Of a stretch of DNA of 64,000 nucleotides, positions 1-64,000 are shown piece by piece. Numbering within the stretch: the first letter of the stretch is position 1; every line of letters starts with the position of its first letter. The position numbers were made by a program, and so were the translations under genes. The DNA comes from Pelagicoccus enzymogenes. Lineage in GTDB: Bacteria; Verrucomicrobiota; Verrucomicrobiia; Opitutales; Opitutaceae. The notes beneath the pieces are model-generated. The model saw nothing but the letters and a program-made list of their open reading frames with translations, ran no database searches and had not been told where the DNA came from. The stretch spans positions 689,501 through 753,500 of the forward strand of contig NZ_JACYFG010000006.1 of NCBI RefSeq assembly GCF_014803405.1. Direction: 5' to 3'.

Positions 1-220
1 CCGCCCGCGCTTGCGGGTACGCCCTCAGGAAAATGGCCGCCGCCTTTTCATTGTCCGGCTTACGAGCAAGCCGGTCCGCCGAAACGCGAGCCGCTTCCGC
101 GAAATCCCCTTGCTTGAAAGCCGACTCTCCCGTCTCGCAACCGGAAAGCAGAATGAGGCCGCACAAAATGAGAACGGCAGTGAAGAAGGGCGTCTGGGGA
201 TCAGCTTTGAGGAATTTCAT
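1..220 (-). CDS. Partial TPR-like lipoprotein (5' end only)
   Basis: This is the N-terminal part of a gene that runs off the left edge. The minus-strand reading frame is open from an ATG at 218-220 and gives 73 residues. It starts with a short basic region and a hydrophobic stretch ending in LLSGC, a lipoprotein signal peptidase II box with the Cys at about residue 28. The next residues (ESAFKQGDFAEAARVSAD, then LARKPDNEKAA) have the spacing and small-residue pattern of a tetratricopeptide repeat. An envelope-anchored TPR protein is therefore likely, but its role cannot be judged from the fragment. It is divergent from the DUF1592 gene at 419, with a shared 198-base gap. Confidence 0.6.
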   Translation of the reverse strand, partial: MKFLKADPQTPFFTAVLILCGLILLSGCETGESAFKQGDFAEAARVSADRLARKPDNEKAAAIFLRAYPQARA

Positions 221-418
221 AGGGAGCCAAAAGACAAGGAGCCTAGGCAAGGCATGAGACGCCGCAAGCCAGCAGGCTATTCATTCCCCGATCCCGTTTT
301 CCTACAATTGGAAACGATTTTCCGGCCCCTTCTGAACGGTTCACCTAATATCTGCTATGCAACTGCCTAATAACATGCAATAGTCGAAGCCCCCCCAAAA
401 ACAAGACACGCTCCCCAA
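221..418. promoter_or_regulatory. Divergent intergenic region, probable promoters
   Basis: The gap lies between a leftward lipoprotein gene and the rightward DUF1592 gene, so it should hold promoters for both. The part from about 280 to 385 is AT-richer than the coding DNA around it. No hexamer pair or operator was convincing by eye. Confidence 0.3.
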
Positions 419-3076
419 ATGCGTCTTTACTTAGCCCCCCTTTTCGCCTCGCAGGCGCTCAGCCTGTCGACATTCGCCCAATCTCAGGACGAGTCCTTCC
501 ACGGATTTGCTCAAGAATACTGCATCGACTGCCACAACCCCGAGAAGCGCAAAGGCAAGTTCGACCTGCAAACACTGCTCGAGCAAGCCCCCTCGAATCA
601 CTACGGGAAATGGGAAGAGATCCTCTGGATGCTGGAGGACCGCGACATGCCGCCCGAAGACGAGGAAGGCGAGGCCCCCTTGAAGCGCCCCAGCGAAGCG
701 GAGTACCAGCGCTTCACGTCCTTCGTAGCCCAGACCCTGGACAGTCTCCAGCCGCCGCTCCCCAGCTCCGCGGAGGATAAGGACTTTATCGCCCAGAACT
801 GCGTCAGCTGCCACAACGTCGACGACCAGGAGGCCGGCCTCGTGCTGGAAGGCCTCAGCATCGACGACCCCACCAGCGACCCGCAACTCTTCGAGCACAT
901 CGTGCGGCGCCTCGACGCCCGCCAAATGCCGCCCGCCGCCCGCAAACGACCCAGCGAGGAGAAATACCAAGAAGTCCTCAGCCATCTCGTCGGCGCCCTC
1001 GACGCCCAAGCCGCCGCCCAACCTCAGCCCGGCCGCACCGATACCTTTCGCCGCCTCAACCGCACCGAGTACCAGAATGCCATCCGCGACCTGCTCGGCG
1101 TGCAAATCGACGCCGCCGCTCTGCTGCCCAAGGACGAATCCAGCCATGGATTCGACAACATCACCGTCGGCAACCTCTCTCCCACCCTGCTCGACCGCTA
1201 CATCACCGCCGCCCAAAAAGTCACCCGCCTCGCCATCGGCACCCCCAACGACAGCGTACAGGGCGACGTCTTTCGCGTGCCCGCCGACCTCACGCAAGAG
1301 AAACGCATCGATGGCCTGCCCCTCGGCACTCGCGGCGGAGCCCTGATCCCTTACAACTTCCCCCAAGACGGCGAATACGAGATCACCGTACGCCTCACCC
1401 GAGACCGCAACGAACACGTCGAAGGGCTCAGAGGCCAACACCAAATGGACATCCTGCTCGACCGCGAGCTGCTGCAACGCTTCACCGTGCAACGCCCCGA
1501 AGACGGCCGCCGCGACCATTCCCTCGTCGACGAACACCTCAAGATCCGCGCCCGCATCGAAGCCGGCCCCCGCGATCTCGGCGTCACCTTCGTGCAAGAG
1601 TCCTACTCCTTGCTGGAGAACAAGCGCAAGCCCCACCAAGCCCACTTCAACCTCCACCGCCACCCGCGCCTCTCGCCAGCGGTGTATTCAGTTTCCATTA
1701 CAGGTCCCTACCAAGGTCAAGGCGCCGCCAACACCCCGAGCCGAAAGAAAATTTTTACCCGCACCCCCACGGGACCCCACGACGAAGAAGCTGCCGCCAA
1801 GGAAATCCTCGCCACCCTCATGAAGCGGGCCTACCGGCGTCCCATCACCAGCGAGGACCTTGAGAAGCCTCTGCGCTTCTACCACGAAGCCGCCGTCGAC
1901 GCGGGCTTCGAGGCTGGCATCGAGATGGCCCTCAACTCCATTCTCGTCAGCCCAGAATTCCTCTTCCGCATCGAACGCGATCCGCAAACATTGCCCGAAA
2001 ACGGCGCCTACCTCATCAGCGACCTCGAACTCGCCTCCCGCATTTCCTTCTTCCTCTGGAGCTCCATCCCCGACGACGAGCTGCTCGACCACGCCATCGC
2101 TGGTCGACTCCGCGAAGCGAACGTATTGGGCAATCAAGTACGCCGCATGCTCGCGGACCCGCGTTCCCAAAGCCTCGTAAACAATTTTGCCAGCCAATGG
2201 CTCTACCTGCGCAACCTGGAATCCATCACTCCCGACCTGCGCCTGTACCCAGATTTCGACGACAACCTCCGCCAGGCCTTTCGCAAGGAAACCGAACTCT
2301 TCGTGGAAAGCGTTCTCCGCGAAGACCGCCCCATCACCGACCTGCTGCAAGCCGACTACACTTTCCTAAACGAACGCCTCGCCAAGCATTATAACATTCC
2401 CCACGTCTTCGGCAGCCGCTTCCGCCGCGTCGCGCTCGATCCCGAACACCACCGCGGCGGCATCCTGCGACACGGCAGCGTGCTCACCGTAACCTCCTAC
2501 GCCACCCGCACCTCCCCCACCATTCGCGGGAATTGGGTGTTGGAAAACATCATCGGCACCCCGCCTCCCCCTCCGCCACCCGACGTGCCCGACCTCGAAG
2601 ACAACAAGGTCGACTTCAGCCTTCCCATGCGCGAACGCCTCGCCGAGCACCGGGCCAACCCCCAGTGCGCCAGCTGCCACGACATCATGGACCCCGTCGG
2701 CTTCGTGCTCGAAAACTACGACGCGGTCGGCCGCTGGAGAGACTTCGAACATGGCATCCCCATCGACGCTTCCGGCGGCTTGCCCGACGGAACAGTGGCC
2801 TCGGGCATCGCCGACCTCGAAAGCGGCCTGTTGGAGCGGCCCGACCTTTTTGCCCGCACTTTGAGCGAAAAGCTGCTAACCTTCGCCATCGGCCGCGGCG
2901 TCGAATCCTTCGACGCCCCCGCTATCCGCCAAATCGTGCGCGACGCCGCTCAAGACGACTACCAATTTTCGTCTCTCATCCTCGGCATCGTGAACAGCAC
3001 CCCCTTCCAAATGCGATCCACCGTTGGCCAATCAGGAGCGACCTTGGTCGCGAAGCCCGTAACCAAGAATCCCTAA
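419..3076 (+). CDS. DUF1592-type multihaem cytochrome (planctomycete cytochrome C family)
   Basis: An 885-residue secreted protein with a probable signal peptide at residues 1-20. Three CxxCH haem c motifs are visible: C35-C38-H39, C128-C131-H132 and C750-C753-H754. The domain order fits the family: PSCyt1-like haem segments (about 30-200), DUF1587 (FRRLNRTEY from about 210), DUF1595 (about 465), DUF1592 (about 497-640), DUF1588 (RGGILRHGSVL from about 680, with the third haem site) and DUF1585 (about 815-870). These proteins are common in Planctomycetota and Verrucomicrobiota and have no established reaction; electron transfer outside the cytoplasm is an inference. It sits 21 bases before the DUF1552 gene, its usual partner. 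The last residues after FQMR are encoded partly by a REP-like palindrome at 3034-3053, so the C-terminus is probably longer than in relatives. Confidence 0.88.
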   Translation: MRLYLAPLFASQALSLSTFAQSQDESFHGFAQEYCIDCHNPEKRKGKFDLQTLLEQAPSNHYGKWEEILWMLEDRDMPPEDEEGEAPLKRPSEAEYQRFTSFVAQTLDSLQPPLPSSAEDKDFIAQNCVSCHNVDDQEAGLVLEGLSIDDPTSDPQLFEHIVRRLDARQMPPAARKRPSEEKYQEVLSHLVGALDAQAAAQPQPGRTDTFRRLNRTEYQNAIRDLLGVQIDAAALLPKDESSHGFDNITVGNLSPTLLDRYITAAQKVTRLAIGTPNDSVQGDVFRVPADLTQEKRIDGLPLGTRGGALIPYNFPQDGEYEITVRLTRDRNEHVEGLRGQHQMDILLDRELLQRFTVQRPEDGRRDHSLVDEHLKIRARIEAGPRDLGVTFVQESYSLLENKRKPHQAHFNLHRHPRLSPAVYSVSITGPYQGQGAANTPSRKKIFTRTPTGPHDEEAAAKEILATLMKRAYRRPITSEDLEKPLRFYHEAAVDAGFEAGIEMALNSILVSPEFLFRIERDPQTLPENGAYLISDLELASRISFFLWSSIPDDELLDHAIAGRLREANVLGNQVRRMLADPRSQSLVNNFASQWLYLRNLESITPDLRLYPDFDDNLRQAFRKETELFVESVLREDRPITDLLQADYTFLNERLAKHYNIPHVFGSRFRRVALDPEHHRGGILRHGSVLTVTSYATRTSPTIRGNWVLENIIGTPPPPPPPDVPDLEDNKVDFSLPMRERLAEHRANPQCASCHDIMDPVGFVLENYDAVGRWRDFEHGIPIDASGGLPDGTVASGIADLESGLLERPDLFARTLSEKLLTFAIGRGVESFDAPAIRQIVRDAAQDDYQFSSLILGIVNSTPFQMRSTVGQSGATLVAKPVTKNP
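3034..3053. repeat. REP-like palindrome, type A, inside a gene end
   Basis: AGGAGCGACCTTGGTCGCGA contains a GCGACC/GGTCGC stem with a two-base loop. The same core recurs at 61942-61963 and 63757-63777. Here it lies in frame within the last codons of the DUF1592 gene. Confidence 0.7.
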
Positions 3077-3097
3077 ACACCGACCCCAGCACCCAAA

Positions 3098-4450
3098 ATG
3101 AAATTCATCACCAAGAAATCCATTCCGCGCAGAACCTTCCTCAAAGGCGTCGGAGCCTCCTTCGCCCTGCCCTTGCTCGACGCCATGGTCCCCGCCGCCA
3201 GCGTATTCGGCAAAACGCGTGCCATCACCCAGCCCGTCAAACGCCTCGGATACGTCTACATGCCCATGGGCTGCGACATCACCCGCTGGACCCCCGGCAA
3301 CGATAACACCCTCGACACCCTCTCCCCCATCCTCGATTCGCTCGCCAACGTGAGGGACCATGTCAGCGTCCTCACCAACATGGAGCTCAAGCCAGCCTAC
3401 CCCGGCTCCCACGCCACTTCCAACTCCGCCTTCCTCTCCGCCGCCCGGGCAAAAGTCACCGAAAGCACCGACTACTACCTCGGCACCACCGCCGACCAAG
3501 TCGCCGCCAAGCACATCGGCCAAGCCACCCAGCTCCCCTCCCTCGAGCTCGCCATGGACCTGCTGCAGACCGTCGGCCAGTGCGACAACGGCTACGCCTG
3601 CGTCTACCAAAACAACCTCTCCTGGTCCTCGCCCACTACGCCACTCCCCGCCGAAGCCCACCCACGACTCGTCTTCGAAAATCTCTTCGGCGAAGGCGGC
3701 ACTCCCGAACAACGCCGCGCCGCCCTGCAAAAGCGAGCCAGCCTGCTCGACTCTGTAGCCGACGATATCCGTCGCCTCAAACGCGACCTCGGAGCCCAAG
3801 ACCGCGACAAGGTCACCGAATACCTCGACTCTATCCGCGAAGTCGAACGCCGTATCCAGAAAGCGGAGTCGGACACCGAAGAAAACCCGCTGCCCGATCT
3901 CGACCGCCCCACCGGAGTGCCCGCACTCTACGCCGACCATGCCCGCCTCATGTTCGACCTGCAACTGCTCGCCTACCAAGGCGACATCACCCGCATCTCC
4001 ACCTTCCAGCTCGCCCGCGAAACCAGCAACCGAGCGTATCCAGAAATCGGAGTTTCCGACCCGCACCACCCCCTCTCCCACCACGGAGGCAATGCCGACA
4101 AGATCGCCCGCATGGCCAAGATCAACGCCTTCCACGTCTCCCTCTTCGCCGAATACCTCGAAAAGCTCAAAGCCACCCCCGAAGGCGACAGCAACCTGCT
4201 CGACAACTCCCTCATCCTCTACGGAAGCGGCATGGGCAACCCCAACAACCATGACCACACCAATCTCCCCACCATCGTAGCCGGCGGAGCCGCCGCAGGC
4301 ATGCAAGGCAACCGCCACATCCGCTACGACAAGCCCACCCCGCTCGCCAACCTCCACCTCACCCTGCTCGACAAAATAGGCGTCCCCATCGAGTCCTTCG
4401 GCGACTCCGACGGCATGATAAGCGAACTCTTCCAACCCATCACCCTGTAA
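3098..4450 (+). CDS. DUF1552 protein, Tat-exported
   Basis: A 450-residue protein that starts with a clear twin-arginine signal: R11-R12-T-F-L-K-G followed by a hydrophobic segment. The rest matches the DUF1552 family, for example YMPMGCDITRW near the N-terminus and LDNSLILYGSGMGNPNNHDH near residue 375. Family members are encoded next to DUF1592 cytochromes, as here, and their biochemical role is not established. Tat export suggests a protein that folds or binds a cofactor in the cytoplasm before export. The pair is probably one transcription unit with the upstream cytochrome gene and may include the ankyrin gene downstream. Confidence 0.88.
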   Translation: MKFITKKSIPRRTFLKGVGASFALPLLDAMVPAASVFGKTRAITQPVKRLGYVYMPMGCDITRWTPGNDNTLDTLSPILDSLANVRDHVSVLTNMELKPAYPGSHATSNSAFLSAARAKVTESTDYYLGTTADQVAAKHIGQATQLPSLELAMDLLQTVGQCDNGYACVYQNNLSWSSPTTPLPAEAHPRLVFENLFGEGGTPEQRRAALQKRASLLDSVADDIRRLKRDLGAQDRDKVTEYLDSIREVERRIQKAESDTEENPLPDLDRPTGVPALYADHARLMFDLQLLAYQGDITRISTFQLARETSNRAYPEIGVSDPHHPLSHHGGNADKIARMAKINAFHVSLFAEYLEKLKATPEGDSNLLDNSLILYGSGMGNPNNHDHTNLPTIVAGGAAAGMQGNRHIRYDKPTPLANLHLTLLDKIGVPIESFGDSDGMISELFQPITL

Positions 4451-4455
4451 TCCAT

Positions 4456-4514
4456 GTGGGAAGTGGCCTTGTGCCGCGATACATCAACGTGGGAAGCGGC
4501 CTTGCGCCGCGATC
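4456..4514. repeat. Tandem REP-like elements, type B (two copies)
   Basis: Two nearly identical copies of about 25 bases start 33 bases apart (4456-4480 and 4489-4512). Each has the plan GTGGGAAG(C/T)GG-CCTTG-(C/T)GCCGCGAT, a small hairpin. The layout closely resembles Pseudomonas REP sequences. Another copy lies at 35519-35541. Confidence 0.7.
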
Positions 4515-4531
4515 AACAACCCCGATCCAGC

Positions 4532-6010
4532 ATGCACTCACCTCTAAAGTCTCTAATCCTCGCCCTGCTCCTTCCCACCGCATCCCTCATCCCCCATCCT
4601 TCATCCCTCCCCGACGCCGCCGAAGCCAACGACACCGCCACCCTCACCTCGCTCCTCACTTCCGAGAGCAACCTAGACGCCTCCCAAGTCGACGGCATGA
4701 CTGCCCTCCATTGGGCCTGCTACCATGACAACACGGAAGCTGCCCTCGCCCTCCTCGAGGCAGGAGCCGACCCGTCCCCAAAAACGCGATACGGCATAAC
4801 CCCAATTTCCATCGCCTGCCAAAACGGCAACAGCCAAATTCTCAAAAAGCTCCTCGAGCTGGGAGCCGATCCCAACACCACGCTCAACGGCGGCGAAACC
4901 CTGCTCATGACCGCCGCCCGCGTCGGCAAGATCGAATCCGTCAAAGCCCTGCTCAACGCCGGCGCCACCGTCGAAACCACAGAGCGCAAGGGCCAGACCG
5001 CTCTCATGTGGGCCGCCGACGAAGGCCATGTCGCCGTCGCAAGACTGCTCATGGAAGCAGGAGCCGACATGAACCTGTCATTGCCCTCCGGATACACTCC
5101 CCTTTTCTTCGCCGTACGCCAAGGACATCGCGACATGGTTCACTTCTTCTTAGACCAAGGAGCCGACGTCAACGCAGCCATGCAAGTCGAGAACTCCCGC
5201 GGCAAGCTGGCCAAGGACCAAACCAGCCCGCTCATCCTCGCCATGGAAAACGGGCACTTCGACCTCTGCCTCGACTTGCTCGAACGCGGAGCCGATCCCA
5301 ACGACATGCGCACCGGCCTCAGTCCGCTGCACACCATGGTTCGCGTACGCAAGCCGGACCGCGGCGAAGGCGTTGACGGCGAACCCCCGCCCCTCGTTAC
5401 CGGCTCCGTCGACAGCGTCACCCTTATCCGCGCTCTCGTCGAAAAAGGGGCCGACGTAAATGCGAGACTTACCACCGGCCGCAAAGCCCACGGCGCCCGT
5501 TTCAGCATGATCGGCTGCACACCCTTCCTCCTCGCCGCAGACACCGCAGACCTCGTGTACATGAAGCTGCTCATCGAGCTCGGGGCCGACTATTCGATCC
5601 CCAACGAAGATGGGACCACCTCGCTCATGGTGGCAGCCGGCGTGGGCAGCCAAGCCCCCGAAGAAGAAGCCGGCACGCCAGAGGAATGCCTAGAAGCCGT
5701 CAAGTTCCTCGTTTCGCTCGGAGCCCCGCTCGACACCGTAGCCGCTAACGGCGACACCGCCATGCACGGCGCCGCCTACAAAAACGCCCCCCAAGTCATC
5801 GCCTACCTCAACGAACAAGGTGCCGATATCCAGATTTGGAATACAAAAAATGAAAACGGCTGGACGCCGCTCTTCATCGCCGAAGGCTACCGTCCTGGAA
5901 ACTTCAAACCTGACTTCGCAACCATCGACGCCATCAAAGCCGTCATGACCGCCCGCGGTGTAGAAATCCCCGAAGGCGGCCGCCCCATCCACGTCAACTA
6001 CGCCCCTTAA
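4532..6010 (+). CDS. Secreted ankyrin-repeat protein
   Basis: A 492-residue protein with a hydrophobic export signal (SLILALLLPTASLIP, about residues 7-21) followed by about eleven ankyrin repeats to the C-terminus. The repeats are easy to read from recurring TALHWA, TPLFFA and GADxN patterns. I chose the ATG at 4532: an in-frame ATG at 4454 would translate through the two REP-like copies and hide the signal peptide. Ankyrin arrays bind proteins, and the partner here is unknown. Its position just behind the DUF1592/DUF1552 pair suggests it belongs to the same periplasmic or outer-surface system, possibly as a scaffold; that is inference. Confidence 0.85.
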   Translation: MHSPLKSLILALLLPTASLIPHPSSLPDAAEANDTATLTSLLTSESNLDASQVDGMTALHWACYHDNTEAALALLEAGADPSPKTRYGITPISIACQNGNSQILKKLLELGADPNTTLNGGETLLMTAARVGKIESVKALLNAGATVETTERKGQTALMWAADEGHVAVARLLMEAGADMNLSLPSGYTPLFFAVRQGHRDMVHFFLDQGADVNAAMQVENSRGKLAKDQTSPLILAMENGHFDLCLDLLERGADPNDMRTGLSPLHTMVRVRKPDRGEGVDGEPPPLVTGSVDSVTLIRALVEKGADVNARLTTGRKAHGARFSMIGCTPFLLAADTADLVYMKLLIELGADYSIPNEDGTTSLMVAAGVGSQAPEEEAGTPEECLEAVKFLVSLGAPLDTVAANGDTAMHGAAYKNAPQVIAYLNEQGADIQIWNTKNENGWTPLFIAEGYRPGNFKPDFATIDAIKAVMTARGVEIPEGGRPIHVNYAP

Positions 6011-6015
6011 CTGAT

Positions 6016-6075
6016 AGGGACGAGTTCCACCTCGTCCGCATTTAGATCGTAGGGCTCGCGCCACGCCGCAACTCC
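6016..6075. repeat. REP-like element, type C
   Basis: The left half (6016-6039) is a GGGACGAG-TTCCAC-CTCGTCC hairpin. The right half contains GGGCTCGCGCCACGCCGC, also seen near 59085-59102. Related copies are at 35442, 59016, 61331 and 63793. It fills the gap between the ankyrin and hydrolase genes. Confidence 0.6.
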
Positions 6076-6086
6076 CACTCCCCATA

Positions 6087-6935
6087 ATGCCACGCCCTAT
6101 CCTCTTCCTCTCCCTTTTTCTCGCCCCAATCCTCACCGCGGAGCCCATCACACTCGAGTTCGCCCGCGTCGACAACACCCCTCTCTACCTCGACCTCCAT
6201 CTCCCCTCAACTCCCAACGCTAGCGCCCCCGCCCTTATTGTCTGGGTTCATGGCGGAGCTTGGAGAGCCGGTAGCCGAGAGAGCGTACCCATAAAGTCCC
6301 TACTCAAAAAAGGTTGGGCCATCGCCAGCATCGACTACCGTCTCTCGCCCCAAGCCAAGTTCCCCGCCCAGGTGCACGACATCAAGGCGGCCATTCGCTA
6401 CCTGCGAGCCAATCCTGAAAAGCTCCCCTACGACGCCAGCCAGATCGCCATCGCCGGCTCATCCGCCGGAGGACACCTCGCGGCCCTCGTCGGCGTAACC
6501 AACCAACACCCCGAACTCGAAGGCACCGTCGGCGAGCACCTCCAGCAGAGCTCGGACGTCCAAGCCTTCGTCAGCCTTTTCGGCGCCAGCAACCTCACCA
6601 CGATCCTCCAGCAGTCCACCCCGCATGGACTCAATGTCCGCGTGCCCGCCCTAGAGCTCTTCCTCGGATCGCAACCGGAGGACGATCCCGCCACCGCCCA
6701 GCTCGCCAGCCCCGTTTTCCACGTCGACGCCCACGACCCGCCCTGCCTGCTATTGCACGGCGACCAAGATCCGCAAATGCCCATCAACCAATCCCACGAG
6801 CTAAAGGGCAAGTACGAAGCCCTCGGCCTCGAGTGCGATTTCCAAGTCATCCACGGAGCCGCCCACGGCGGCCCCGCCTTCTACACCGAGGAACGTATCA
6901 ACCAGATCGATACATTCCTAAGAAGCCGATGGTAG
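6087..6935 (+). CDS. Secreted alpha/beta hydrolase (BD-FAE/esterase-like)
   Basis: A 282-residue serine hydrolase with a signal peptide (about 1-18, cleavage near LTAEP). The oxyanion motif H55-G-G-A-W is followed by the nucleophile elbow G124-S-S126-A-G, the acid in HGDQD (D226 or D228) and the catalytic His at H260 in GAAHGG. This arrangement is that of the BD-FAE / acetyl-esterase branch of alpha/beta hydrolases, which often deacylate plant polysaccharides or small esters. The window also carries a xylanase and a sulfatase, so a role in polysaccharide de-esterification is plausible but not shown. The REP-like element upstream separates it from the ankyrin gene. Confidence 0.85.
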   Translation: MPRPILFLSLFLAPILTAEPITLEFARVDNTPLYLDLHLPSTPNASAPALIVWVHGGAWRAGSRESVPIKSLLKKGWAIASIDYRLSPQAKFPAQVHDIKAAIRYLRANPEKLPYDASQIAIAGSSAGGHLAALVGVTNQHPELEGTVGEHLQQSSDVQAFVSLFGASNLTTILQQSTPHGLNVRVPALELFLGSQPEDDPATAQLASPVFHVDAHDPPCLLLHGDQDPQMPINQSHELKGKYEALGLECDFQVIHGAAHGGPAFYTEERINQIDTFLRSRW

Positions 6936-7023
6936 GAACTATTCAAGCTCACGACAGATAAAGTGACTCTTGAAAGCAGACCCTGGCGTTTCAAAAAAAC
7001 TGGGCAAGAGTAAGCGCTAATCC

Positions 7024-7060
7024 ACGCGAATCGCTTCCCACTTTTAGCATCGATTCGCGT
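7024..7060. promoter_or_regulatory. Inverted repeat upstream of the SLC13-like permease
   Basis: A perfect 10-base inverted repeat, ACGCGAATCG (7024-7033) and CGATTCGCGT (7051-7060), with a 17-base spacer, about 100 bases before the permease start. It could be a dimer-bound operator or a hairpin. There is no U-run after it, so it is not a clear terminator. Confidence 0.4.
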
Positions 7061-7159
7061 TCGTTCTCGGTTTCAAAACCCAAGCCTCTCGAACCAGATA
7101 TTAGTCTTGGCCTGAGGTCAATATCGCTCAAAAATGAAAGACAAAGCAGCTTTCGCCTC

Positions 7160-8434
7160 ATGCCCAACGAATGGGAAACAATCGCCATTTTCGTCCTCCT
7201 AGCCCTAATGCTAGGAAGCTTTATTTGGCGCCGCATCCCCGATGAATTCACAGCTCTCGCCGGTTTTGCCATCGTTGTCACAACCCAGATTCTACCTCTT
7301 GAAGCGTCTCTCCGAGCCATCGCGAATCCAGGAATAGCTGCCATCGCCGGCATGCTCGTCATAGGGTCATCTCTCGAAAAAGCTGGAGCAATTGCCCTCG
7401 CAAAAAAGGCCTTCGAGTGCCTGCCCCAAGCGAAACCCAGCTATAGCATTCTCGGCATGATACTCGTGATCGCCCTGGTTTCCGCTCTCCTCAACAACAC
7501 TGCGGTCGTGGTGCTGCTCGCCCCTGTCGTCATCTCCTATGGACAACACTCCAAGCTTCCCCCGGGCAAGCTGCTCATGCCGCTCTCCTTCGCCGCCATT
7601 CTCGGCGGCTCTTGTACCCTCATCGGCACCAGCACAAACCTAGTCGTCAGCGCTTATGGCGAAAGCCTTGGGCATCCGCCCTTCACTTTTTTCGAACTCT
7701 CAAAAGTGGGGCTCCCCCTCCTCGCCATCTCCAGTGTCTACCTAGCCTTCGTAGGCCAGAGGATGCTGCCCGACAACCCAACTCCACCTGGTCTCTCAAA
7801 AGTTCACCGCATCGAACACGTAAATTCCAAGCGTATCGCCATCGGATTCGCCATCCTATGCGGTATCGTTTTATTCAGCGCCTTCGAACTGCTCCCCATC
7901 GCGGTCTCCGCACCTGCAGGATCACTCTTTCTCATCGCCGCAAAATGCATATCTCCCCGCGACGCACTCTCTTCGCTGAATTGGCGGCTTCTCCTGCTAA
8001 TTGCCTCCATGCTCGGTGTCGGCGCCGCTTTCCAAAGCTCCGGAGCTTCCACCATCGCTGCGTCAAGCATCGAATACAGCCTTTCCCTGTCACCATTCCC
8101 CGAATACAATGGCTTGCTCACGATCGCCATCGTCTTCGTGGCCACGTCTCTGCTTACCGAGATCCTCACCAACAATGCAGCCGCTATCACGATGGCTGCC
8201 ATCGCCGCCAGCCTTAGCGCCCAACTCGACCTGAACCTGAAGCCCCTCCTGATAGCCATAGCCGTAGCTGCCTCCTCCAGCTACTCCACCCCGATTGGCT
8301 ACCAGACAAACACCTACGTCGCACACCTCGCTGGCTACCGTTTCACCGACTTCCTGAGAGTCGGCACCCCTATGAATGTCATAGCAACCATCGTCGCCGT
8401 ACCCATCATCGCCTACTTCTGGCCTCTGAGATAG
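7160..8434 (+). CDS. SLC13/DASS-type membrane permease without RCK domains
   Basis: A 424-residue polytopic protein with two related halves. Each half carries a substrate-site signature: [11 protein letters not shown] and [12 protein letters not shown] in the first half, [10 protein letters not shown] and [12 protein letters not shown] in the second. These are hallmarks of the SLC13/DASS and CitMHS superfamily of sodium-coupled or proton-coupled anion permeases (sulfate, dicarboxylates). Many bacterial members of about 600 residues have two TrkA-C (RCK_C) domains between the halves. Here that region (about 215-230) is only a short linker, so this is the compact form. The substrate cannot be predicted. 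Confidence 0.8.
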
Positions 8435-8482
8435 ATGCGAAAAGCGAGCGATGCCTTTCGCTTATCTCAAAACTCCACCAGC

Positions 8483-9994
8483 CTACTCCCAAACCACATT
8501 CTTCACGAATTCGTTAGTCTCGATGCTGGTCTGGTCGAAACTGGTGATCTTCTGGCCGTTGGCCGTGATGTTGCGCAGGGTCACGTTGCGGATCGGGCTT
8601 TCCTCGCTCCACCCCGTCAGCAATAGGGATACCTCCTTCGGTTCCGCGTGGATTTGAATATTCTCCAAGGTCAGCCCGTCGATGGCGCCCCCTCCGTCAC
8701 CCCAAGTCTTGGCGTCGCGCACCAGCACGCTGGTCAAACGGTGATGGTAGATTTCGATGTCGCGAACCGTCACGTCCTTGATCACCACCGAGCCTCCATG
8801 CATCGCCGAAAGGAAGCCTTTGTTGGTGAAGCCGATGCTCTTGCAGCCTTCGATCAAAACGTCTTCGCAGGTGTGGCTACCGTTCCAGGTGAGCATGATG
8901 TCACCACCGTTGCGCTGCCCCCAGAACACGTTATTCCGTATCACCAGATTCCCTACGTCGCAGCCCTTGATGCGGGCCTTCTGGTCGGCAACCGTCTTGA
9001 TCTCGCGGTCCTCGCTATCGAAGAGCCCCGTCACGCAAATGCGGTCGTCGTTACCCGCGATGAAGGAGTTCTCCACCGTCACGTCACGACTGTAAAGGTG
9101 CATGCCGTCGTTGTTGTTCCAGCCGAAGCCGAGCAGCTTCAGGTTCTCGACGGAAACCCGGTCGCAATCCGCGACCTCAAGCTGATAACTCGGACAATTG
9201 ATCACCGCGTATCCCTCGAACCTCAGATCCTTGCACTCGCGAAAGTAGGCCCCCATGCAATCGCCCAGCCACTCCGTTTGCAGCGGGTCTTCCACCTTCG
9301 CATGCGGACGGAACCCTTGCGCGAAAAGGCCGCGGCCCTTGATGGTAAGACCTTCCTTCCCAACCACCTTGAGCGTCGCTTCCACAACCGTCCCAGGCTC
9401 CATGTAAACCGTCTTGATTCCATCCACGAACGGATCCCAGGAGCGGCCAAACTTATGCACCCCTGCCTCCAGATAGAGGACGCTCGGATCGTCCTTCGAC
9501 GGAACCTCTTGCTCCGGACCGTCCGCAGCGACAACCAGCCAATTCTCGCCGGACTCCTCAAACTCCGCCGTTACCAGAAACTTGCTGGGATCCTGCAAGG
9601 TGAATCGTAGTTGCGTGTCGGATACACGCTCTACGAGCGCCTGAGTCGGCTTCACCGAGAAGGAGGAGAAAGGCTTGCTGGTGGTCACGTCCACCGTAAC
9701 TGCCGTGTTGGCGAATGAAAAGTTCACATAATGCCCCCCCTTCTTAGCAAAGCCATACTTGTTGAACTCCTTCTGGAATCCTCGGTACACGAAGGTGTCC
9801 TCGCCGTTCACCGACACGTCGAAGAGCGCCGACTCCTCCAAACCTTCCACCTCGCTCAAGTCGCCCGGCGCCGGAAACACCGTGACCTCCGGGACGGAGG
9901 GCTGGCCGCAGCCTGTAAGGAAAAGGGCAATTGCAGACAGGGCACAAAAACCGCCGACGAAGCGAAAGGATGAACGGGGGGGAACGTTTTTCAT
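8483..9994 (-). CDS. Lipoprotein with right-handed beta-helix, glycosidase/lyase-like
   Basis: A 503-residue lipoprotein (signal to LTGC, Cys29 when starting at the ATG ending at 9994; another ATG ends at 10000). An N-terminal beta-rich domain (about 30-170) precedes a parallel beta-helix with repeated short strands. In the helix, WNNNDGMHLYSRDVTVENSF, then GNDDRICV, supply closely spaced acidic residues as in GH28 and GH49 polysaccharidases. The opening LYLEAGVHKFG and IKGRGLFAQGF also fit GH49/GH28-type proteins. A surface polysaccharide-degrading enzyme is likely, but I cannot assign the substrate. It is divergent from the sulfatase gene, and the two may act on the same sulfated glycan. 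Confidence 0.7.
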   Translation of the reverse strand: MKNVPPRSSFRFVGGFCALSAIALFLTGCGQPSVPEVTVFPAPGDLSEVEGLEESALFDVSVNGEDTFVYRGFQKEFNKYGFAKKGGHYVNFSFANTAVTVDVTTSKPFSSFSVKPTQALVERVSDTQLRFTLQDPSKFLVTAEFEESGENWLVVAADGPEQEVPSKDDPSVLYLEAGVHKFGRSWDPFVDGIKTVYMEPGTVVEATLKVVGKEGLTIKGRGLFAQGFRPHAKVEDPLQTEWLGDCMGAYFRECKDLRFEGYAVINCPSYQLEVADCDRVSVENLKLLGFGWNNNDGMHLYSRDVTVENSFIAGNDDRICVTGLFDSEDREIKTVADQKARIKGCDVGNLVIRNNVFWGQRNGGDIMLTWNGSHTCEDVLIEGCKSIGFTNKGFLSAMHGGSVVIKDVTVRDIEIYHHRLTSVLVRDAKTWGDGGGAIDGLTLENIQIHAEPKEVSLLLTGWSEESPIRNVTLRNITANGQKITSFDQTSIETNEFVKNVVWE

Positions 9995-10000
9995 GAGCAT

Positions 10001-10264
10001 ACAACACCCTCGCCTTAACCCAATGACAACGCCCAAACGCTTCAATTAAACTGTTAAGTCAAAATTTAGATACCAAATAAATTAAATACGCCTCTTCTGT
10101 ATTTCATTTTTGAAATTAATATTTGTCATTAAATTCCGGCACGACGCCCTACAAACGGAAGGTGGGAAACGCTCCTACTTGTAGCGCGGGGGCAAGCGTG
10201 ACAAACAGGCTGAATCGCATTCCCTTAGCCGCCTCGGCCCCCTAAGCCGTCACTTCGACTTTCC
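10001..10264. promoter_or_regulatory. AT-rich divergent promoter region
   Basis: The gap between the leftward beta-helix lipoprotein and the rightward sulfatase contains a strongly AT-rich stretch (about 10045-10135) unlike the surrounding DNA. It probably carries divergent promoters. Around 10165-10202 there is a degenerate REP-like palindrome. Confidence 0.4.
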
Positions 10265-11857
10265 ATGAATCGCCCCTTGATTGCCCTCTTCCTTTCGCTT
10301 GTCGCCACTTGCTTGAGCGCGGCGGAACGTCCCAACATCGTGCTCGTTCTCGCGGACGACCTCGGCTATTCCGACCTCGGCTGCTACGGGGGAGAAATCC
10401 AGACCCCCACCCTCGACTCCCTCGCCGAGGGCGGATTGCGCTACACCCAGTTCTACAATACCGGACGCTGCTGGCCCTCGCGAGCCGCCTTGATGACCGG
10501 CTACTACGCCCAACAGGTCGGCATGGATCCCAAGCTTAAAACCGACTGGCCAAGCTGGACTCAATTCCTGCCCAACCGCCTCCGCCAAGCCGGCTACCGC
10601 AACTACCTGAGCGGCAAGTGGCACCTACGTCGACTCGCCTCCTCCGCAGAGTACGCTTGGGATCGTTCCTACCAGCTCGCCGACCACGACCGCTTCTTCA
10701 GCCCGCAAGACCACTACCTCGACGCTCAACAGCTCCCCCCCGTCGGCCGCGAGGAGGGCCGCTACACCACCGTCGACACCACCCAGTATGCCATCGACTT
10801 TCTCGAGGAACACCAACGCGACCACGCCGACAGCCCCTTCTTTCTCTACCTTGCCTACACCGCTCCGCACTTCCCGCTGCACGCCAAAGCAAAAGATATC
10901 GCCAAGTACGAAGGACGCTACAGCGAAGGTTGGGACAAGCTGCGCTGGGAGAGGCAAGCCCGGCTCGAAAAGCTCGGAATTTACCAAGGTCCGCTCGCCC
11001 GCCGACAAGAGAACACCATTGCCCCCTGGAGCCTCAGCCAAACGCAGCTAGAAGAGCAGATCGATCCCGGCGAACTCGGAACCGCGCCCGCCTGGGATTC
11101 CCTCACACCCGAGCAAAAGGCTTACCAGGCGAGCAAAATGGAAGTGCACGCCGCCATGGTCGACCGGCTCGACCAAGAGCTCGCTCGCCTCGTCGCGTAC
11201 CTCAAAGCCAACCGAAAATTCGAAAACACTCTCTTTCTCTTCCTCTCCGACAACGGGGCTACCGCGGAACAGATCAACCGCGGCGATCGCCACCTCCCCG
11301 GCGCAGCATCCGGCAGCGCCGACAGCTACCTCGCCCTCGGCCCCGGCTGGTCCACCGCCGCCAACACCCCCTTTTCCCTGCACAAGCATTGGAACCACGA
11401 AGGCGGCATCTCCAGCCCCTTCATCGTTCACTGGCCCCAGAGCATCGCCGCAAACGGAGAACTCCGCCGCACTCCCGCCCATATCGTCGACATCGTTCCC
11501 ACCCTTCTCGATATCGCCGGCATCGCTCCAGAATTGCCTCGTTTCGGCAAGAACCTCCCCCCACTTGACGAAGCTCCGCCCCTGCCCGGACTCAGTCTCA
11601 CTCCCACCTTTGCCCACGATCCCGAATGGGAGCCTCGCGGCCTATACTTCCACCACGCCGGCAATCGAGCTTATCGGCGCGGCGAATGGAAGATCGTCAT
11701 GCGACGCGAAGATCAAACGCACTGGGCACTCTACCACCTCACCAACGATCGTGCGGAACGTAACAATCTAGCTGATACACATCCCGATAAGCTCGCCCAG
11801 CTCGTCGCCCTGTGGGAGAAGGAGGAACTCCAGTACCGAATCGACGCCAGTCGCTAA
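10265..11857 (+). CDS. Secreted formylglycine-dependent sulfatase
   Basis: A 530-residue type I sulfatase with a signal peptide (about 1-20). The active-site signature C69-W-P-S-R gives the Cys that is oxidised to formylglycine. Metal ligands are visible at D31-D32 (LADDLGYSD) and in LFLSDNGAT near residue 328, and the YLSGKWHL segment carries the conserved Lys/His. Such enzymes remove sulfate esters from glycans or small molecules outside the cytoplasm. No formylglycine-generating enzyme gene is in this window. The neighbouring divergent beta-helix protein suggests attack on a sulfated polysaccharide; the exact substrate is unknown. Confidence 0.9.
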   Translation: MNRPLIALFLSLVATCLSAAERPNIVLVLADDLGYSDLGCYGGEIQTPTLDSLAEGGLRYTQFYNTGRCWPSRAALMTGYYAQQVGMDPKLKTDWPSWTQFLPNRLRQAGYRNYLSGKWHLRRLASSAEYAWDRSYQLADHDRFFSPQDHYLDAQQLPPVGREEGRYTTVDTTQYAIDFLEEHQRDHADSPFFLYLAYTAPHFPLHAKAKDIAKYEGRYSEGWDKLRWERQARLEKLGIYQGPLARRQENTIAPWSLSQTQLEEQIDPGELGTAPAWDSLTPEQKAYQASKMEVHAAMVDRLDQELARLVAYLKANRKFENTLFLFLSDNGATAEQINRGDRHLPGAASGSADSYLALGPGWSTAANTPFSLHKHWNHEGGISSPFIVHWPQSIAANGELRRTPAHIVDIVPTLLDIAGIAPELPRFGKNLPPLDEAPPLPGLSLTPTFAHDPEWEPRGLYFHHAGNRAYRRGEWKIVMRREDQTHWALYHLTNDRAERNNLADTHPDKLAQLVALWEKEELQYRIDASR

Positions 11858-12048
11858 GCCCCTGTCTCAAGCAAAGCATTCATAGAACCTCAGCAAAGGA
11901 AAAGATTACGCTCATACTTGTTTTTTGGATACGTATATGTGGCTTCCCTAGAGTTAAGCAAAAACCCTAATTTTGTAATAAAGTAGTTCAAGCAGACACC
12001 GATCTAAGCCCCGTCGCTGCGAATACCGCACCGACCAAATTCAAAAAG

Positions 12049-12591
12049 ATGTCTACTATGGGAACTCAGCTAAGAAGAGTCGCGTTCGCGGCTCTCCTCT
12101 TCAGTCTGGCTTCTCTCACCCGCTTGGTCGCAGAAACCTTCGTATCCACGGACGGAACCGTCTACGAAGGCAGCATCGACTACGCGAACGAGAGGGAAGT
12201 CACGATCAAAACCAGTGATGGCGGATACGCCACCACTGCCATCGCCGACCTCGAGTCCGAGAGCGCTTCCACAGTCCAAAGATGGATGGAAGCCAATCCC
12301 GACTTAAGCGGCGTTTACACGGTATGGGACACCAAGCCCAGCGTCGTCCGCAGTCGCACCGCAGTCACGCCGCCCCAGCTCGCCGCGCCTGGTTTCAAGG
12401 GACTCGTCAGCTTGCACGTGATTCTCGACGAAACCGGCAAGGTCAGTCGGGCCGCGGTCTCCAAGTCCACTCACGACGACCTCGAAGAAGCCGCCATCGA
12501 CGCCATGCGAAAATGGTCGTTCAAGCCCGCCCAAGTGGCTGGCAAGAACGTGAAGGCCCACATCGCCATCAGCTTCAAGTTCGAGGCTTAG
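12049..12591 (+). CDS. Small secreted protein with TonB C-terminal-like domain
   Basis: A 180-residue protein with an export signal (about residues 8-27). Residues 29-70 form a small beta domain (FVSTDGTVYEGSIDY). Residues about 105-180 match the TonB-C energy-transducer fold (GLVSLHVILDETGKV, then AAIDAMRKWSFKPA). There is no transmembrane anchor and Pro-rich spacer as in true TonB, so it is probably a free periplasmic TonB-C domain protein of unknown role. It is monocistronic: a strong terminator follows. A second ATG at 12058 is an alternative start. Confidence 0.75.
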   Translation: MSTMGTQLRRVAFAALLFSLASLTRLVAETFVSTDGTVYEGSIDYANEREVTIKTSDGGYATTAIADLESESASTVQRWMEANPDLSGVYTVWDTKPSVVRSRTAVTPPQLAAPGFKGLVSLHVILDETGKVSRAAVSKSTHDDLEEAAIDAMRKWSFKPAQVAGKNVKAHIAISFKFEA

Positions 12592-12617
12592 ATCTCACAC
12601 CACATCCAGTTGAAAGC

Positions 12618-12653
12618 AAAAAAGGGAGGGCTCTTCACCGGGCTCTCCCTTTT
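12618..12653 (+). terminator. Rho-independent terminator after the TonB-C gene
   Basis: AAAAGGGAG near 12618 pairs with CTCCCTTTT ending at 12653 around a short loop, with a T-run in the 3' arm. It lies 27 bases after the stop codon at 12591. Confidence 0.75.
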
Positions 12654-12795
12654 AGAGCCTGTATCCCATTACTCGATACAGGACCCACCGCAGCCGAACA
12701 AATCAAACGGGGAACGCTAGTGTTCTGTCACAGGCCGAATTTCGCATGCGACCTAGCGCTGAAGCGCGGCGCTACGTTTGACGCATGACACGTCA

Positions 12796-13224
12796 CTAAT
12801 CGATCTCAAGGTTAGCAATTCGCCAACGCTTTTTCTGGTAGACCACCCGCGCCTTAAATTCAGCCGTAACCCCTGCAAGCGTCTCGATCCCTCCCTCCAG
12901 ACGGACGCTGGTCACCCCCAGCACCTCGCGGATTTCATAGCCATAAAGATCGCTGGAAATGGAAACGTAGTTGGAGAGCAGTTCCCCTTGGCGACGATAC
13001 AGCAACTGCGTATCGTACTCGGCTCGACGGGCATTCGTGTAGAAGTCCTTGAGCAAGCCCGCCCCGCGGCGAGCGTCGTTCTCCATCCCTGCTTGCATGA
13101 AATGGTCCAAGGCATTGATCGCTTGATTCACCACGTCAGCCTCGGCATCCGCTCGCGAGGAGGGCAGGAACAGAGGAAGGAGCAAGCTGAGCAAGGAAAC
13201 GCGGAGAATTCGGACACGGCTCAT
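12796..13224 (-). CDS. Small secreted protein of unknown function
   Basis: A 142-residue protein starting at the ATG ending at 13224, with an export signal (LRVSLLSLLLPLFLPSSRA). The mature part is alpha then beta: a helical segment (VVNQAINALDHFMQAGMEND) followed by strands ending in KKRWRIANLEID. That layout is compatible with an NTF2-like or DUF4019-like fold, but no motif confirms it. It is not obviously in an operon; a downstream gap of about 200 bases contains the TonB-C terminator and REP-like debris. Confidence 0.55.
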   Translation of the reverse strand: MSRVRILRVSLLSLLLPLFLPSSRADAEADVVNQAINALDHFMQAGMENDARRGAGLLKDFYTNARRAEYDTQLLYRRQGELLSNYVSISSDLYGYEIREVLGVTSVRLEGGIETLAGVTAEFKARVVYQKKRWRIANLEID

Positions 13225-13515
13225 GGACAAGTGGGACGAAGAACGAGTGGCTCGCCAAAACGCGAAACGCTAAAAAACAGTAAAGCACGCCATCCCCGCC
13301 AAGCCTAGCCCAAAGAGGAAGCTTCAGGGAATCCCTCAGGTTTTCCGTCAAGCTAGAGCTCCAACGCATCGCACCGCCTTCCAGCATGCCAACGGCCGCG
13401 AAGAGCCCCCTGCTCGCAAGCGCTGGAGCTGAAGCGAACTATTCGACGCCCTAATAATTACTCTTTTGTATTTTATTCACTGTATTAGAGGGCGGGCCTC
13501 TCCAGAGTGGGCGAC

Positions 13516-14964
13516 ATGGTTACAGATCTGTCCACTTCCAAGCTGCCCAAGCTCATCCAAGGCGGCATGGGCATCGCAATTTCCGGCTGGAAGCTCGCAC
13601 GAGCGGTCGCCAGCCGCGGCCAGATGGGCGTGGTTTCCGGCACCGCCATCGATCGTGTGGTAGCCTGCCGCCTGCAGGAAGGCGACCAAGACGGCACCAT
13701 CCGCCAAGCGGCCGCAGCCTTTCCCGACGGAGCCTTAGCCACTCGCGTCCTCGAGCGATGGTTCAAGCCGGAGGGCCTTGAACGCCCCGGAGCCTACAAG
13801 CCCGTCCCCCTCTTCAGCGTCAGTCCCCCCAAGCCCCTCCTCGAACTCGCTACCTTTGCTTCCTTCTGCGAAGTATGGCTCGCCAAGCGCAACGTCCGCG
13901 GGCCGGTGGGAATCAATCTCTTGGAAAAGATCCAAGCCCCCACGCTCCCCATTCTCTACGGAGCACTGCTTGCCGGCGTCGATACAGTCCTCATGGGAGC
14001 GGGAATCCCCCGTGAAATCCCAGGCCTCATCGATCAACTCTGCGCCCACGAACCTTGCGCCCTGAAGCTCAACGTGGAAAACGGAGACGACGTGGAGATA
14101 CCCTTCGACCCCAGTCTCGTGGAGGGCGCGCTGCCCGTGCTGAAGCGACCTCAATTTCTCGCGATCGTGAGCTCGCACGTGCTCGCCATCTCCCTGTCCC
14201 GCAGCGGCGGGGTGGACGGGTTTATCGTGGAAGGGCCCATCGCAGGCGGCCACAACGCCGCCCCACGCGGCTGGAAAGTGGAGAGCGGCGACACGCCACG
14301 CTACGGACCGAAAGACGAAATCAACCTCGAACGCATCAAGTCCTTGGGCCTCCCCTTCTGGCTGGCAGGCGGACAAGACGCTCCCCACTCCATCGCGGAA
14401 GCCGAAGCCCTCGGAGCCCAAGGGGTTCAAGTCGGTACCGCTTTCGCCTTCTGCTCGGAATCCGGCATGGAGCCAAGCCTTCGGCACCGGGCGATCGCGT
14501 ACGCCCTCGCTGAGGACCTGCAAACAAAAACGGAAGGCCGCGGTTCCCCCACCGGCTATCCCTTCAAAACCCTCAACCTCAGCGGTACCGAGGGCGGCCG
14601 AGCCCCCGAAGACCGCGAACGCCAAAGCTGCAACCACGGCTACCTTCGCAGCGCCTATCGAAAGGCGGACGGCAGCATCGGCTGGCGCTGCGCCGCAGAA
14701 CCGGAAGCCGACTACCTGCGAAAGGGAGGCAAGCTCGCTGACTGCGTCGGACGACGCTGCCTTTGCAACGGACTCTTGGCGACCGCTGGATTCCCGCATG
14801 CCATGAAAGGGGGCGGCATCGAATACCCGCTGGTGACTTCCGGCATCATGCGAGACCTGCACCGCTTCCTCAAAGGCAAGTCCGACTACGACGCCAGCGA
14901 CGTGCTCGACGAGCTGGGCATCGAAGCGGAATTCCCAACGCGAGAAGCCGCCTTCGTCCACTGA
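13516..14964 (+). CDS. Nitronate monooxygenase-family flavoprotein with Cys-rich C-terminus
   Basis: A 482-residue protein of the nitronate monooxygenase / 2-nitropropane dioxygenase superfamily, which uses FMN. The TIM-barrel part shows LIQGGMGIAISG at the N-terminus, GPIAGGHNAAPRG (about residue 238) and the FMN-phosphate segment GVQVGTAFAFCSESG. After the barrel, residues about 370-430 carry a cluster of Cys (CNHGYLRSAYR, WRCAAEP, DCVGRRCLCNG) not found in short classical enzymes. This could bind metal or be structural. A GTG at 13507 is an alternative start. An AT-rich stretch (13450-13490) just upstream may be its promoter. Confidence 0.85.
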   Translation: MVTDLSTSKLPKLIQGGMGIAISGWKLARAVASRGQMGVVSGTAIDRVVACRLQEGDQDGTIRQAAAAFPDGALATRVLERWFKPEGLERPGAYKPVPLFSVSPPKPLLELATFASFCEVWLAKRNVRGPVGINLLEKIQAPTLPILYGALLAGVDTVLMGAGIPREIPGLIDQLCAHEPCALKLNVENGDDVEIPFDPSLVEGALPVLKRPQFLAIVSSHVLAISLSRSGGVDGFIVEGPIAGGHNAAPRGWKVESGDTPRYGPKDEINLERIKSLGLPFWLAGGQDAPHSIAEAEALGAQGVQVGTAFAFCSESGMEPSLRHRAIAYALAEDLQTKTEGRGSPTGYPFKTLNLSGTEGGRAPEDRERQSCNHGYLRSAYRKADGSIGWRCAAEPEADYLRKGGKLADCVGRRCLCNGLLATAGFPHAMKGGGIEYPLVTSGIMRDLHRFLKGKSDYDASDVLDELGIEAEFPTREAAFVH

Positions 14965-15049
14965 GCAACCGTTGCCGCCCACGATATGGGCAAAAGCGCG
15001 GCCCGCCTTTTGGCTGGTCATCGAGCCGGGCTCTGGTGTGTCATCGGAA

Positions 15050-15532
15050 ATGCCCATTCGATTCCTGACCTTCTTGTGCTCCTGCCTCGCGGCATACCTT
15101 ACTCTGGCACCCACGCCCTCCAGCTTCGGGCGACCTTCCTCCAAGAAAGCGGAAGAGAAAGCGTTCTTGGAATCGAATAGAGCCAAGCCAGAGATCCACT
15201 CTACGAAATCCGGACTGCAATACCAGTTGCTGCGAAAGGGGGAAGGTAGCGAGTTCCCCAATTGGCGCAGCACCGTGAGCATTCACCTCAAGGGAAGCTT
15301 GATAGACGGAACGGTATTCGAAAACACCTTACAGCGCGAGACACCTGTTTCTACCAAGCTAGACAAGCTCATCCCTGGATGTCGCGAGGCCATCAAATTG
15401 ATGAACGTGGGCGACAAGTACCGTTTCTACGTTCCCAGCAAGCTTGGCTACGGAAGGACCCAGCAAGGAGACATACCACCCTATTCCGTTCTCGTCTTCG
15501 AGATCGAGCTCTACGAGATCAAACGGAGATAG
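15050..15532 (+). CDS. Secreted FKBP-type peptidyl-prolyl isomerase
   Basis: A 160-residue protein: signal peptide (about 1-27), a short charged helix, then one FKBP domain (about 55-160). The domain contains SIHLKGSLIDGTVFENT, KLIPGCREAIKLMNVGDKY and GDIPPYSVLVFEIELYEI, close to the FkpA/Mip family consensus. It should catalyse prolyl isomerisation during folding in the periplasm. I start at the ATG at 15050 because the signal peptide begins there. It ends four bases before the convergent MFS gene. Confidence 0.85.
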   Translation: MPIRFLTFLCSCLAAYLTLAPTPSSFGRPSSKKAEEKAFLESNRAKPEIHSTKSGLQYQLLRKGEGSEFPNWRSTVSIHLKGSLIDGTVFENTLQRETPVSTKLDKLIPGCREAIKLMNVGDKYRFYVPSKLGYGRTQQGDIPPYSVLVFEIELYEIKRR

Positions 15533-15536
15533 TCCC

Positions 15537-16724
15537 CTAGGACCTTCGTATCTGTAAAATAGATACAACTCCAGCCAACAACACCAAAGGCAAGCAGCTC
15601 AGCAACAGGACGGACCAGCCAAAACGGTATAGGAACCAACCCGCCGAGAGGGCGACCACAGCTTGGCATCCAAACACCGCAAAGTCGTTGGCGGCCTGAG
15701 CCTTGTAGCGTTCATTTCCAGCGTAGGCCCGCGGCAACAAGGCTGTACCGCTGGCAAAAAGGAAATTCCATCCAACGCCCAGCAAAATCAAAGCGCCCCA
15801 AAAGTGCGCCAGTTCCTGCCCCTGCAAGCCAACGAGCAATACCACTCCATAGGCCAAGCTGCCTGCGAGCATCAGCTTGCCCGGGCCAAAACGCTTCATC
15901 AACCAACCGGAGAACAAGCTGGGCAGAAACATGGAAAGGATGTGAGCTTGGATCACGCGCTTGGTATCCGCTAAGCCGAATCCGCATATCTCGTGCATCG
16001 TGATGGGCGTGGCCGTCATGATAAAACTCATAACCGCGTAGCTCAATGCCGCAGCCCCCGCAGCGAGCAAGAAAGCGGGCGACCGAACGATGCTTGCCAG
16101 CGGCCGGTCCGTCGTCACCGCTTCTTCCCTGAGCCGCCGTGGCTCCTTGAAAAAGGAGAACAAGAAGATCGCCACGCAAAGCAGGCCGCCCGACAAAGCG
16201 AACGAGCCCGCGAAGCCGAAAGGAGCCGGTAGAAGGTCTCGTCCGGAAGCTCCAATTTCAGGACCCAGAAAGGCCGCGAGCAGGCCACCGGTCATGAATG
16301 CGGAAATCGCCGGCCCGTAGTTGGCCGGATCCTGCACGCTCTCCAAGGCAGCAAATCGGAACTGCTGCCCAAAAGCGGTCGCCACCCCCATGCAATAGGA
16401 CGAGGCCAGAAGAAAGGGGAAGGACGCGTCACGGGCCGCATGAAACCCCAAGCCGCATGCCAGCAAGCCACAGGCGAATCCCACGTAGCCACCCTTCTTG
16501 CGCCCTAGCCGCTTCATGACATAGGCGACCGGAACCGTCGCCGAAGCCGTTCCTACTACCACCAGGGCGATCGGGAAAGTAACCAACGACTCGTCCGGCG
16601 CTATGTCCGCTGCCAGCAAGCTGCTGACTAGGATCATCATGGGAACCATGCTCATGGCCAAAGACTGGCTGGCCGCCAGAATCCAAACATTGGCCGGCAA
16701 GGACTTGAGAGCGCTGAGATTCAT
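15537..16724 (-). CDS. MFS permease, drug/proton-type
   Basis: A 395-residue, twelve-segment major facilitator protein. The loop motif RLGRKKGG between helices 2 and 3 is the classic MFS signature and is repeated in weaker form in the second half (MKRFGPGK). The start is the ATG ending at 16724 (MNLSALKSL), which directly precedes helix 1; earlier in-frame codons would add a charged segment across a hairpin. The substrate is unknown; helices and loops resemble multidrug or metabolite exporters. It is convergent with the FKBP gene. Confidence 0.8.
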   Translation of the reverse strand: MNLSALKSLPANVWILAASQSLAMSMVPMMILVSSLLAADIAPDESLVTFPIALVVVGTASATVPVAYVMKRLGRKKGGYVGFACGLLACGLGFHAARDASFPFLLASSYCMGVATAFGQQFRFAALESVQDPANYGPAISAFMTGGLLAAFLGPEIGASGRDLLPAPFGFAGSFALSGGLLCVAIFLFSFFKEPRRLREEAVTTDRPLASIVRSPAFLLAAGAAALSYAVMSFIMTATPITMHEICGFGLADTKRVIQAHILSMFLPSLFSGWLMKRFGPGKLMLAGSLAYGVVLLVGLQGQELAHFWGALILLGVGWNFLFASGTALLPRAYAGNERYKAQAANDFAVFGCQAVVALSAGWFLYRFGWSVLLLSCLPLVLLAGVVSILQIRRS

Positions 16725-16755
16725 CGCCTCCGAAACAATCCAGGGCCCGACGCGA

Positions 16756-16777
16756 CTGCGAGGACGAATCCTCGCAG
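16756..16777. repeat. Perfect hairpin upstream of the MFS gene
   Basis: CTGCGAGGA, loop CGAA, TCCTCGCAG: a perfect 9-base stem, 32 bases upstream of the MFS start. It may be a transcript leader hairpin or a divergent REP-like unit. Confidence 0.45.
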
Positions 16778-16936
16778 CCGCCATTAATTGCTCCAAGGCA
16801 GCTTCGGCTTCGTCCGAAGAAAGCAAAAATCGAGGGACGATTGGCTTTCGTCACTGCGTTCGACGCCGCATCGGCCGCGTTGCACGAGCGCGACGAGCCC
16901 AAGGAATTATCGAAATTCCGGTTGCAAAAACCTAAT

Positions 16937-16952
16937 TCCTACATATGTAGGA
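16937..16952 (+). promoter_or_regulatory. 16-base palindrome covering the ribosome site of the next gene
   Basis: TCCTACATATGTAGGA is a perfect palindrome. Its 3' arm contains AGGA, four bases before the ATG at 16957, the only likely Shine-Dalgarno there. It could be an operator, or in RNA a hairpin that hides the ribosome site. Confidence 0.5.
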
Positions 16953-16956
16953 TATT

Positions 16957-17640
16957 ATGTATGTTAGAGCCATTATCTTGGGCTGCTTCCTATTCGCCAT
17001 CGCTTTGGCCGGGGAACAAGCCCGGCTGAGGTTCACCCAAGCCAAGCTCGACGCCGAGCACTACCAGGACAGCCCCCTCAGTATCCACACGGCCGGTACG
17101 ATCATAAAGTACACCGCCCATGCGGAGTTCGAGTTCCCCCTCGATTCCGCTCTTTTCGCCGCCTACGAGAACAGCTACTCGCCTAGGCTCGTCCGCTACC
17201 TGACCTATCATCACGGCAGCGTCATTCCCTTTTGGGAGACCCCACCCGAGCTGCGCTTCGAGCTGGACATGCTCACCCAGCTGCTCACCAAGCAGCGCTC
17301 CTTCACCGTGGTAAACAACTTCACGGGTGTACGCCATACTCGCTTCCAAATTCTCCCCGAGAGCGAACGCTATCTATTCGCCTACGCCTTCGAAGACGGG
17401 ACGATCTTTTACGAGGAGGAGAAGTGGGATTCGCGACTTGGCCCCCAACTCATACTGGTCAACACAACCGACTACAGCTTACCATCCCTCGAAATCGGGT
17501 TAGACACGATTTGCCTTTGTAAACAGCGAATCCGACAGGTCTCAACGGAGCAACTTTCCATGAACCTCGATCGCGCACAACCTGACCTGTCCATCGAGTT
17601 CCTCCGCCTCATGGCAAATCCCGACACCACCGTCTATTGA
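16957..17640 (+). CDS. Secreted protein of unknown function
   Basis: A 227-residue protein with a short signal peptide (ILGCFLFAIALAGE). I do not recognise the family. The mature part is rich in aromatic and charged residues, mixes strands and helices, and carries two close Cys near the end (TICLCKQRI). The start is fixed by the AGGA four bases upstream, inside a palindrome. The next gene starts at a TTG overlapping its TGA, so the two are probably translationally coupled. Confidence 0.6.
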   Translation: MYVRAIILGCFLFAIALAGEQARLRFTQAKLDAEHYQDSPLSIHTAGTIIKYTAHAEFEFPLDSALFAAYENSYSPRLVRYLTYHHGSVIPFWETPPELRFELDMLTQLLTKQRSFTVVNNFTGVRHTRFQILPESERYLFAYAFEDGTIFYEEEKWDSRLGPQLILVNTTDYSLPSLEIGLDTICLCKQRIRQVSTEQLSMNLDRAQPDLSIEFLRLMANPDTTVY

Positions 17641-18104
17641 GCGACCCCTGTCTTCCCCGCACGCCAGACTTGCCGGCATGGTATCGCTTTGCTGCAATCT
17701 CAGACGTGAGCCCTTCAGCCAACGATACTCAGCCCTCTACCCCGAGAAACCGACTCCCCATTCTCATCATCGCCCTCTGCACCATCGTAGTCGGCTTGCT
17801 TTCGAGGAAGTATCCCATAGCAGGAAACTACCCCGGCGATGCGCTGTGGGCCACCCTCGTATTTTTCATTTGGATACTAATTTTCCCCAAGATCTCCCTA
17901 AAGATCCATTTCGTCCTTGCGATGGCAACTTCGCTCTGCGTGGAGTTCAGCCAATTATACCATGCTCCATGGATAAACAGCTTGCGGCAAACGGTCCTCG
18001 GAAAGCTGGTTCTCGGATCCGGCTTCGATCCAATCGACCTGATCGCTTACCTATGCGGTTGCCTACTGGGAGTCGTTATCGCAAGCCGCCTGCCGCACCG
18101 GTAG
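17637..18104 (+). CDS. DUF2809-like small membrane protein
   Basis: A protein of up to 155 residues with four predicted membrane segments. The pattern LLSRKYPIAGNYPGDALWA, EFSQLYHAPW and GFDPIDLIAYLCGC matches the DUF2809 family, whose function is unknown. The TTG at 17637 overlaps the upstream stop (TTGA). An in-frame GTG at 17706 would give a 132-residue protein closer to the usual family length, so the N-terminus is uncertain. Confidence 0.65.
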   Translation: MSDPCLPRTPDLPAWYRFAAISDVSPSANDTQPSTPRNRLPILIIALCTIVVGLLSRKYPIAGNYPGDALWATLVFFIWILIFPKISLKIHFVLAMATSLCVEFSQLYHAPWINSLRQTVLGKLVLGSGFDPIDLIAYLCGCLLGVVIASRLPHR

Positions 18105-18112
18105 AAAACACC

Positions 18113-18862
18113 CTAGATCGGCCCCACCAAAGCGTAAGGATTCTCCTCCAGCAACCGAACCGCAGCCGCCCACAAAGCCTTCAAATCCATAACATAGGCC
18201 TCAGCCTTAAAAACCTTGCCCTTCACATATGACTGCGGCGGCAAGCTAGGAACCACCCTCTCGTACCATTGCTCCAACCCATCGAAACCATGGCAGCGAT
18301 AGACTTGTCTGCGAGAACCTCCATCCCAGTCCAACAAGGTATATTCGAGATTCCCTCCCAACACATAAGGCACCCCCACCGATTCCTCGACCGCATGAAT
18401 CGTCGTATTGCGACGCAAACTACAGCCGAGCATCAATAGTTTTCCTCCCATCTGCGGCAACAAGGAAAACGGGCTGTTCTCGCCACAAGGTGTTGTATCC
18501 TGATGATGGCGACGCGTGAGCTCATGCGACAGCGGTCCGATGCAGCAAACCGAGTGAGTCGGATGCAAACTGCGGTGGCTCGCAAATTCCCTGCGGAACA
18601 CTTCAGGTACGATACCCACGTTCGACGCGGTACGACGCACGTCGAACACCGGCTGCTCACGCGTCACGTTCAAGTAGCTCAATCCCGGAAAGCACAAGGT
18701 TCCCGAGGGCCCAAGGCAGTCGAGCAAAGCTTCAATCACCGTATTCGGACCGGCCTCCAATCGAACGCCCAGACTGCTCAGGGAGGAGTGAACCAACAAA
18801 GCATCACCCTCTTCGATACCCAAGGCTGCAAAGGTTTTCGACAAGTCGCTCATTCCCTCCAT
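18113..18862 (-). CDS. AAC(3)-family N-acetyltransferase homologue
   Basis: A 249-residue protein with the motifs of the aminoglycoside 3-N-acetyltransferase fold: LLVHSSLSSLG (about 22-32), GTLCFPGLSY (54-63) and the active-site region SLHPTHS with H100 and H103. Family members transfer acetyl from acetyl-CoA to amino groups of aminoglycosides, and also to unrelated natural-product or cell-wall amines. There is no resistance island here, so a housekeeping or secondary-metabolite role is at least as likely as antibiotic resistance. An ATG ending at 18853 is an alternative start. The stop is 8 bases from the convergent DUF2809 gene. Confidence 0.8.
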   Translation of the reverse strand: MEGMSDLSKTFAALGIEEGDALLVHSSLSSLGVRLEAGPNTVIEALLDCLGPSGTLCFPGLSYLNVTREQPVFDVRRTASNVGIVPEVFRREFASHRSLHPTHSVCCIGPLSHELTRRHHQDTTPCGENSPFSLLPQMGGKLLMLGCSLRRNTTIHAVEESVGVPYVLGGNLEYTLLDWDGGSRRQVYRCHGFDGLEQWYERVVPSLPPQSYVKGKVFKAEAYVMDLKALWAAAVRLLEENPYALVGPI

Positions 18863-19021
18863 TGGAAAACCATCATCCGCCCCCTTCAGAACATCGACAA
18901 GCGGAAAACCCTTAGATTCGCTCCCCTCCGTTTCGGAAAAGTCCGTTCATGCTATAGGAAGAGTCGCTTCTTTCTTTCCCGATAAGGCGGGTGCGTGGAA
19001 ACTGGGTCGCCCCCCAATACC

Positions 19022-21097
19022 ATGAAACGAATTCCCAGCCTCTTCGTTCGCTTATTCGTCCTGACGACCGCGACTCTCAATTTCGCCGATGCGAAAACTC
19101 CCGTTCCCGAGGGAGGCATCAGCCTCATTCCCGCCAATCCCCTGGCCAGCAACTTTTGGCCGGGCAGCTTCAACGGCAGCCCCGTAGCCTCTTCCGAGAT
19201 CGTCGACGTAAACCACCCCGACTTTAACCAAGCGCTGCGCGTCACCGTATCCAACCCTGCAGGACAATACTGGAATGGCGCCTTGCAAATCAACAGCACC
19301 GCTGACGTGGCCCAAGGCGATATCCTTTTCGTGCGCGTGTTCTTCCGCTCTATAGAGTCAAAGGACGAGTCCGGCGTGGGATTCGCCACCATCTTTCCAC
19401 AAGGCCCGCAATCGGCAGGATACCCCAAATACCTCGAACGCGAAATCACAGCTGGCCAGGATTGGGTTGAATACATGTTCCCCTTCGAAATGTCGGAGGG
19501 GCGACCCGCTGGTTCTCTTTCCCTTCAGATCGGCGCCGGAGCTGGATCGAAAACACAGATCTGGGAAGTCGGCGGAATTGAATTTCTCAATTTCAAGAAC
19601 ACCCTCGCTGTCGGCGACCTGCCCATGACCCGCCCCAGCTACGCGGGTCGCGACCCAGACGCACCTTGGCGCAGCGCCGCAGCAGCTCGCATCGAGCAGT
19701 ACCGCAAAGGAAACTTTTCCATCCAAGTTCTGGATACAAATGGGAACCCCGTTCCGGACGCGAACGTTCGCGTGGAGTTCGTCCGCCATGCCTACCATTT
19801 CGGCTCGGTCATCGTAGCTAGTCGCATTTTCAGCGATTCAGCTGACAACGTAACCTATCGCGAAAAGTTCCTCGATCTCTTCAATCAAAGCGGTCCGGAA
19901 AACGACTTCAAATGGGGACCCTGGGCCGGCGAATGGGGAAATAGCTTCAACGCCCAGCAAACCCTCGACGCCATGCGATGGCTACAGGAACGCAACATCT
20001 ACACCCGCGGGCACGTCATGGTCTGGCCCTCCAAGCGCAACCTGCCCAACCTCATCCAACGCTATCTCCCCGAGGGAGACCCCGCCAGCGCCGACCCTGC
20101 AGCCAAGCAAATCGTGCTCGACCACATCGACGACGTCGCCAGCCGCAGCGAGCCGGTTATCGACGAGTGGGACGTGCTCAACGAGCCCTACGACAATTTC
20201 TACCTCATGGAAGCCTTCGGCGACCAAGTCATGCTCGACTGGTTCCACCGCGCCCGCAGCCACCTCCCACAACAAGGCCTCTACCTCAACGACTACAGCA
20301 TCCTATCCGGAGGAGGACGCGACTTCGCCCACCAAAAGCACTTCGAGGATACCATAGCGTATCTGGTTTCCAACGACGCCCCGATCACGGGCATCGGCAT
20401 GCAAGGGCACTTCAGCTCCTCACCCACCGGCATCGAGCTCGTCTACAGCATCCTGCAACGCTATCACAACGCCTTTCCCAAACTCGACATTCGCGTGACC
20501 GAATTCGACGTCAGCACCGACGACGAGGACATGCAGGCCGACTACACGCGCGACTTCCTTACCATCATGTTCAGCCACCCCGCCACCGTCGGAGTCCAAG
20601 CATGGGGCTTCTGGGAAAACGCTCACTGGCGACCCTCCGCCGCCATGTACACCGCGGATTGGCGAGAAAAGCCGAATGCTGTGGCCTGGCGCCAGATCAC
20701 TCAAGAAACCTGGTGGAACGACTTTGCCGGAGCCACCGACGCAAACGGATCGTTCTCCGCTCGCGGATTTTATGGCGACTATCAAGTCACCGTAACCCAT
20801 GGCGACACGGTGAAGCAATTCCCTCTCCCCCTCAGGAAAGACGGGGCCCGCATTGCGCAGCTCTACTTAGGCAGCCCCCAACCAGCCAAGCCAAACGCCA
20901 TCCGTATTGGCGGCCCCGCAAGCCAACCTGTAGTTGAATTTCCAGACACCGACAACGGTAGCTACTACTTGGAGAAGTCGTCGGATCTAAAGAGCTGGAA
21001 ACCGCTCCACAAAATCAAGGAGCTCTCGCCGGAGGTCCTCTATAGCATGCCGCTCGACGCGGAAGGCGCCATCTTCTATCGAACCTCGTCAGATTGA
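19022..21097 (+). CDS. GH10 endo-beta-1,4-xylanase, modular and secreted
   Basis: A 691-residue enzyme. It has a signal peptide (1 to about 24), a beta-sandwich carbohydrate-binding-like module (about 30-200), an Ig-like strand segment (NFSIQVLDTNGNPVPDANV), then a GH10 catalytic barrel. The acid/base is E388 in WDVLNEP and the nucleophile is E494 in RVTEFDVS. The C-terminus (YYLEKSSDLKSWKPL) is the short domain often seen at the end of secreted verrucomicrobial proteins. It should cleave internal beta-1,4-xylosyl linkages of xylan outside the cell. I start at the ATG at 19022, where the signal peptide begins; an upstream GTG is less likely. Confidence 0.9.
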   Translation: MKRIPSLFVRLFVLTTATLNFADAKTPVPEGGISLIPANPLASNFWPGSFNGSPVASSEIVDVNHPDFNQALRVTVSNPAGQYWNGALQINSTADVAQGDILFVRVFFRSIESKDESGVGFATIFPQGPQSAGYPKYLEREITAGQDWVEYMFPFEMSEGRPAGSLSLQIGAGAGSKTQIWEVGGIEFLNFKNTLAVGDLPMTRPSYAGRDPDAPWRSAAAARIEQYRKGNFSIQVLDTNGNPVPDANVRVEFVRHAYHFGSVIVASRIFSDSADNVTYREKFLDLFNQSGPENDFKWGPWAGEWGNSFNAQQTLDAMRWLQERNIYTRGHVMVWPSKRNLPNLIQRYLPEGDPASADPAAKQIVLDHIDDVASRSEPVIDEWDVLNEPYDNFYLMEAFGDQVMLDWFHRARSHLPQQGLYLNDYSILSGGGRDFAHQKHFEDTIAYLVSNDAPITGIGMQGHFSSSPTGIELVYSILQRYHNAFPKLDIRVTEFDVSTDDEDMQADYTRDFLTIMFSHPATVGVQAWGFWENAHWRPSAAMYTADWREKPNAVAWRQITQETWWNDFAGATDANGSFSARGFYGDYQVTVTHGDTVKQFPLPLRKDGARIAQLYLGSPQPAKPNAIRIGGPASQPVVEFPDTDNGSYYLEKSSDLKSWKPLHKIKELSPEVLYSMPLDAEGAIFYRTSSD

Positions 21098-21194
21098 GTA
21101 AAGTCCTCGACGCACTTCAGAGTTGAGCCCTCCCCAAAAAGCCTTTTGCATTTCCCGAGTCCTAACCAACACTTAATCCTAACCTCTAGAAACA

Positions 21195-21503
21195 ATGGAT
21201 CCTAAGACTCGCGGCATCGTAGCCTACATCACTATCATCGGCTGGGTCATCGCCCTCGTCACCAACAACCCGAAAGACGAGCAAACCTCCTTCCACCTAC
21301 GCCAGATGCTCGGCATCATCCTGATCAGCGTCGCCGCCAGCATCTTGGCCGCGATTCCCCTGCTCGGCTTGCTGATTTGGCCGGTCGGCATGATCGCCGC
21401 CTTCATCTTCTGGGTTATCGGACTGATCAGCGCTATCGAGGGCTCGCGCAAGCAGGTTCCCTTCGTCGGCGAGTACTTCCAAGATTGGTTCAAGAGCCTC
21501 TAA
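21195..21503 (+). CDS. Small membrane protein, DUF4870-like
   Basis: A 102-residue protein with three hydrophobic segments. The sequence runs IVAYITIIGWVIALVTNN, then FHLRQMLGIILI and LIWPVGMIAAFIFWVIGL, as in the DUF4870/YtxG-like family of small three-helix membrane proteins. The function is unknown. It stands alone and is followed by a clear terminator. Confidence 0.7.
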   Translation: MDPKTRGIVAYITIIGWVIALVTNNPKDEQTSFHLRQMLGIILISVAASILAAIPLLGLLIWPVGMIAAFIFWVIGLISAIEGSRKQVPFVGEYFQDWFKSL

Positions 21504-21531
21504 TCCCTGCATCAAACCCATTTTCCTGAAG

Positions 21532-21563
21532 CCCGCAAACGCCCCAGCGTTGCGGGTTTTTTG
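21532..21563 (+). terminator. Rho-independent terminator
   Basis: CCCGCAA...TTGCGGG (with an ACGC/GCGT inner stem) followed by TTTTTT, 28 bases after the DUF4870-like stop. Confidence 0.85.
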
Positions 21564-21645
21564 GATACAACCGGCTCGCCCGCAAATCACAAACACCTTC
21601 CCCCAAGACCGACACCCATTCTTTACCCGTTTTTCAACAATCCGG

Positions 21646-21670
21646 GTTGCGAGAATCGCAGTTTCGCAAC
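21646..21670. promoter_or_regulatory. Hairpin in the leader of the MscS gene
   Basis: GTTGCGA and TCGCAAC form a 7-base stem with an 11-base loop, about 65 bases before the channel gene. No further signal is clear. Confidence 0.3.
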
Positions 21671-21733
21671 ACGCTACGCATCAGTACATTCCACCCTCCC
21701 TAGTCTAAACTAAACCAAGCAAAGATCCATACC

Positions 21734-22621
21734 ATGGCCCAAGAAGAAGAAGCATCCACCAGCGTCGCCTCGGAAGTCGCTGAATCCACCTCGGAATTCC
21801 TCGGAGTCGACCTCAACGCTATCGGCGAAAAGATCACCGAAACCGTTTCCCTCTACGGACTCAGCATTCTCGCTGCGATCGTTATTTTCGTAGTCGGACG
21901 CTTCCTCGCGAACCTCGTCACCAAGGGGCTGCGAGGCGTTATGGAGAAGCGAAACATTGACGCTTCTCTCGTCGGATTCGCCACCGGTCTCACCCACGCC
22001 CTCCTGATGACCTTCGTCATCATCGCCGCCCTCAGCCGCATCGGCATCCAGACGACCTCCCTCGTGGCAATCATCGGTGCCGCCGGACTCGCAGTGGGAC
22101 TCGCTTTGCAAGGCTCCCTTTCCAACTTCGCCGCCGGCGTCCTCATCATCATCTTCAAGCCCTATCGCGTCGGCGACTACGTGGTGGCCAGCGGAGCGGA
22201 AGGCGTCGTGGAAGACATCGGCATCTTCACCACCACGGTCGTCACCCTCGACCACCGCACCCAAATCATCCCCAACTCCGTGGCAACCAGCGGCGTCATC
22301 GAAAACTACACCAAGAAAGGTATCCGTCGCCTGGATATCGTGCCGGGAGTCAGCTACGGCGACGACATTCGCAAAGTGAAGAAAGTGCTCGAGGAGATCA
22401 TCGCTGCCGAACCGCGCGTGCTGGCCGAACCAAAGCCTTTTGTAGGAGTTGCGGAAATGGCCGACAGCTCCGTCAACTTCGCCTTCCGCCCCTGGGTCAA
22501 AGTCGAAGACTACTGGGACCTCTTCTTCCACTTCAACGAGCAGATCAAAATTCGCTTCGACGAAGAAGACATCACCATCCCATTCCCGCAACGCGACGTT
22601 CACCTCTTCCAAGAGAAGTAG
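21734..22621 (+). CDS. MscS-family mechanosensitive channel
   Basis: A 295-residue protein, close to the 286 residues of E. coli MscS. Three membrane helices occupy about residues 35-160. The pore helix is AAGLAVGLALQGSLSNFAAG, with the expected Gly/Ala packing, followed by the beta domain start KPYRVGDYV. The channel should open on membrane tension and release solutes during osmotic downshock. It stands alone with a GC-rich hairpin downstream. A second, more divergent MscS-like gene is at 45407. Confidence 0.92.
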   Translation: MAQEEEASTSVASEVAESTSEFLGVDLNAIGEKITETVSLYGLSILAAIVIFVVGRFLANLVTKGLRGVMEKRNIDASLVGFATGLTHALLMTFVIIAALSRIGIQTTSLVAIIGAAGLAVGLALQGSLSNFAAGVLIIIFKPYRVGDYVVASGAEGVVEDIGIFTTTVVTLDHRTQIIPNSVATSGVIENYTKKGIRRLDIVPGVSYGDDIRKVKKVLEEIIAAEPRVLAEPKPFVGVAEMADSSVNFAFRPWVKVEDYWDLFFHFNEQIKIRFDEEDITIPFPQRDVHLFQEK

Positions 22622-22650
22622 GCGAAGCTTCAGCAAAAACTTTCGCACCA

Positions 22651-22679
22651 CGCGGACGCGGGCCTCGGCCCCGTCCGCG
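22651..22679 (+). terminator. GC-rich hairpin after the MscS gene
   Basis: CGCGGACG...GGGCC pairs with GGCCCCGTCCGCG. The 3' tail (TTCCTATT) is only weakly U-rich, so termination may be partial. Confidence 0.55.
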
Positions 22680-22690
22680 TTCCTATTCCA

Positions 22691-22749
22691 CCCCGGGCGG
22701 CGGGTCCTCTCCGAAGACGCCAGGGTGGGACGGCCGCTCCGCGGGCGTC
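22691..22749. repeat. REP-like element, type D
   Basis: A bipartite repeat: a CCCCGGG...CCTCTCC segment, then 26 bases (22724-22749, core GACGGCCGCTCCGCGGGC) identical to 57828-57853. The second copy has the same two-part layout. Confidence 0.75.
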
Positions 22750-22879
22750 AGATTTGAACCAATCCAAACCTGAGCTGCGCAAGCTCGCTAATAGCTCCCT
22801 TCGCCTCCGCTTATACCGGCACTCTCGGGCAATAGAACGCGGGACCGCCCGTTAGTTTAAGTGAACATCGTAAACGCCT

Positions 22880-23326
22880 ATGAAAACGAAACTACTTAAA
22901 CGAATCGCCACCCTCGCCTTGGCCACAGCAACCACCTTTGCCAGCGCCGCCAGCCTCGAGATCACAGGAAACGACACCATGCGTTTCGACAAAGCCGAGC
23001 TCGAGACGAACGCAGGCCAAGAAACGACCGTCACGTTCAAGAACGTCGGCTCCCTCCCCAAAGCGGCCATGGGACATAACTTCGTCGTGCTCAAGCCCGG
23101 CACCGACCTGGCTGGCTTCGGAAACGCCGCGATAGCCGCTGCAGGCAACGAGTACATTCCCACCGAGGAGCCGTTCGCCTCCCAAGTCGTGGCCTACACC
23201 AAGGTGCTCGGTCCCGGGGAGAGCGAGACCATCAACTTCACGATAACAGAACCGGGCAAGTATCCGTTCATCTGCTCGTTTCCCGGACACTGGGCCATCA
23301 TGCAAGGCGTGCTGCATGTGAAGTGA
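22880..23326 (+). CDS. Azurin-type blue copper protein
   Basis: A 148-residue secreted cupredoxin with a signal peptide (cleavage near ASA-AS, residue 24). The type 1 copper ligands are all present: H66 in GHNFVVL, C132, H137 and M141 in CSFPGHWAIM. It should carry single electrons in the periplasm. Its redox partner is not in this window, although the DUF1592 multihaem cytochrome is a possible partner. A 10-base gap to the following membrane-protein gene suggests cotranscription. Confidence 0.93.
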   Translation: MKTKLLKRIATLALATATTFASAASLEITGNDTMRFDKAELETNAGQETTVTFKNVGSLPKAAMGHNFVVLKPGTDLAGFGNAAIAAAGNEYIPTEEPFASQVVAYTKVLGPGESETINFTITEPGKYPFICSFPGHWAIMQGVLHVK

Positions 23327-23336
23327 GGCTACACGA

Positions 23337-23759
23337 TTGCCCGAGCTTTCCACAGTTCTCCTGATCGTCGACACCGGCCTGCTCGTTCTGATCTGGATCG
23401 TGCAGGCCGTCATCTACCCGAGCTTCCGCTCAGTGGAAGCAAATGCCTTCAAAGCATGGCACCGCGACTATACGCGAAAAATGGGATACATCGCTGCCCC
23501 TCTCATGATCGCTCAACTCGTCGCCACTTCCTTTCAAGTCCTGCAAAATTACCGGGAGCCGCTCGCCGTCATCCACTTCGCATTGGCAGTTAGCTCATGG
23601 GTAGCCACTTTTGCCCTTTCCGTTCCCTTGCACGATAAATTGCAAACCCACGGAAACCTGAGCGAGATCATTTCTAGGCTCGTATCCACAAATTGGATCC
23701 GTACCATCCTCTGGACCCTTACCTTCGCTGTCAGCCTCGGCCAGCTCCTGGCGACATGA
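23337..23759 (+). CDS. Four-helix membrane protein of unknown function
   Basis: A 140-residue protein with four hydrophobic segments and the conserved-looking motif STNWIRTILW near residue 117. It starts at a TTG at 23337, 10 bases after the azurin stop; no ATG exists near the start of the first helix. Its last codon overlaps the ATG of the next gene (ATGA). The position between azurin and a DUF2071 protein suggests a role in the same unit, but no function is known. Confidence 0.6.
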   Translation: MPELSTVLLIVDTGLLVLIWIVQAVIYPSFRSVEANAFKAWHRDYTRKMGYIAAPLMIAQLVATSFQVLQNYREPLAVIHFALAVSSWVATFALSVPLHDKLQTHGNLSEIISRLVSTNWIRTILWTLTFAVSLGQLLAT

Positions 23760-24484
23760 GAATACACCCCGCCCTATCTCAAACCCGCCACCGCCCCTGG
23801 CCCCTTCCCGAACGCCCTTGGCTGCTGCAGCAGGTTTGGCGCGACTTGCTGTTCCTGCACTGGGAGATGGACGTCAAGGACCTACGCCCGCTCATCCCCG
23901 CATCCTTGGATATCGATACCTTCGATGGAAAAGCGTGGATCGCCGTGGTACCCTTCTCCATGCAAGGGGTCGCTCCAAGAGCCTGCCCCAAGCCAAAATC
24001 TGTGAGCGACTTTCCGGAGATCAACATCCGCACCTACGTCGTCAAAGACGGCATGCCCGGAGTATGGTTCTTCAGCTTGGACATTCCGAATCGTCTTCCC
24101 GTCTGGATCGCCCGTCGCTTCTTCCACCTTCCTTACTTCCTAGCGGACATGACCGTCCAGCATCGGAACAATCACACCTACTACCGCTCCGATCGCCGCG
24201 ACCGCAGCTTCGAAGCCAGCTTCCACGGACTGCAAACGCACCAGGCAGTCTCCGGCAGTTTCGAGACTTGGGCCTCCGAACGCTACTGCTTCTACGCCCA
24301 AAGCGACAAAGGAAAGCTCTACCGAGCCGAAGTTCAACACCCGCAGTGGCCCCTCATGACAGCCCAGTGCGAGATCCATAAAAACAGCATGCTCGACGCC
24401 TTTCCCGTGGGGGAGCAGCATTCGAGCATTCTATACAGCAAAAGCCTCCCCGTCGTGGCTTGGCTGCCACAACGGATCGGCTAA
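23756..24484 (+). CDS. DUF2071 (YqjF-like) protein
   Basis: A 242-residue cytoplasmic protein matching the DUF2071 family: WRDLLFLHWEMDVKDLRPLIP near the N-terminus, IAVVPFSMQGV, and SDFPEINIRTYV. The family, named for B. subtilis YqjF, has no defined reaction. The ATG overlaps the stop of the four-helix gene (ATGA), which indicates translational coupling and sets this start; an earlier in-frame start would lie inside the upstream gene. Confidence 0.8.
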   Translation: MRIHPALSQTRHRPWPLPERPWLLQQVWRDLLFLHWEMDVKDLRPLIPASLDIDTFDGKAWIAVVPFSMQGVAPRACPKPKSVSDFPEINIRTYVVKDGMPGVWFFSLDIPNRLPVWIARRFFHLPYFLADMTVQHRNNHTYYRSDRRDRSFEASFHGLQTHQAVSGSFETWASERYCFYAQSDKGKLYRAEVQHPQWPLMTAQCEIHKNSMLDAFPVGEQHSSILYSKSLPVVAWLPQRIG

Positions 24485-24500
24485 AGTATCGACATTTCAA

Positions 24501-24812
24501 CTACTTGAGGTAGCTGCAAACGTATTGACAGGTATCCGCCACATCGATGGTGAAGCCGGAGTTGGCTCCCACCTCGAAATAAGACCCGGCCTCGTAGGTC
24601 TTGGATTCCGTTTCGCCGTCGAGCGTCACCACGCAAGAACCACTTGGGATGTCCATGCGTTCGGCAGCAACCGTATCGAAATGAAACTTTCCACCGAGAA
24701 TGACTCCTAGGGTCTTCTTGTCGCCCTCAGCGGTGAGGATGGTGTGGGAAACGACCTTCCCGTCGAAATAGATGTTGGCTTCAGCCAGTGCAGTTACGTT
24801 TTCAAATTGCAT
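24501..24812 (-). CDS. ppnP: Pyrimidine/purine nucleoside phosphorylase PpnP
   Basis: A 103-residue cupin-fold enzyme. It matches PpnP/YaiE throughout: NIYFDGKVVSHT near the N-terminus, KTLGVILGGKFHF, and the C-terminal AGSYFEVGANSGF...YVCSYL. PpnP phosphorolyses several nucleosides to base plus ribose-1-phosphate. The start at the ATG ending at 24812 (MQFENVT) aligns with relatives; an ATG ending at 24830 adds six residues. It is convergent with the DUF2071 gene. Confidence 0.85.
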   Translation of the reverse strand: MQFENVTALAEANIYFDGKVVSHTILTAEGDKKTLGVILGGKFHFDTVAAERMDIPSGSCVVTLDGETESKTYEAGSYFEVGANSGFTIDVADTCQYVCSYLK

Positions 24813-24889
24813 CCGGCCTGCATCAGGCATCGCCCCGACTTTGGCAAGGAAGAACGTAGCGCGGCGCTTCCGACCCGACCAAAGAAGAA

Positions 24890-24916
24890 GGCGGCTCGCG
24901 CCTAATACGAGCCGCC
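24890..24916 (-). terminator. Terminator of the PFL/OFA operon
   Basis: GGCGGCTCG (24890-24898) and CGAGCCGCC (24908-24916) form a perfect 9-base stem. On the minus strand it is followed by TTCTTCTTT, 40 bases after the OFA transporter stop. Confidence 0.7.
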
Positions 24917-24956
24917 TATGGCGGATGGGGTGAACTAGAAAACTATCCTACCAAAC

Positions 24957-26207
24957 CTATGCCTGGCTCAACTTCAGGGCCCGGATCTTGCGGATGTTGA
25001 TTTGGATCAAAATCGAGCAAATCAGGGCGAAGACGAAGAAGCCGGCAAAAATCTGCAGCGTCTGCTCGTAGCTACCCGTGGTCTCCCGGACGCGAGCTGC
25101 GATCAACGGGCCAACCAGTCCCGCAGCAGCCCACGCCGTTAAGATGTTACCATGGATCGCCGAGAGGCGCTTGGTTCCAAAGACGTCCCCGATGTAAGCA
25201 GGAATCGATGCGAAGCCGCCCCCGTAACACGTGAGGATCAAGAAGACGACCGCTTGGAACAAGAAGGAGCTCGTAGTCTTGGGCAGCACGAAAAAGGCTA
25301 CGATCTGGATCACGAAGAACGCAGTATAAGTCATCGGACGCCCGATGATGTCCGAGAAGGAGGCCCAAGAGATACGGCCGATCCCGTTGAAAAGTCCCAT
25401 CAAGCCGACCATGGTGGCCGCCGCCGCTGGCGTGAGCCCGGCGATTTCCTGAGACATGGGAGAGGCCACCGAGATCACCGCGATACCGCAAGTGATGTTG
25501 ATGAACAACATAATCCACAGATAGTAGAAACGAATCGTTCCCAAGGCTTCGATAGAGCTGACCTGCGCCAAATCCTCTGTCCTCTTGACCTTGCCCGACG
25601 CCTTCGCCGCGCTGAAGCCCTCCGGCTCCCACCCTTCTGGAGGAGGAGCCAAATACTGGGCAGAGGCCATCATGATCACGAAGTAACTGCACCCGAGGGC
25701 GTAGAAAGTCGCGGCAATTCCAAAGTGAGTGATGAGGAACTGGATCAAGCTACTCGCGAGCAGAGCGCCGAAACCAAAGCCCATGATGGCGAGCCCGGTT
25801 GCGAGGCCACGACGGTCGGGGAACCATTTCACTAGGGTAGAGACCGGGCATATATAACCCACACCCAAGCCGATACCCGCGATCGCTCCGTATCCAAGGT
25901 AGAATACATAGAGCTGGTTCATGGACACGCCCAAACCTGCGATCAACAAGCCGGAGCTGTAGAAAGCGGCTGAGAGCATGCCGCTTTTACGTGGCCCCAT
26001 TCGCTCGACCATGGGACCGAGAAAAGCCGCGGACAGACCTAAAAACAGAATTGCGATACTGAAGGCCCAGGCTGTCTGCGTCGGCTCCCAGCCGAGCTCT
26101 GCGAGCAATGGTTTCTTGAATACGCTATACGCGTAAACCGCTCCAATCGATACGTGAACGCCAACCGCCGAAGCGGCGATCAGCCAACGATTCTTTATCT
26201 TTTTCAT
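24957..26207 (-). CDS. OFA-family MFS transporter (oxalate/formate antiporter family)
   Basis: A 416-residue major facilitator protein with twelve helices. The start (WLIAASAVGVHVSIGAVYAYSVF) and the segments GPRKSG, GIGLGVGYICPVSTLVKWFPDRRGLATG and LVGPLIAARVRE are typical of the OFA family, which includes the oxalate/formate antiporter OxlT and E. coli YhjX. It is encoded downstream of pyruvate formate-lyase and its activase, the place usually held by a FocA formate channel. Formate export, or exchange of a carboxylate for formate, is the likeliest role, by context. A terminator follows. Confidence 0.85.
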   Translation of the reverse strand: MKKIKNRWLIAASAVGVHVSIGAVYAYSVFKKPLLAELGWEPTQTAWAFSIAILFLGLSAAFLGPMVERMGPRKSGMLSAAFYSSGLLIAGLGVSMNQLYVFYLGYGAIAGIGLGVGYICPVSTLVKWFPDRRGLATGLAIMGFGFGALLASSLIQFLITHFGIAATFYALGCSYFVIMMASAQYLAPPPEGWEPEGFSAAKASGKVKRTEDLAQVSSIEALGTIRFYYLWIMLFINITCGIAVISVASPMSQEIAGLTPAAAATMVGLMGLFNGIGRISWASFSDIIGRPMTYTAFFVIQIVAFFVLPKTTSSFLFQAVVFLILTCYGGGFASIPAYIGDVFGTKRLSAIHGNILTAWAAAGLVGPLIAARVRETTGSYEQTLQIFAGFFVFALICSILIQINIRKIRALKLSQA

Positions 26208-26248
26208 CTCTCAAAGGGTGGGTCGGGTTCTCCGAACACGACTGTTAA

Positions 26249-27025
26249 CTAAATTGCCGTCACTCCATGCCGGGCGAAGATCGAGCGAGCCCTATCCACT
26301 TCTTCCGCAGTCGGCTCCTTCGTTTCCGCCAGTTTGTACGGCATGTTCAGCTGCTTGTACTTGCTTTCCCCCATTTTGTGGAAAGGGAGAATTTCAACCT
26401 TGGCGACATTCCCAAGGCTCGAGACAAAACGGGCCAGCCCGTCGATGTTGTCCTCCGCGTCGTTGAGACCGGGAACCAAAACGAAACGTATCCAAACGTC
26501 GATACCGAGCGAGTCGAGACGCTCCGCAAAGGCGAGCGTCGGACTCAACTCCACCCCGGTAACATTCTTGTAGGTCGAGGGATCGTAGCTCTTGATGTCG
26601 AGCAAAACGAGGTCGACATTCTCCAGCAACGCATCCGTCGCCTTGTATCCAAGAAACCCGGACGTATCAAGAGCGGTGTGCAAGCCCGCCTCCTTCGCTC
26701 CACGAAAGATCGCGTGGATAAAGTCAGGCTGCATCAAGGGCTCGCCGCCACTGATGGTAAGCCCTCCACGCTTGATGAAGTTCTTGTACTTGACGATGTC
26801 GGCCAAAGCCTCCCCTGCCGTCGCGACCTTGCCCGCAGGTTTCCCTTGGGCGTCAGGATTGTGGCAGTATTGGCAACGAAGCGGACAACCGTGCAGGAAG
26901 AGAACGTAGCGAAGGCCGGGGCCATCTACGGTGCCGCATGTCTCCACGGAGTGGATATGACCCTGCGTTTGCAGCATCTCCTCCGTAGAGAGAGCGACCT
27001 CCGGCTCTGCGATTGCGATAGACAT
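26249..27025 (-). CDS. pflA: Pyruvate formate-lyase activating enzyme
   Basis: A 258-residue radical SAM protein. The iron-sulfur cluster motif is C47-x3-C51-x2-C54 (GCPLRCQYCH), and the SAM-binding GGEP is in TISGGEPLMQ. It installs the glycyl radical on PFL. I start at the ATG ending at 27025, which has GAGGAG nine bases upstream; an ATG ending at 27061 overlaps the pflB stop and adds 12 residues. It lies directly behind pflB in one operon. Confidence 0.93.
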   Translation of the reverse strand: MSIAIAEPEVALSTEEMLQTQGHIHSVETCGTVDGPGLRYVLFLHGCPLRCQYCHNPDAQGKPAGKVATAGEALADIVKYKNFIKRGGLTISGGEPLMQPDFIHAIFRGAKEAGLHTALDTSGFLGYKATDALLENVDLVLLDIKSYDPSTYKNVTGVELSPTLAFAERLDSLGIDVWIRFVLVPGLNDAEDNIDGLARFVSSLGNVAKVEILPFHKMGESKYKQLNMPYKLAETKEPTAEEVDRARSIFARHGVTAI

Positions 27026-27057
27026 GGGACAGTTCTCCTCACGCCCGTTTGGGCAGC

Positions 27058-29340
27058 TCATAGGAGTTCGTGGAACGTCCGATTAATCACGTCGAGCTGT
27101 TGCTCGCGAGTGAGTTTAATGAAGTTCACCGCGTATCCGGAAACCCGGATCGTGAGCTGCGGATACTTCTCGGGATGCTCCATGGCGTCGAGCAAGGTTT
27201 CCTTCTCGAAGACGTTCACGTTGATATGGTGTCCCATTTCCGCGAAGTAGCCGTCGAGCAAGTTGCTCAAGTTCGCCACCCGATCCGCTTCGGTTTTGCC
27301 GAGAGCCTTGGGAACGATGGAGAAGGTATAGGAAATACCGTCTTGGGAATGCTCGTAAGGCAGCTTGGCGACCGATGCCATGGAAGCGACCGCTCCCTTG
27401 GTATCGCGACCGTGCATGGGATTGGCCCCAGGAGCGAAGGGCTCGCCTGCCTTGCGTCCGTCCGGAGTGTTGCCCGTCTTTTGACCGTAAACTACATTGG
27501 AAGTGATGGTCAAAACCGACTGCGTGGGAACGGAGTTACGGTAGGTGGGTTGGGCCCGCACCTTGTCCATAAAGGTTTCGACAAGCTGGTTGGCGATGGA
27601 GTCAACCGCGTCGTCGTTGTTGCCGTACTTCGGATAGTCGCCGATCACCTCGTAGTCGACCGCGATGCCCGCTTCGTTGCGGATGACCTTTACCTTCGCA
27701 TGCTTTACAGCGGAGAAGGAGTCGGCCGCAACGGAGAGACCCGCGATGCCGCAAGCCATGGTCCGGAAAACGACGCGGTCGTGCAGCGCCATCATGATGT
27801 TTTCCGGAGAGTACTTGTCGTGCATGTAGTGGATGATGTTGAGGGCCTTGACGTAAGTCTTGGCGAGCCAGTCCATCATCTTGTCGAAACGCTCGACCAG
27901 GTCGTCGTACTCGAGGTAGTCGCCCTTGAAGGGCTCGCTGGCAGGAGCTACTTGCTTGCTGCTCTTTTCGTCAACGCCACCGTTGATCGCGTAGAGAATG
28001 GCTTTGGCGAGGTTTGCCCGAGCTCCGAAAAACTGCATCTGCTTGCCGATCCGCATAGCGGAAACACAGCAGGCAATGCCGTAGTCGTCTCCCCAATACG
28101 GACGCATCAAGTCGTCGTTTTCGTACTGGATGGAGCTAGTCTCGATAGAAACCTTGGAGCAGTAGTCCTTGAAGCCTTGCGGCAGGTTTTCCGACCAAAG
28201 CACGGTGAGGTTCGGTTCAGGCGCTGGGCCGAGATTGTAGAGCGTTTGCAGAACCCGGAAGCTGCTCTTGGTTACCAGCGTGCGGCCGTCCTCGCCCATG
28301 CCGCCAATGCTTTCGGTCACCCAAGTTGGGTCGCCCGAGAAAAGAGCATCGTAGTCGGTGGTACGGATGAAACGCACGATGCGCATCTTCATGACCAAGT
28401 GGTCGATGATTTCCTGAGCTTCTTCTTCGTTGAGCACGCCTTCCGCAAAGTCCCGTTCGAAGTAGATATCGAAGAAAGTCGCGGTCCGGCCGAAAGACAT
28501 GGCCGCCCCGTTTTGGTCCTTCACCGCGCCGAGGTAGGCGAAGTAGGTCCACTGCACCGCTTCGCGAGCGTTTTGGGCTGGCTTGGAAATGTCGAAGCCG
28601 TAAGCGGCCGCCATGGTCTTGAGGTCCTTGAGAGCCTGGATTTGGTCTTGGATCTCTTCGCGTTCCCGTACCCAATCTTCATTGAAGTCGTCGTTGTCAG
28701 AAGATTTGAATACGGAGACCTTGTCGGCGATCAAACGATCGACGCCGTAAAGCGCCACCCGGCGGTAGTCGCCGATGATACGTCCGCGGCCGTAGCCGTC
28801 TGGAAGACCGGTTACGATGCCCGCGCTGCGGGCCTTGCGAATCTCTTCGGTGTAGCAGGCGAAGACGCCGTCGTTGTGCGTCTTGCGGTGCTTTTGGAAA
28901 ATTTCCAGCGTGGAGGGGTCCATGTCCCGGCCGTGCGCTTGCAGCGCCTTTTGGGCGATGCGGTAGCCGCCGTAAGGAAGCAAGGCCCGCTTGAGAGGCT
29001 TGTCGGTTTGCACGCCAACCACTTGCTCGAGATCCTTGTTGATGTAGCCCGCGCCGTGGGACGCTACCGTTCCAACCACCTTGTCGTCGGCATCGAGCAC
29101 ACCACCCGCCTTGCGCTCGGCTTCGAGCAAAACCTTCAGCTCGTCCCAAAGCTTTTCCGTGCGGACCGTGGGTCCAGATAGAAAAGAGTAGTCTTCTTCG
29201 TAAGGCTTGTAGTTGGCTTGGATAAAGCCGCGTACGTCAATGTCAGCTTGCCAGTCGCCCGGCTTGAATCCTCTCCATGGATGGGAGCCAGACGCGTCGG
29301 CGTTTTCGGTTTCGGTTTCCTGTTTTTCGATGATAGGCAC
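27058..29340 (-). CDS. pflB: Pyruvate formate-lyase (formate acetyltransferase)
   Basis: A 760-residue glycyl-radical enzyme, the normal length. The catalytic pair is C424-C425 (GIACCVSAM), and the radical glycine is G735 in RVSGYAVNF near the C-terminus. It converts pyruvate and CoA to formate and acetyl-CoA without oxygen. Start is a GTG ending at 29340, with CAGGAG about 11 bases upstream. With pflA and the OFA transporter it forms a mixed-acid fermentation unit, so this organism can probably live without oxygen. Confidence 0.96.
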
Positions 29341-29572
29341 TGCTATTTAATCTCCTGAGACGAAACGTCGCCCCGACTCGGAGCGCGCGTTGATTAGACA
29401 TTAGATCAATTTATACGGCGAAGTTGGTATAAATATTGGCCCTTATCGACGAAAAAACTACCTTTAGGTAATTAATTACATTTTCTTATAAGATCGAGCG
29501 CCTCTTCGAATTGGAATGACGCAGCCTTGAAACCGGGGGGCGGTCGCTCCGCGGGCGGAGACTCTGCCGACG
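29341..29572 (-). promoter_or_regulatory. Upstream region of the PFL operon
   Basis: Reading leftward, the region has AT-rich stretches (29385-29470) and TTGAT...ATCAA half-sites at 29390-29394 and 29405-29409. The half-sites match FNR-type halves, but their spacing is 10 rather than 4, so FNR control is only a guess. The rightmost part carries a REP-like type D variant. Confidence 0.35.
29533..29557. repeat. REP-like element, type D variant
   Basis: GGCGGTCGCTCCGCGGGCG shares the CGCTCCGCGGGCG core of the copies at 22724 and 57828. It lies just after the DUF3817 stop. Confidence 0.55.
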
Positions 29573-29875
29573 CTACGCTGCTGCGGCTTCCCTGCGGAGG
29601 GAGCGCTCCACGAAAAAGGGAGCTAGCGGCACGAGGGAGGCCACGAAGAAGATCGCGACTCGCTTGAATGCCCAGCCGAGCTTGACGGCCGCCAGGGCAA
29701 GGAAACCGACGTACAGCATGAAGAGCAGGCCGTGCACCCAGCCGACATAGGTTACCGCAGCCGGCATATCCGCAAGGTACTTCAGCGGCATCGCGATGCC
29801 GAACAAGATTACCGTAGAAACGCCCTCCCAAAAGGCGACGCGACAAAACCACTGCAGGCAGGACTCGTTGTTCAT
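29573..29875 (-). CDS. DUF3817 membrane protein
   Basis: A 100-residue protein with three membrane segments. FCRVAFWEGVSTVILFGIAMPLKY and GWVHGLLFMLYV match the DUF3817 family (also called integral membrane YdzA-like), function unknown. I start at the ATG ending at 29875 (MNNESCL), 58 bases after the chemoreceptor stop; a longer frame would run through the gene upstream. The end of the protein runs toward a REP-like repeat. Confidence 0.75.
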   Translation of the reverse strand: MNNESCLQWFCRVAFWEGVSTVILFGIAMPLKYLADMPAAVTYVGWVHGLLFMLYVGFLALAAVKLGWAFKRVAIFFVASLVPLAPFFVERSLRREAAAA

Positions 29876-29933
29876 GCCCCCACAAAAAACGGGCATTCCC
29901 GCTTGGCAAGCACTACCGGATGAGGAGCTCCCA

Positions 29934-31094
29934 CTATCGAGCCGGAGCGCTCCAGAGATCGGCTTCCACCGCGTGAACCTTGCTTGCGGCACGAGGCGAA
30001 GATGGAAAGCTCCCCGACATGGGGCTACGAGCTTGGGCTTCGGCCGCCGATCCGCTGCCGATGAGCTCCTGCAATTCCGCAACCGCCTTGCTGACCACGT
30101 TTGCCTGGTAGCGCAGGCCCTGCGTCGAACTCGCAGTCTCCTCCGCTACGGCAGCGTTCTGCTGCGTCACGTCGTCGATTTCGAAAACCGAATTTCTCAG
30201 CTGCCCAATCCCAACGTACTGCTGGCTGCTCGCATCCGCTACTTGAGCCGCAAGGGAGTCGACTTCGCGATTTACCTCTACGATCGCATCCAGGCTCTTC
30301 ATAACTCGCTCGGTCAGCTGCACTCCTTGCTCGGTTTTCGCGATAGCGTTCTCGATCTTGCTGGTCGTTTCGCTGGCCGCCTTGGCGCTGCGCTGCGCCA
30401 AGGATCTCACCTCGTCCGCCACCACGGCAAAACCAGCGCCCGACTCTCCTGCCCGAGCCGCTTCGACCGCAGCATTGAGGGCCAAAATATTCGTTTGGAA
30501 GGCGATCTCGTCGATCGTCTTGATGATCTCCGCCACCGCGTCGCTGCTCTCCTTGATGCCAATCATCGCTTGGCTCATGAGCTTCATGTCCTGGGCCCCT
30601 TGGTCCGCAGCGTCACGGGCCGAGCCGGTCAACTCGTTGGCTTGCTTGGCATGGGCAGTGTTCTTTTCGATCATGCTCGCCATTTCCTCGAGGGCGCTAC
30701 TGGTCTCCTCCAGACTCGCTGCTTGCTTGCTGGCGCCGTCAGCCAGGCCTTGGCTGGAGCTGGCGATGTGCTCCGCGTCGTTCAATACCAGCTTGGAGCT
30801 GCTCGCCAATTCGTTGGCGATACCCCGCAAGGTCGTGCTAAAAATCGACTTCACATAAGCCATCGCCCCTAGGGAAAGCAAGGTGCCCACGAAACCGATC
30901 CCCAGGACCTTGTAGATCGCTTGCTTTGCCGCTTCGCTCGCCACGTCGCCGTCCGCCCCGCTGGCGATCCAATGCTGGGCTTGAGTTCCGAGATCATGGA
31001 TCAAATAGACGGCCGCCGCCGCCAAGGCCCCTGCGGAAACCATGACAAAGGCAAATCCAAGAATGACTTTAAGATTGGGCGAGAGAGATTTCAT
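29934..31094 (-). CDS. Methyl-accepting chemotaxis protein with short sensor domain
   Basis: A 386-residue chemoreceptor. There are two membrane helices (about 9-31 and 60-80) with only about 30 residues between them, so there is no real periplasmic ligand domain and probably no HAMP. The signalling hairpin [20 protein letters not shown] and the following [15 protein letters not shown] are intact, so coupling to CheA/CheW is expected. It may sense a membrane or cytoplasmic signal. The C-terminus lacks a NWETF-type CheR tether. Start is the ATG ending at 31094. Confidence 0.88.
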
Positions 31095-31270
31095 GCGATT
31101 GCGGGGATGCCAAAAGGTACTCAATAGGTAACGGTACCGAGAGCTCCGCATAAACGCGCGCCTCACGCTTTAAAGAATGTTTACCCTCGCCTAGGGAACT
31201 CACCCGAAAGCCGAGCTCCGGAAATCCCTTCAGCTCGCAAGCATCGGAAAAGCCGCACGGCACTTGAAGG

Positions 31271-31630
31271 TCAGGACACCACCTTCGCCGCCCTACCGTA
31301 GCCACCCAGATTGTGGGCGTTCGGGTAGCCGGCCGCCCTCAGCTGGCTCACCGCAGCCGCCGAGCGAGCTCCGCTGGCGCAATGGCAAAGCAGCACCGTG
31401 CCCTTGTCGGGAAACCTTTGGGCCACCGCTCGGGAGATTCCGTTCAAAGGAATATTCACCGCGCCCGGCAACGAGCCGCCCGCGAATTCCTGGGGGCTGC
31501 GAACGTCCAGCACGACCGCCCCCTTGCCGAGCTCCGCCTTCGCCTCCTCCAGCGTAATCTGCCCTCTGCGCTTCAACAGGAACACAGCTGCGAGTAGCGC
31601 CAAAAGAAGGATCCATAGGTAATCCAGCAT
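31271..31630 (-). CDS. Membrane-anchored rhodanese domain protein
   Basis: A 119-residue protein: an N-terminal membrane helix (YLWILLLALLAAVFLL), then a single rhodanese domain with the active loop C84-ASGARS. It should carry a persulfide sulfur on C84, at the membrane. It begins 9 bases after the cupin gene stop, so the two form one transcription unit. Sulfide handling or thiol redox signalling is possible. Confidence 0.85.
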   Translation of the reverse strand: MLDYLWILLLALLAAVFLLKRRGQITLEEAKAELGKGAVVLDVRSPQEFAGGSLPGAVNIPLNGISRAVAQRFPDKGTVLLCHCASGARSAAAVSQLRAAGYPNAHNLGGYGRAAKVVS

Positions 31631-31639
31631 CTCGGACGT

Positions 31640-32020
31640 TTAGCAGCCTTCCTCCAAGATATCGATGCGATCTTCCTTGTTCGGCACCATACAGAGAAAT
31701 TCGAACCCAGTTACGGCATCCGCCTTGTACCAATGAGGAACGCCTTGCGGAATGAAGACGACATCGCCTTCCTTCACTTGGTAGACCTCGTCGCCGATAC
31801 CCACCTCCGCAGCCCCCTTGAGGATATACTGCTCGTGCTCCACCGTGTTCGTATGCCGCGGCATGCCGCCACCCGGCTTCATCACGAACCTGCGCAAGGC
31901 GAAGTTCGGGGCATCCCCAGGCCCGATCAATACCGACCGGCTCGTTCCCTCCCCCGCGCCGACCGGCTCGAGAGCGAAAGATTCTGAACTCTTTACGATG
32001 ACTTGGTTCTTGGGATCCAT
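31640..32020 (-). CDS. Cupin-domain protein
   Basis: A 126-residue single cupin. Metal-site residues are visible in PRHTNTVEHEQYIL (H56, H62, E61/E63) and the second motif PQGVPHWY (H96). The domain probably binds a divalent metal. It ends 9 bases before the rhodanese start. The longer frame upstream is less likely; the ATG ending at 32020 gives a normal cupin length. The substrate is unknown. Confidence 0.8.
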   Translation of the reverse strand: MDPKNQVIVKSSESFALEPVGAGEGTSRSVLIGPGDAPNFALRRFVMKPGGGMPRHTNTVEHEQYILKGAAEVGIGDEVYQVKEGDVVFIPQGVPHWYKADAVTGFEFLCMVPNKEDRIDILEEGC

Positions 32021-32206
32021 GTGCTGCAAAACCTCAGTTGCTGTGATGTCTTTGCCCGCAGAAAAGCAGGCGTTTTCCAATCAAACATCCAGAACGGACG
32101 AATGCAACGCTGGCTTGCAGCAAATCAAAGCCGCTCGGTTTCCGGGGCACGCGTATTCAGCCTTCCCTTACGCAACTCGCAGAAATCGCAAGCATCGGAA
32201 ATCGAG

Positions 32207-33637
32207 CTAATTCCAAAGCGGCAAACGTTCTTCCAACGCCTTGGCATTCGACGTTTCCCGAGCTGGGCGAATATCGAGCTGATCGACAAACTCGCTCCGT
32301 ATCCGCGTTTTGCCTACACTCGGCTCGCCCGGGCTTGAAAATTTCTGCCCAAGCCGATCCTCGATCATCTCCAAGGTGTTCATCAGGCTGCTTGACAATT
32401 GGTTAAGCTCGCCCGAATCGCTCTCGGTACGCTCCGCGTTCGAAGCGGCAAGCTGAGTTACCTTGTCGATCTCGCCGACTGCCTGAGAGATCTGCTGAAT
32501 CCCGCTGCTTTGCTGGAGCGAGGAAGTCGCAATTTCGCCAACCAACCGATCCACTTCACAGGTCCGCTGGTAGATATCGTTGAGCCGCTCGGCGACCGAT
32601 TGACTGATCTCGCCTCCGCGGTGGCTGCTCGCTACCGCGTCCTGGACCTGCTTGGCCGTCTCTTGCGCAGCCTTGGCGCTTCTCTGAGCGAGATTGCGAA
32701 CTTCATCCGCCACGACCGCAAACCCCGATCCCGCTTCTCCTGCTCGTGCAGCCTCAACCGCTGCGTTCAAGGCAAGTATGTTGGTCTGGAAAGCGATCTC
32801 GTCGATGGTCTTCAAGATCGTAGCAATGCTGTCGCTCGACTTGCGGATATCATCCATGGCACGCGTCAAAGTCTTCACTTCGGCCGCTCCTTGCTCCGAG
32901 ATTTGGCGCGCTCGCGAAGCATGCTCGTTCGCTTCTTGGGCATGGGCAGCATTTCCTTTCGTAGCAGCGGACAACTCCTCCAGGGAAGCGCTGGTTTCCT
33001 CGATCGAGGCAGCTTGGCGGCTCGCCCCTTGAGCGAGCTCGCGAGCCGAAATGCTGAGTTCGCTCGTCTGCCTTCCCACCGAACCGGCGATCTCGCTTAA
33101 GTGCCCAGCAATAATTCCCTGGGCTCCAACGAAAGCGCGGTACCTGCCCGCAACGAAAGTTGCCGGCAAACCGATCACAACGACAAATACCGCATGCACG
33201 ACGACGATTCCAAATCCCGCGTCATAGTTGAAGATGCTGCTGGGAAGCACGAAAAAGAAGGCGATGTGATGCAGGGCAGTCGTCACCGAGGCGGCCAGTA
33301 TGGACGCCCGCGACCCCAATCCGATCAGAGCAGCCAAGGCTACGAAAATGTGGAAGTGCATCTCTATCATGCCTCGGCTCAAATGGATCAAAAGAGCTGA
33401 CAGCGAGGTCGCGGCAATGCCGATGGAAAGCGGTACCAGCATGGACCGCGGACTGGCCTTGAAAAGCAAGATGGGACCCGCGCAAATGGCCAGAGTAAGG
33501 AACAGCGCCAAGACCATGCCCGTCTCGAAATGCCAGGCCATCCCCAGCATCACCGGCAAGTGCCCAGCCAAGGCCCAAAGGGCGAGCTTGTGCACGCGTT
33601 CGTCAAACTGGTTTTCAAATTGAGTGTCTCTGTTCAT
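32207..33637 (-). CDS. Methyl-accepting chemotaxis protein with multi-helix membrane sensor
   Basis: A 476-residue receptor. The N-terminal 180 residues form about six membrane helices, with histidines inside them: [15 protein letters not shown] and [13 protein letters not shown]. These resemble the histidine-rich membrane module seen in some chemoreceptors and GGDEF proteins, possibly a metal, haem or gas-sensing site. The signalling hairpin ([35 protein letters not shown]) is intact. The C-terminal 50 residues are a variable tail. It ends 187 bases before the cupin start. Confidence 0.88.
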
Positions 33638-33648
33638 ATCAAAAATCG

Positions 33649-34278
33649 TTACTTCCAGCCAAAGGGGTCGAGGACTGACTTCAGCCGCTCGGAAGTCGGG
33701 CAGCCATAAACCGGACGGCTGAGCACGAAACCGCCCGCGGCGAGGCGGGATGCCGTCCTCAAGTCCTGAAACCCAGCGTCTCCTCGAAAAGCTCCGTCAA
33801 AGTAGGCTCCGCTGTAGGAGGGTTCAGACCCACCTTTGACAACTTGGAAAAACGGTACCCCTTCCGATCCGAAATCCGCGCAAAGCTGCTCGCCCTCGAC
33901 GGTAGCCACAAGGTATCCCTGCCTCCGCAAGCGCTCGGCCGCTTCGCTCCCACCACCGACCAAGGTCACTTCTTCAGCGAAGGCTTCGGACGGCCCCCGA
34001 TCCACCAAGTAGTCGATCACGCTTCGAGAACACGCGCAGTCCTCGGCTAAAACGTGCACGATCGTCCATTGTTCTTCCCCGCTGGAGGACACCTGCAAGC
34101 TCTCCTTGGCCACAGGCAATACCGCGCGATGGGCAGCTGAAAAGAGACCGAGCGGAACCGAAATGGCGCCCGTCCATAAAACGAACCCCACGAGCAGTCC
34201 CCAACGCGGGACGCGCCTCGCAGCGGTCGCTACCCCCGTGGAAATCGGGGCTTTTCCTTTGGACAAAGTGGTGTTCAT
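33649..34278 (-). CDS. Membrane-anchored thiol-redox protein, RedB-like
   Basis: A 209-residue protein with one membrane helix ([21 protein letters not shown]) followed by a thioredoxin-like domain. The motif ED-C81-A-C83[13 protein letters not shown] has two Cys one residue apart instead of the usual CxxC, as in RedB-like proteins. Later [12 protein letters not shown] resembles the cis-Pro loop of thioredoxins. A thiol-disulfide role at the outer face of the inner membrane is likely. It lies 11 bases upstream of the chemoreceptor, so the two are probably one operon; start is the ATG ending at 34278. Confidence 0.65.
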
Positions 34279-34438
34279 AACCTGCACACTGTAATCGGCC
34301 GCTGCCGATAGACCTTAATTCAAGAACTGTTCAGCAATAATACCTCATCGCCCCCTGCATCGCCTGCAATATCCGAAATAGTTCAAAAACAACGCACTGC
34401 CGAAAATTTGTTCAAAAGCACTTCAAACCTTATAATCC

Positions 34439-34450
34439 GAGGAATTCCTC
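34439..34450. promoter_or_regulatory. 12-base palindrome in the divergent gap
   Basis: GAGGAATTCCTC is a perfect palindrome in the AT-rich gap between the leftward redox gene and the rightward TPR gene. It could be an operator shared by both. Confidence 0.35.
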
Positions 34451-34561
34451 TGTCTAATAAAGGTTCACCCCTTGCCCAAAACCGTCCCCGAGGAGGGTGA
34501 AGCAACTCGCAACAATCTAGTCGACGCGCAACAATCCCCACCTCTACGGTCTAAGAAAAAC

Positions 34562-35434
34562 GTGAAAGTACCAGCTATCCTCATCGCCAGCGCCCTGCTC
34601 GCCCTTCTCCCGCAAACGCTCCTCGCCAAGAAAAAGGACCGCGCCGAAATTCCCGCCACCAACCTCGCGGTCTACCTGCTCAAGCAGCTCAACGAGCGCG
34701 AGCAGGAAGCCTACGATCGCTACGAGTCCGCCGTCGCCGCAGAGGACGTCGACCAGGTGCGCCGCGAGCTGCAGTCTATTATAGATGGCTACGAAAAGCT
34801 GATCTCCGATTCCCCGAACTACGCTCCCGCCTACACCTCCTTCGGCCTCATGCTCAGCCGCACCGGCAACCGAGACGAAGCCAACGCCATGTTCCTGAAG
34901 TCCGACCAGCTGGATCCCATGCAGCCAGTCGTGAAGAACCAGCTCGGCAACTACATGGCCGAGGAAGGCAAGTACACCGAAGCCTACGGATTCTACATGC
35001 TGGCCCGCGACCTCGCGCCCGAAGAGCCGCTCTACCATCTCCAGCTCGGCAACCTACTGGTCGCGTACCGCAAGTACTTCCTCGCCGACGGGCTCTTCGC
35101 CCCAACGGAAATCGACGACCAAATCATCGGCCATTTCCGCTCCGCCACCCGCCGCGCTCCCAAAGACATTTCCTACAAGATGCGCTACGCCCAGGCCTTC
35201 TTCGACATAGAGAACCCAAACTGGGAAACCGCTCTCGGCGTCTGGCAAGAGCTCTACAAAGCGGCTGGCTCCGAATACGAGCAACAAGTCGTGCGGCTCT
35301 ACACCGCCCGCGTGCGCTACGAGCTCGGACACCATACCGCTGCCCGCAAGCTGATAAGCCAGCTCGACCACCCCAGCCTCGACGAATCGAAGCAAACCCT
35401 GCTAGACGAAATCAACGCAAAGTATCCACAATAA
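34562..35434 (+). CDS. Secreted TPR-repeat protein
   Basis: A 290-residue protein with a signal peptide (VPAILIASALLALLPQTLLA). The mature part is helical: SPNYAPAYTSFGLMLSRTGN and further TPR-like pairs. The GTG at 34562 is the best start, because an upstream in-frame TTG at 34472 would put 30 polar residues before the signal. The role is probably protein binding in the periplasm or outer membrane. It is followed by REP-like elements. Confidence 0.72.
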   Translation: MKVPAILIASALLALLPQTLLAKKKDRAEIPATNLAVYLLKQLNEREQEAYDRYESAVAAEDVDQVRRELQSIIDGYEKLISDSPNYAPAYTSFGLMLSRTGNRDEANAMFLKSDQLDPMQPVVKNQLGNYMAEEGKYTEAYGFYMLARDLAPEEPLYHLQLGNLLVAYRKYFLADGLFAPTEIDDQIIGHFRSATRRAPKDISYKMRYAQAFFDIENPNWETALGVWQELYKAAGSEYEQQVVRLYTARVRYELGHHTAARKLISQLDHPSLDESKQTLLDEINAKYPQ

Positions 35435-35441
35435 GGATACT

Positions 35442-35467
35442 GGAGGGACCGGTTCCACCCCGTCCGC
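35442..35467. repeat. REP-like element, type C
   Basis: GGAGGGACCGGTTCCACCCC... continues to GTCCGC. It matches 59016-59041 at most positions. Confidence 0.7.
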
Positions 35468-35518
35468 GATCTTCCTTCCAAGTAGCGGACGCAGTCGCTG
35501 CGGCTCCTCACTCCCTGC

Positions 35519-35541
35519 GGGAAGCGGCCTTGCGCCGCGAT
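35519..35541. repeat. REP-like element, type B
   Basis: GGGAAGCGGCCTTGCGCCGC followed by GAT, identical over 23 bases to 4490-4512. Confidence 0.75.
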
Positions 35542-35576
35542 TGCGACTCCCACCCCTCAGAGGCTACATTTACTGG

Positions 35577-36218
35577 CTAAGACCGCATCTGGGCCACAAA
35601 AGCGTTCGCTTCGTCGATGGACGCCTCCATTTGCTTGATCAGCACTTCCACCTCTTCCCGCAAGGCGAGGGAGGTCTTGTTCAAGGCCGCGATGGCTTGG
35701 GCGTTCAAGTTGTGCTTCAAAAAGAGAACCTGATCTCGAAAAGCGTTCAGCACCGGATCCATCTTCGCCGCCGCCCCATCCATTGCCTGTATCAAGTTCT
35801 TGGATAGCTTTTGCGTCGACTCCAACTGCTCCGCGCTCACCGCTCGCAACTCAGGGCTCGTGTACTGTTCCAGCTCGCCTTCCCATTCCTTGAAGAGCGC
35901 CTTGGATACCTCGTCGATCGCCTTGATGCGCGAACGCACTGCCTTCGCCTTCGCTTCGCTTTCATTGAAGGCGGCCTGCAAACGATCGTACACTGCCTTC
36001 AGTTCGCTCACGTCCACCTCCGAAACGGCTAGAAACTCCTCGAAAGCGCTTTCGAACTGCTCCTTGGCCTCCTCCTGGGCTTCCCGAGCTTCCTCTACTC
36101 GATCGACCAAGATGTCGCGCTTGTGCACGCCAAACTTCTCCATGGCCCCGTAGTAAGCGCTCTGGCAAGAACACAGCAGCAGACAGAACGAGGCCAACAA
36201 AAGCGGAACGGATTTCAT
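35577..36218 (-). CDS. DUF2959 lipoprotein
   Basis: A 213-residue lipoprotein (signal to LLCSC, Cys18) matching the DUF2959 family, best seen in SAYYGAMEKFGVHKRDILV and DRVEEAREAQEEAKEQF. The rest is almost entirely helical, with likely coiled coils. DUF2959 proteins have no known function; an envelope scaffold is possible. It lies 103 bases downstream of the GT4 gene on the same strand. Confidence 0.85.
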   Translation of the reverse strand: MKSVPLLLASFCLLLCSCQSAYYGAMEKFGVHKRDILVDRVEEAREAQEEAKEQFESAFEEFLAVSEVDVSELKAVYDRLQAAFNESEAKAKAVRSRIKAIDEVSKALFKEWEGELEQYTSPELRAVSAEQLESTQKLSKNLIQAMDGAAAKMDPVLNAFRDQVLFLKHNLNAQAIAALNKTSLALREEVEVLIKQMEASIDEANAFVAQMRS

Positions 36219-36321
36219 CTCACCAAGCTACCGCCCTCTTCCCCAAAAACAATCGCAAAGAGAGCTTCCCTCGGATCGGGTCGGCAAGGCGGCATGGCCG
36301 CGGGCGCCGAGAGCCCTGCTC

Positions 36322-37518
36322 CTAAATCTCCCGCTCCTTCTCCTCGATCGCCAAGCGGTAGACTGCCTCCAAGCGATCGCCCACGTGTTGCAGGTCATGC
36401 GTCGCCGCCGCATCCAAGGAGGCCTGCCGCATGCGTCCATGCAACTCCCGGTCTTCCATCAAGCGCGTCATACGCTCCGCCATCTCCCGCACGTCGTCAG
36501 GCTCGAAAATCAAGCCATTCACTCCGTCATCCACCAGCTCGGGAATTCCTTTGGCCCGCGGACCAACCAACGGCAAGCCGAAGGCCAAGGCCTCCAATAT
36601 GCTCACCGGTTGGTTCTCCGTCTTGCTGGCCGTCACGAAGACGTCGCCCAGCAAGGGATAGTTTTGCTTCATTAAAATGTCGCGCTCGACGCGGCCCGTC
36701 CGGATCACGGAATCCTTGATTCCCAGCTCCTCAATCTTCGCGTCCACCGCCTCGTCCCCCGGACCGTTCCCGATCAACACGAACTTAGCCTTGGGATTCG
36801 CCTCCAAGGTCAGGGCAAAGGCCTCCAAGGCCACTTCCAACGACTTTTCCGGCGAAACCCGTCCGATGTAGATGAAGGCAAAATCCTCGATTCCCATCGA
36901 CTTGCGAAACGCCTCGATCTCCTCCGGCGGACGCAGGCTCATGCGCTCGATCCCGTTGGAAAGCACGGTGGTGGGACGCCACATGCCCCGCGAAACCAAG
37001 TGGTCCCGCACCGACTCCGAAGGGCTCACTATCTGGTTGCAGCGATTGAAAAAGCCCACCGAGTACTTCCACATCAACTTTTGGGTCCAACCAAATGCCG
37101 GCAGGTAGAACTGCCGCAAGTAGTCCGGTTCAGCAAAAAAAGTGTGGAAGGTGCCCACGATCGGCACGTTCTTCCAACGAGCCAGCAACATTCCCTCCAA
37201 GCCGCAGCCGAACTCCGTGTGCACGTGCACCAGGTCAGGCGGATCCTGCCGCAATCGCCGGTAGGAGTAGAGAAAGAGAGGCATCGACCAACGCAGCTTC
37301 GGGATGTTGAAAGTCGGTACCGAGAACGGCAAGCCATAGACCGATACGCTCGAATCCAAGCCCGGAACCGTCTCGAAAGAGTCCGCCTTGCTGGCGCGCG
37401 GGTGAAAGATGCTCACGCTGTGACCGCGACGCGCCATCTCGTTGGCTTGATTGTAAACCGCTGAGCTGACGCCAGATATGTACGGCAGGAAACTATCTGT
37501 AAAAAGGCAAATTCTCAT
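36322..37518 (-). CDS. Glycosyltransferase family 4 (GT-B)
   Basis: A 398-residue GT4 enzyme. The N-terminal half starts MRICLFTDSFLPYISGVSSAV; the C-terminal half carries the nucleotide-sugar site FIYIGRVSPEKSL and the E-x7-E motif in ENQPVSILEALAFGLP. The closest architecture is the retaining glucosyl- and mannosyltransferases that modify diacylglycerol or phosphatidylinositol. A role in glycolipid or cell-surface glycan synthesis is likely; the exact acceptor is unknown. Start is the ATG ending at 37518. Confidence 0.88.
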   Translation of the reverse strand: MRICLFTDSFLPYISGVSSAVYNQANEMARRGHSVSIFHPRASKADSFETVPGLDSSVSVYGLPFSVPTFNIPKLRWSMPLFLYSYRRLRQDPPDLVHVHTEFGCGLEGMLLARWKNVPIVGTFHTFFAEPDYLRQFYLPAFGWTQKLMWKYSVGFFNRCNQIVSPSESVRDHLVSRGMWRPTTVLSNGIERMSLRPPEEIEAFRKSMGIEDFAFIYIGRVSPEKSLEVALEAFALTLEANPKAKFVLIGNGPGDEAVDAKIEELGIKDSVIRTGRVERDILMKQNYPLLGDVFVTASKTENQPVSILEALAFGLPLVGPRAKGIPELVDDGVNGLIFEPDDVREMAERMTRLMEDRELHGRMRQASLDAAATHDLQHVGDRLEAVYRLAIEEKEREI

Positions 37519-37688
37519 TTGGGACTACCTCGTTTTCCTCCGGTGGGGGCACCCGAAAACAAGGCCGCCGAATCTGCCAGCCGCCCAAATCCCCCGCAAG
37601 CCCCGAATCGAAGGGAACCAAGCGCCCCCTCGGCATTCTCATAATTTTAACCCTTCAGCCATCAGCCATATTCCTTCAACCTTCAGAC

Positions 37689-38633
37689 ATGCCTGACCCA
37701 CGCATCGCCGCGATCCGCGAATCCCTCACCACCCACATCCACGGCAAGCCTGCCGCCATCGACTCCGTCATCACCTGCCTCATTGCCGGCGGACACATCC
37801 TCATCGAAGACGTTCCGGGAGTGGGAAAAACCACCCTTGCCTACGCCCTCTCGAAAGCGCTGCACAGCGACTTCAACCGCATCCAATTCACTTCCGACCT
37901 CATCCCCTCCGACATCATCGGCGTCTCCATCTACCAGAAACCGGAGTCCCGCTTCGTTTTCCATCCCGGCCCCATCTTCGCAAACGTCGTGCTGGCCGAC
38001 GAAATAAACCGCTCCTCCCCAAAGTCCCAATCCGCCCTGCTCGAGGCCATGGAACGCGGTCTCGTTACCGTCGACGGAGAGTCGCACCCCATCGAGCGCC
38101 CCTTCATCGTCATCGCCACTCAAAATCCCGTCGACTTCGAAAGCACTTTCCCTCTGCCCAACGCCCAGCTCGACCGCTTCCTCATGCGCATTTCCATGGG
38201 CTACCCTGACGCCCAGTCGGAAAAGGAAATGCTGAAAGCGGGAGCCCTGCACTACGACGACATCGACATCGCCCCTGTAGTTGAAAAACAAGACATAGCA
38301 GACCTCCAAGCCCTCGCCCGCGAAATCTTCATCGAAGATTCCACCTACGACTACATCCACGACATCGTCACCAAAACCCGCGATCACCACGCCGTGGAAG
38401 TCGGCGTCAGCCCGCGGGGAGCCCTTGCCTTTAAGACTGCCGTGCAAGCAGCCGCTCTGGTCGACGGTCGCGACTTCGTTACTCCCGAAGACATTCGCCG
38501 CCTCGCCAAGCCTTGCCTCGCCCACCGCCTCCGCCTCCACGAGCGACATGGCTTCGACCTCGACTGGAACGCCGCCGCCGACCTCATCGGCGACATCTTG
38601 ACCGAACTCCCCCAACCCCACCAGAAGGACTGA
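37689..38633 (+). CDS. MoxR-family AAA+ ATPase
   Basis: A 314-residue MoxR ATPase. Walker A is G44-V-G-K-T-T and Walker B is LADEINRS (D104-E105). The sensor segment IVIATQNPVDFESTFPLP and the C-terminal lid (DGRDFVTPEDIRRLAKP) are typical. MoxR proteins act as chaperones for assembling protein complexes and are encoded with DUF58 and transglutaminase proteins, as here. It starts the 37.7-45.4 kb cassette. Confidence 0.93.
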   Translation: MPDPRIAAIRESLTTHIHGKPAAIDSVITCLIAGGHILIEDVPGVGKTTLAYALSKALHSDFNRIQFTSDLIPSDIIGVSIYQKPESRFVFHPGPIFANVVLADEINRSSPKSQSALLEAMERGLVTVDGESHPIERPFIVIATQNPVDFESTFPLPNAQLDRFLMRISMGYPDAQSEKEMLKAGALHYDDIDIAPVVEKQDIADLQALAREIFIEDSTYDYIHDIVTKTRDHHAVEVGVSPRGALAFKTAVQAAALVDGRDFVTPEDIRRLAKPCLAHRLRLHERHGFDLDWNAAADLIGDILTELPQPHQKD

Positions 38634-38686
38634 TTCTCTAATCCCCAAGCAGCGGATTCGCAGGAGATCCAAAGCATCGACGCCAA

Positions 38687-39760
38687 ATGAAACCCAAGCG
38701 AGAGAAAGCGCCCAGCATCTCCGTTTCCTCGGAGGAATCCGGACGGGTCGTGCTGCGGCTTGGCTTAATCTCCCTCGTCATCTACCTGGTCCTTCAAGTC
38801 GACTTTCTTGCCATCGTCGCCTGCGGCCTGCTGGGCGTATACTGGTCGTCCTCCATGCTCGCTCGTTCAAGCCTTGCCGGCCTCCGGATCGCCATATCCA
38901 CCAAACAACTACGCGCTCGCTGCGGAGAACCAGTCGATGCCCGCGTCCACCTAAAGAACGAGAATAGCGTCCTCCCCATCTTCTACCCCACCTTCTCCAT
39001 CCGCGAGGAATCGACCCGGCGGATCCAAGCCTTCCAATTCCACGGAATCGTGTTCCCCGGAAAGGGAGCGCAGCTGAGCGTCGACCCCATCCTCAATACC
39101 CGCGGACTCTGGCATTTGGAAGCCGACTCGCCACGCATCCAATTCCCTTTCGCCCTTCATCTCGCCCAGTCTAAGGCCACTTCGAAATCCCCTGAGATCG
39201 TGGTCTGGCCGCGCCCCGAAACCTTGGATGTCGACTCCCTGCTCAACGAGCCACCTCGCTTCCGCTTCGAGACCTCCGGAGAGCAGTCCATCCTGTCCGA
39301 GAATATTGAAGCAGCCCGGATCCGCGACTACCAAGCCGGCGATCCCAAATCCCGCATCAACTGGAAGCTCTCCGCGAAATTGGACAAGCTCACCATTATC
39401 GAACCACGCGACGAACGCCAAGAACGCTACGAGCTCCACCTCGAAACCTCCAAGGAGCTTTGGCCAAGCGAACTTGCCTTCGAGCGCATGCTTCGACTGG
39501 TCACAACCCTCGTATCCGAACTTTCACGACGTAAGCTAGTTCAAGGCATCACCATCGATGCCCTCCACTACCCGCTTGCTAACAACCGGGACCTCATCCG
39601 TTTCTACGATGCCCTCGCCGTTGCGACACCCAGCTCAAAATCGCCCGAAGCGCCCTTACCTCCCCGTCGCCACCACCTCTGGATCCTTCCCGCTCCCAAC
39701 TCCGAAATCCTGCTCGCGTCCCAATCCGCCCCCACTTTCGAAAGGGAGGTGGTTAGATGA
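38687..39760 (+). CDS. DUF58 membrane protein
   Basis: A 357-residue protein: two membrane helices near the N-terminus (about 24-60), a beta domain, and the DUF58 motif RIRDYQAGDPKSRINWKLSA (about residues 205-224). DUF58 proteins have a von Willebrand-like fold and are found with MoxR. The last ATGA overlaps the start of the transglutaminase gene, so the two are translationally coupled. Confidence 0.9.
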   Translation: MKPKREKAPSISVSSEESGRVVLRLGLISLVIYLVLQVDFLAIVACGLLGVYWSSSMLARSSLAGLRIAISTKQLRARCGEPVDARVHLKNENSVLPIFYPTFSIREESTRRIQAFQFHGIVFPGKGAQLSVDPILNTRGLWHLEADSPRIQFPFALHLAQSKATSKSPEIVVWPRPETLDVDSLLNEPPRFRFETSGEQSILSENIEAARIRDYQAGDPKSRINWKLSAKLDKLTIIEPRDERQERYELHLETSKELWPSELAFERMLRLVTTLVSELSRRKLVQGITIDALHYPLANNRDLIRFYDALAVATPSSKSPEAPLPPRRHHLWILPAPNSEILLASQSAPTFEREVVR

Positions 39761-42700
39761 CCCTCAAGCCCCCCCAAGCGACTCGCCCCGCTCGCATCAC
39801 CTTGAGCTACTGGCTGGCCCTCAGCAGCGGACTAATCGCATTCGCCATCGTTTCGCAGAACCCGCTACTCACCCTCGCAATCGGTGGCGGCAGCCTCGCA
39901 TTGAAATGTTTTCCTCGCTCCGCCTCCAAGTTCGTTCGATACGGATCGCAATTCGTCTTCACCCTGCTGGTCTACACGGCGGCCCTACTTCCCCTTTGGC
40001 CTGAACCGTATTCGGATTACTACTACAGCCCCCTTGTCCTTATCTTTTGCGTTTCCCTGATCGCCGCCCTCAATCGCTTCAGCTACGGCGGAAGCCGCGG
40101 CGTAACAAGCATCGCCGCCATCGCCTTCCTCCTGTTCATCAGAAACATCTTGCTCTTCTTCCACTTCGAGGCGCCGCTTGCCGAGCTCGGCTACAGCCTC
40201 GCTTTCGTCGCCCTCATGGAAGTCGCGCTTTCGCCGCGCTTCAAGGACAGCGAGGACCATCCCCACCCGGAACTCGTGTTCGGGCTCCTCCTCGCCCTCG
40301 TTGCCAGCTTCCACTTCACCTCTCTTCCGCTCGGCCTCGTGCTGGCCGGTCTTCCCATCATCGCCTTTCTCGTCCGCAATCACGAGCTGGCAAAAATCGC
40401 CAACGAACACACTCGGCCCGCACACTCCCTTTCTCCCAGCGCGCCCTCGCCAGCATTCGCCCTCAATCGCTTCGCCCTCGCTGGCCTGCCGCTACTCATC
40501 GCCTTCCTCCTCTACATTACGGCCCTACAGGCTCCGTTCTGGGGAGACTTCCTCCCGGATAACGCTCCCTACTTCACAAAGTCGGTCGCCCAAAAAGCGA
40601 ACTCCATCTCGCAAGCCTCCAACCTTGAGGACGAGATCGTGACCGACACAACCAACCGCGTCGTCAACCCGCAACTCATTCGGGAAAAGGCCAAGCAAAT
40701 CGCCCAAAACTGGCAAGGCGAACCGCAACAAAAACCGCCTCCCAGCGGACGCGAAAACGAAGGAAACAACAAGCGCTTCTCCCAAAACCTGAGAGACGAT
40801 GCGGCAAAGCCCCAGCCCTACGACGAGGACAACTTCGAGTATCGACTCGGCCCCTTCGCCCGTGACCGAGCCCGCCCCCCTTCCCAGACCTACGACGCTT
40901 CGGAACAAGGCGGTGGCGGCCTTCGGTTTCCACAGCTTTCCGAATCTCGCCCTCAGCCCTCGGGACAAAGAAGACTCGACACCGGAACTCCACCCACGCC
41001 GGATGGACTCAAGCCCGGCGTGCCCGGAGGCTTGGATACCGACATCAGCAACTTCACCGGCGGCCCTGAAACAGGGCTCGCTTCCAACTCCCCCTCCGAC
41101 GAAAGCCTGAGCCAGCTGCAACGCTCGGCCACCGAGCCGCTCGCTCCCGAAGCAGATTCGCCCACCGAAGATTTCGACAGGTTCCTCGACTCCTTCGAGC
41201 AACCCGAGAAAGCGATCACCCAAGCGCTCAACCTCGAAGGCAGCGACGTCTCCGCCCTTCTCAGCGAGGAAGCCCTTGCCATCGTCAAACTCGACTCGCC
41301 CCGAGCCGCCCCTCGCCGACTCTACCTGCGTAGTAACGTATTGGATACAGTAGACCGTTACGGAATGGGCGCCATCCGCGGGAGCGAAGGTCGCGTCGAA
41401 CTGCCCGCAGACGAGGATCGCATTCTTACCCTGCGCAGCTTTCGCCAAAGCAAAAGCGAGGGCAGCTCGCTGACGATCACCTCCAATCAAAGCCGCAGCC
41501 CCACCTTGCCCTTGCCAGAGTCGTTTGGGCGTATCCAAGTTTTCGGGGCCGACACCCTGAACGTGTATCCAGAGGAACGAGTGGCACTCGCCCCCCGCTC
41601 CGAGGAGCCGATCTCCTACCGCGTCTACGAGGCGGACCTGGAAGTGACGGATCGAGAACGAAAAGGTTCCAGCCCGAGCGAAGCCTATCGCCAACGCATG
41701 CTGGAGGTACCGCTCGACAGCGACGACCGCGCCTACCTAGAGAAACTCGCCAAACGAGTGGGTGGCAGCCGATCCCCCACTCGCCAATTCGCGTATCGGT
41801 TCGCCAACTACTTCTCCCACCGCCACCCTTACTCCTATTTCGTCGACATTCCGCCAGGGCCCGGACACTCCGTCGTTCGTTGGCTGGAAAACGAGTCCCC
41901 CGGACTCTGCTCCAACTACGCTGCCGCCTTCGTCCTGCTCGCCCGCAGCCGCGGCATTCCTGCTCGCGTTGTCGGAGGCTTCGCGTCGGACGAGTTCGAC
42001 AGCGCCGAGAAACGCTATATCATGCGACAACGCAACGCGCACGCATGGGTCGAGTTCCTCGACGAATCCGATAAGTGGATACGCTTCGACCCCACCCCTG
42101 GCATAAGCGAGACGGAAATTCGCCGCGCGGAACAATACGTCACCGCAGGCAACCCTCTCAGCCTCATGCGCCTGCTCGCCAAAGAGGAGCAAGCAAGCTC
42201 GGACAAGGAAGACACCGACGATCGAAGCTCCTCCCCCGATTCCGAACCGGCTCAGGAGACCGAACCTCCCCTCGAGCTCGCAAAAACCGAAAGCGCTGAG
42301 CCAGTCCCAACCACGCCTGCGGAGAGTACCCCTCCCCAAGCGAAAGCCACCTCCACGCCCGAATCGGGGCCTGGCCCCGAAAATGCGGCCGTCACGCAGA
42401 CGGCCAGCCCCACTCCCAAGCCTTCCCAAGCGTCCCCCTCGAAGCCCGAGACGAAACCATCCACCCCTCCATCGCCGCCCGCCCAACAGCCTACAACTAA
42501 CAGCGAGAACCCAAATTCCACTTCTCGAACAGCAAACGAGGACGCCAACCCGCCTTGGCTTCTCCTACTGGCCGTGTTGGCCCTCGTCATTCCAACCATC
42601 GCCTATCTCATGCGCTTCAAAAAACCAGCCCCCGCGAGCCCCGAACTTCAGCTTCGCCAACAGGCCGGCCGCCTGTTGGCCCAGCTCGACTCCCTCCTCC

Positions 42701-42846
42701 AGCAGCACGAGCTCACCGACGACCCGATCTGGATCGAGACCCGCCAAAACCTCTCCGAGCAGCGTTACGGTCGCGACACCAACCCCATCCTCGTCGAGGA
42801 CCTCGCCGTCAAAGTAGCCCTCCTCTCCAAGCGGAAGCCAAACTAG
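39757..42846 (+). CDS. Large TgpA-like membrane transglutaminase/protease
   Basis: A 1029-residue membrane protein. N-terminal membrane helices (about 20-265) are followed by a long disordered Gly/Pro/Ser/Asp-rich region (about 280-500), then a transglutaminase-like domain with the catalytic triad C718 (GLCSNYAAAF), H762 (NAHAWVEF) and D778 (WIRFDPTPG). A Pro/Thr/Ser-rich linker leads to a last membrane helix (about 933-953) and a short cytoplasmic tail. The core domain sits outside the cytoplasm. Family members couple MoxR and DUF58 to cell-envelope work, but the reaction is not known. The internal disordered region is unusually long. Confidence 0.9.
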   Translation: MTLKPPQATRPARITLSYWLALSSGLIAFAIVSQNPLLTLAIGGGSLALKCFPRSASKFVRYGSQFVFTLLVYTAALLPLWPEPYSDYYYSPLVLIFCVSLIAALNRFSYGGSRGVTSIAAIAFLLFIRNILLFFHFEAPLAELGYSLAFVALMEVALSPRFKDSEDHPHPELVFGLLLALVASFHFTSLPLGLVLAGLPIIAFLVRNHELAKIANEHTRPAHSLSPSAPSPAFALNRFALAGLPLLIAFLLYITALQAPFWGDFLPDNAPYFTKSVAQKANSISQASNLEDEIVTDTTNRVVNPQLIREKAKQIAQNWQGEPQQKPPPSGRENEGNNKRFSQNLRDDAAKPQPYDEDNFEYRLGPFARDRARPPSQTYDASEQGGGGLRFPQLSESRPQPSGQRRLDTGTPPTPDGLKPGVPGGLDTDISNFTGGPETGLASNSPSDESLSQLQRSATEPLAPEADSPTEDFDRFLDSFEQPEKAITQALNLEGSDVSALLSEEALAIVKLDSPRAAPRRLYLRSNVLDTVDRYGMGAIRGSEGRVELPADEDRILTLRSFRQSKSEGSSLTITSNQSRSPTLPLPESFGRIQVFGADTLNVYPEERVALAPRSEEPISYRVYEADLEVTDRERKGSSPSEAYRQRMLEVPLDSDDRAYLEKLAKRVGGSRSPTRQFAYRFANYFSHRHPYSYFVDIPPGPGHSVVRWLENESPGLCSNYAAAFVLLARSRGIPARVVGGFASDEFDSAEKRYIMRQRNAHAWVEFLDESDKWIRFDPTPGISETEIRRAEQYVTAGNPLSLMRLLAKEEQASSDKEDTDDRSSSPDSEPAQETEPPLELAKTESAEPVPTTPAESTPPQAKATSTPESGPGPENAAVTQTASPTPKPSQASPSKPETKPSTPPSPPAQQPTTNSENPNSTSRTANEDANPPWLLLLAVLALVIPTIAYLMRFKKPAPASPELQLRQQAGRLLAQLDSLLQQHELTDDPIWIETRQNLSEQRYGRDTNPILVEDLAVKVALLSKRKPN

Positions 42847-43047
42847 GCGAGCCCCTGTTCCGCGTCTCCCGATTTTCCTGGCAATTTATTTTCTGAATAA
42901 ATGCCCAGATGGCTTCGTCTTTCTCGTGTTGGACCCCGCTCCAGCACTCGTTTTCACTACCCTGGACAAACTGACTTCAAGGACAGCGACCTATCCCATC
43001 GCCTCCCAGGGCGTAGCAAGGCCCCGCCACAAAGGAAATTTAGCACC

Positions 43048-45354
43048 ATGCAAAACCCAGCTCGCAACCGTCTCCTCCGCAGCTCTAAGGCAGTCTTCGC
43101 CTGCGCCTTAGCCATGCTCCTGCTCCCCCTTCCCTACAGCACGCTCGAAGCAGGCGGACGCTCCCGAGAAACCCAAGGGCAGGGACAGACCAATAACTCT
43201 TCCCAACGCTCGGCTCCGAGCCGCACCCAGCCTCGCGCCCAAGCCCGCCCAACCCCGCCGCCACCTCCCCCCGCTTCCAACAATAGCCGCAATAGCAACC
43301 GCAGCAGTTCGCAACAACGCGTCCAACCTTCGCCGCCACCCCGCGTTTCTACCCCCAGCCGCACCCCTTCGCGCTCCACAACCCAGCCACGTCGCACAAC
43401 GCCCCCGCGCAGTGCCCCATCCGTCACCCCTTCGCGCACACCTCAACGGACGCCTCCCCCTCAGGTACGCACCACTCCTCAGGTACGCACCACTCCCCAA
43501 GCGAGCAGAACCCCGTCCCGCGCCACGACTCCCCAGCAACGTCGCGTCACTACCGCGACCACGCAAAACCGCAGCTCGCAACAGAATCGAGCAACCGTCA
43601 GCCGCCCGCAGAGCAATCGGAGCTCCACCATCACCACCAACCGCACTCAACGCAGGGCTCCCGAAAAGACCGCTACCGTAAGTCGCAGCACAAGCACCCA
43701 AACGCGGGTGACCACCCCCAGCTCCACGCAGATACGACGCGCCAACATCGCCACCATCACCCGAGCCAACCGCGACCCCCAGAACCGCAATTCAAGAAAC
43801 AGTACCGTCACCCCTGCTCGTAACCAATCGATCAATACACACCGAGCCTCTACCACGACCACTCGCACAACGACCGTAAGCCGTAATCAGCGAGGCAGTT
43901 CCGATCAGGGCGATAGAAACAGAAACGAACGCCCCAGTCGCCAGATTACCGTAGAAAAGAGCTACGACCAGAACCGAGACGTAGCCCGCACTGTCTACCA
44001 GGAACGACGCGAAAAGACGCGAGCCACCGTTAGCCAGCGCCGAGATCGCGAACGCCAGCAAGTCATCAACCAAATCGAAGGCAAAGGCCAAGGACACGAT
44101 CGCAACGTTCATCCCAAAGTCGCGATTCGCCAAGAGCTCGCGGAACGCTCGCGCCATGACCATCGCGACCAACGCGCCCGCAACGACCGCCACGGCAACC
44201 GCACCACCCGCATCATCCATTTCGACAAGCACCACCATCGCCACAGTTCGAGCTGCGGGCACCACTACTACGAGGGTCGCTGGCACGACTTCCCCCGTCA
44301 CCACCGCCACTATGACGGCTGCGGCCACCATCGCCACTCAGGGACATGGATCTCATTCAGCATCGGCCATGTCCACGGCATCGGTTGCGGACACTTCTAC
44401 GAGAACGGCATCTGGCTGTCCCACGTCGGAAGCCGCCACCGCCACTACTCCGGTTGCGGGCACTATTACTACGACGGTTTTTGGCACAATACATCCTGCT
44501 ATCACATCCATGGACCCGGCTGCGGACACTACTACTACGACGGCCGCTGGAACGATTTCCCCCACACCCACGTCCACACCGACTACTGCGGGCATATGTA
44601 CGACGGAAGCCGCTGGCTCATCGTCAGCTCGGACACTCATGTCCATAGCGCCAACTGCGGACACTACAAAATCTCAGGTCGGTGGTATGCGTATCCGAGA
44701 GAATACTACACCATGAATCGGGAAAACAGCCTCTACTTCTTTGTGGACCTAGGCGACTATCGCAACCGGAACATCCCCGAAGAAGCGTACGAAGCATACC
44801 TCGACGGCGGCAGTCCCGTCGACATCTTCCGCTCGAGCCAAGCCTTGGCCAAAGCCTACGCAGCCTTTGCCAAAGGCAGCTACTACGACTCCCTCGTACA
44901 ATTCAAGATCGCGAGCAAGAGGGAACCGCAGAATGCCCTCATCCACCTCGCCAGCGCCCAAGCCCAGATCGCCGTAAAAGACTATCGATCCGCCTTCGAC
45001 GACATCGTACGCGGTCTTGAACTCTTCCCCGAGTGGGCAGACGCATACGTTAACCTAAGCGAAATCTACTCCCGCACCGAAGACCTAGAGCGGCACTCCC
45101 AGCTCCTCAAGGACTGGGTCGCTCGCTACCCGCGCGACTACAAGGCCCACTTCGTCCTCGGATACTTCTACTACTTCCATCAGGAGTACGATGCCGCTAA
45201 AGACGAGCTGCTCTACGCCCTTTCTTGGGACGACGACCTCAAAGCCGCCCATATCCTCATGGACCACATCTTAGCCTTCGAGGCCGAGTCCGAAGTCCTC
45301 ACCATCGAGGAAGAGGCCTCCCCCGAGGAAGAAGCCATCATCACCACAGAATGA
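43048..45354 (+). CDS. Secreted protein with seven His/Cys repeats and a C-terminal TPR region
   Basis: A 768-residue protein of no family I recognise. Residues 1-35 are a signal peptide (ACALAMLLLPLPYSTLEAGG). Residues about 40-300 are low-complexity Ser/Thr/Arg/Pro/Gln. Residues about 300-390 are charged and coiled-coil-like. Residues 395-546 hold seven tandem repeats with the pattern H-x-H-x3-C-G-H-x5-G-x-W. The Cys are at 403, 425, 447, 470, 492, 514 and 537 (steps of 22, 22, 23, 22, 22, 23), and a Trp follows nine residues after each. Residues about 590-740 are TPR-like. The repeats look like metal-binding units. I start at the ATG at 43048, where the signal begins. It follows the MoxR/DUF58/transglutaminase genes on the same strand after a 201-base gap and could be their substrate or partner; this is inference. 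Confidence 0.7.
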   Translation: MQNPARNRLLRSSKAVFACALAMLLLPLPYSTLEAGGRSRETQGQGQTNNSSQRSAPSRTQPRAQARPTPPPPPPASNNSRNSNRSSSQQRVQPSPPPRVSTPSRTPSRSTTQPRRTTPPRSAPSVTPSRTPQRTPPPQVRTTPQVRTTPQASRTPSRATTPQQRRVTTATTQNRSSQQNRATVSRPQSNRSSTITTNRTQRRAPEKTATVSRSTSTQTRVTTPSSTQIRRANIATITRANRDPQNRNSRNSTVTPARNQSINTHRASTTTTRTTTVSRNQRGSSDQGDRNRNERPSRQITVEKSYDQNRDVARTVYQERREKTRATVSQRRDRERQQVINQIEGKGQGHDRNVHPKVAIRQELAERSRHDHRDQRARNDRHGNRTTRIIHFDKHHHRHSSSCGHHYYEGRWHDFPRHHRHYDGCGHHRHSGTWISFSIGHVHGIGCGHFYENGIWLSHVGSRHRHYSGCGHYYYDGFWHNTSCYHIHGPGCGHYYYDGRWNDFPHTHVHTDYCGHMYDGSRWLIVSSDTHVHSANCGHYKISGRWYAYPREYYTMNRENSLYFFVDLGDYRNRNIPEEAYEAYLDGGSPVDIFRSSQALAKAYAAFAKGSYYDSLVQFKIASKREPQNALIHLASAQAQIAVKDYRSAFDDIVRGLELFPEWADAYVNLSEIYSRTEDLERHSQLLKDWVARYPRDYKAHFVLGYFYYFHQEYDAAKDELLYALSWDDDLKAAHILMDHILAFEAESEVLTIEEEASPEEEAIITTE
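44230..44685 (+). other. Seven-fold HxHx3CGHx5GxW repeat block
   Basis: The coding block for residues 395-546 of the secreted protein. HxH, CGH and Trp are present in all seven units; Gly at Cys+7 is in six, and in unit 6 it is shifted by one. The only extra Cys is at 484. Confidence 0.85.
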
Positions 45355-45392
45355 TACACGGTGCGCGGCCGCGAGCCGCGACTACAAAGGGG

Positions 45393-45418
45393 AAGGCTGA
45401 AGCAGCTTACTCAGCCTT
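45393..45418. terminator. Shared terminator between convergent genes
   Basis: AAGGCTGA (45393-45400) and TCAGCCTT (45411-45418) form an 8-base stem in the convergent gap; it covers the minus-strand stop codon at 45407-45409. U-runs on either side are weak. Confidence 0.45.
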
Positions 45419-46486
45419 CTCTTCAGCTTTTCCCGCGAGCGCTTCTCGATGGGCATCCAAGCGCAGGATTTCCGTCTCCAGAAACTGTATACGTTTTTCC
45501 GCTGTCGCTCTTTCCTCATCGACGAGCGATCCCAGCTTCTTTTCCAGTTCCCCCTTCTCCTTCACGTACTCGTCACGCTGAAACCCGAGGCGCTCCACCG
45601 TTTCCGCTTCCTCCGCCTTGTCGAAAATCCGCTCTTCGGGCACGTCGTCTTTCACAGTAACCTCCACCGGCAAGGGGCTGGAACGCGGCATGATCTGTTG
45701 ACCGTCTTTCAGTGGACGCTGCATCATGGCGCTGGGCGATAGGATTTCGATCCCCGCATTGTGCAAGGTGTTCAATACGTTGACGTGCAACTGGGAACGA
45801 CGACTCACCAGCTGCTTAACTTCAGTCAACAATCCCGCCACTCGGTACACCACCGAAAAGTCCCCCAATTCCATCACCCGCACGAAGGGGTCTTTCAAAT
45901 CGGACTTGCGGGCGGCCTCCAAAAGCAAGGGCTCCACCGTTCCCTGGTGTACGTCGTATCCTAGCGACACGCTGGCAGAAATGATGGTACCGGAATTGCG
46001 GACCACCGTAACCGGATTGGTGACAAGGTACAAATTCGGCAAAGTCGTCAGGTCTCGGTCCTCCGTTTGGATCTCCGTGTGGAATAGCCCGCGAGCCGAA
46101 ACGCGACCAAAAGTATCTCCCACCCTAACAAAGTCGCCCGAGTGAAACGAAGCAATCGAGCGGATCATGAAACCGCCCATCGCGTTCGCTACAAAGGTCG
46201 TCGAAGACAGGCCGATAATGCCGGTGAGCACCAAACCGAACAAACCAAGCAGCTGGTCCTTGGTGGCGTTCTCCAGCGGCAGGGCGATGATGACCGCCAC
46301 CAGGGAAAAGGCCAATAGGGCGAGCATGACGATCGGCCGCGAGAAGTTGTTGTGCGTACCAAACTTCGCTTCCCGCCGCGCAAAGTACCACCGCGCGACC
46401 AATAAGACCGCCGCCACCACGCTCAAGGTGACGAGCAAAGGAAAATAGCTGGGAAAGGATTCAACAAGGTCAGCAGCGTCCGGCAT
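45407..46486 (-). CDS. MscS-like channel with C-terminal coiled coil
   Basis: A 359-residue mechanosensitive-channel-family protein. It has about four membrane helices, a pore-helix-like FGLVLTGIIGLSSTTFVANAMGGF, and the domain start SFHSGDFVRVGDTFG. The C-terminal about 85 residues are an acidic coiled coil (from DDVPEERIF to the end), which ordinary MscS lacks. The pore helix has fewer Gly/Ala repeats than the gene at 21734, so gating may differ. Start is the ATG ending at 46486. It is convergent with the His/Cys repeat protein. Confidence 0.82.
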   Translation of the reverse strand: MPDAADLVESFPSYFPLLVTLSVVAAVLLVARWYFARREAKFGTHNNFSRPIVMLALLAFSLVAVIIALPLENATKDQLLGLFGLVLTGIIGLSSTTFVANAMGGFMIRSIASFHSGDFVRVGDTFGRVSARGLFHTEIQTEDRDLTTLPNLYLVTNPVTVVRNSGTIISASVSLGYDVHQGTVEPLLLEAARKSDLKDPFVRVMELGDFSVVYRVAGLLTEVKQLVSRRSQLHVNVLNTLHNAGIEILSPSAMMQRPLKDGQQIMPRSSPLPVEVTVKDDVPEERIFDKAEEAETVERLGFQRDEYVKEKGELEKKLGSLVDEERATAEKRIQFLETEILRLDAHREALAGKAEEKAE

Positions 46487-46622
46487 CTCTCCAGACAAAT
46501 CCCAAGCCGCCGTTCTGCCAACCTCAAAACCGCGTCGAGACCAAGGTCGAAGAAGCGGAAAGTCCCATCGAGGAGCGCCTCAAATCAAGGGTAAGCAAGA
46601 GACCGAGGCAGCGGCGACCCCG

Positions 46623-47165
46623 TCAATCCGCGCTATGCGGAACCCTTACCACCTTCGCCATCTCGTAGTCGCGTTTCGCCAATTCCAAGAGCAAGCGCTC
46701 ATAGTCGCGATCCCCTAAATTAGCAGACCGGGTCATGATCCAAGCGAGATCCTTATCGGGATGGCCAATGACCGTTTCCTTGTAGTCCGGAGACACATAC
46801 AGAATGTAGTAAGGAGAGGTAAACAAGCCGAAGAAACGCATCCGCCACTCGGCGTTCGTTTGGGTATCGTGCACCCAGCCACGCGGCGTCATCGTCTTCC
46901 ACTTCCCGTCGAAGCCTCCCTTCTGAAACCGGTAGGTCGTCTGGATTTTTCCGTCCTCTTCAAGCTCGTAAGTTTCGGTGGCGTTGTAGGCATTCTTGTC
47001 CAACGGAGTCGGCGTGTATCCATGCACGTACCAAGTTCCCATAAATCGATCGAGGTCCACGTACTCCGCCAAGGTCTGGTTGGGGCTTGCATTCTCATCT
47101 TTAGAGCACGCGACCAACAACCAACCGGCAAACGCCACCAACGCAATAACGAGTATCCATTTCAT
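46623..47165 (-). CDS. Lipocalin lipoprotein, Blc-like
   Basis: A 180-residue lipoprotein (signal to LVAC, Cys20) with the lipocalin signature G43-T-W-Y followed by KNAYNATETYEL, and WIMTRSANL near the end, as in bacterial Blc. It has a textbook Shine-Dalgarno AGGAGG a few bases before the ATG ending at 47165. It probably binds lipids or other hydrophobic ligands in the outer membrane. It is the last gene of the four-gene operon with DUF4174, MFS and SDR. Confidence 0.88.
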   Translation of the reverse strand: MKWILVIALVAFAGWLLVACSKDENASPNQTLAEYVDLDRFMGTWYVHGYTPTPLDKNAYNATETYELEEDGKIQTTYRFQKGGFDGKWKTMTPRGWVHDTQTNAEWRMRFFGLFTSPYYILYVSPDYKETVIGHPDKDLAWIMTRSANLGDRDYERLLLELAKRDYEMAKVVRVPHSAD

Positions 47166-47179
47166 AATTCCTCCTTTCT

Positions 47180-47923
47180 CTAACGCTTCTTGCTGAACAA
47201 CGAACCAAGCCCGCCATCGATGCCAATTGTCTGTCCCGTTACCCAGCTTTGCTCGCCATTCAACAACCACTGCAAGGCGCTAGCCACCTCTTCCGGCTCG
47301 CCGATCCGCCCCATCGCATGCATCGCTTGCGAGGCCTTCAAAGCCATCTCGTTGCCCACGATCGGATCCGACATCTTGGACGACACCAAGCCTGGCGCCA
47401 CGCAGTTTACGCGAATCCCGTAGCTCGCGTAAGTCGCCGCCGCCGAAAGGGTCAAACCAATCACTCCCGCCTTGGCAGCCGCAATCGCATCATGATTCGG
47501 AAAACCGTGTCGTGCCGCCGCGGACGAGCAAAGGGCAATCGAGCCACCTGTTTTCATCAATCGCTTGGCGAGCGAACGAATCGCCGCGAAACAGGTGGAT
47601 AGATTTATTTCCATCACAGACTCGAATTCCGCCTTGCTCGTCAGGTGAGCCGGTTTCAGCAGAATCGATCCCACGCAAACAGCTAGACCATCGATTTGCC
47701 CGAACGCCTCCTCCGCGTCGTCGTACAAATTCGGATACGCTTCCCAGTCAGTCGCATCCATCTCAAACAAGCGGGCCGACTCAAGCTTCGGGTTCTTCCG
47801 CGCCTCCTCCTCATCGCGCACGGCCGCCACCACGGAGTGCCCCGCTCGAGCCAATCGCTCCACTAGCGCGCCACCGATCGCTCCGTTACCACCGACTACC
47901 ACATACGTTCCCTTGCTTTTCAT
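47180..47923 (-). CDS. SDR-family protein lacking the catalytic tyrosine
   Basis: A 247-residue short-chain dehydrogenase/reductase fold. The nucleotide loop VVVGGNGAIGG and N107, S134 and K151 are present, but the Tyr of the Y-x3-K motif is replaced by I147 (DAIAAAK). The protein may therefore be a non-catalytic binder or use another general acid; D145 and H144 are nearby. The Gly loop is the short G-G-x-G-x-I-G form. The ATG ending at 47923 overlaps the MFS stop (ATGA), so the two genes are coupled. Confidence 0.82.
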   Translation of the reverse strand: MKSKGTYVVVGGNGAIGGALVERLARAGHSVVAAVRDEEEARKNPKLESARLFEMDATDWEAYPNLYDDAEEAFGQIDGLAVCVGSILLKPAHLTSKAEFESVMEINLSTCFAAIRSLAKRLMKTGGSIALCSSAAARHGFPNHDAIAAAKAGVIGLTLSAAATYASYGIRVNCVAPGLVSSKMSDPIVGNEMALKASQAMHAMGRIGEPEEVASALQWLLNGEQSWVTGQTIGIDGGLGSLFSKKR

Positions 47924-49302
47924 TCCTTGTCTCCTTTCGTCAAAATTCCTCTCTGCCGCATGCTCCAGAGCACCCAGGTCCCTCCTGCGAAAAACACGGC
48001 CACTCCCGGACCGAAGGCCCAGGCGACCGCCCGGTAGACCCCGTCGGACTGCTCGCCGCCGCCTTCCTCGAATCCAATGCTCCACAGGAACGCCCCGGAA
48101 ACCGCCAGCCCACCCGCCCGGGCCATCTTGGTGGCAGTTCGCCAAAGTCCGTAATAAGCTCCGCCGAGCGAAAGCTGGGAGTCGTCTCCATCCTCCTGCA
48201 CCACGTCAGAAAAGAGGGCTTCCAACAAGACCACGCTGGACGCCACCAATCCTCCGATCACGACTACCAGCAGCACCGGCCCCACGCTTTGCGGCGGCAT
48301 TAGCGGGTAAGCCACCGCCGTCAATACCGTCAACCCCAAGGCCCCGTACAGCGACAAGCGCAATTTTCCGAAACGCCCGCCGAAGTGCACCCACGCCGGC
48401 GTGGCAGCCATGACCGTTACCGACAGGCCCATCAGAGCTAGGGCGACCTGCTGGTCGGTGAACCCCAGCGTCCCCTTGTAGAAGATAAGCGCCAAGCTGC
48501 CATTCACCGCTCTGCCCATGGCAATAAACATAAAGGCCGCTACCACGAATCGAAACCCACGGGAACGGAAGGCCGACTTAAAAGCGTCCATCAAACGGGA
48601 AGCCCCACCAAACGTATCCGCTCGGGCACTACCGGAAGCCGTCCAAACCGTGGCCATGGCCACGACGACGAAAAACAGAGCTGCGACCGCAATCCAAAGC
48701 GACGACTCGCTACGGTTTTCCAGCAACGCTTCGCGGTCGCCACTCTCCAGGGACTCGCCCGCGGCGATGGCCAAGACAGCAGGAATGGCGAGACCCAATA
48801 TAAGGCCTCCTCCGCTAAAAACCAACCTCCACCCGAAAAACCCCGCCCGCTCGCGGGCGTCTTTCGCCAAATCGTTTATCAGGGCCAGGTAAGGAACCAC
48901 CACCATCGTGATCGCCGTATTCAAAATCAAATACCACCCAAGAAGCTGCCAGAATAGAAGCGATTCGCTCGCCTGAGCGTCTGGCGAGAAAAGATAGAGG
49001 AAAGAGACTGACATGAACGGAGCTCCCAGCAACACGTACCAAAGTCGTTTCCCCCGCGCGGTTGCCGCAGTCGTCCGGTCCGAAATCAATCCCATCAGCG
49101 GATCGCTAACCGCATCCCAAACCACGGCTAAAGCCAACGCTGTGCCTGCTAGAGCCGGACTCAAGCCGGCGGAGACGTACAGTTCCAGGAGGTAGACCTG
49201 CAACATAACCTCCATCGACACCAACCCGACCTCTGCCGATCCGTATCCAGACTTCAACCACTGGCTTTGGCCGCGAGAGGATTTGCCTGCGGAAGAACTC
49301 AT
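47920..49302 (-). CDS. GPH-family MFS transporter (MelB-like)
   Basis: A 460-residue twelve-helix protein. YGSAEVGLVSMEVML at the start and WDAVSDPLMGLISDRT match the glycoside-pentoside-hexuronide:cation symporter family, and the loop RGKRLWYVLLGAPFM follows. The family couples cations to sugar or sulfonate uptake, but some members carry lipids or lysolipids. Its neighbours (SDR, lipocalin, DUF4174) make lipid or stress-related transport at least as likely as sugar. It is coupled on both sides by ATGA overlaps. Confidence 0.82.
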   Translation of the reverse strand: MSSSAGKSSRGQSQWLKSGYGSAEVGLVSMEVMLQVYLLELYVSAGLSPALAGTALALAVVWDAVSDPLMGLISDRTTAATARGKRLWYVLLGAPFMSVSFLYLFSPDAQASESLLFWQLLGWYLILNTAITMVVVPYLALINDLAKDARERAGFFGWRLVFSGGGLILGLAIPAVLAIAAGESLESGDREALLENRSESSLWIAVAALFFVVVAMATVWTASGSARADTFGGASRLMDAFKSAFRSRGFRFVVAAFMFIAMGRAVNGSLALIFYKGTLGFTDQQVALALMGLSVTVMAATPAWVHFGGRFGKLRLSLYGALGLTVLTAVAYPLMPPQSVGPVLLVVVIGGLVASSVVLLEALFSDVVQEDGDDSQLSLGGAYYGLWRTATKMARAGGLAVSGAFLWSIGFEEGGGEQSDGVYRAVAWAFGPGVAVFFAGGTWVLWSMRQRGILTKGDKE

Positions 49303-49808
49303 TCGGGTCGCGCCTCCCTCCGGCGCGCCCTCAGTTCAGCGGCCCGCATCGGCATCGCGTCAATTCGGTCGAATAACGCTGGCAAATCTAATTTCCCTCG
49401 CTGAAAGGCCTTGGCTCCTCCATCCTTCCCAACCAAAACGAATTGCTCGCTCGAGAGATCTAAGTCCCAGATCTGGCGCCATCGCTCGCGCTCCTCCCGC
49501 CCGATGGATCGAGAGAATTCAGTGAGCACCTCGACTTCGCCCAAGTTGACCAGCAACATGTCGCGGTCCGCCAGTTCCACCGACCATCGCTCCACCGCCG
49601 TCCTCATCGCGGCGGCTTCCGACTCCGACGAAACCACATACGCCACCACCCGATTTTTCCACTGCAGGCTTTCCAAGGAAGCTATCGGGGCGTCGCCGCC
49701 AGAGGACTGCCAGTAGAACAACAAGCCGAAGAGGGACACGCCGAGGCGCATCAACCGGCTTCGCGCTCGCCTCCCCACCAAATTTTCGCAGTTATTGCTC
49801 GTTCTCAT
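49299..49808 (-). CDS. DUF4174 protein, first gene of the operon
   Basis: A 169-residue protein with a membrane or signal segment (LMRLGVSLFGLLFYW) and the DUF4174 features: LQWKNRVVAYV, EQFVLVGKDGGAKAF and DAMPMRAAELR near the end. Such domains are thioredoxin-like in outline but lack Cys here. The function is unknown. It overlaps the MFS start (ATGA). Start is the ATG ending at 49808; a divergent promoter gap of 137 bases separates it from the ABC operon. Confidence 0.72.
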   Translation of the reverse strand: MRTSNNCENLVGRRARSRLMRLGVSLFGLLFYWQSSGGDAPIASLESLQWKNRVVAYVVSSESEAAAMRTAVERWSVELADRDMLLVNLGEVEVLTEFSRSIGREERERWRQIWDLDLSSEQFVLVGKDGGAKAFQRGKLDLPALFDRIDAMPMRAAELRARRREARPE

Positions 49809-49945
49809 AAGTTAGCCCAAAAAACGAATCCCGAACGATCCATTTCTAATTCAAACGTGCAGTCGGGCCGAAACTAATGCAAAAACATCCCGAAATCCCT
49901 CGGTTTTACTTTATTCATGCTTAGTTCAAGCAAGCATTCCGAACA
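49809..49945. promoter_or_regulatory. Divergent promoter gap
   Basis: An AT-rich gap between the leftward DUF4174 operon and the rightward ABC operon. TTTACT...TATTCAT around 49905-49920 may be part of a promoter, at low confidence. Confidence 0.35.
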
Positions 49946-50638
49946 ATGAGCGAATCACCTCCCCTCCGCTGCGAAAAGCTTCAAAAGGCCTTCGGCAAAC
50001 GTACCTTGTTCTCCGAGATCGACCTGGAGCTTCGCCCGCGTGAACGTCTCGCTCTCCTCGGAGCCTCCGGCTCAGGCAAGTCAACGCTCCTGCACTGCCT
50101 GAGCGGCGTCATGCCGGCCGACTCCGGACGCGTCTGGCTCGCCGGCGAGCGCATTGACAAACTGGACAGCAACGCCCTTGCTCAAATCCGGCGTCGCAAA
50201 ATCGGTACCGTCTTCCAGTTCTTTCACCTGCTTCCCACCCTTACCGCTCGGGAAAACATCGAACTGCCCCTTCAACTCTTAGGCCAAGCCAGCCCGCAAC
50301 GGAACGAGCGGGTTTCAGCGCTGCTCGAGCGCATGGGAATCAGCCACCGGGCCGACGCCTTCCCCGCCGCCCTTTCGGGCGGGGAGATGCAACGCGTCGC
50401 CATCGCCCGGGCCATCGCCCATCGGCCTCCCGTCCTCTTCGCCGACGAGCCGACAGGAAATCTCGATAGCCGCTCCGGCGAATCTGTGCTCCAGCTCCTC
50501 AAAGAGCTCACCGACGAGGAAGGCGCCGCGCTCCTGATGGTTACCCATAGCGACGAAGCCGCGAGCATCTGCCAACGCCAACTCCACCTTGCCGACGGCG
50601 TTCTCCGCGAAACCGCTCACCCTGACGCCTCTCGATGA
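49946..50638 (+). CDS. ABC transporter ATPase, LolD/MacB-type
   Basis: A 230-residue ATPase. Walker A is G39-ASGSGKS, the Q-loop is at FQFFHLLPTLTARENI, the signature is LSGGE (143-147) and Walker B is VLFADEP with E168. This is the MacB/LolD branch of ABC proteins working with FtsX-like permeases. The ATGA at its end overlaps the permease start. With the two following genes it forms an AttEFGH-like set. Confidence 0.92.
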   Translation: MSESPPLRCEKLQKAFGKRTLFSEIDLELRPRERLALLGASGSGKSTLLHCLSGVMPADSGRVWLAGERIDKLDSNALAQIRRRKIGTVFQFFHLLPTLTARENIELPLQLLGQASPQRNERVSALLERMGISHRADAFPAALSGGEMQRVAIARAIAHRPPVLFADEPTGNLDSRSGESVLQLLKELTDEEGAALLMVTHSDEAASICQRQLHLADGVLRETAHPDASR

Positions 50639-53232
50639 CCCTCTCGCTTTTCGCTAGCCTGTTCTGGCGCTTCGGCGTGCGCTACTGGATACACCACTGG
50701 CTGAAACTGCTGTTGCTGGTTTCCATCGTAGCCCTCGGCTGCGGAGCGTTCCTGGCGATCGGACTTGCCAATCGAGCTTCCACCCAAAGCTTCGACCGCT
50801 TCGCCCAAACCGTTTCCGGGCAGAGCCAACTGGTAGTCACGCCCGCTCTCGGCGACCTCTCCTTGGACGATCTGCGTTCCATCCGTATCGCTTTGCTCGA
50901 TACGGAGGCAACCCTGGTTCCTCAGGTCGTGAGCAGCGCTCGACTCAACGACCGCCCCGACCTCGCCGCTGAAGATTCCGTTTTCACCCTCGTCGGCATG
51001 GACTTGCTGGCCGCCTCCAACTTCCTCTTGCGGCACGGATCCGAAACAACCTTCCTTTCCACGGATCCGAGCCAGCCCTCGGGACCATTGGAGCGACCTC
51101 GCGGAGTCTACGCCCAAGCGGAAACCTCAAGGGCCTACAGCTGGGACTCCTCCAGTACCCTCGCCCTTTTCGTAGAGGACAGGCTTGTGAACCTGCCTTG
51201 GGTCGGCGAACTTCCGCAACCGGAGGACAAACGCCAAGTCGCCTCCAACGTCCTCATCATGGATTGGCGAGACCTCAGCGAATTGCTCGGAAAGCCACTG
51301 CACGCGAATCGCGTCGACATTGTCTGGAGCGAAGAAGACCGCTCCGACACTGAGATTCAACAGGCCATCAGTCATCTGGAAAAAGCCAATCCTGGCACTT
51401 GGGTCGTCGAGTCCCAAAGCCAACGCCAAGCGACAGGAGCAACCATGACCCTCGCCTTGCGCATGAACCTGCGAGCCCTCTCCGTGCTCTCCCTGCTGGT
51501 GGCAATATGCCTTGTTTTCCAAGCGATGGACAGCACTGTCGCCCGCCGCCAGGCAGAAGTGGCTACTTTGCACTCTCTGGGCGTATCCACAAGATTGACA
51601 CGACTCCTTTGGTTCGCAGACGCCTGCCTCGTCGGATTCCTCGGTGGCGGACTCGGCCTTCTGCTAGGCGACCTAATGGCCCGCCTGTCTACCAAAATGG
51701 TCGGGCAAACCATCAACACGCTCTATTATAACGCTGGCTCTATCGATCACCGCTACTCATTCGCAGAGGCTGGACTGGCCTGGTCTCTGACCATCGTATT
51801 CTGTATCGCCGCCGGCTGGTGGCCAGCTCGCCAGGCAGCAAAATCTCCGGTAGTGGAAACCATCCGCCAAGGGAACCACCGATCGAGCTACTCAAGACCT
51901 TCCTACTGGATTGCTTCTGGCATCTTCGCCTTCCTTTCCGTAGTTGCCTACCTGATACCTCCTGTTCGAGCTGCGAACGGACACGCCATCCCAGTCGGCG
52001 GCTACGCCCTTGCCGTCCTCCTCATCGGCCTCGTAGCCAGCCTCGCCTGCCTGACGCTCGAATCCCTGGGCCAACTCTGCAACAGCCTGGGAAATCGCTA
52101 CGCAAGCCTCCGGCTCGCGCTCTCCCAATTTCGCTTGCCCGTCACGCGACACCGACTCGCGCTCGCCGGGGTTATCCTGTCCGTTGGCATGACCGCGTCC
52201 ATGATCTTCCTCATTGGCAGCTTCGAGTCGACCGTGCGCTCCTGGATTGGGAGCACGCTGCAAGCGGACCTGTTCATCCGTCCGAAGTCCGTCAGCGCAT
52301 CGCACGATATCCCTGGCATTCGAAAGGAAATCATCGAATCCTTGAGAAACAACGAACGAACGAGCGACATCGGCGTAATCTATCGGGATAGTACCCGTAT
52401 CCAAAACCTACCGACACAACTAGTCGGCTTCGACACCGACTACCTACACCGAATCGACCACACCACTTGGATCGAACGCCCCGACAATCTACTCGACTTG
52501 AAAAGTGGCGACACCGCTACGGTCAACGAAGCCTTCGCCAGCCGCTTCCAGAAAAAGGTAGGGGACCGCGTCGAAATACCGACGCGCCAAGGACCGCTGC
52601 AGCTTCGCATCATCGGAATCATCGCGGACTACGGAAACGAGAATGGAAGTCTCGGCATCGACAAGGAGCTTTTCCAGAACATCACAGGAAAAACACGCCC
52701 CAGCGCCGTCGCCTTACATCTGAAAGCCCCTCAGGAAATCGACAGCTACGCCCGCGAGCTGAGGGAAGCCCATCCTGCCCTCTTCGTGATGACCAATCGC
52801 TGGCTGCGCGAAGAGACCCTGCGCATTTTTAACCGCGTTTTCTCTATCACCTATGCTTTGGAAGGCATCGGCTTGCTCATCTCCGTAGTTGGCTTGGGCT
52901 CGATGCTCGCGTCACTGCTCATCGAACGCCGCAGCGAAATTGGGACCCTGCAACGTATCGGTTTCGACCTGCGATCGATCGCCCTCTCCAGCCTCTGGGA
53001 AGGGGTCGCTCTCGCCCTGCTAGGCATCCTATCCGGCCTCCTCCTCGGTTGCCTGCTCGGCCTCACGCTCGTATTCCTCATAAACAAGCAGTCCTTCGGC
53101 TGGACCCTTACCGTATCCATTCCTTGGAACACCATGCTCGGGCTTGGCCTATTGACCGCTGCCGGAGCGGGTATCGTTTCCTACTTCGTAGGACGCTGGT
53201 CCGCTAAGCTCCCACCCCTAGCAGAAGAATGA
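50635..53232 (+). CDS. FtsX-type ABC permease
   Basis: An 865-residue permease with about ten membrane helices in two FtsX groups, each preceded by a large periplasmic domain (about 45-250 and 550-720). The second group shows GLISVVGLGSMLASLLIERRSEIGTLQRIGF-type sequence near residue 750. Such proteins drive mechanotransmission or export of lipoproteins and peptides rather than classical uptake. Start overlaps the ATPase stop and its stop overlaps the next gene. Confidence 0.9.
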   Translation: MTLSLFASLFWRFGVRYWIHHWLKLLLLVSIVALGCGAFLAIGLANRASTQSFDRFAQTVSGQSQLVVTPALGDLSLDDLRSIRIALLDTEATLVPQVVSSARLNDRPDLAAEDSVFTLVGMDLLAASNFLLRHGSETTFLSTDPSQPSGPLERPRGVYAQAETSRAYSWDSSSTLALFVEDRLVNLPWVGELPQPEDKRQVASNVLIMDWRDLSELLGKPLHANRVDIVWSEEDRSDTEIQQAISHLEKANPGTWVVESQSQRQATGATMTLALRMNLRALSVLSLLVAICLVFQAMDSTVARRQAEVATLHSLGVSTRLTRLLWFADACLVGFLGGGLGLLLGDLMARLSTKMVGQTINTLYYNAGSIDHRYSFAEAGLAWSLTIVFCIAAGWWPARQAAKSPVVETIRQGNHRSSYSRPSYWIASGIFAFLSVVAYLIPPVRAANGHAIPVGGYALAVLLIGLVASLACLTLESLGQLCNSLGNRYASLRLALSQFRLPVTRHRLALAGVILSVGMTASMIFLIGSFESTVRSWIGSTLQADLFIRPKSVSASHDIPGIRKEIIESLRNNERTSDIGVIYRDSTRIQNLPTQLVGFDTDYLHRIDHTTWIERPDNLLDLKSGDTATVNEAFASRFQKKVGDRVEIPTRQGPLQLRIIGIIADYGNENGSLGIDKELFQNITGKTRPSAVALHLKAPQEIDSYARELREAHPALFVMTNRWLREETLRIFNRVFSITYALEGIGLLISVVGLGSMLASLLIERRSEIGTLQRIGFDLRSIALSSLWEGVALALLGILSGLLLGCLLGLTLVFLINKQSFGWTLTVSIPWNTMLGLGLLTAAGAGIVSYFVGRWSAKLPPLAEE

Positions 53233-54320
53233 AGTCACTCGTTTCAGCGCTCATCGCAGCGATTGCCCTCGTGTACTCGCAGGCCGCGACTCCCTTCCCG
53301 GTCGAAACCGAAACGGGCTTCGCCATCGCTCGCCCCAACACGCCCTTGGAATTCCCTCGCGACCACGGCAGTCACCCTGACTTCAAAACGGAGTGGTGGT
53401 ACATCACCGGCCACCTCACCGCCGACGATCGGGACCTCGGTTTTCAAATCACCTTCTTCCGCTCCGCCAGCAAGGAGAAACCTACCGCTCCCGCCGAGCA
53501 GGTCTACCTCGCCCACGCCGCCATCGTCGACAAGCAATCGGGCGAGTTCCTCCACGAAGAGCGACTGAATTCGGACGACTGGAACGCCGCTGCCAAAGTC
53601 GGCGCCCTCGATCTGTACAACGGCAACTGGTACCTGCGGATGACAAACCCCGAGAGCGAGGAAATGAAAACCCGCTTTTCGCTGCAGGACGTCGGCGTCT
53701 TAGAACTCAAGCTGCTCCCCGCTAAACCCAAGACGCTCTTCGGGGAAAACGGCTATTCCAAAAAGGGAGACGAGCCCGGAGCCGCCAGCTACTACGTTAC
53801 CTTCACTCGCCTCGAAGTGTCCGGAACGCTCAAAAACAACCAATCGGAGACGCCGCTCACCGGTCTCGCTTGGATGGACCACGAATTCAGCTCAAGTCAG
53901 CTCAGTTCCGAGCAAATCGGCTGGAACTGGAGCAGCCTCATCCTCGACGACGGTAGCGAGCTGATGGCCTACGTCATGAGACGCCAAGACGGGGCCGTCG
54001 ATCCCAACTCTCGGCTCACCCTCATTTCCCCTAAGGGCGAGAAAACCGAGTTCACCGGCAGCGCTTTCCAGTGGACTCCTACCCGCTTGTGGCAAAGTCC
54101 CCACTCCGGCGCCGCCTACCCAGTGGAGTACGCAATCTCCTGGGAAGACCGGAAACTGACCGTTCGCCCTTACGCCGACGACCAAGAACTCTCCGGCTCA
54201 ATCGGCGACTTCGTCTACTGGGAAGGAGCCTGCCAGGTTTTCGACGAAAACGGTCGAAGCATCGGCCTCGGCTACACCGAACTCACCGGATACAACGAGT
54301 CGCTCAACGGAAAATTCTGA
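53229..54320 (+). CDS. AttH-like lipocalin-fold protein
   Basis: A 363-residue exported protein (signal peptide about 1-19) matching the AttH / CrtC (DUF2006) family: FPRDHGSHPDFKTEWWYITG at about residues 38-57, GFQITFFRSA, then GLAWMDHEFSSSQLS near residue 205. AttH proteins have two lipocalin-like barrels and are encoded with an ABC ATPase and FtsX permease, as here. It may receive or hold the hydrophobic cargo moved by the permease. The ATG overlaps the permease stop. Confidence 0.9.
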   Translation: MKSLVSALIAAIALVYSQAATPFPVETETGFAIARPNTPLEFPRDHGSHPDFKTEWWYITGHLTADDRDLGFQITFFRSASKEKPTAPAEQVYLAHAAIVDKQSGEFLHEERLNSDDWNAAAKVGALDLYNGNWYLRMTNPESEEMKTRFSLQDVGVLELKLLPAKPKTLFGENGYSKKGDEPGAASYYVTFTRLEVSGTLKNNQSETPLTGLAWMDHEFSSSQLSSEQIGWNWSSLILDDGSELMAYVMRRQDGAVDPNSRLTLISPKGEKTEFTGSAFQWTPTRLWQSPHSGAAYPVEYAISWEDRKLTVRPYADDQELSGSIGDFVYWEGACQVFDENGRSIGLGYTELTGYNESLNGKF

Positions 54321-54339
54321 GACGTTGCTCTCCCTCGCC

Positions 54340-54365
54340 GTGGGAGCGTGCTCGTCAAGCGATTC
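54340..54365. repeat. Degenerate REP-like element, type B
   Basis: GTGGGAGCGTGCTCGTCAAG is a worn copy of the type B plan, placed 19 bases after the AttH stop. Confidence 0.35.
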
Positions 54366-54447
54366 TCCTCGTAAACAGAATGGGCCGCGGCGCCACATCA
54401 GCACCACGACCCACTATACCCCGTAACTGAAATTTTAATACACGTTC

Positions 54448-54801
54448 CTAAGCAGCAAGCTCAGCGGTCACTAAGTCCGCTTGAAGACCGCGCAAGGCGT
54501 GAAGCGCTGCAGAGCGCTTCGAAAACACTCGGTACGGCTCGGCCTCCTCAAGGAGATGGTCGACGTAAGAGCGAAAGGTCGCGCTGCGGAAGCTTCCGCG
54601 CTCGAGCATACGGCGCATGGCCGGAAAGTCTTGTACGACCAAAACCCTGAATCCCATGGGCAGCCACGTTTCGCGCATCGTCGCGTCCAGCAATCCCATC
54701 AGTTGTCGCTTCAAGGAGTCCTTGAGATCGCTCGCCTGTCGGGCCGCAACGGTGGAAATGCCGTTTACTGCTGTGGTCCCTTTGACTGCGTGCGTACTCA
54801 T
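54448..54801 (-). CDS. Small protein of unknown function
   Basis: A 117-residue protein with no signal peptide. It begins with a Thr/Ala-rich stretch (THAVKGTTAVNGISTVAARQ), then helices (DLKDSLKRQLMGLLDATM) and ends with an Ala/Leu-rich segment. I do not recognise it. AGGA lies about seven bases before the ATG ending at 54801, which supports that start. It is alone between the AttH gene and the FG-GAP gene and is read in the opposite direction to both. Confidence 0.55.
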   Translation of the reverse strand: MSTHAVKGTTAVNGISTVAARQASDLKDSLKRQLMGLLDATMRETWLPMGFRVLVVQDFPAMRRMLERGSFRSATFRSYVDHLLEEAEPYRVFSKRSAALHALRGLQADLVTAELAA

Positions 54802-54964
54802 TAGATGTCCTTTCACTTGGTTTTAGTTTCTCTGAAAGATTCGTTCTTCCAGCACCCCGAGTATAGCAACGGCCGCGCCAACCCTTTAAACCGATCCCTA
54901 CAGATCAAAAAAATGCAAAGCGCCCACCCCCTTTCGACACTATCCCAAAGCTGGAAGCTCCGAC

Positions 54965-54987
54965 GCCACCCCGTCCGCCGTGCAGGA
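54965..54987. repeat. REP-like type C remnant
   Basis: GCCACCCCGTCCGCCGTGCA GGA matches the right half of the element at 59016-59050. Only half is present. Confidence 0.45.
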
Positions 54988-55052
54988 GCCGAAAAAAAAG
55001 TCGAGTTCTCCATTCACACTTAACCGTCCATCCTACAGCATCCCCCTTCCCC

Positions 55053-56330
55053 ATGAATAGAAGCCCCTACCTTGCCAGCCTCGCAACCCTCTCGCTACTC
55101 CTCGGAGCCTGCGCCCCTTCCCCGGACGACCTCAAGCTGCCGCCACCGCCAAAGGCCACTACCCAAGTCGACCTCGCACGCTTCGACGGGAACGAAATCG
55201 GCGACCCCATCGGCGACCGTCGCCCCTGGGTCGCTCACGTGCGGGCCGTGGATCTGGACCAAGACGGCCGCCTCGACGCCATTGGCTGCGAAGCGAAGGA
55301 CAGCGAGGTCGTTTGGCTGCGCCAAAGGGAGGACGGCAGCTTCCAGGAAATAAAAATAGCCACGCAAGCTCAGGCCCCGGTCCACGCCGAAGTCTACGAC
55401 CTAGACGCCGACGGCGATCTCGACGTACTCGTCTCCTGCATGAATATCGTCTTCCCCAACAACGACAAGATCGGCACCCTTATGGTCTTGGAAAACGATG
55501 GCTCGCAAAACTTTACCCAACGCATCCTCCTGGAAAACGTCGATCGCGTCACCGACGCCCGGGCTGCCGACCTGGATAAGGACGGCGATCTCGACCTCGT
55601 TGTAGGACAATTTGGATACGACCAAGGAGAAGTCCGCTGGATGCGCAACCTCGGCAACTGGAACTTCGAATCCGAAACCGTCCTCCAACTCTCCGGCACT
55701 ATTAACGTCACCATCGACGACTACAACGGCGACGGCTGGCTCGACTTCGCCGCCTTGGTTTCGCAGCAATGGGAAGAAATTCACCTTTTCGAGAACGACG
55801 GGAACGGCGGCTTCAAGAAGAACCGAGCGATCTGGGGCTCCACCAACGACGACTACGCCATCTCTGGAATGACGTCCGCCGACCTCAACCGCGACGGAAA
55901 GCCTGACCTTGTATTCACAAATGGCGACGGCTTCGGCCCCAACCCTGTTCCCGGCCCGCGCCCCTGGCACGGCCTGCAATGGCTGGAAAACATGGGCTCC
56001 GGATTCTTCAAGTACCACCGTATCGCCGACCTGGGCGGAGCCTACTCCCCCGTAACCGTCGACATCGACCAAGACGGCGACATGGACGTACTCGCCCTCT
56101 CCAGCTTCAACGACTGGGCCAATCCCAAAGCAGAGTCACTCATGCTCTACGAGAACGACGGCCGCATGAACTTCCAGTCAATCGTGCTCGCCCACGACCC
56201 CATCCAACTCCTCAGCATCGACGTCGGCGACTTCGACGGCGATGGCCGCTACGGCATCGTCTCCGGAGGCATGCACGCCTACGAACCCTACGAACGCATG
56301 AGCCGCTTCATGATCTGGCGCCCGCAGTAA
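55053..56330 (+). CDS. FG-GAP/VCBS-repeat lipoprotein
   Basis: A 425-residue lipoprotein (signal to LLGAC, Cys20). It has about seven FG-GAP/VCBS beta-propeller blades, each with a Ca-binding-like DxDxDGxxD (VDLDQDGRLD, YDLDADGDLD, ADLDKDGDLD, VDIDQDGDMD). Such propellers bind ligands or partners at the cell surface. It is 25 bases from the following TPR gene and probably cotranscribed; this pairing is common in Verrucomicrobiota and Planctomycetota. Confidence 0.88.
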   Translation: MNRSPYLASLATLSLLLGACAPSPDDLKLPPPPKATTQVDLARFDGNEIGDPIGDRRPWVAHVRAVDLDQDGRLDAIGCEAKDSEVVWLRQREDGSFQEIKIATQAQAPVHAEVYDLDADGDLDVLVSCMNIVFPNNDKIGTLMVLENDGSQNFTQRILLENVDRVTDARAADLDKDGDLDLVVGQFGYDQGEVRWMRNLGNWNFESETVLQLSGTINVTIDDYNGDGWLDFAALVSQQWEEIHLFENDGNGGFKKNRAIWGSTNDDYAISGMTSADLNRDGKPDLVFTNGDGFGPNPVPGPRPWHGLQWLENMGSGFFKYHRIADLGGAYSPVTVDIDQDGDMDVLALSSFNDWANPKAESLMLYENDGRMNFQSIVLAHDPIQLLSIDVGDFDGDGRYGIVSGGMHAYEPYERMSRFMIWRPQ

Positions 56331-56355
56331 TCCCAATACCCAAACCAACTCTCCC

Positions 56356-57777
56356 TTGAAAAAACTGATCCCCATCGCCCTCGTCCTTGCAGGCATCGCC
56401 GCTGGATTCCTGCTCTGGCAAAAGTCGGCCAAAACCGCAGCCCTCGTCCATGACGCCACTCCCGAGATTCCCAGCACGATAGAAAACAGCGAGCTCCTAG
56501 AGCGTATCCAAATCGCAACCACACAAGCAAAAGATGGCCCAAAACCCATAGAAGGACTCGCCGAGCTCAGCCGCCTCTACCACGCAAACGGCTACACCCG
56601 AGAAGCATGGCAATGCTACGCCACCCTCGTCCTCGCGGAACCAAACGAAGCGACTTGGCAGTACCACTTTGGTCGCATCCTGGCAGGATACGGACAACTA
56701 GAAGAGGCGACCCCTCTCTTCCAGAAGACTATCGACCTCGCTCCCGACTACATCCCAGCCCGTATCCGCCTTGGAGATACGCTACTCAAACAAAATAAGT
56801 TCGAAGCAGCAGACAGCGTCTATAGCGAAACCCTTTCCAAAGACCCAGAAAACGCCTACGCCCTCGTCGGCCTCGCCCGCGTGGCCATCGCAAAGGAAGA
56901 TTATTCCCTCGCGAGAACCCACTTGGAGAAAGCCGTGCAGAAGACCAACTTCCAAATCGGAGCCGACCTTCTCGGTGACGTCTACAAAAAGCTAAACCTC
57001 CCAAACCTCGAAAACCGAGTCCTGCAGCAGATGGAATGGGGCAGCTATGCCGACATCCCCGACCCTTGGTCCCTCTCCCTGATGGACGATTGCTACGATG
57101 CCTACCAAGTCTCTATCGCCGGTGGATGGGTCGCTCATCAGGGCGACGTCATCAAAGGACTCCGCTACATAAGGAAAGCCGTCGACCTCGAACCCGACAA
57201 CCCCACCCTCCAATACCAGATTGGCGGCATCTACCTCAGCCTCGACGACATCGACAAGGCAGAGCCTCACTTCCGACGCTGCGTCGAGCTCCAGCCTACG
57301 CACGCTGACGCATGGCTTTCCCTCATAGAGATCGCTAAACGTCGCCAAAGCCCCACCCTCGTGCGGCGAACTTTGGACGCGGCCCTGCGAGCAGCTCCCA
57401 ATTCCCCTTCCCTCAACATCGAAAAAGGCAAAGCCCTGCTCGCCCTCAGACGCTTCGACGAAGCGCTCCCGTATTTTAAAAGATCGATCGAGCTGCGCCC
57501 CCACGAGGCCGTCGGCTACATCGAACTGGCCCAAGCCTACATAAGCCAGGATCGCCTCGAAGAAGGCATGGCCCAAATGAGCGAAGCCCTCGCCCGCGAG
57601 CCCAACCACCCAGTGGTCCTTTCCACCATGGTCTTCGACTCCATCCTACGCTCCGATCGCCAAGCCGCCGACCAATGGTTCGCCCAAGTCCGCAATCAAG
57701 CCCGCATCCGCCCCAAGGAAATCGCTCAGCTGGAACAGATGTACCAAAAGCAGTTCGGGGCCCCAGCGCCTCGCTGA
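56356..57777 (+). CDS. TPR-repeat protein with N-terminal membrane anchor
   Basis: A 473-residue protein: membrane helix or signal (KKLIPIALVLAGIAAGFLLW), then a helical solenoid of about ten TPR units, for example YIPARIRLGDTLLKQNKFEA and HEAVGYIELAQAYISQDRLE. The start is TTG at 56356, since no ATG lies near the anchor. It probably binds other proteins in the periplasm and works with the FG-GAP lipoprotein upstream. Confidence 0.82.
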   Translation: MKKLIPIALVLAGIAAGFLLWQKSAKTAALVHDATPEIPSTIENSELLERIQIATTQAKDGPKPIEGLAELSRLYHANGYTREAWQCYATLVLAEPNEATWQYHFGRILAGYGQLEEATPLFQKTIDLAPDYIPARIRLGDTLLKQNKFEAADSVYSETLSKDPENAYALVGLARVAIAKEDYSLARTHLEKAVQKTNFQIGADLLGDVYKKLNLPNLENRVLQQMEWGSYADIPDPWSLSLMDDCYDAYQVSIAGGWVAHQGDVIKGLRYIRKAVDLEPDNPTLQYQIGGIYLSLDDIDKAEPHFRRCVELQPTHADAWLSLIEIAKRRQSPTLVRRTLDAALRAAPNSPSLNIEKGKALLALRRFDEALPYFKRSIELRPHEAVGYIELAQAYISQDRLEEGMAQMSEALAREPNHPVVLSTMVFDSILRSDRQAADQWFAQVRNQARIRPKEIAQLEQMYQKQFGAPAPR

Positions 57778-57799
57778 CTTATCTTTGCCACAGCAGTCG

Positions 57800-57853
57800 C
57801 CCCGGGTGGGACCCTCTCCCTCTCAGTGGTGGGACGGCCGCTCCGCGGGCGTC
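57800..57853. repeat. REP-like element, type D
   Basis: CCCCGGGTGGGACC... followed by a 26-base copy (57828-57853) identical to 22724-22749. It sits between the TPR and holA stops. Confidence 0.75.
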
Positions 57854-57863
57854 TAACCCCATC

Positions 57864-58970
57864 CTACGCCAGACAGCGAATCGCCATGGCCCGCAAGGCC
57901 TCCTCCTGCTCGTTGGGACGTTCCACTATTTCCTCAAAAGCCCGAATAAACTCCAGCTGGTGGTCGATCAAAGCCTTCAAAGGAGGAAACTTTCCCGAGC
58001 TGATCAACTTGCCCATGTACCAAAGGTTTTGCGTGAAAACGTTGTAGCCGCTCTTCGTCTTCAAACCGTCGTAGAACGAAGCGTACTTGGCGGCCGCCCG
58101 CTCGAACATCGGCTTGCTGATGCTTGACCCGCTCGCCGTGATCTCGCCGCCGTCAATCAAAGCCCTCAGCTGGATCAGCAATCGGTTTCTGTTTTGCAAT
58201 GAGGCAATGACCGGACGGGCGTCGTTGCCGCTGAAAAAGTGACGCCGCAAGGCCGAAAGCGTCCAGTTGATGTCACGGGCGAAAAACGCCTCGGTCGATT
58301 CGAAGAAGTCGCCTTCGCCAAAGTTTGGAGTCAGCTCCTCGACCAAAGCGCTGGTAATCTGCTTGCCCGGTTCGCCCAAGTAAGTCCCCAGCTTGCGGGT
58401 CTCCTCGATCAAGAGACGAGAGTTGCCGTTCACCTTGCTGATCAAAACTTCCACCGCGTCTCGGGCGATCGTCACCTTCATCGCCTCGCATTCGCGATTC
58501 AAAGCAGCCACCAAGGTTTCCACCCCGCCGCCCTTGGAGTCCATGCCCCCTGACGGACGGTAGTCGCCCGTCTTCTCCAAAAACTTGGCGAACCGCTTGC
58601 GCCGGTCTACCGGAGACGCCGAGATCAAGACTCCAACCTCGTCGGGATTGATTGCTTCCAGCACTTCCTGTAGATCTTCGCAAAGCTTGACCGTGCCCTC
58701 AGCCCGACCGACCTGATTGTCCGCGATAAAAGTCACGTCCTTCAGCCAAACGACGCGGCGACCGCCAAAAAGCCCCAAGGTTTGGGTCGCGTCGCGAAAA
58801 CGGTTCACCGCATCCGCCACCTCGTCCACCTTGCCCGCCTGCCCGCTGATCACTTCGATCGAAAAGTCATCCGTCACATCCTTCTTCACCTCCGCCCAAA
58901 TATCCTTAGCCATGCGACTGGCCAAGTAATCGTCGGGACCGGAAACGTAGATGAAGGGAGCGCTAGACAT
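57864..58970 (-). CDS. holA: DNA polymerase III delta subunit
   Basis: A 368-residue clamp-loader delta subunit. The N-terminal FIYVSGPDDYLASRMAKDIW is the usual start of the AAA-like domain; FGGRRVVWLKDVTFI and LISASPVDRRKRFAKFL follow, and the C-terminal collar region ends in a helical bundle. Delta opens the beta clamp. No Walker ATPase is expected in delta and none is seen. Start is the ATG ending at 58970. Confidence 0.88.
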   Translation of the reverse strand: MSSAPFIYVSGPDDYLASRMAKDIWAEVKKDVTDDFSIEVISGQAGKVDEVADAVNRFRDATQTLGLFGGRRVVWLKDVTFIADNQVGRAEGTVKLCEDLQEVLEAINPDEVGVLISASPVDRRKRFAKFLEKTGDYRPSGGMDSKGGGVETLVAALNRECEAMKVTIARDAVEVLISKVNGNSRLLIEETRKLGTYLGEPGKQITSALVEELTPNFGEGDFFESTEAFFARDINWTLSALRRHFFSGNDARPVIASLQNRNRLLIQLRALIDGGEITASGSSISKPMFERAAAKYASFYDGLKTKSGYNVFTQNLWYMGKLISSGKFPPLKALIDHQLEFIRAFEEIVERPNEQEEALRAMAIRCLA

Positions 58971-59015
58971 GGCCCCGAACAAAGCCCACCCCGCCGCCGG
59001 AGAAAAGAAAAATCT

Positions 59016-59117
59016 GGTGGGACGGGTTCCACCCCGTCCGCCTTGCAGGATCAAAACCGTAGCGCTGCTTACCTTAGGGTTGGCACTCGCGCCACGCCGC
59101 GCTGCAAGATCAAAACC
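59016..59117. repeat. REP-like element, type C, with direct repeats
   Basis: 59016-59041 is a near-perfect hairpin (GGGACGGGTT...CCCGTCC). It is followed by two similar 16-base segments at 59043-59058 and 59102-59117, both ending GATCAAAACC. GCGCCACGCCGC in between also occurs near 6058. Confidence 0.65.
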
Positions 59118-59150
59118 ACGCCCGCACCATTCAGATGCCTCTAAAACAAT

Positions 59151-60809
59151 TCACTTAGGCCGACCGCGCAAAATATCGAAGGCCACGTACAGTCCCAACA
59201 AGAAAGACAAGACGTATCCCACGATTCCCAGTATCGGAAATCCAAATACAATCGGAGGAACATTGGAAGTCACGATCAGAGAAGACCCCACCAACAAGCA
59301 ACCAATGATGATACCCAAGGTAATCTTGTTGCTGGCATCGCTGATCGCATCGTCCAAATCCTCCAGACCTCGGTGTTGGAGATTGATCTTGAGATTGTCC
59401 TTCTCGATCTTCTTGAGAATCCGCAACGCCTCCTCCGGCATCCCCTGCAGCTGCTCCAGTCCCAACAAAACGCTGTCGCGAAACGACTCGGCCATCCGCT
59501 TAGGGTTGCGACGCTCTTTCACCAGCCGCTTGAGCACGGGCTCGAACTCATCCTTCAAGTTAAACGACTCGTCCAAGGTCGCCCCCGTCTCCTCCACACA
59601 AAGGATAGCCTTGGCCATAAGAGAATAGTCCCCAGCAAGATCCACCCCGTTGCGGCCAAACACGTACAACAGACTTAAGATGGCCCGCCCGACATCGCCT
59701 TCCCCCGTATCCGCGTTGTAGTGCTCGCGGATCGCCAGATTCACGTCGCGCTCCATGCGACGACGGTCGATCGACTCGCCGGTATCCGCCAAGTTGATGC
59801 CAATCCGCGTCACCTGTTCCGCATCCGCCTTCACGAAGGCCCGAAAAAGATCCACCAAGCCATAACGCATCCGCTGCGTCAGCTGCCCGGTAGCGCCCCA
59901 ATCCAAGAAACAAAGCTTCCCGTCCGGCAACACGCGGATATTCCCCGCATGTGGATCCGCATGGAAGTAGCCGCTGATCATGATTTGGTGGAACATGGAG
60001 CGGGCTCCCACCTGCGAGAGACGCCTCCCCTCCTCGCTGCCTGGAACGATCGACTCCAGCCGGCGACCTTCCACCCACTCCATCACGAGTACGCGACGAG
60101 AGCAGATGTCCTCAAATATCTTGGGCGCGCAAACCTCCTCCGGATAGGCATTGCGACGGGAAAAGAACGAAAGCCCCCGCGCCTCCCGGCGAAAGTCGAG
60201 CTCGCGCTCCAAACCGTCGCGCATCGTCTCGATCACGTCCGGCAAGTTAATCGGTCTCAGATCCTCGATCCGCTCATGGGCCTGCTTTGCCAGCCACATC
60301 AAAATGTCGAAATCCGCATCGATCACCTTTTCCAAGGCAGGGCGCTGGATCTTGACCGCTACCAACTCCCCCGTCAAAGCCAAGCGGGCTCGATGCACCT
60401 GCGCCATCGAGGCTCCCGCAATCGCCTCCTCATCGAATTCCGAAAAAACCGCATGATAGTCCTGCCCCAAGCCCTCCTCCAAAATCGGGCGTATCTGCTC
60501 AAAGGATACGGGAGGTACCTTCTCCTGCAGCTTCCTGAGCTCCTTGATAAGCGGTTCGGGAACGACATCCGGACGCATGCTCAGCAGCTGGCCAAACTTG
60601 ATAAAGGTCGGCCCCAGCTCCTCCATGACTATCCGCAATCGCTCCCACTGGCTGCGCTTGTGAGGAGCGATCTTGCCAAGGGCGCTCAGCAAACGTGGCG
60701 GGAGATCCAGCTTCTGCAGGAGGTCCGCGAAGCCATACCGCGCCAAAACCGTGACGATCTCCTTGGCTCTCACTGCATTGGCGATGAACTCGAATGGCTT
60801 TAATGACAT
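59151..60809 (-). CDS. UbiB/ADCK-family atypical kinase
   Basis: A 552-residue ABC1/UbiB protein. The family K-x-G-Q motif is K71-F-G-Q, the Ala-rich loop is AGASMAQVH (131-139), the catalytic Lys is in VAVKIQRP (K153), and the metal motif is HADPHAGN with DWG in FLDWGATG. Two C-terminal membrane helices anchor it. Relatives support ubiquinone or other isoprenoid-lipid metabolism. It is downstream of the phasin-like gene and probably cotranscribed with it. Confidence 0.9.
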   Translation of the reverse strand: MSLKPFEFIANAVRAKEIVTVLARYGFADLLQKLDLPPRLLSALGKIAPHKRSQWERLRIVMEELGPTFIKFGQLLSMRPDVVPEPLIKELRKLQEKVPPVSFEQIRPILEEGLGQDYHAVFSEFDEEAIAGASMAQVHRARLALTGELVAVKIQRPALEKVIDADFDILMWLAKQAHERIEDLRPINLPDVIETMRDGLERELDFRREARGLSFFSRRNAYPEEVCAPKIFEDICSRRVLVMEWVEGRRLESIVPGSEEGRRLSQVGARSMFHQIMISGYFHADPHAGNIRVLPDGKLCFLDWGATGQLTQRMRYGLVDLFRAFVKADAEQVTRIGINLADTGESIDRRRMERDVNLAIREHYNADTGEGDVGRAILSLLYVFGRNGVDLAGDYSLMAKAILCVEETGATLDESFNLKDEFEPVLKRLVKERRNPKRMAESFRDSVLLGLEQLQGMPEEALRILKKIEKDNLKINLQHRGLEDLDDAISDASNKITLGIIIGCLLVGSSLIVTSNVPPIVFGFPILGIVGYVLSFLLGLYVAFDILRGRPK

Positions 60810-60902
60810 AGGGACAGGATCTGGGTATGCAGGGAGAGGGCGCCGTGGACTACGAGCGACCCACGGCGTGACAAGAGAGATTCAAGTTCGTAACAGAATA
60901 GA

Positions 60903-61232
60903 CTAGTCGGCGACCTTGGCAGGCGACTCTTTCTCCAGAGCAGCCAACCTCGCTTCCACTGCGGCAAGCTTCGTCTCCAAGCTTTCGATACGCTCGGCCT
61001 GACCACGCCCCAGCTTCTTGAGCATCGAGTCGAAGCGATCCTCCAGAGACTTGGAAGCCTCCTCGAACTCCTGCTTGCCTTCGTCGGCGATCTTCTTCGC
61101 CGCTTCCTTCGCGTCGGTCGCAGAAAGCTTCCCCTTCTCGACCAATTCATTCAGGGCCTTTTCTGCCTTCTCCGTACTAATCGCCGCGGCGCCAACCCCA
61201 GCGAGCATCACTTTCTTAATGGCATCGATCAT
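60903..61232 (-). CDS. Phasin-like coiled-coil protein
   Basis: A 109-residue protein with a short hydrophobic start (IKKVMLAGVGAAAIS) and then a long amphipathic helix rich in Ala, Glu and Lys (KAEKALNELVEKGKLSATDA and ESLETKLAAVEARLAALEKE). It resembles the phasin / PHA-granule-associated and polyhydroxyalkanoate-regulator class, which also occurs beside UbiB genes. Granule or membrane surface binding is a guess. Start is the ATG ending at 61232. Confidence 0.65.
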   Translation of the reverse strand: MIDAIKKVMLAGVGAAAISTEKAEKALNELVEKGKLSATDAKEAAKKIADEGKQEFEEASKSLEDRFDSMLKKLGRGQAERIESLETKLAAVEARLAALEKESPAKVAD

Positions 61233-61330
61233 AGATAAAAACCTAATCACGAAGCTGAAGCGACAGCAACGCAAAATTCTATTTCACGATACGCAAGGTA
61301 GCGGCCACCCTCTCAGAGGACTCAGTATCT

Positions 61331-61379
61331 GGAGGGACAGGTGATCGTGTCGCTACGCTCGGCGCCACCTCGTCCGCGC
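61331..61379. repeat. Interrupted REP-like element, type C
   Basis: GGAGGGACAGG and CGCCACCTCGTCCGC flank a 20-base insert (TGATCGTGTCGCTACGCTCG), so the hairpin has a longer loop than other copies. Confidence 0.45.
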
Positions 61380-61465
61380 TTCATGATCAAAATCGATACG
61401 CCACAGGTCGCCCGATACCCAAAAAACCCATTGCTCCCCTCCAGCCAATTCCTATTCCTCCCCTC

Positions 61466-61945
61466 ATGGCTGAAGCAAAACCGATCACCTCCATCCTTTT
61501 CGTCTGCATGGGCAACATCTGCCGCTCGCCCTCCGGCGAAAACGTAATGAGAAAGCTGCTCGAAGACGCAGGGCTAAGCGACAAGGTTCGTTGCGACTCC
61601 GCCGGCACCATCGGATACCACACCGGCAACCCTCCCGACCCGCGCATGAGCGCCGCCGGCCGCAAACGCGGCTTGCCCATGACCGGCTCCGCCCGCCAGG
61701 TCACTCCCCAAGACCTCGATCGCTTCGATCTCGTTCTCGCGATGGACAACGAAAACTTCGCCGACCTAGAACGCATCTCCACCCCCGAAAACCACCACAA
61801 GATCAAACGTTTCTGCGATTTCTGCATCCAATATTCGGATACTGAAGTTCCCGACCCCTACTACGGAGGCGCCCAGGGTTTCGAACACGTGCTCGACCTC
61901 CTCGAAGACGGCTGCCAGCAAATTATCAATCAAATCGAGAAGTAG
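61466..61945 (+). CDS. Low-molecular-weight protein tyrosine phosphatase
   Basis: A 159-residue LMW-PTP. The P-loop is C14-MGNIC-R20-S, with C14 as nucleophile, and the general acid Asp is in VPDPYYGG near residue 128. The enzyme dephosphorylates tyrosine (or small phosphate esters). Bacterial members often control surface polysaccharide synthesis. No tyrosine kinase partner is in this window. It ends directly before REP-like elements. Confidence 0.92.
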   Translation: MAEAKPITSILFVCMGNICRSPSGENVMRKLLEDAGLSDKVRCDSAGTIGYHTGNPPDPRMSAAGRKRGLPMTGSARQVTPQDLDRFDLVLAMDNENFADLERISTPENHHKIKRFCDFCIQYSDTEVPDPYYGGAQGFEHVLDLLEDGCQQIINQIEK

Positions 61946-61995
61946 GAGCGACCCTGGTCGCGAACAATCTGTGGAAGCGTGCTTGCCTCGCGATC
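61942..61995. repeat. REP-like elements, type A then type B
   Basis: 61942-61963 has the type A core GCGACCCTGGTCGC. It begins within the phosphatase stop codon. 61971-61995 is a type B copy (GTGGAAGCGTGCTTGCCTCG, then CGATC). Confidence 0.65.
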
Positions 61996-62034
61996 TTAGA
62001 TTCCCAATCCACCACGCCACCAACGTAATAGAAA

Positions 62035-62907
62035 TTGTCCGACCGCCACCTCATAGAAGCCGCCCTATCCGAGCACTCAGGACGCCCCTTTACCATCGAA
62101 TCCCAACAATCGATCGGAGGCGGCTGCATCAACGACGCCTACCGCATACAAGGAAACGACGGCCCAAGCTACTTCGTCAAAGCAAACAACAAATCCTTCC
62201 TCCCCGCCTTCGCCTCTGAAGCCAATGCCCTGCGCGAGCTTGCTGCCACACAGACGGTTAGCGTGCCAGAGGTCATCGATGCCATCGAAGGCGAAAACCA
62301 ATCGTACTTGATCCTCGAATACATCGAAGCCCGCTCCTCGCAATCCGGCAACTGGGAAACGCTCGGCCACCAACTCGCCCAGCTCCACAAAATCGAACAA
62401 CCCCACTTCGGCTGGCAGGAAAACAACCTCATCGGAGCCACCCCCCAACCCAATCCCCGCTCCCAGGCCTGGCCCGAATTCTTCCGCGAGCGCCGCATCC
62501 AGCACCAACTAGCCCTCTGCGCCAGACGCGGCTACGAGTTGCCACACGCTGAACAGCTGCTGGAAGCCATTCCCTCCTTTTTCGAAAACTACACGCCGTA
62601 CCCCAGCCTGCTGCACGGCGACCTCTGGTCCGGCAACGTCTCCTTCTCCAGCGACGGCAGCCCCTTCATCTACGACCCCGCCAGCTACTACGGCGACCGC
62701 GAAGCTGACATCGCGTTTACCGAATTCTTTGGCGGCTTCCCCAAAAAATTCTACCAAGCGTACCATGAGAAGCTGCCATTGGATTCCGGATACGAGCGGC
62801 GAAAGACGCTCTACAACCTCTACCACTGCCTCAACCACCTCTACCTCTTCGGCGCCAGCTATGCAGCCCAAGCCGAGCAAATGACTCGCCAACTCCTCTC
62901 AAGATAG
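62035..62907 (+). CDS. Fructosamine/ketosamine-3-kinase-family protein
   Basis: A 290-residue aminoglycoside-phosphotransferase-like kinase of the FN3K branch. The catalytic loop is LLHGDLWSGN (H194-G-D196), followed by YDPASYYGDREADIAF. Lys near YFVKAN (residue 49) is the nucleotide anchor. Family members repair glycated protein lysines by phosphorylating the sugar. The start is TTG at 62035; no ATG is suitably placed. Confidence 0.88.
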   Translation: MSDRHLIEAALSEHSGRPFTIESQQSIGGGCINDAYRIQGNDGPSYFVKANNKSFLPAFASEANALRELAATQTVSVPEVIDAIEGENQSYLILEYIEARSSQSGNWETLGHQLAQLHKIEQPHFGWQENNLIGATPQPNPRSQAWPEFFRERRIQHQLALCARRGYELPHAEQLLEAIPSFFENYTPYPSLLHGDLWSGNVSFSSDGSPFIYDPASYYGDREADIAFTEFFGGFPKKFYQAYHEKLPLDSGYERRKTLYNLYHCLNHLYLFGASYAAQAEQMTRQLLSR

Positions 62908-62966
62908 GAATACAGTAGCCGAAACAACCTTCCATCCTCCTCCTTCCAACTTCACCGCTTAGCACC

Positions 62967-63755
62967 ATGTCCCTTCTCGAAGCCATCCTCCTCGGCATCA
63001 TCCAAGGCCTCACCGAATTCCTCCCCGTTAGCAGCAGCGGACACCTCGAGCTCGGCAAAGCCATCCTCGGCATCGAAACCACCGAAGACGTGACCTTCAC
63101 CGTCGTGGTGCACGGAGCCACCGTGCTCTCCACCATGGTGATCTTCTGGCGAGATATACTCGATTTGCTGCGCGGACTCTTCTCCACCGACTGGAACGAA
63201 TCGAAGAAATACATCGCCATGCTGCTCTGGTCCTCCATCCCCGTCGTCATCGTCGGCCTCTTCTTCAAGGAAGAAGTGGAAAGCCTCTTCACCGGCAACG
63301 TCCTGCTCGTCGGCTGCATGCTGCTCGTAACTGGAGCCTTGCTCTCCTTCACCTACTACTCCCCCAAAGAAGGCGGCCCCGTCACCTTCAAGAAAGCGAT
63401 TATCATCGGCATTTCCCAAGCCATCGCCGTCATGCCCGGCATCTCCCGCTCCGGATCCACCATCGCCACCGGACTGCTGCTCGGCGTGGACAAGAGCAAG
63501 GTCGCCCGCTTCTCCTTCCTCATGGTCCTCATCCCCATCATCGGGGCCAACTGCAAGGACATCCTCGACGGCGGCATGGCCAACTCCGTCGTCGCTCCCC
63601 TGCCCCTGCTCGCCGGGGCCATCGCCGCCTTCATATCCGGCGTGCTCGCATGCAAGTGGATGATCTCCATCGTCACCCGTGGGAAGCTCATCTACTTCGC
63701 CTACTACTGCTTCGCCGCCGGCGCCATCGCCATCGCCGCCCACTTCATCGCCTAG
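62967..63755 (+). CDS. uppP: Undecaprenyl-diphosphatase UppP/BacA
   Basis: A 262-residue integral membrane phosphatase of normal length. The two active-site motifs are present: GLTEFLPVSSSGHL (E17 and neighbours) near the N-terminus and the GISRSGSTIATG segment near residue 155. It recycles undecaprenyl pyrophosphate for cell-wall synthesis. Its stop overlaps, by three or four bases, the stop of the converging partial gene on the other strand. Confidence 0.95.
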   Translation: MSLLEAILLGIIQGLTEFLPVSSSGHLELGKAILGIETTEDVTFTVVVHGATVLSTMVIFWRDILDLLRGLFSTDWNESKKYIAMLLWSSIPVVIVGLFFKEEVESLFTGNVLLVGCMLLVTGALLSFTYYSPKEGGPVTFKKAIIIGISQAIAVMPGISRSGSTIATGLLLGVDKSKVARFSFLMVLIPIIGANCKDILDGGMANSVVAPLPLLAGAIAAFISGVLACKWMISIVTRGKLIYFAYYCFAAGAIAIAAHFIA

Positions 63756-64000
63756 CAGGAGCGACCTCGGTCGCGATCCACAGGTAGCGTCTGGAGGGAC
63801 GGGTTCCACCCCTTCCTCGCGGCCACTCTCTCCAAAAACGTCAAGCGCGCCGCCTCCTCGCTCACCAGCCGCTCGGCCTCCCTTTCCAAACGCAAGGAAC
63901 TCCCCTCTTCCCGCACCAAGCAGCCCCATCCCACCGGTACCTCCCCCAGGTTCTTGAGCACCCCCTCCTCCACTACCAGATAGCAAAAGTTCGCCGCCCC
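63752..64000 (-). CDS. Partial gene, 3' end; MmcB-like nuclease family suggested
   Basis: The last 82 codons of a leftward gene whose start is beyond the right edge. NFCYLVVEEGVLKNLGEVP and VGWGCLVREEGSSLRL resemble the C-terminal part of MmcB-like / PD-(D/E)XK putative DNA-repair proteins. The last 19 residues (GWNPSLQTLPVDRDRGRSC) are encoded by two REP-like elements (63757-63777, 63793-63816), so the C-terminus has probably been lengthened by repeat insertion. Confidence 0.55.
   Translation of the reverse strand, partial: GAANFCYLVVEEGVLKNLGEVPVGWGCLVREEGSSLRLEREAERLVSEEAARLTFLERVAARKGWNPSLQTLPVDRDRGRSC
63757..63816. repeat. REP-like elements, types A and C, inside a gene end
   Basis: AGGAGCGACCTCGGTCGCGA (63757-63776) is type A. 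GGAGGGACGGGTTCCACCCC followed by TTCC (63793-63816) is type C. Both are read through by the converging partial gene. Confidence 0.65.

What the first reader, a model, noticed from the sequence alone, without database searches (positions are those of the whole stretch)
43048..45354. Seven perfect HxHx3CGH...W repeats in a secreted protein: candidate new metal-binding repeat
Seen directly: seven tandem units at residues 395-546, each with HxH, three residues, CGH, then a Trp at Cys+9. The Cys spacing is 22, 22, 23, 22, 22, 23. HxH, CGH and Trp are invariant in all seven units although the residues between vary, which points to selection on the His/Cys set. Each unit offers up to three His and one Cys, a good zinc, copper or nickel site. 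The protein is exported, has a long Arg/Ser/Thr/Pro low-complexity N-terminus that could bind a polymer or surface, and a TPR C-terminus. I know of no described family with this exact repeat; I could not search.
Basis: partly seen in the sequence, partly recalled or inferred. Interest (0 to 1): 0.85.

Follow-up and report, generated by a model that had tools for sequence, protein, structure and literature searches.

The report
Exported seven-unit His/Cys metal-site repeat
A marine bacterium makes an apparently exported protein with seven copies of a 22-residue motif whose three histidines and one cysteine stay almost fixed while the rest changes, which points to an undescribed family of small metal-binding repeats.

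Summary
No Pfam or NCBIfam model covers the units. They are a real family: orthologues, mostly with 5-7 units, in the own family, and separate small exported-looking proteins of the same unit in Planctomycetota and Eisenbacteria. In 13 orthologues found through the TPR part alone, ligand residues match the window in 353 of 357 cells, other repeat residues in 744 of 1428; non-ligand His behave like the latter (59 of 101). In non-orthologous members, 5 of 8 non-His residues at the His positions are Cys. Three of 16 orthologues lost the units but kept the TPRs, so the module is dispensable. All 16 family orthologues with upstream sequence share an ECF-type promoter, TGAATA-N15-TCGTCT or a close form; a similar element precedes a lipoprotein gene in 7 of 7 genus members in which that gene was found. 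Most likely each unit is a beta-hairpin nucleated by one zinc (or copper/nickel) ion through HxH and CxH. Metal binding was not shown, and the AlphaFold hairpins have low confidence. Verdict: new variant of a known kind.

The parts
42894..42920 (+). Promoter-like element TGAATA-N15-TCGTCT, ECF-sigma type, upstream of the gene
   Evidence: The two hexamers are the only invariant columns in 10 aligned upstream regions (pairwise identity 1.00 against 0.29-0.39 around them). Present, with at most one base change and N14 or N15, in 16 of 16 family orthologues with upstream sequence; not found upstream of the Sumerlaeota-MAG orthologue L058. Exact form once in the 64-kb window.
43048..45354 (+). Gene for the apparently exported repeat/TPR protein, 768 aa
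   Evidence: Translation P0001; start supported by two orthologues.
43048..43152 (+). Apparent signal peptide, residues 1-35
   Evidence: Read by eye; same kind of N-terminus in orthologues. No predictor was run.
43153..44082 (+). Low-complexity basic stretch, residues 36-345, net charge +45; R 56, T 53, S 42, Q 34, P 34
   Evidence: Composition; same character in orthologues by eye.
44236..44283 (+). Unit 1, residues 397-412
44302..44349 (+). Unit 2, residues 419-434
44368..44415 (+). Unit 3, residues 441-456
44437..44484 (+). Unit 4, residues 464-479
44503..44550 (+). Unit 5, residues 486-501; an eighth, non-ligand Cys lies just before it
44569..44616 (+). Unit 6, residues 508-523; the Gly of CGH is Glu in two relatives while Cys and His stay
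44638..44685 (+). Unit 7, residues 531-546
44779..45315 (+). C-terminal TPR-like helical domain, about residues 578-756
   Evidence: AlphaFold helices; Foldseek TPR matches; Pfam/NCBIfam TPR models below cut-offs.
257..283 (-). Second copy of the element, TGAATA-N15-GCGTCT, before a lipoprotein-like gene: candidate co-regulated gene
   Evidence: TGAAT(A/G)-N15-NCGTC(T/C) stands before this gene in 7 of 7 genus members in which it was found.
1..220 (-). Start of that lipoprotein-like gene, from its first in-frame ATG; continues beyond the window (L167:3093-4220)
   Evidence: no Pfam family.

Best explanation
The seven units are an undescribed family of very small metal-site repeats. In each, HxH and CxH (three His, one Cys) hold one ion, most likely Zn(II), at the base of a two-stranded beta-hairpin; the ion replaces the hydrophobic core that a 22-residue unit lacks, and the invariant Trp packs on the hairpin. 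Seven such beads form a metal-dependent arm outside the cytoplasm, between a basic, probably disordered N-terminus and a TPR domain that binds a partner. The gene is switched on from its own ECF-type promoter, together with an envelope lipoprotein, so it probably belongs to an envelope-stress response. Shown: the units, their conservation, the His/Cys exchange, the wider family, the promoter conservation at both genes, the TPR prediction. Inferred: export, metal, metal identity, one ion per unit, the fold of the unit, the sigma factor and the stress link, any partner.
For: (1) Orthologues found with the TPR part only (17 of 252 family genomes including the own one): in 13 of 16 non-self orthologues ligand residues equal the window's in 353 of 357 cells; changed codons are 136 synonymous and 4 replacing, against 401 and 684 for other repeat residues, 27 and 42 for non-ligand His in the same units, and 637 and 927 in the TPR part. 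(2) The Gly of CGH becomes Glu or Arg in three units while Cys and His stay. (3) In 99 units anchored on Cys and Trp in 27 non-orthologous proteins, 8 of 297 His-position cells are not His, and 5 of those 8 are Cys (background 1.2%; binomial 1.5e-8, or 3.6e-5 if counted as three events). (4) The same tandem HxHx3CGH occurs in UreE, CobW, a nickel-insertion protein, P-type ATPases and a FeMo-Co-type protein: 13 of the 20 scanned of 27 other hits. (5) Both AlphaFold runs give one hairpin per unit (low confidence). (6) Promoter conserved at 16 of 16 family orthologues and at a lipoprotein gene in 7 of 7 genus members, with a CGTCT -10 as in listed Streptomyces coelicolor sigma-E targets (PMC6767563, passages seen).
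Against: Three of 16 orthologues have lost or decayed units, Cys more than His (ligand Cys kept in 1 of 13 cells, ligand His in 17 of 44), while keeping the TPRs; two of these three have upstream sequence and keep the promoter, one exactly, one with N14 and one base changed. So the core role does not need the metal sites. Same-genus genome G063 has no orthologue. AlphaFold confidence for the units is about 26-36 (seven units) and 52 (three units). Three of the five Cys exchanges share one HRC...CTH form and may be one event, and the profile A2 that found two of those three proteins already held one such row. The pattern selects His-rich proteins, which by itself favours metal proteins in point 4. 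No metal transporter or metal regulator was recognised next to the gene (Pfam for four window neighbours and six genes near L040, L061 and L073; the rest by eye).
Confidence: 0.55

Rival explanations
1. Metal sink or chaperone: the units bind metal loosely and exchange it, buffering zinc, copper or nickel in the periplasm or handing it to partners through the TPR domain; the unit has no fixed fold.
For: The same motif sits in His-rich stretches of proteins with UreE, CobW and nickel-insertion domains. AlphaFold confidence is low. Some relatives' genomes have matches on several contigs, and several members are short and lipoprotein-like.
Against: Fixed spacing, an invariant Trp (90 of 90 cells) and replaceable non-ligand His (42 of 69 changed codons replace it) do not look like a loose His-rich tail. 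No metal-transport neighbour was recognised.
Confidence: 0.25
2. Aromatic/His adhesive or glycan-binding hairpin repeat without metal; Cys forms disulfides between units.
For: Apparently exported protein, many Tyr and Trp, hairpin prediction. The window and three relatives (L041, L060, L069) have an eighth Cys in the block, so all Cys could pair there.
Against: Seven ligand Cys, an odd number, is the commonest state, and the eighth Cys is absent in 8 of the 12 aligned sequences. Tyr/Phe change about as freely as other residues (113 of 175 changed codons replace them) while the ligand set does not. His-to-Cys exchange fits metal sites better than disulfides.
Confidence: 0.12
3. Catalytic or haem site using the HxHx3CGH loop, in the way PHP-domain phosphoesterases use theirs.
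For: A near-match in the PDB by sequence is the HxHx3CGH stretch of histidinol phosphatase 2yxo (E 1.0-1.5, not significant). HxH of PHP motif I corresponds to metal-coordinating residues of YcdX (PMC6616362, passages seen).
Against: No PHP domain is found; seven copies of an active site without a domain around them would be odd. Haem binding has no positive evidence here.
Confidence: 0.04

Closest known systems
PHP-domain metal site, motif I (histidinol phosphatase 2yxo; E. coli YcdX)
   Same: HxHx3CGH stretch in 2yxo; HxH of motif I is metal-coordinating. That the third His is also a ligand is recalled.
   Different: Single site inside an enzyme domain with several further ligands (TIM-barrel fold recalled); no repeat.
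His-rich stretches of UreE, CobW and nickel-insertion proteins
   Same: Tandem HxHx3CGH at 22-residue spacing.
   Different: His-dense tails without the G-x-W hairpin half (by eye); cytoplasmic enzymes or chaperones (recalled).
Zinc knuckles and other mini zinc fingers (recalled)
   Same: About 20 residues, four His/Cys ligands, metal in place of a core.
   Different: Order HxH...CxH with three His and one Cys; long tandem array; apparently exported.
Tetratricopeptide-repeat proteins such as PrsT (TIGR02917) and MamA
   Same: TPR C-terminus.
   Different: Scores far below family cut-offs (37.4 of 312.2 and 24.3 of 200 bits); the matches cover the TPR part only.

Membership tests
Any Pfam or NCBIfam family, for the repeat block | Match at or above the curated score | tested here: not met
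   P0001 and eight relatives against Pfam, P0001 and five relatives against NCBIfam: over the units only chance-level GFP (E 0.11) and EFP_N (E 0.45).
TPR repeat | Pfam TPR score above cut-off | tested here: not met
   Best E-value TPR_17: 20.9 bits, cut-off 24.4.
TPR repeat | Helical TPR fold | tested here: met
   Confident helices; best Foldseek match a designed TPR protein, E 7.6e-05.
PHP domain | HxH motif together with the rest of the PHP domain | tested here: not met
   No PHP hit in Pfam; 2yxo aligned over 10 residues only, E 1.0-1.5.
Metal-site repeat (kind, not family) | Four His/Cys per unit under purifying selection | tested here: met
   353 of 357 cells kept in 13 orthologues; 3 of 16 orthologues are exceptions.
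Metal-site repeat (kind, not family) | Ligands meet at one site and hold a metal | not testable with these tools
   No coordinates returned and low pLDDT.
ECF-sigma promoter | Two conserved boxes about 16-17 bp apart with a CGTC-type -10 | tested here: met
   TGAATA-N15-T-CGTCT; compared with PMC6767563 passages.
ECF-sigma promoter | Transcription depends on an ECF sigma factor | not testable with these tools
   No expression data.

The most novel reading that the evidence does not exclude
A new, widespread class of exported metal-nucleated hairpin repeat (one ion per 22-residue unit, H-x-H-x3-C-x-H, W-locked), used in arrays of two to about nine units by bacteria of several phyla; in Pelagicoccus and relatives it is part of a small ECF-controlled envelope regulon with a lipoprotein.
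Probability: 0.5. Interest if true: 0.7.

Novelty: new variant of a known kind. Interest (0 to 1): 0.55.

Why it matters
If right, this names an uncatalogued repeat family found in Verrucomicrobiota, Planctomycetota, Eisenbacteria and one Sumerlaeota MAG, gives a very small metal-folded module, and offers a clean handle (one repeat, one ion) for how these poorly studied bacteria manage metal or build their envelopes. The promoter shared with a lipoprotein gene gives a direct test of when the protein is made.

Tried and rejected
Conserved operon: MoxR, DUF58-like and transglutaminase genes (37689-42846) lie upstream here and in L069 but not in L040, L055, L060, L061 or L073, which hold 2.7 kb or more of upstream sequence. 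A mechanosensitive-channel gene (MS_channel_2nd) follows on the other strand here and in L003, L004, L041, L050, L060 and L069, but not in the fetched flanks of the other genera. Mobile or phage origin: viral contigs gave no relative of the window fragment; plasmids and phages gave none of the L047 units. No fold search of the repeat block was run, as the model is too poor; the one run finds the TPR part. Papers: searches listed none; one unrelated paper; one UreE paper (listing and abstract start only); one search held 24, listed 8, one of them read in passages, another asked for in vain (not repeated); three, one read in passages. That the repeat is not in print rests, in an open-licence PMC library only. 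Neighbours of the Planctomycetota/Eisenbacteria genes were listed but not scanned.

Full report
Observation. The open frame 43048-45354 encodes 768 residues: an apparent signal peptide, a basic low-complexity stretch (residues 36-345, net charge +45), seven HxHx3CGHx6W units (residues 397-546) and a helical C-terminus. The six motif residues are the only invariant columns of the seven units. Cys spacings are 22, 22, 23, 22, 22, 23.

Where it is. marks G089, G960, G961 and G963 as the same genus as the window's genome; their contig lengths equal those of Pelagicoccus sp. SDUM812005, P. mobilis, Verrucomicrobiae strain DG1235 and Pelagicoccus sp. SDUM812002, and their TPR parts are 85, 73, 71 and 82% identical to the window's. 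The window is therefore from Pelagicoccus (Verrucomicrobiota, Opitutia). The genome itself is unnamed.

Known families. Pfam finds only TPR models below cut-off plus a chance GFP hit; NCBIfam only TPR families far below cut-off. Six non-orthologous proteins with the same units and two orthologues have no Pfam family over the units beyond one chance hit. PDB sequences give a 10-residue match to histidinol phosphatase and two lectin rows, all with E of 1 or more. Paper searches found no description.

Distribution. A scan of genome contigs for two intact units at 22-residue spacing gave 44 stretches. By reading and Pfam: 11 orthologues (10 from Verrucomicrobiota records, 1 from a Sumerlaeota MAG on a 5-kb contig), 6 other exported-looking proteins of the same unit (four records titled Planctomycetota or Phycisphaerales, one titled only 'bacterium', one Eisenbacteria), and 27 others. 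Of those 27 I scanned 20: UreE 4, CobW 5, nickel insertion 1, P-type ATPase 2, FeMo-Co type 1, DUF1980 2 (one of them below cut-off), eCIS core 2, TPR 1, no family 2; 7 were not scanned. A two-unit profile matched 5 of 387 genomes of the own phylum (four in the own family, the own one included, and G395 with a short lipoprotein-like two-unit protein), 19 of 392 of the phylum of the Phycisphaerales MAG (four of them already known), and 2 of 7 of the Eisenbacteria phylum (one already known). The own genome shows this one locus. Non-orthologous members run from two units on a short lipoprotein-like chain (L063, L106) to about nine longer units with a second Cys (L117) and a Cys-rich form (L128).

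Selection. To avoid choosing orthologues by their repeats, I searched the family with the TPR part alone: 17 of 252 genomes, in 3 of 49 genera. Of 16 non-self orthologues, 13 keep a long block: 9 have seven HxHx3CxH units, 3 have six, 1 has five. At the 28 ligand sites 217 codons are identical, 136 synonymous, 4 replaced (7 gaps). Other repeat sites: 343, 401, 684. Non-ligand His: 32, 27, 42. Tyr/Phe: 107, 62, 113. Trp: 90 of 90 kept. The set, chosen by intact units, gives the same picture (4 replacements among 99 changed ligand codons). The other three orthologues (L142, L145, L146) have zero, one and zero intact units, with ligand identity 18 of 57. The module can therefore be lost while the TPR domain is kept; this is the main fact against a vital metal role.

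Ligand exchange. In 27 non-orthologous proteins I anchored units only on a Cys and a Trp at +9, so units without Cys are not seen. Of 297 His-position cells in 99 units (one spurious row dropped), 289 are His, 5 Cys, 3 other; the three others lie in two units whose HxH pair sits one residue further from the Cys. Three of the five Cys cases share the form HRC...CTH and may be one event, and one such row was in the profile used to find two of the proteins. His-to-Cys exchange is what metal ligands allow. Conversely, given HxHx3?xHx6W, the open position is Cys in 93 of 93 non-orthologous units and in 94 of 96 units of the 17 orthologues; the two exceptions are in reduced orthologues.

Structure. 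AlphaFold on the block plus TPRs with 12 sequences: units at pLDDT about 26-36, TPR helices mostly 82-96; all seven units have two strands, in unit 1 at Cys+2 to +5 and +8 to +11. A three-unit model with 28 sequences reaches 52 and shows the same hairpins.

Promoter. Upstream sequences of orthologues share TGAATA-N15-TCGTCT and little else: in 10 aligned regions these 12 columns are the only invariant ones, with pairwise identity 1.00 against 0.29 upstream, 0.39 in the spacer and 0.37 downstream. These ten were chosen because they hold the motif; but of the 17 family orthologues, all 16 with upstream sequence have it: the window and nine loci and six more, with N14 in two (L067, L168), GCGTCT in two (L168, L170) and TCGTCC in one (L171; its position before the gene is checked). 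The seventeenth (G057) runs off its contig. Two of the three reduced orthologues are among the 16 (L168, L169). The Sumerlaeota-MAG orthologue shows no such site. In 464 kb of the own chromosome the exact element occurs only here; TGAATA-N15-NCGTCT occurs three times, against 0.0 on average in five Markov simulations. In the window, up to two mismatches gives 7 matches against 2.7 expected, so weak matches mean little.

A second gene. One of the three sites lies at window 257-283 (-), 36 bases before the first in-frame ATG of a lipoprotein-like gene without a Pfam family. A search of 12 genomes found this gene in 7, all of the own genus; P. mobilis (G960) and the four genomes of other genera had none. 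In all 7 a TGAAT(A/G)-N15-NCGTC(T/C) element stands upstream: TGAATA-N15-NCGTCT in five, TGAATG...GCGTCT in L177, TGAATA...ACGTCC in L180. This includes G063, which lacks the repeat gene. So the element looks like a regulon signal. The CGTCT -10 and the 16-bp spacing to it resemble ECF promoters, for example those of S. coelicolor sigma-E (PMC6767563, passages). No sigma factor was assigned.

Mechanism. Three His and one Cys per 22 residues with no room for a hydrophobic core suggest a metal-nucleated hairpin, Zn(II) first by ligand set (inference). The array would be a metal-dependent arm between a basic, probably disordered N-terminus and a TPR domain. A looser metal sink is the main rival. 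Neither metal nor partner was shown.

Verdict. Without a metal measurement or a confident fold it is a new variant of a known kind (small His/Cys metal-site repeats), not a new kind.

Noticed in passing
window 1-283 (-): Lipoprotein-like gene of unknown family under the same promoter type as the repeat gene; element found in 7 of 7 genus members that have the gene, including G063, which lacks the repeat gene.
   Followed up: yes
L117:952-2124 and L128:3-2087: Relatives from the Planctomycetota-centred sample with longer units: about nine HxHx3CGHYYWH..W units with an extra Cys (L117), and a CxxC-rich form (L128).
   Followed up: no
L030, L031 (also L043, L057, L064, not scanned): Actinomycete proteins with two HxHx3CGH motifs before an eCIS_core domain (Pfam in L030 and L031; L030 also has a sub-threshold PARP match); by eye they lack the G-x-W half.
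   Followed up: partly
L058: Full seven-unit orthologue on a 5-kb contig of a Sumerlaeota MAG, without the promoter of the family: transfer or mis-binning.
   Followed up: partly
window 37689-42846: MoxR-type ATPase, DUF58-like (below Pfam cut-off) and transglutaminase-like genes directly upstream; kept next to the repeat gene in L069.
   Followed up: partly
L040, L055, L059, L061, L067, L073: A second conserved box, AAAGCGCTT, 10 bases downstream of the TCGTCT hexamer in the six aligned relatives outside the Pelagicoccus genus.
   Followed up: no
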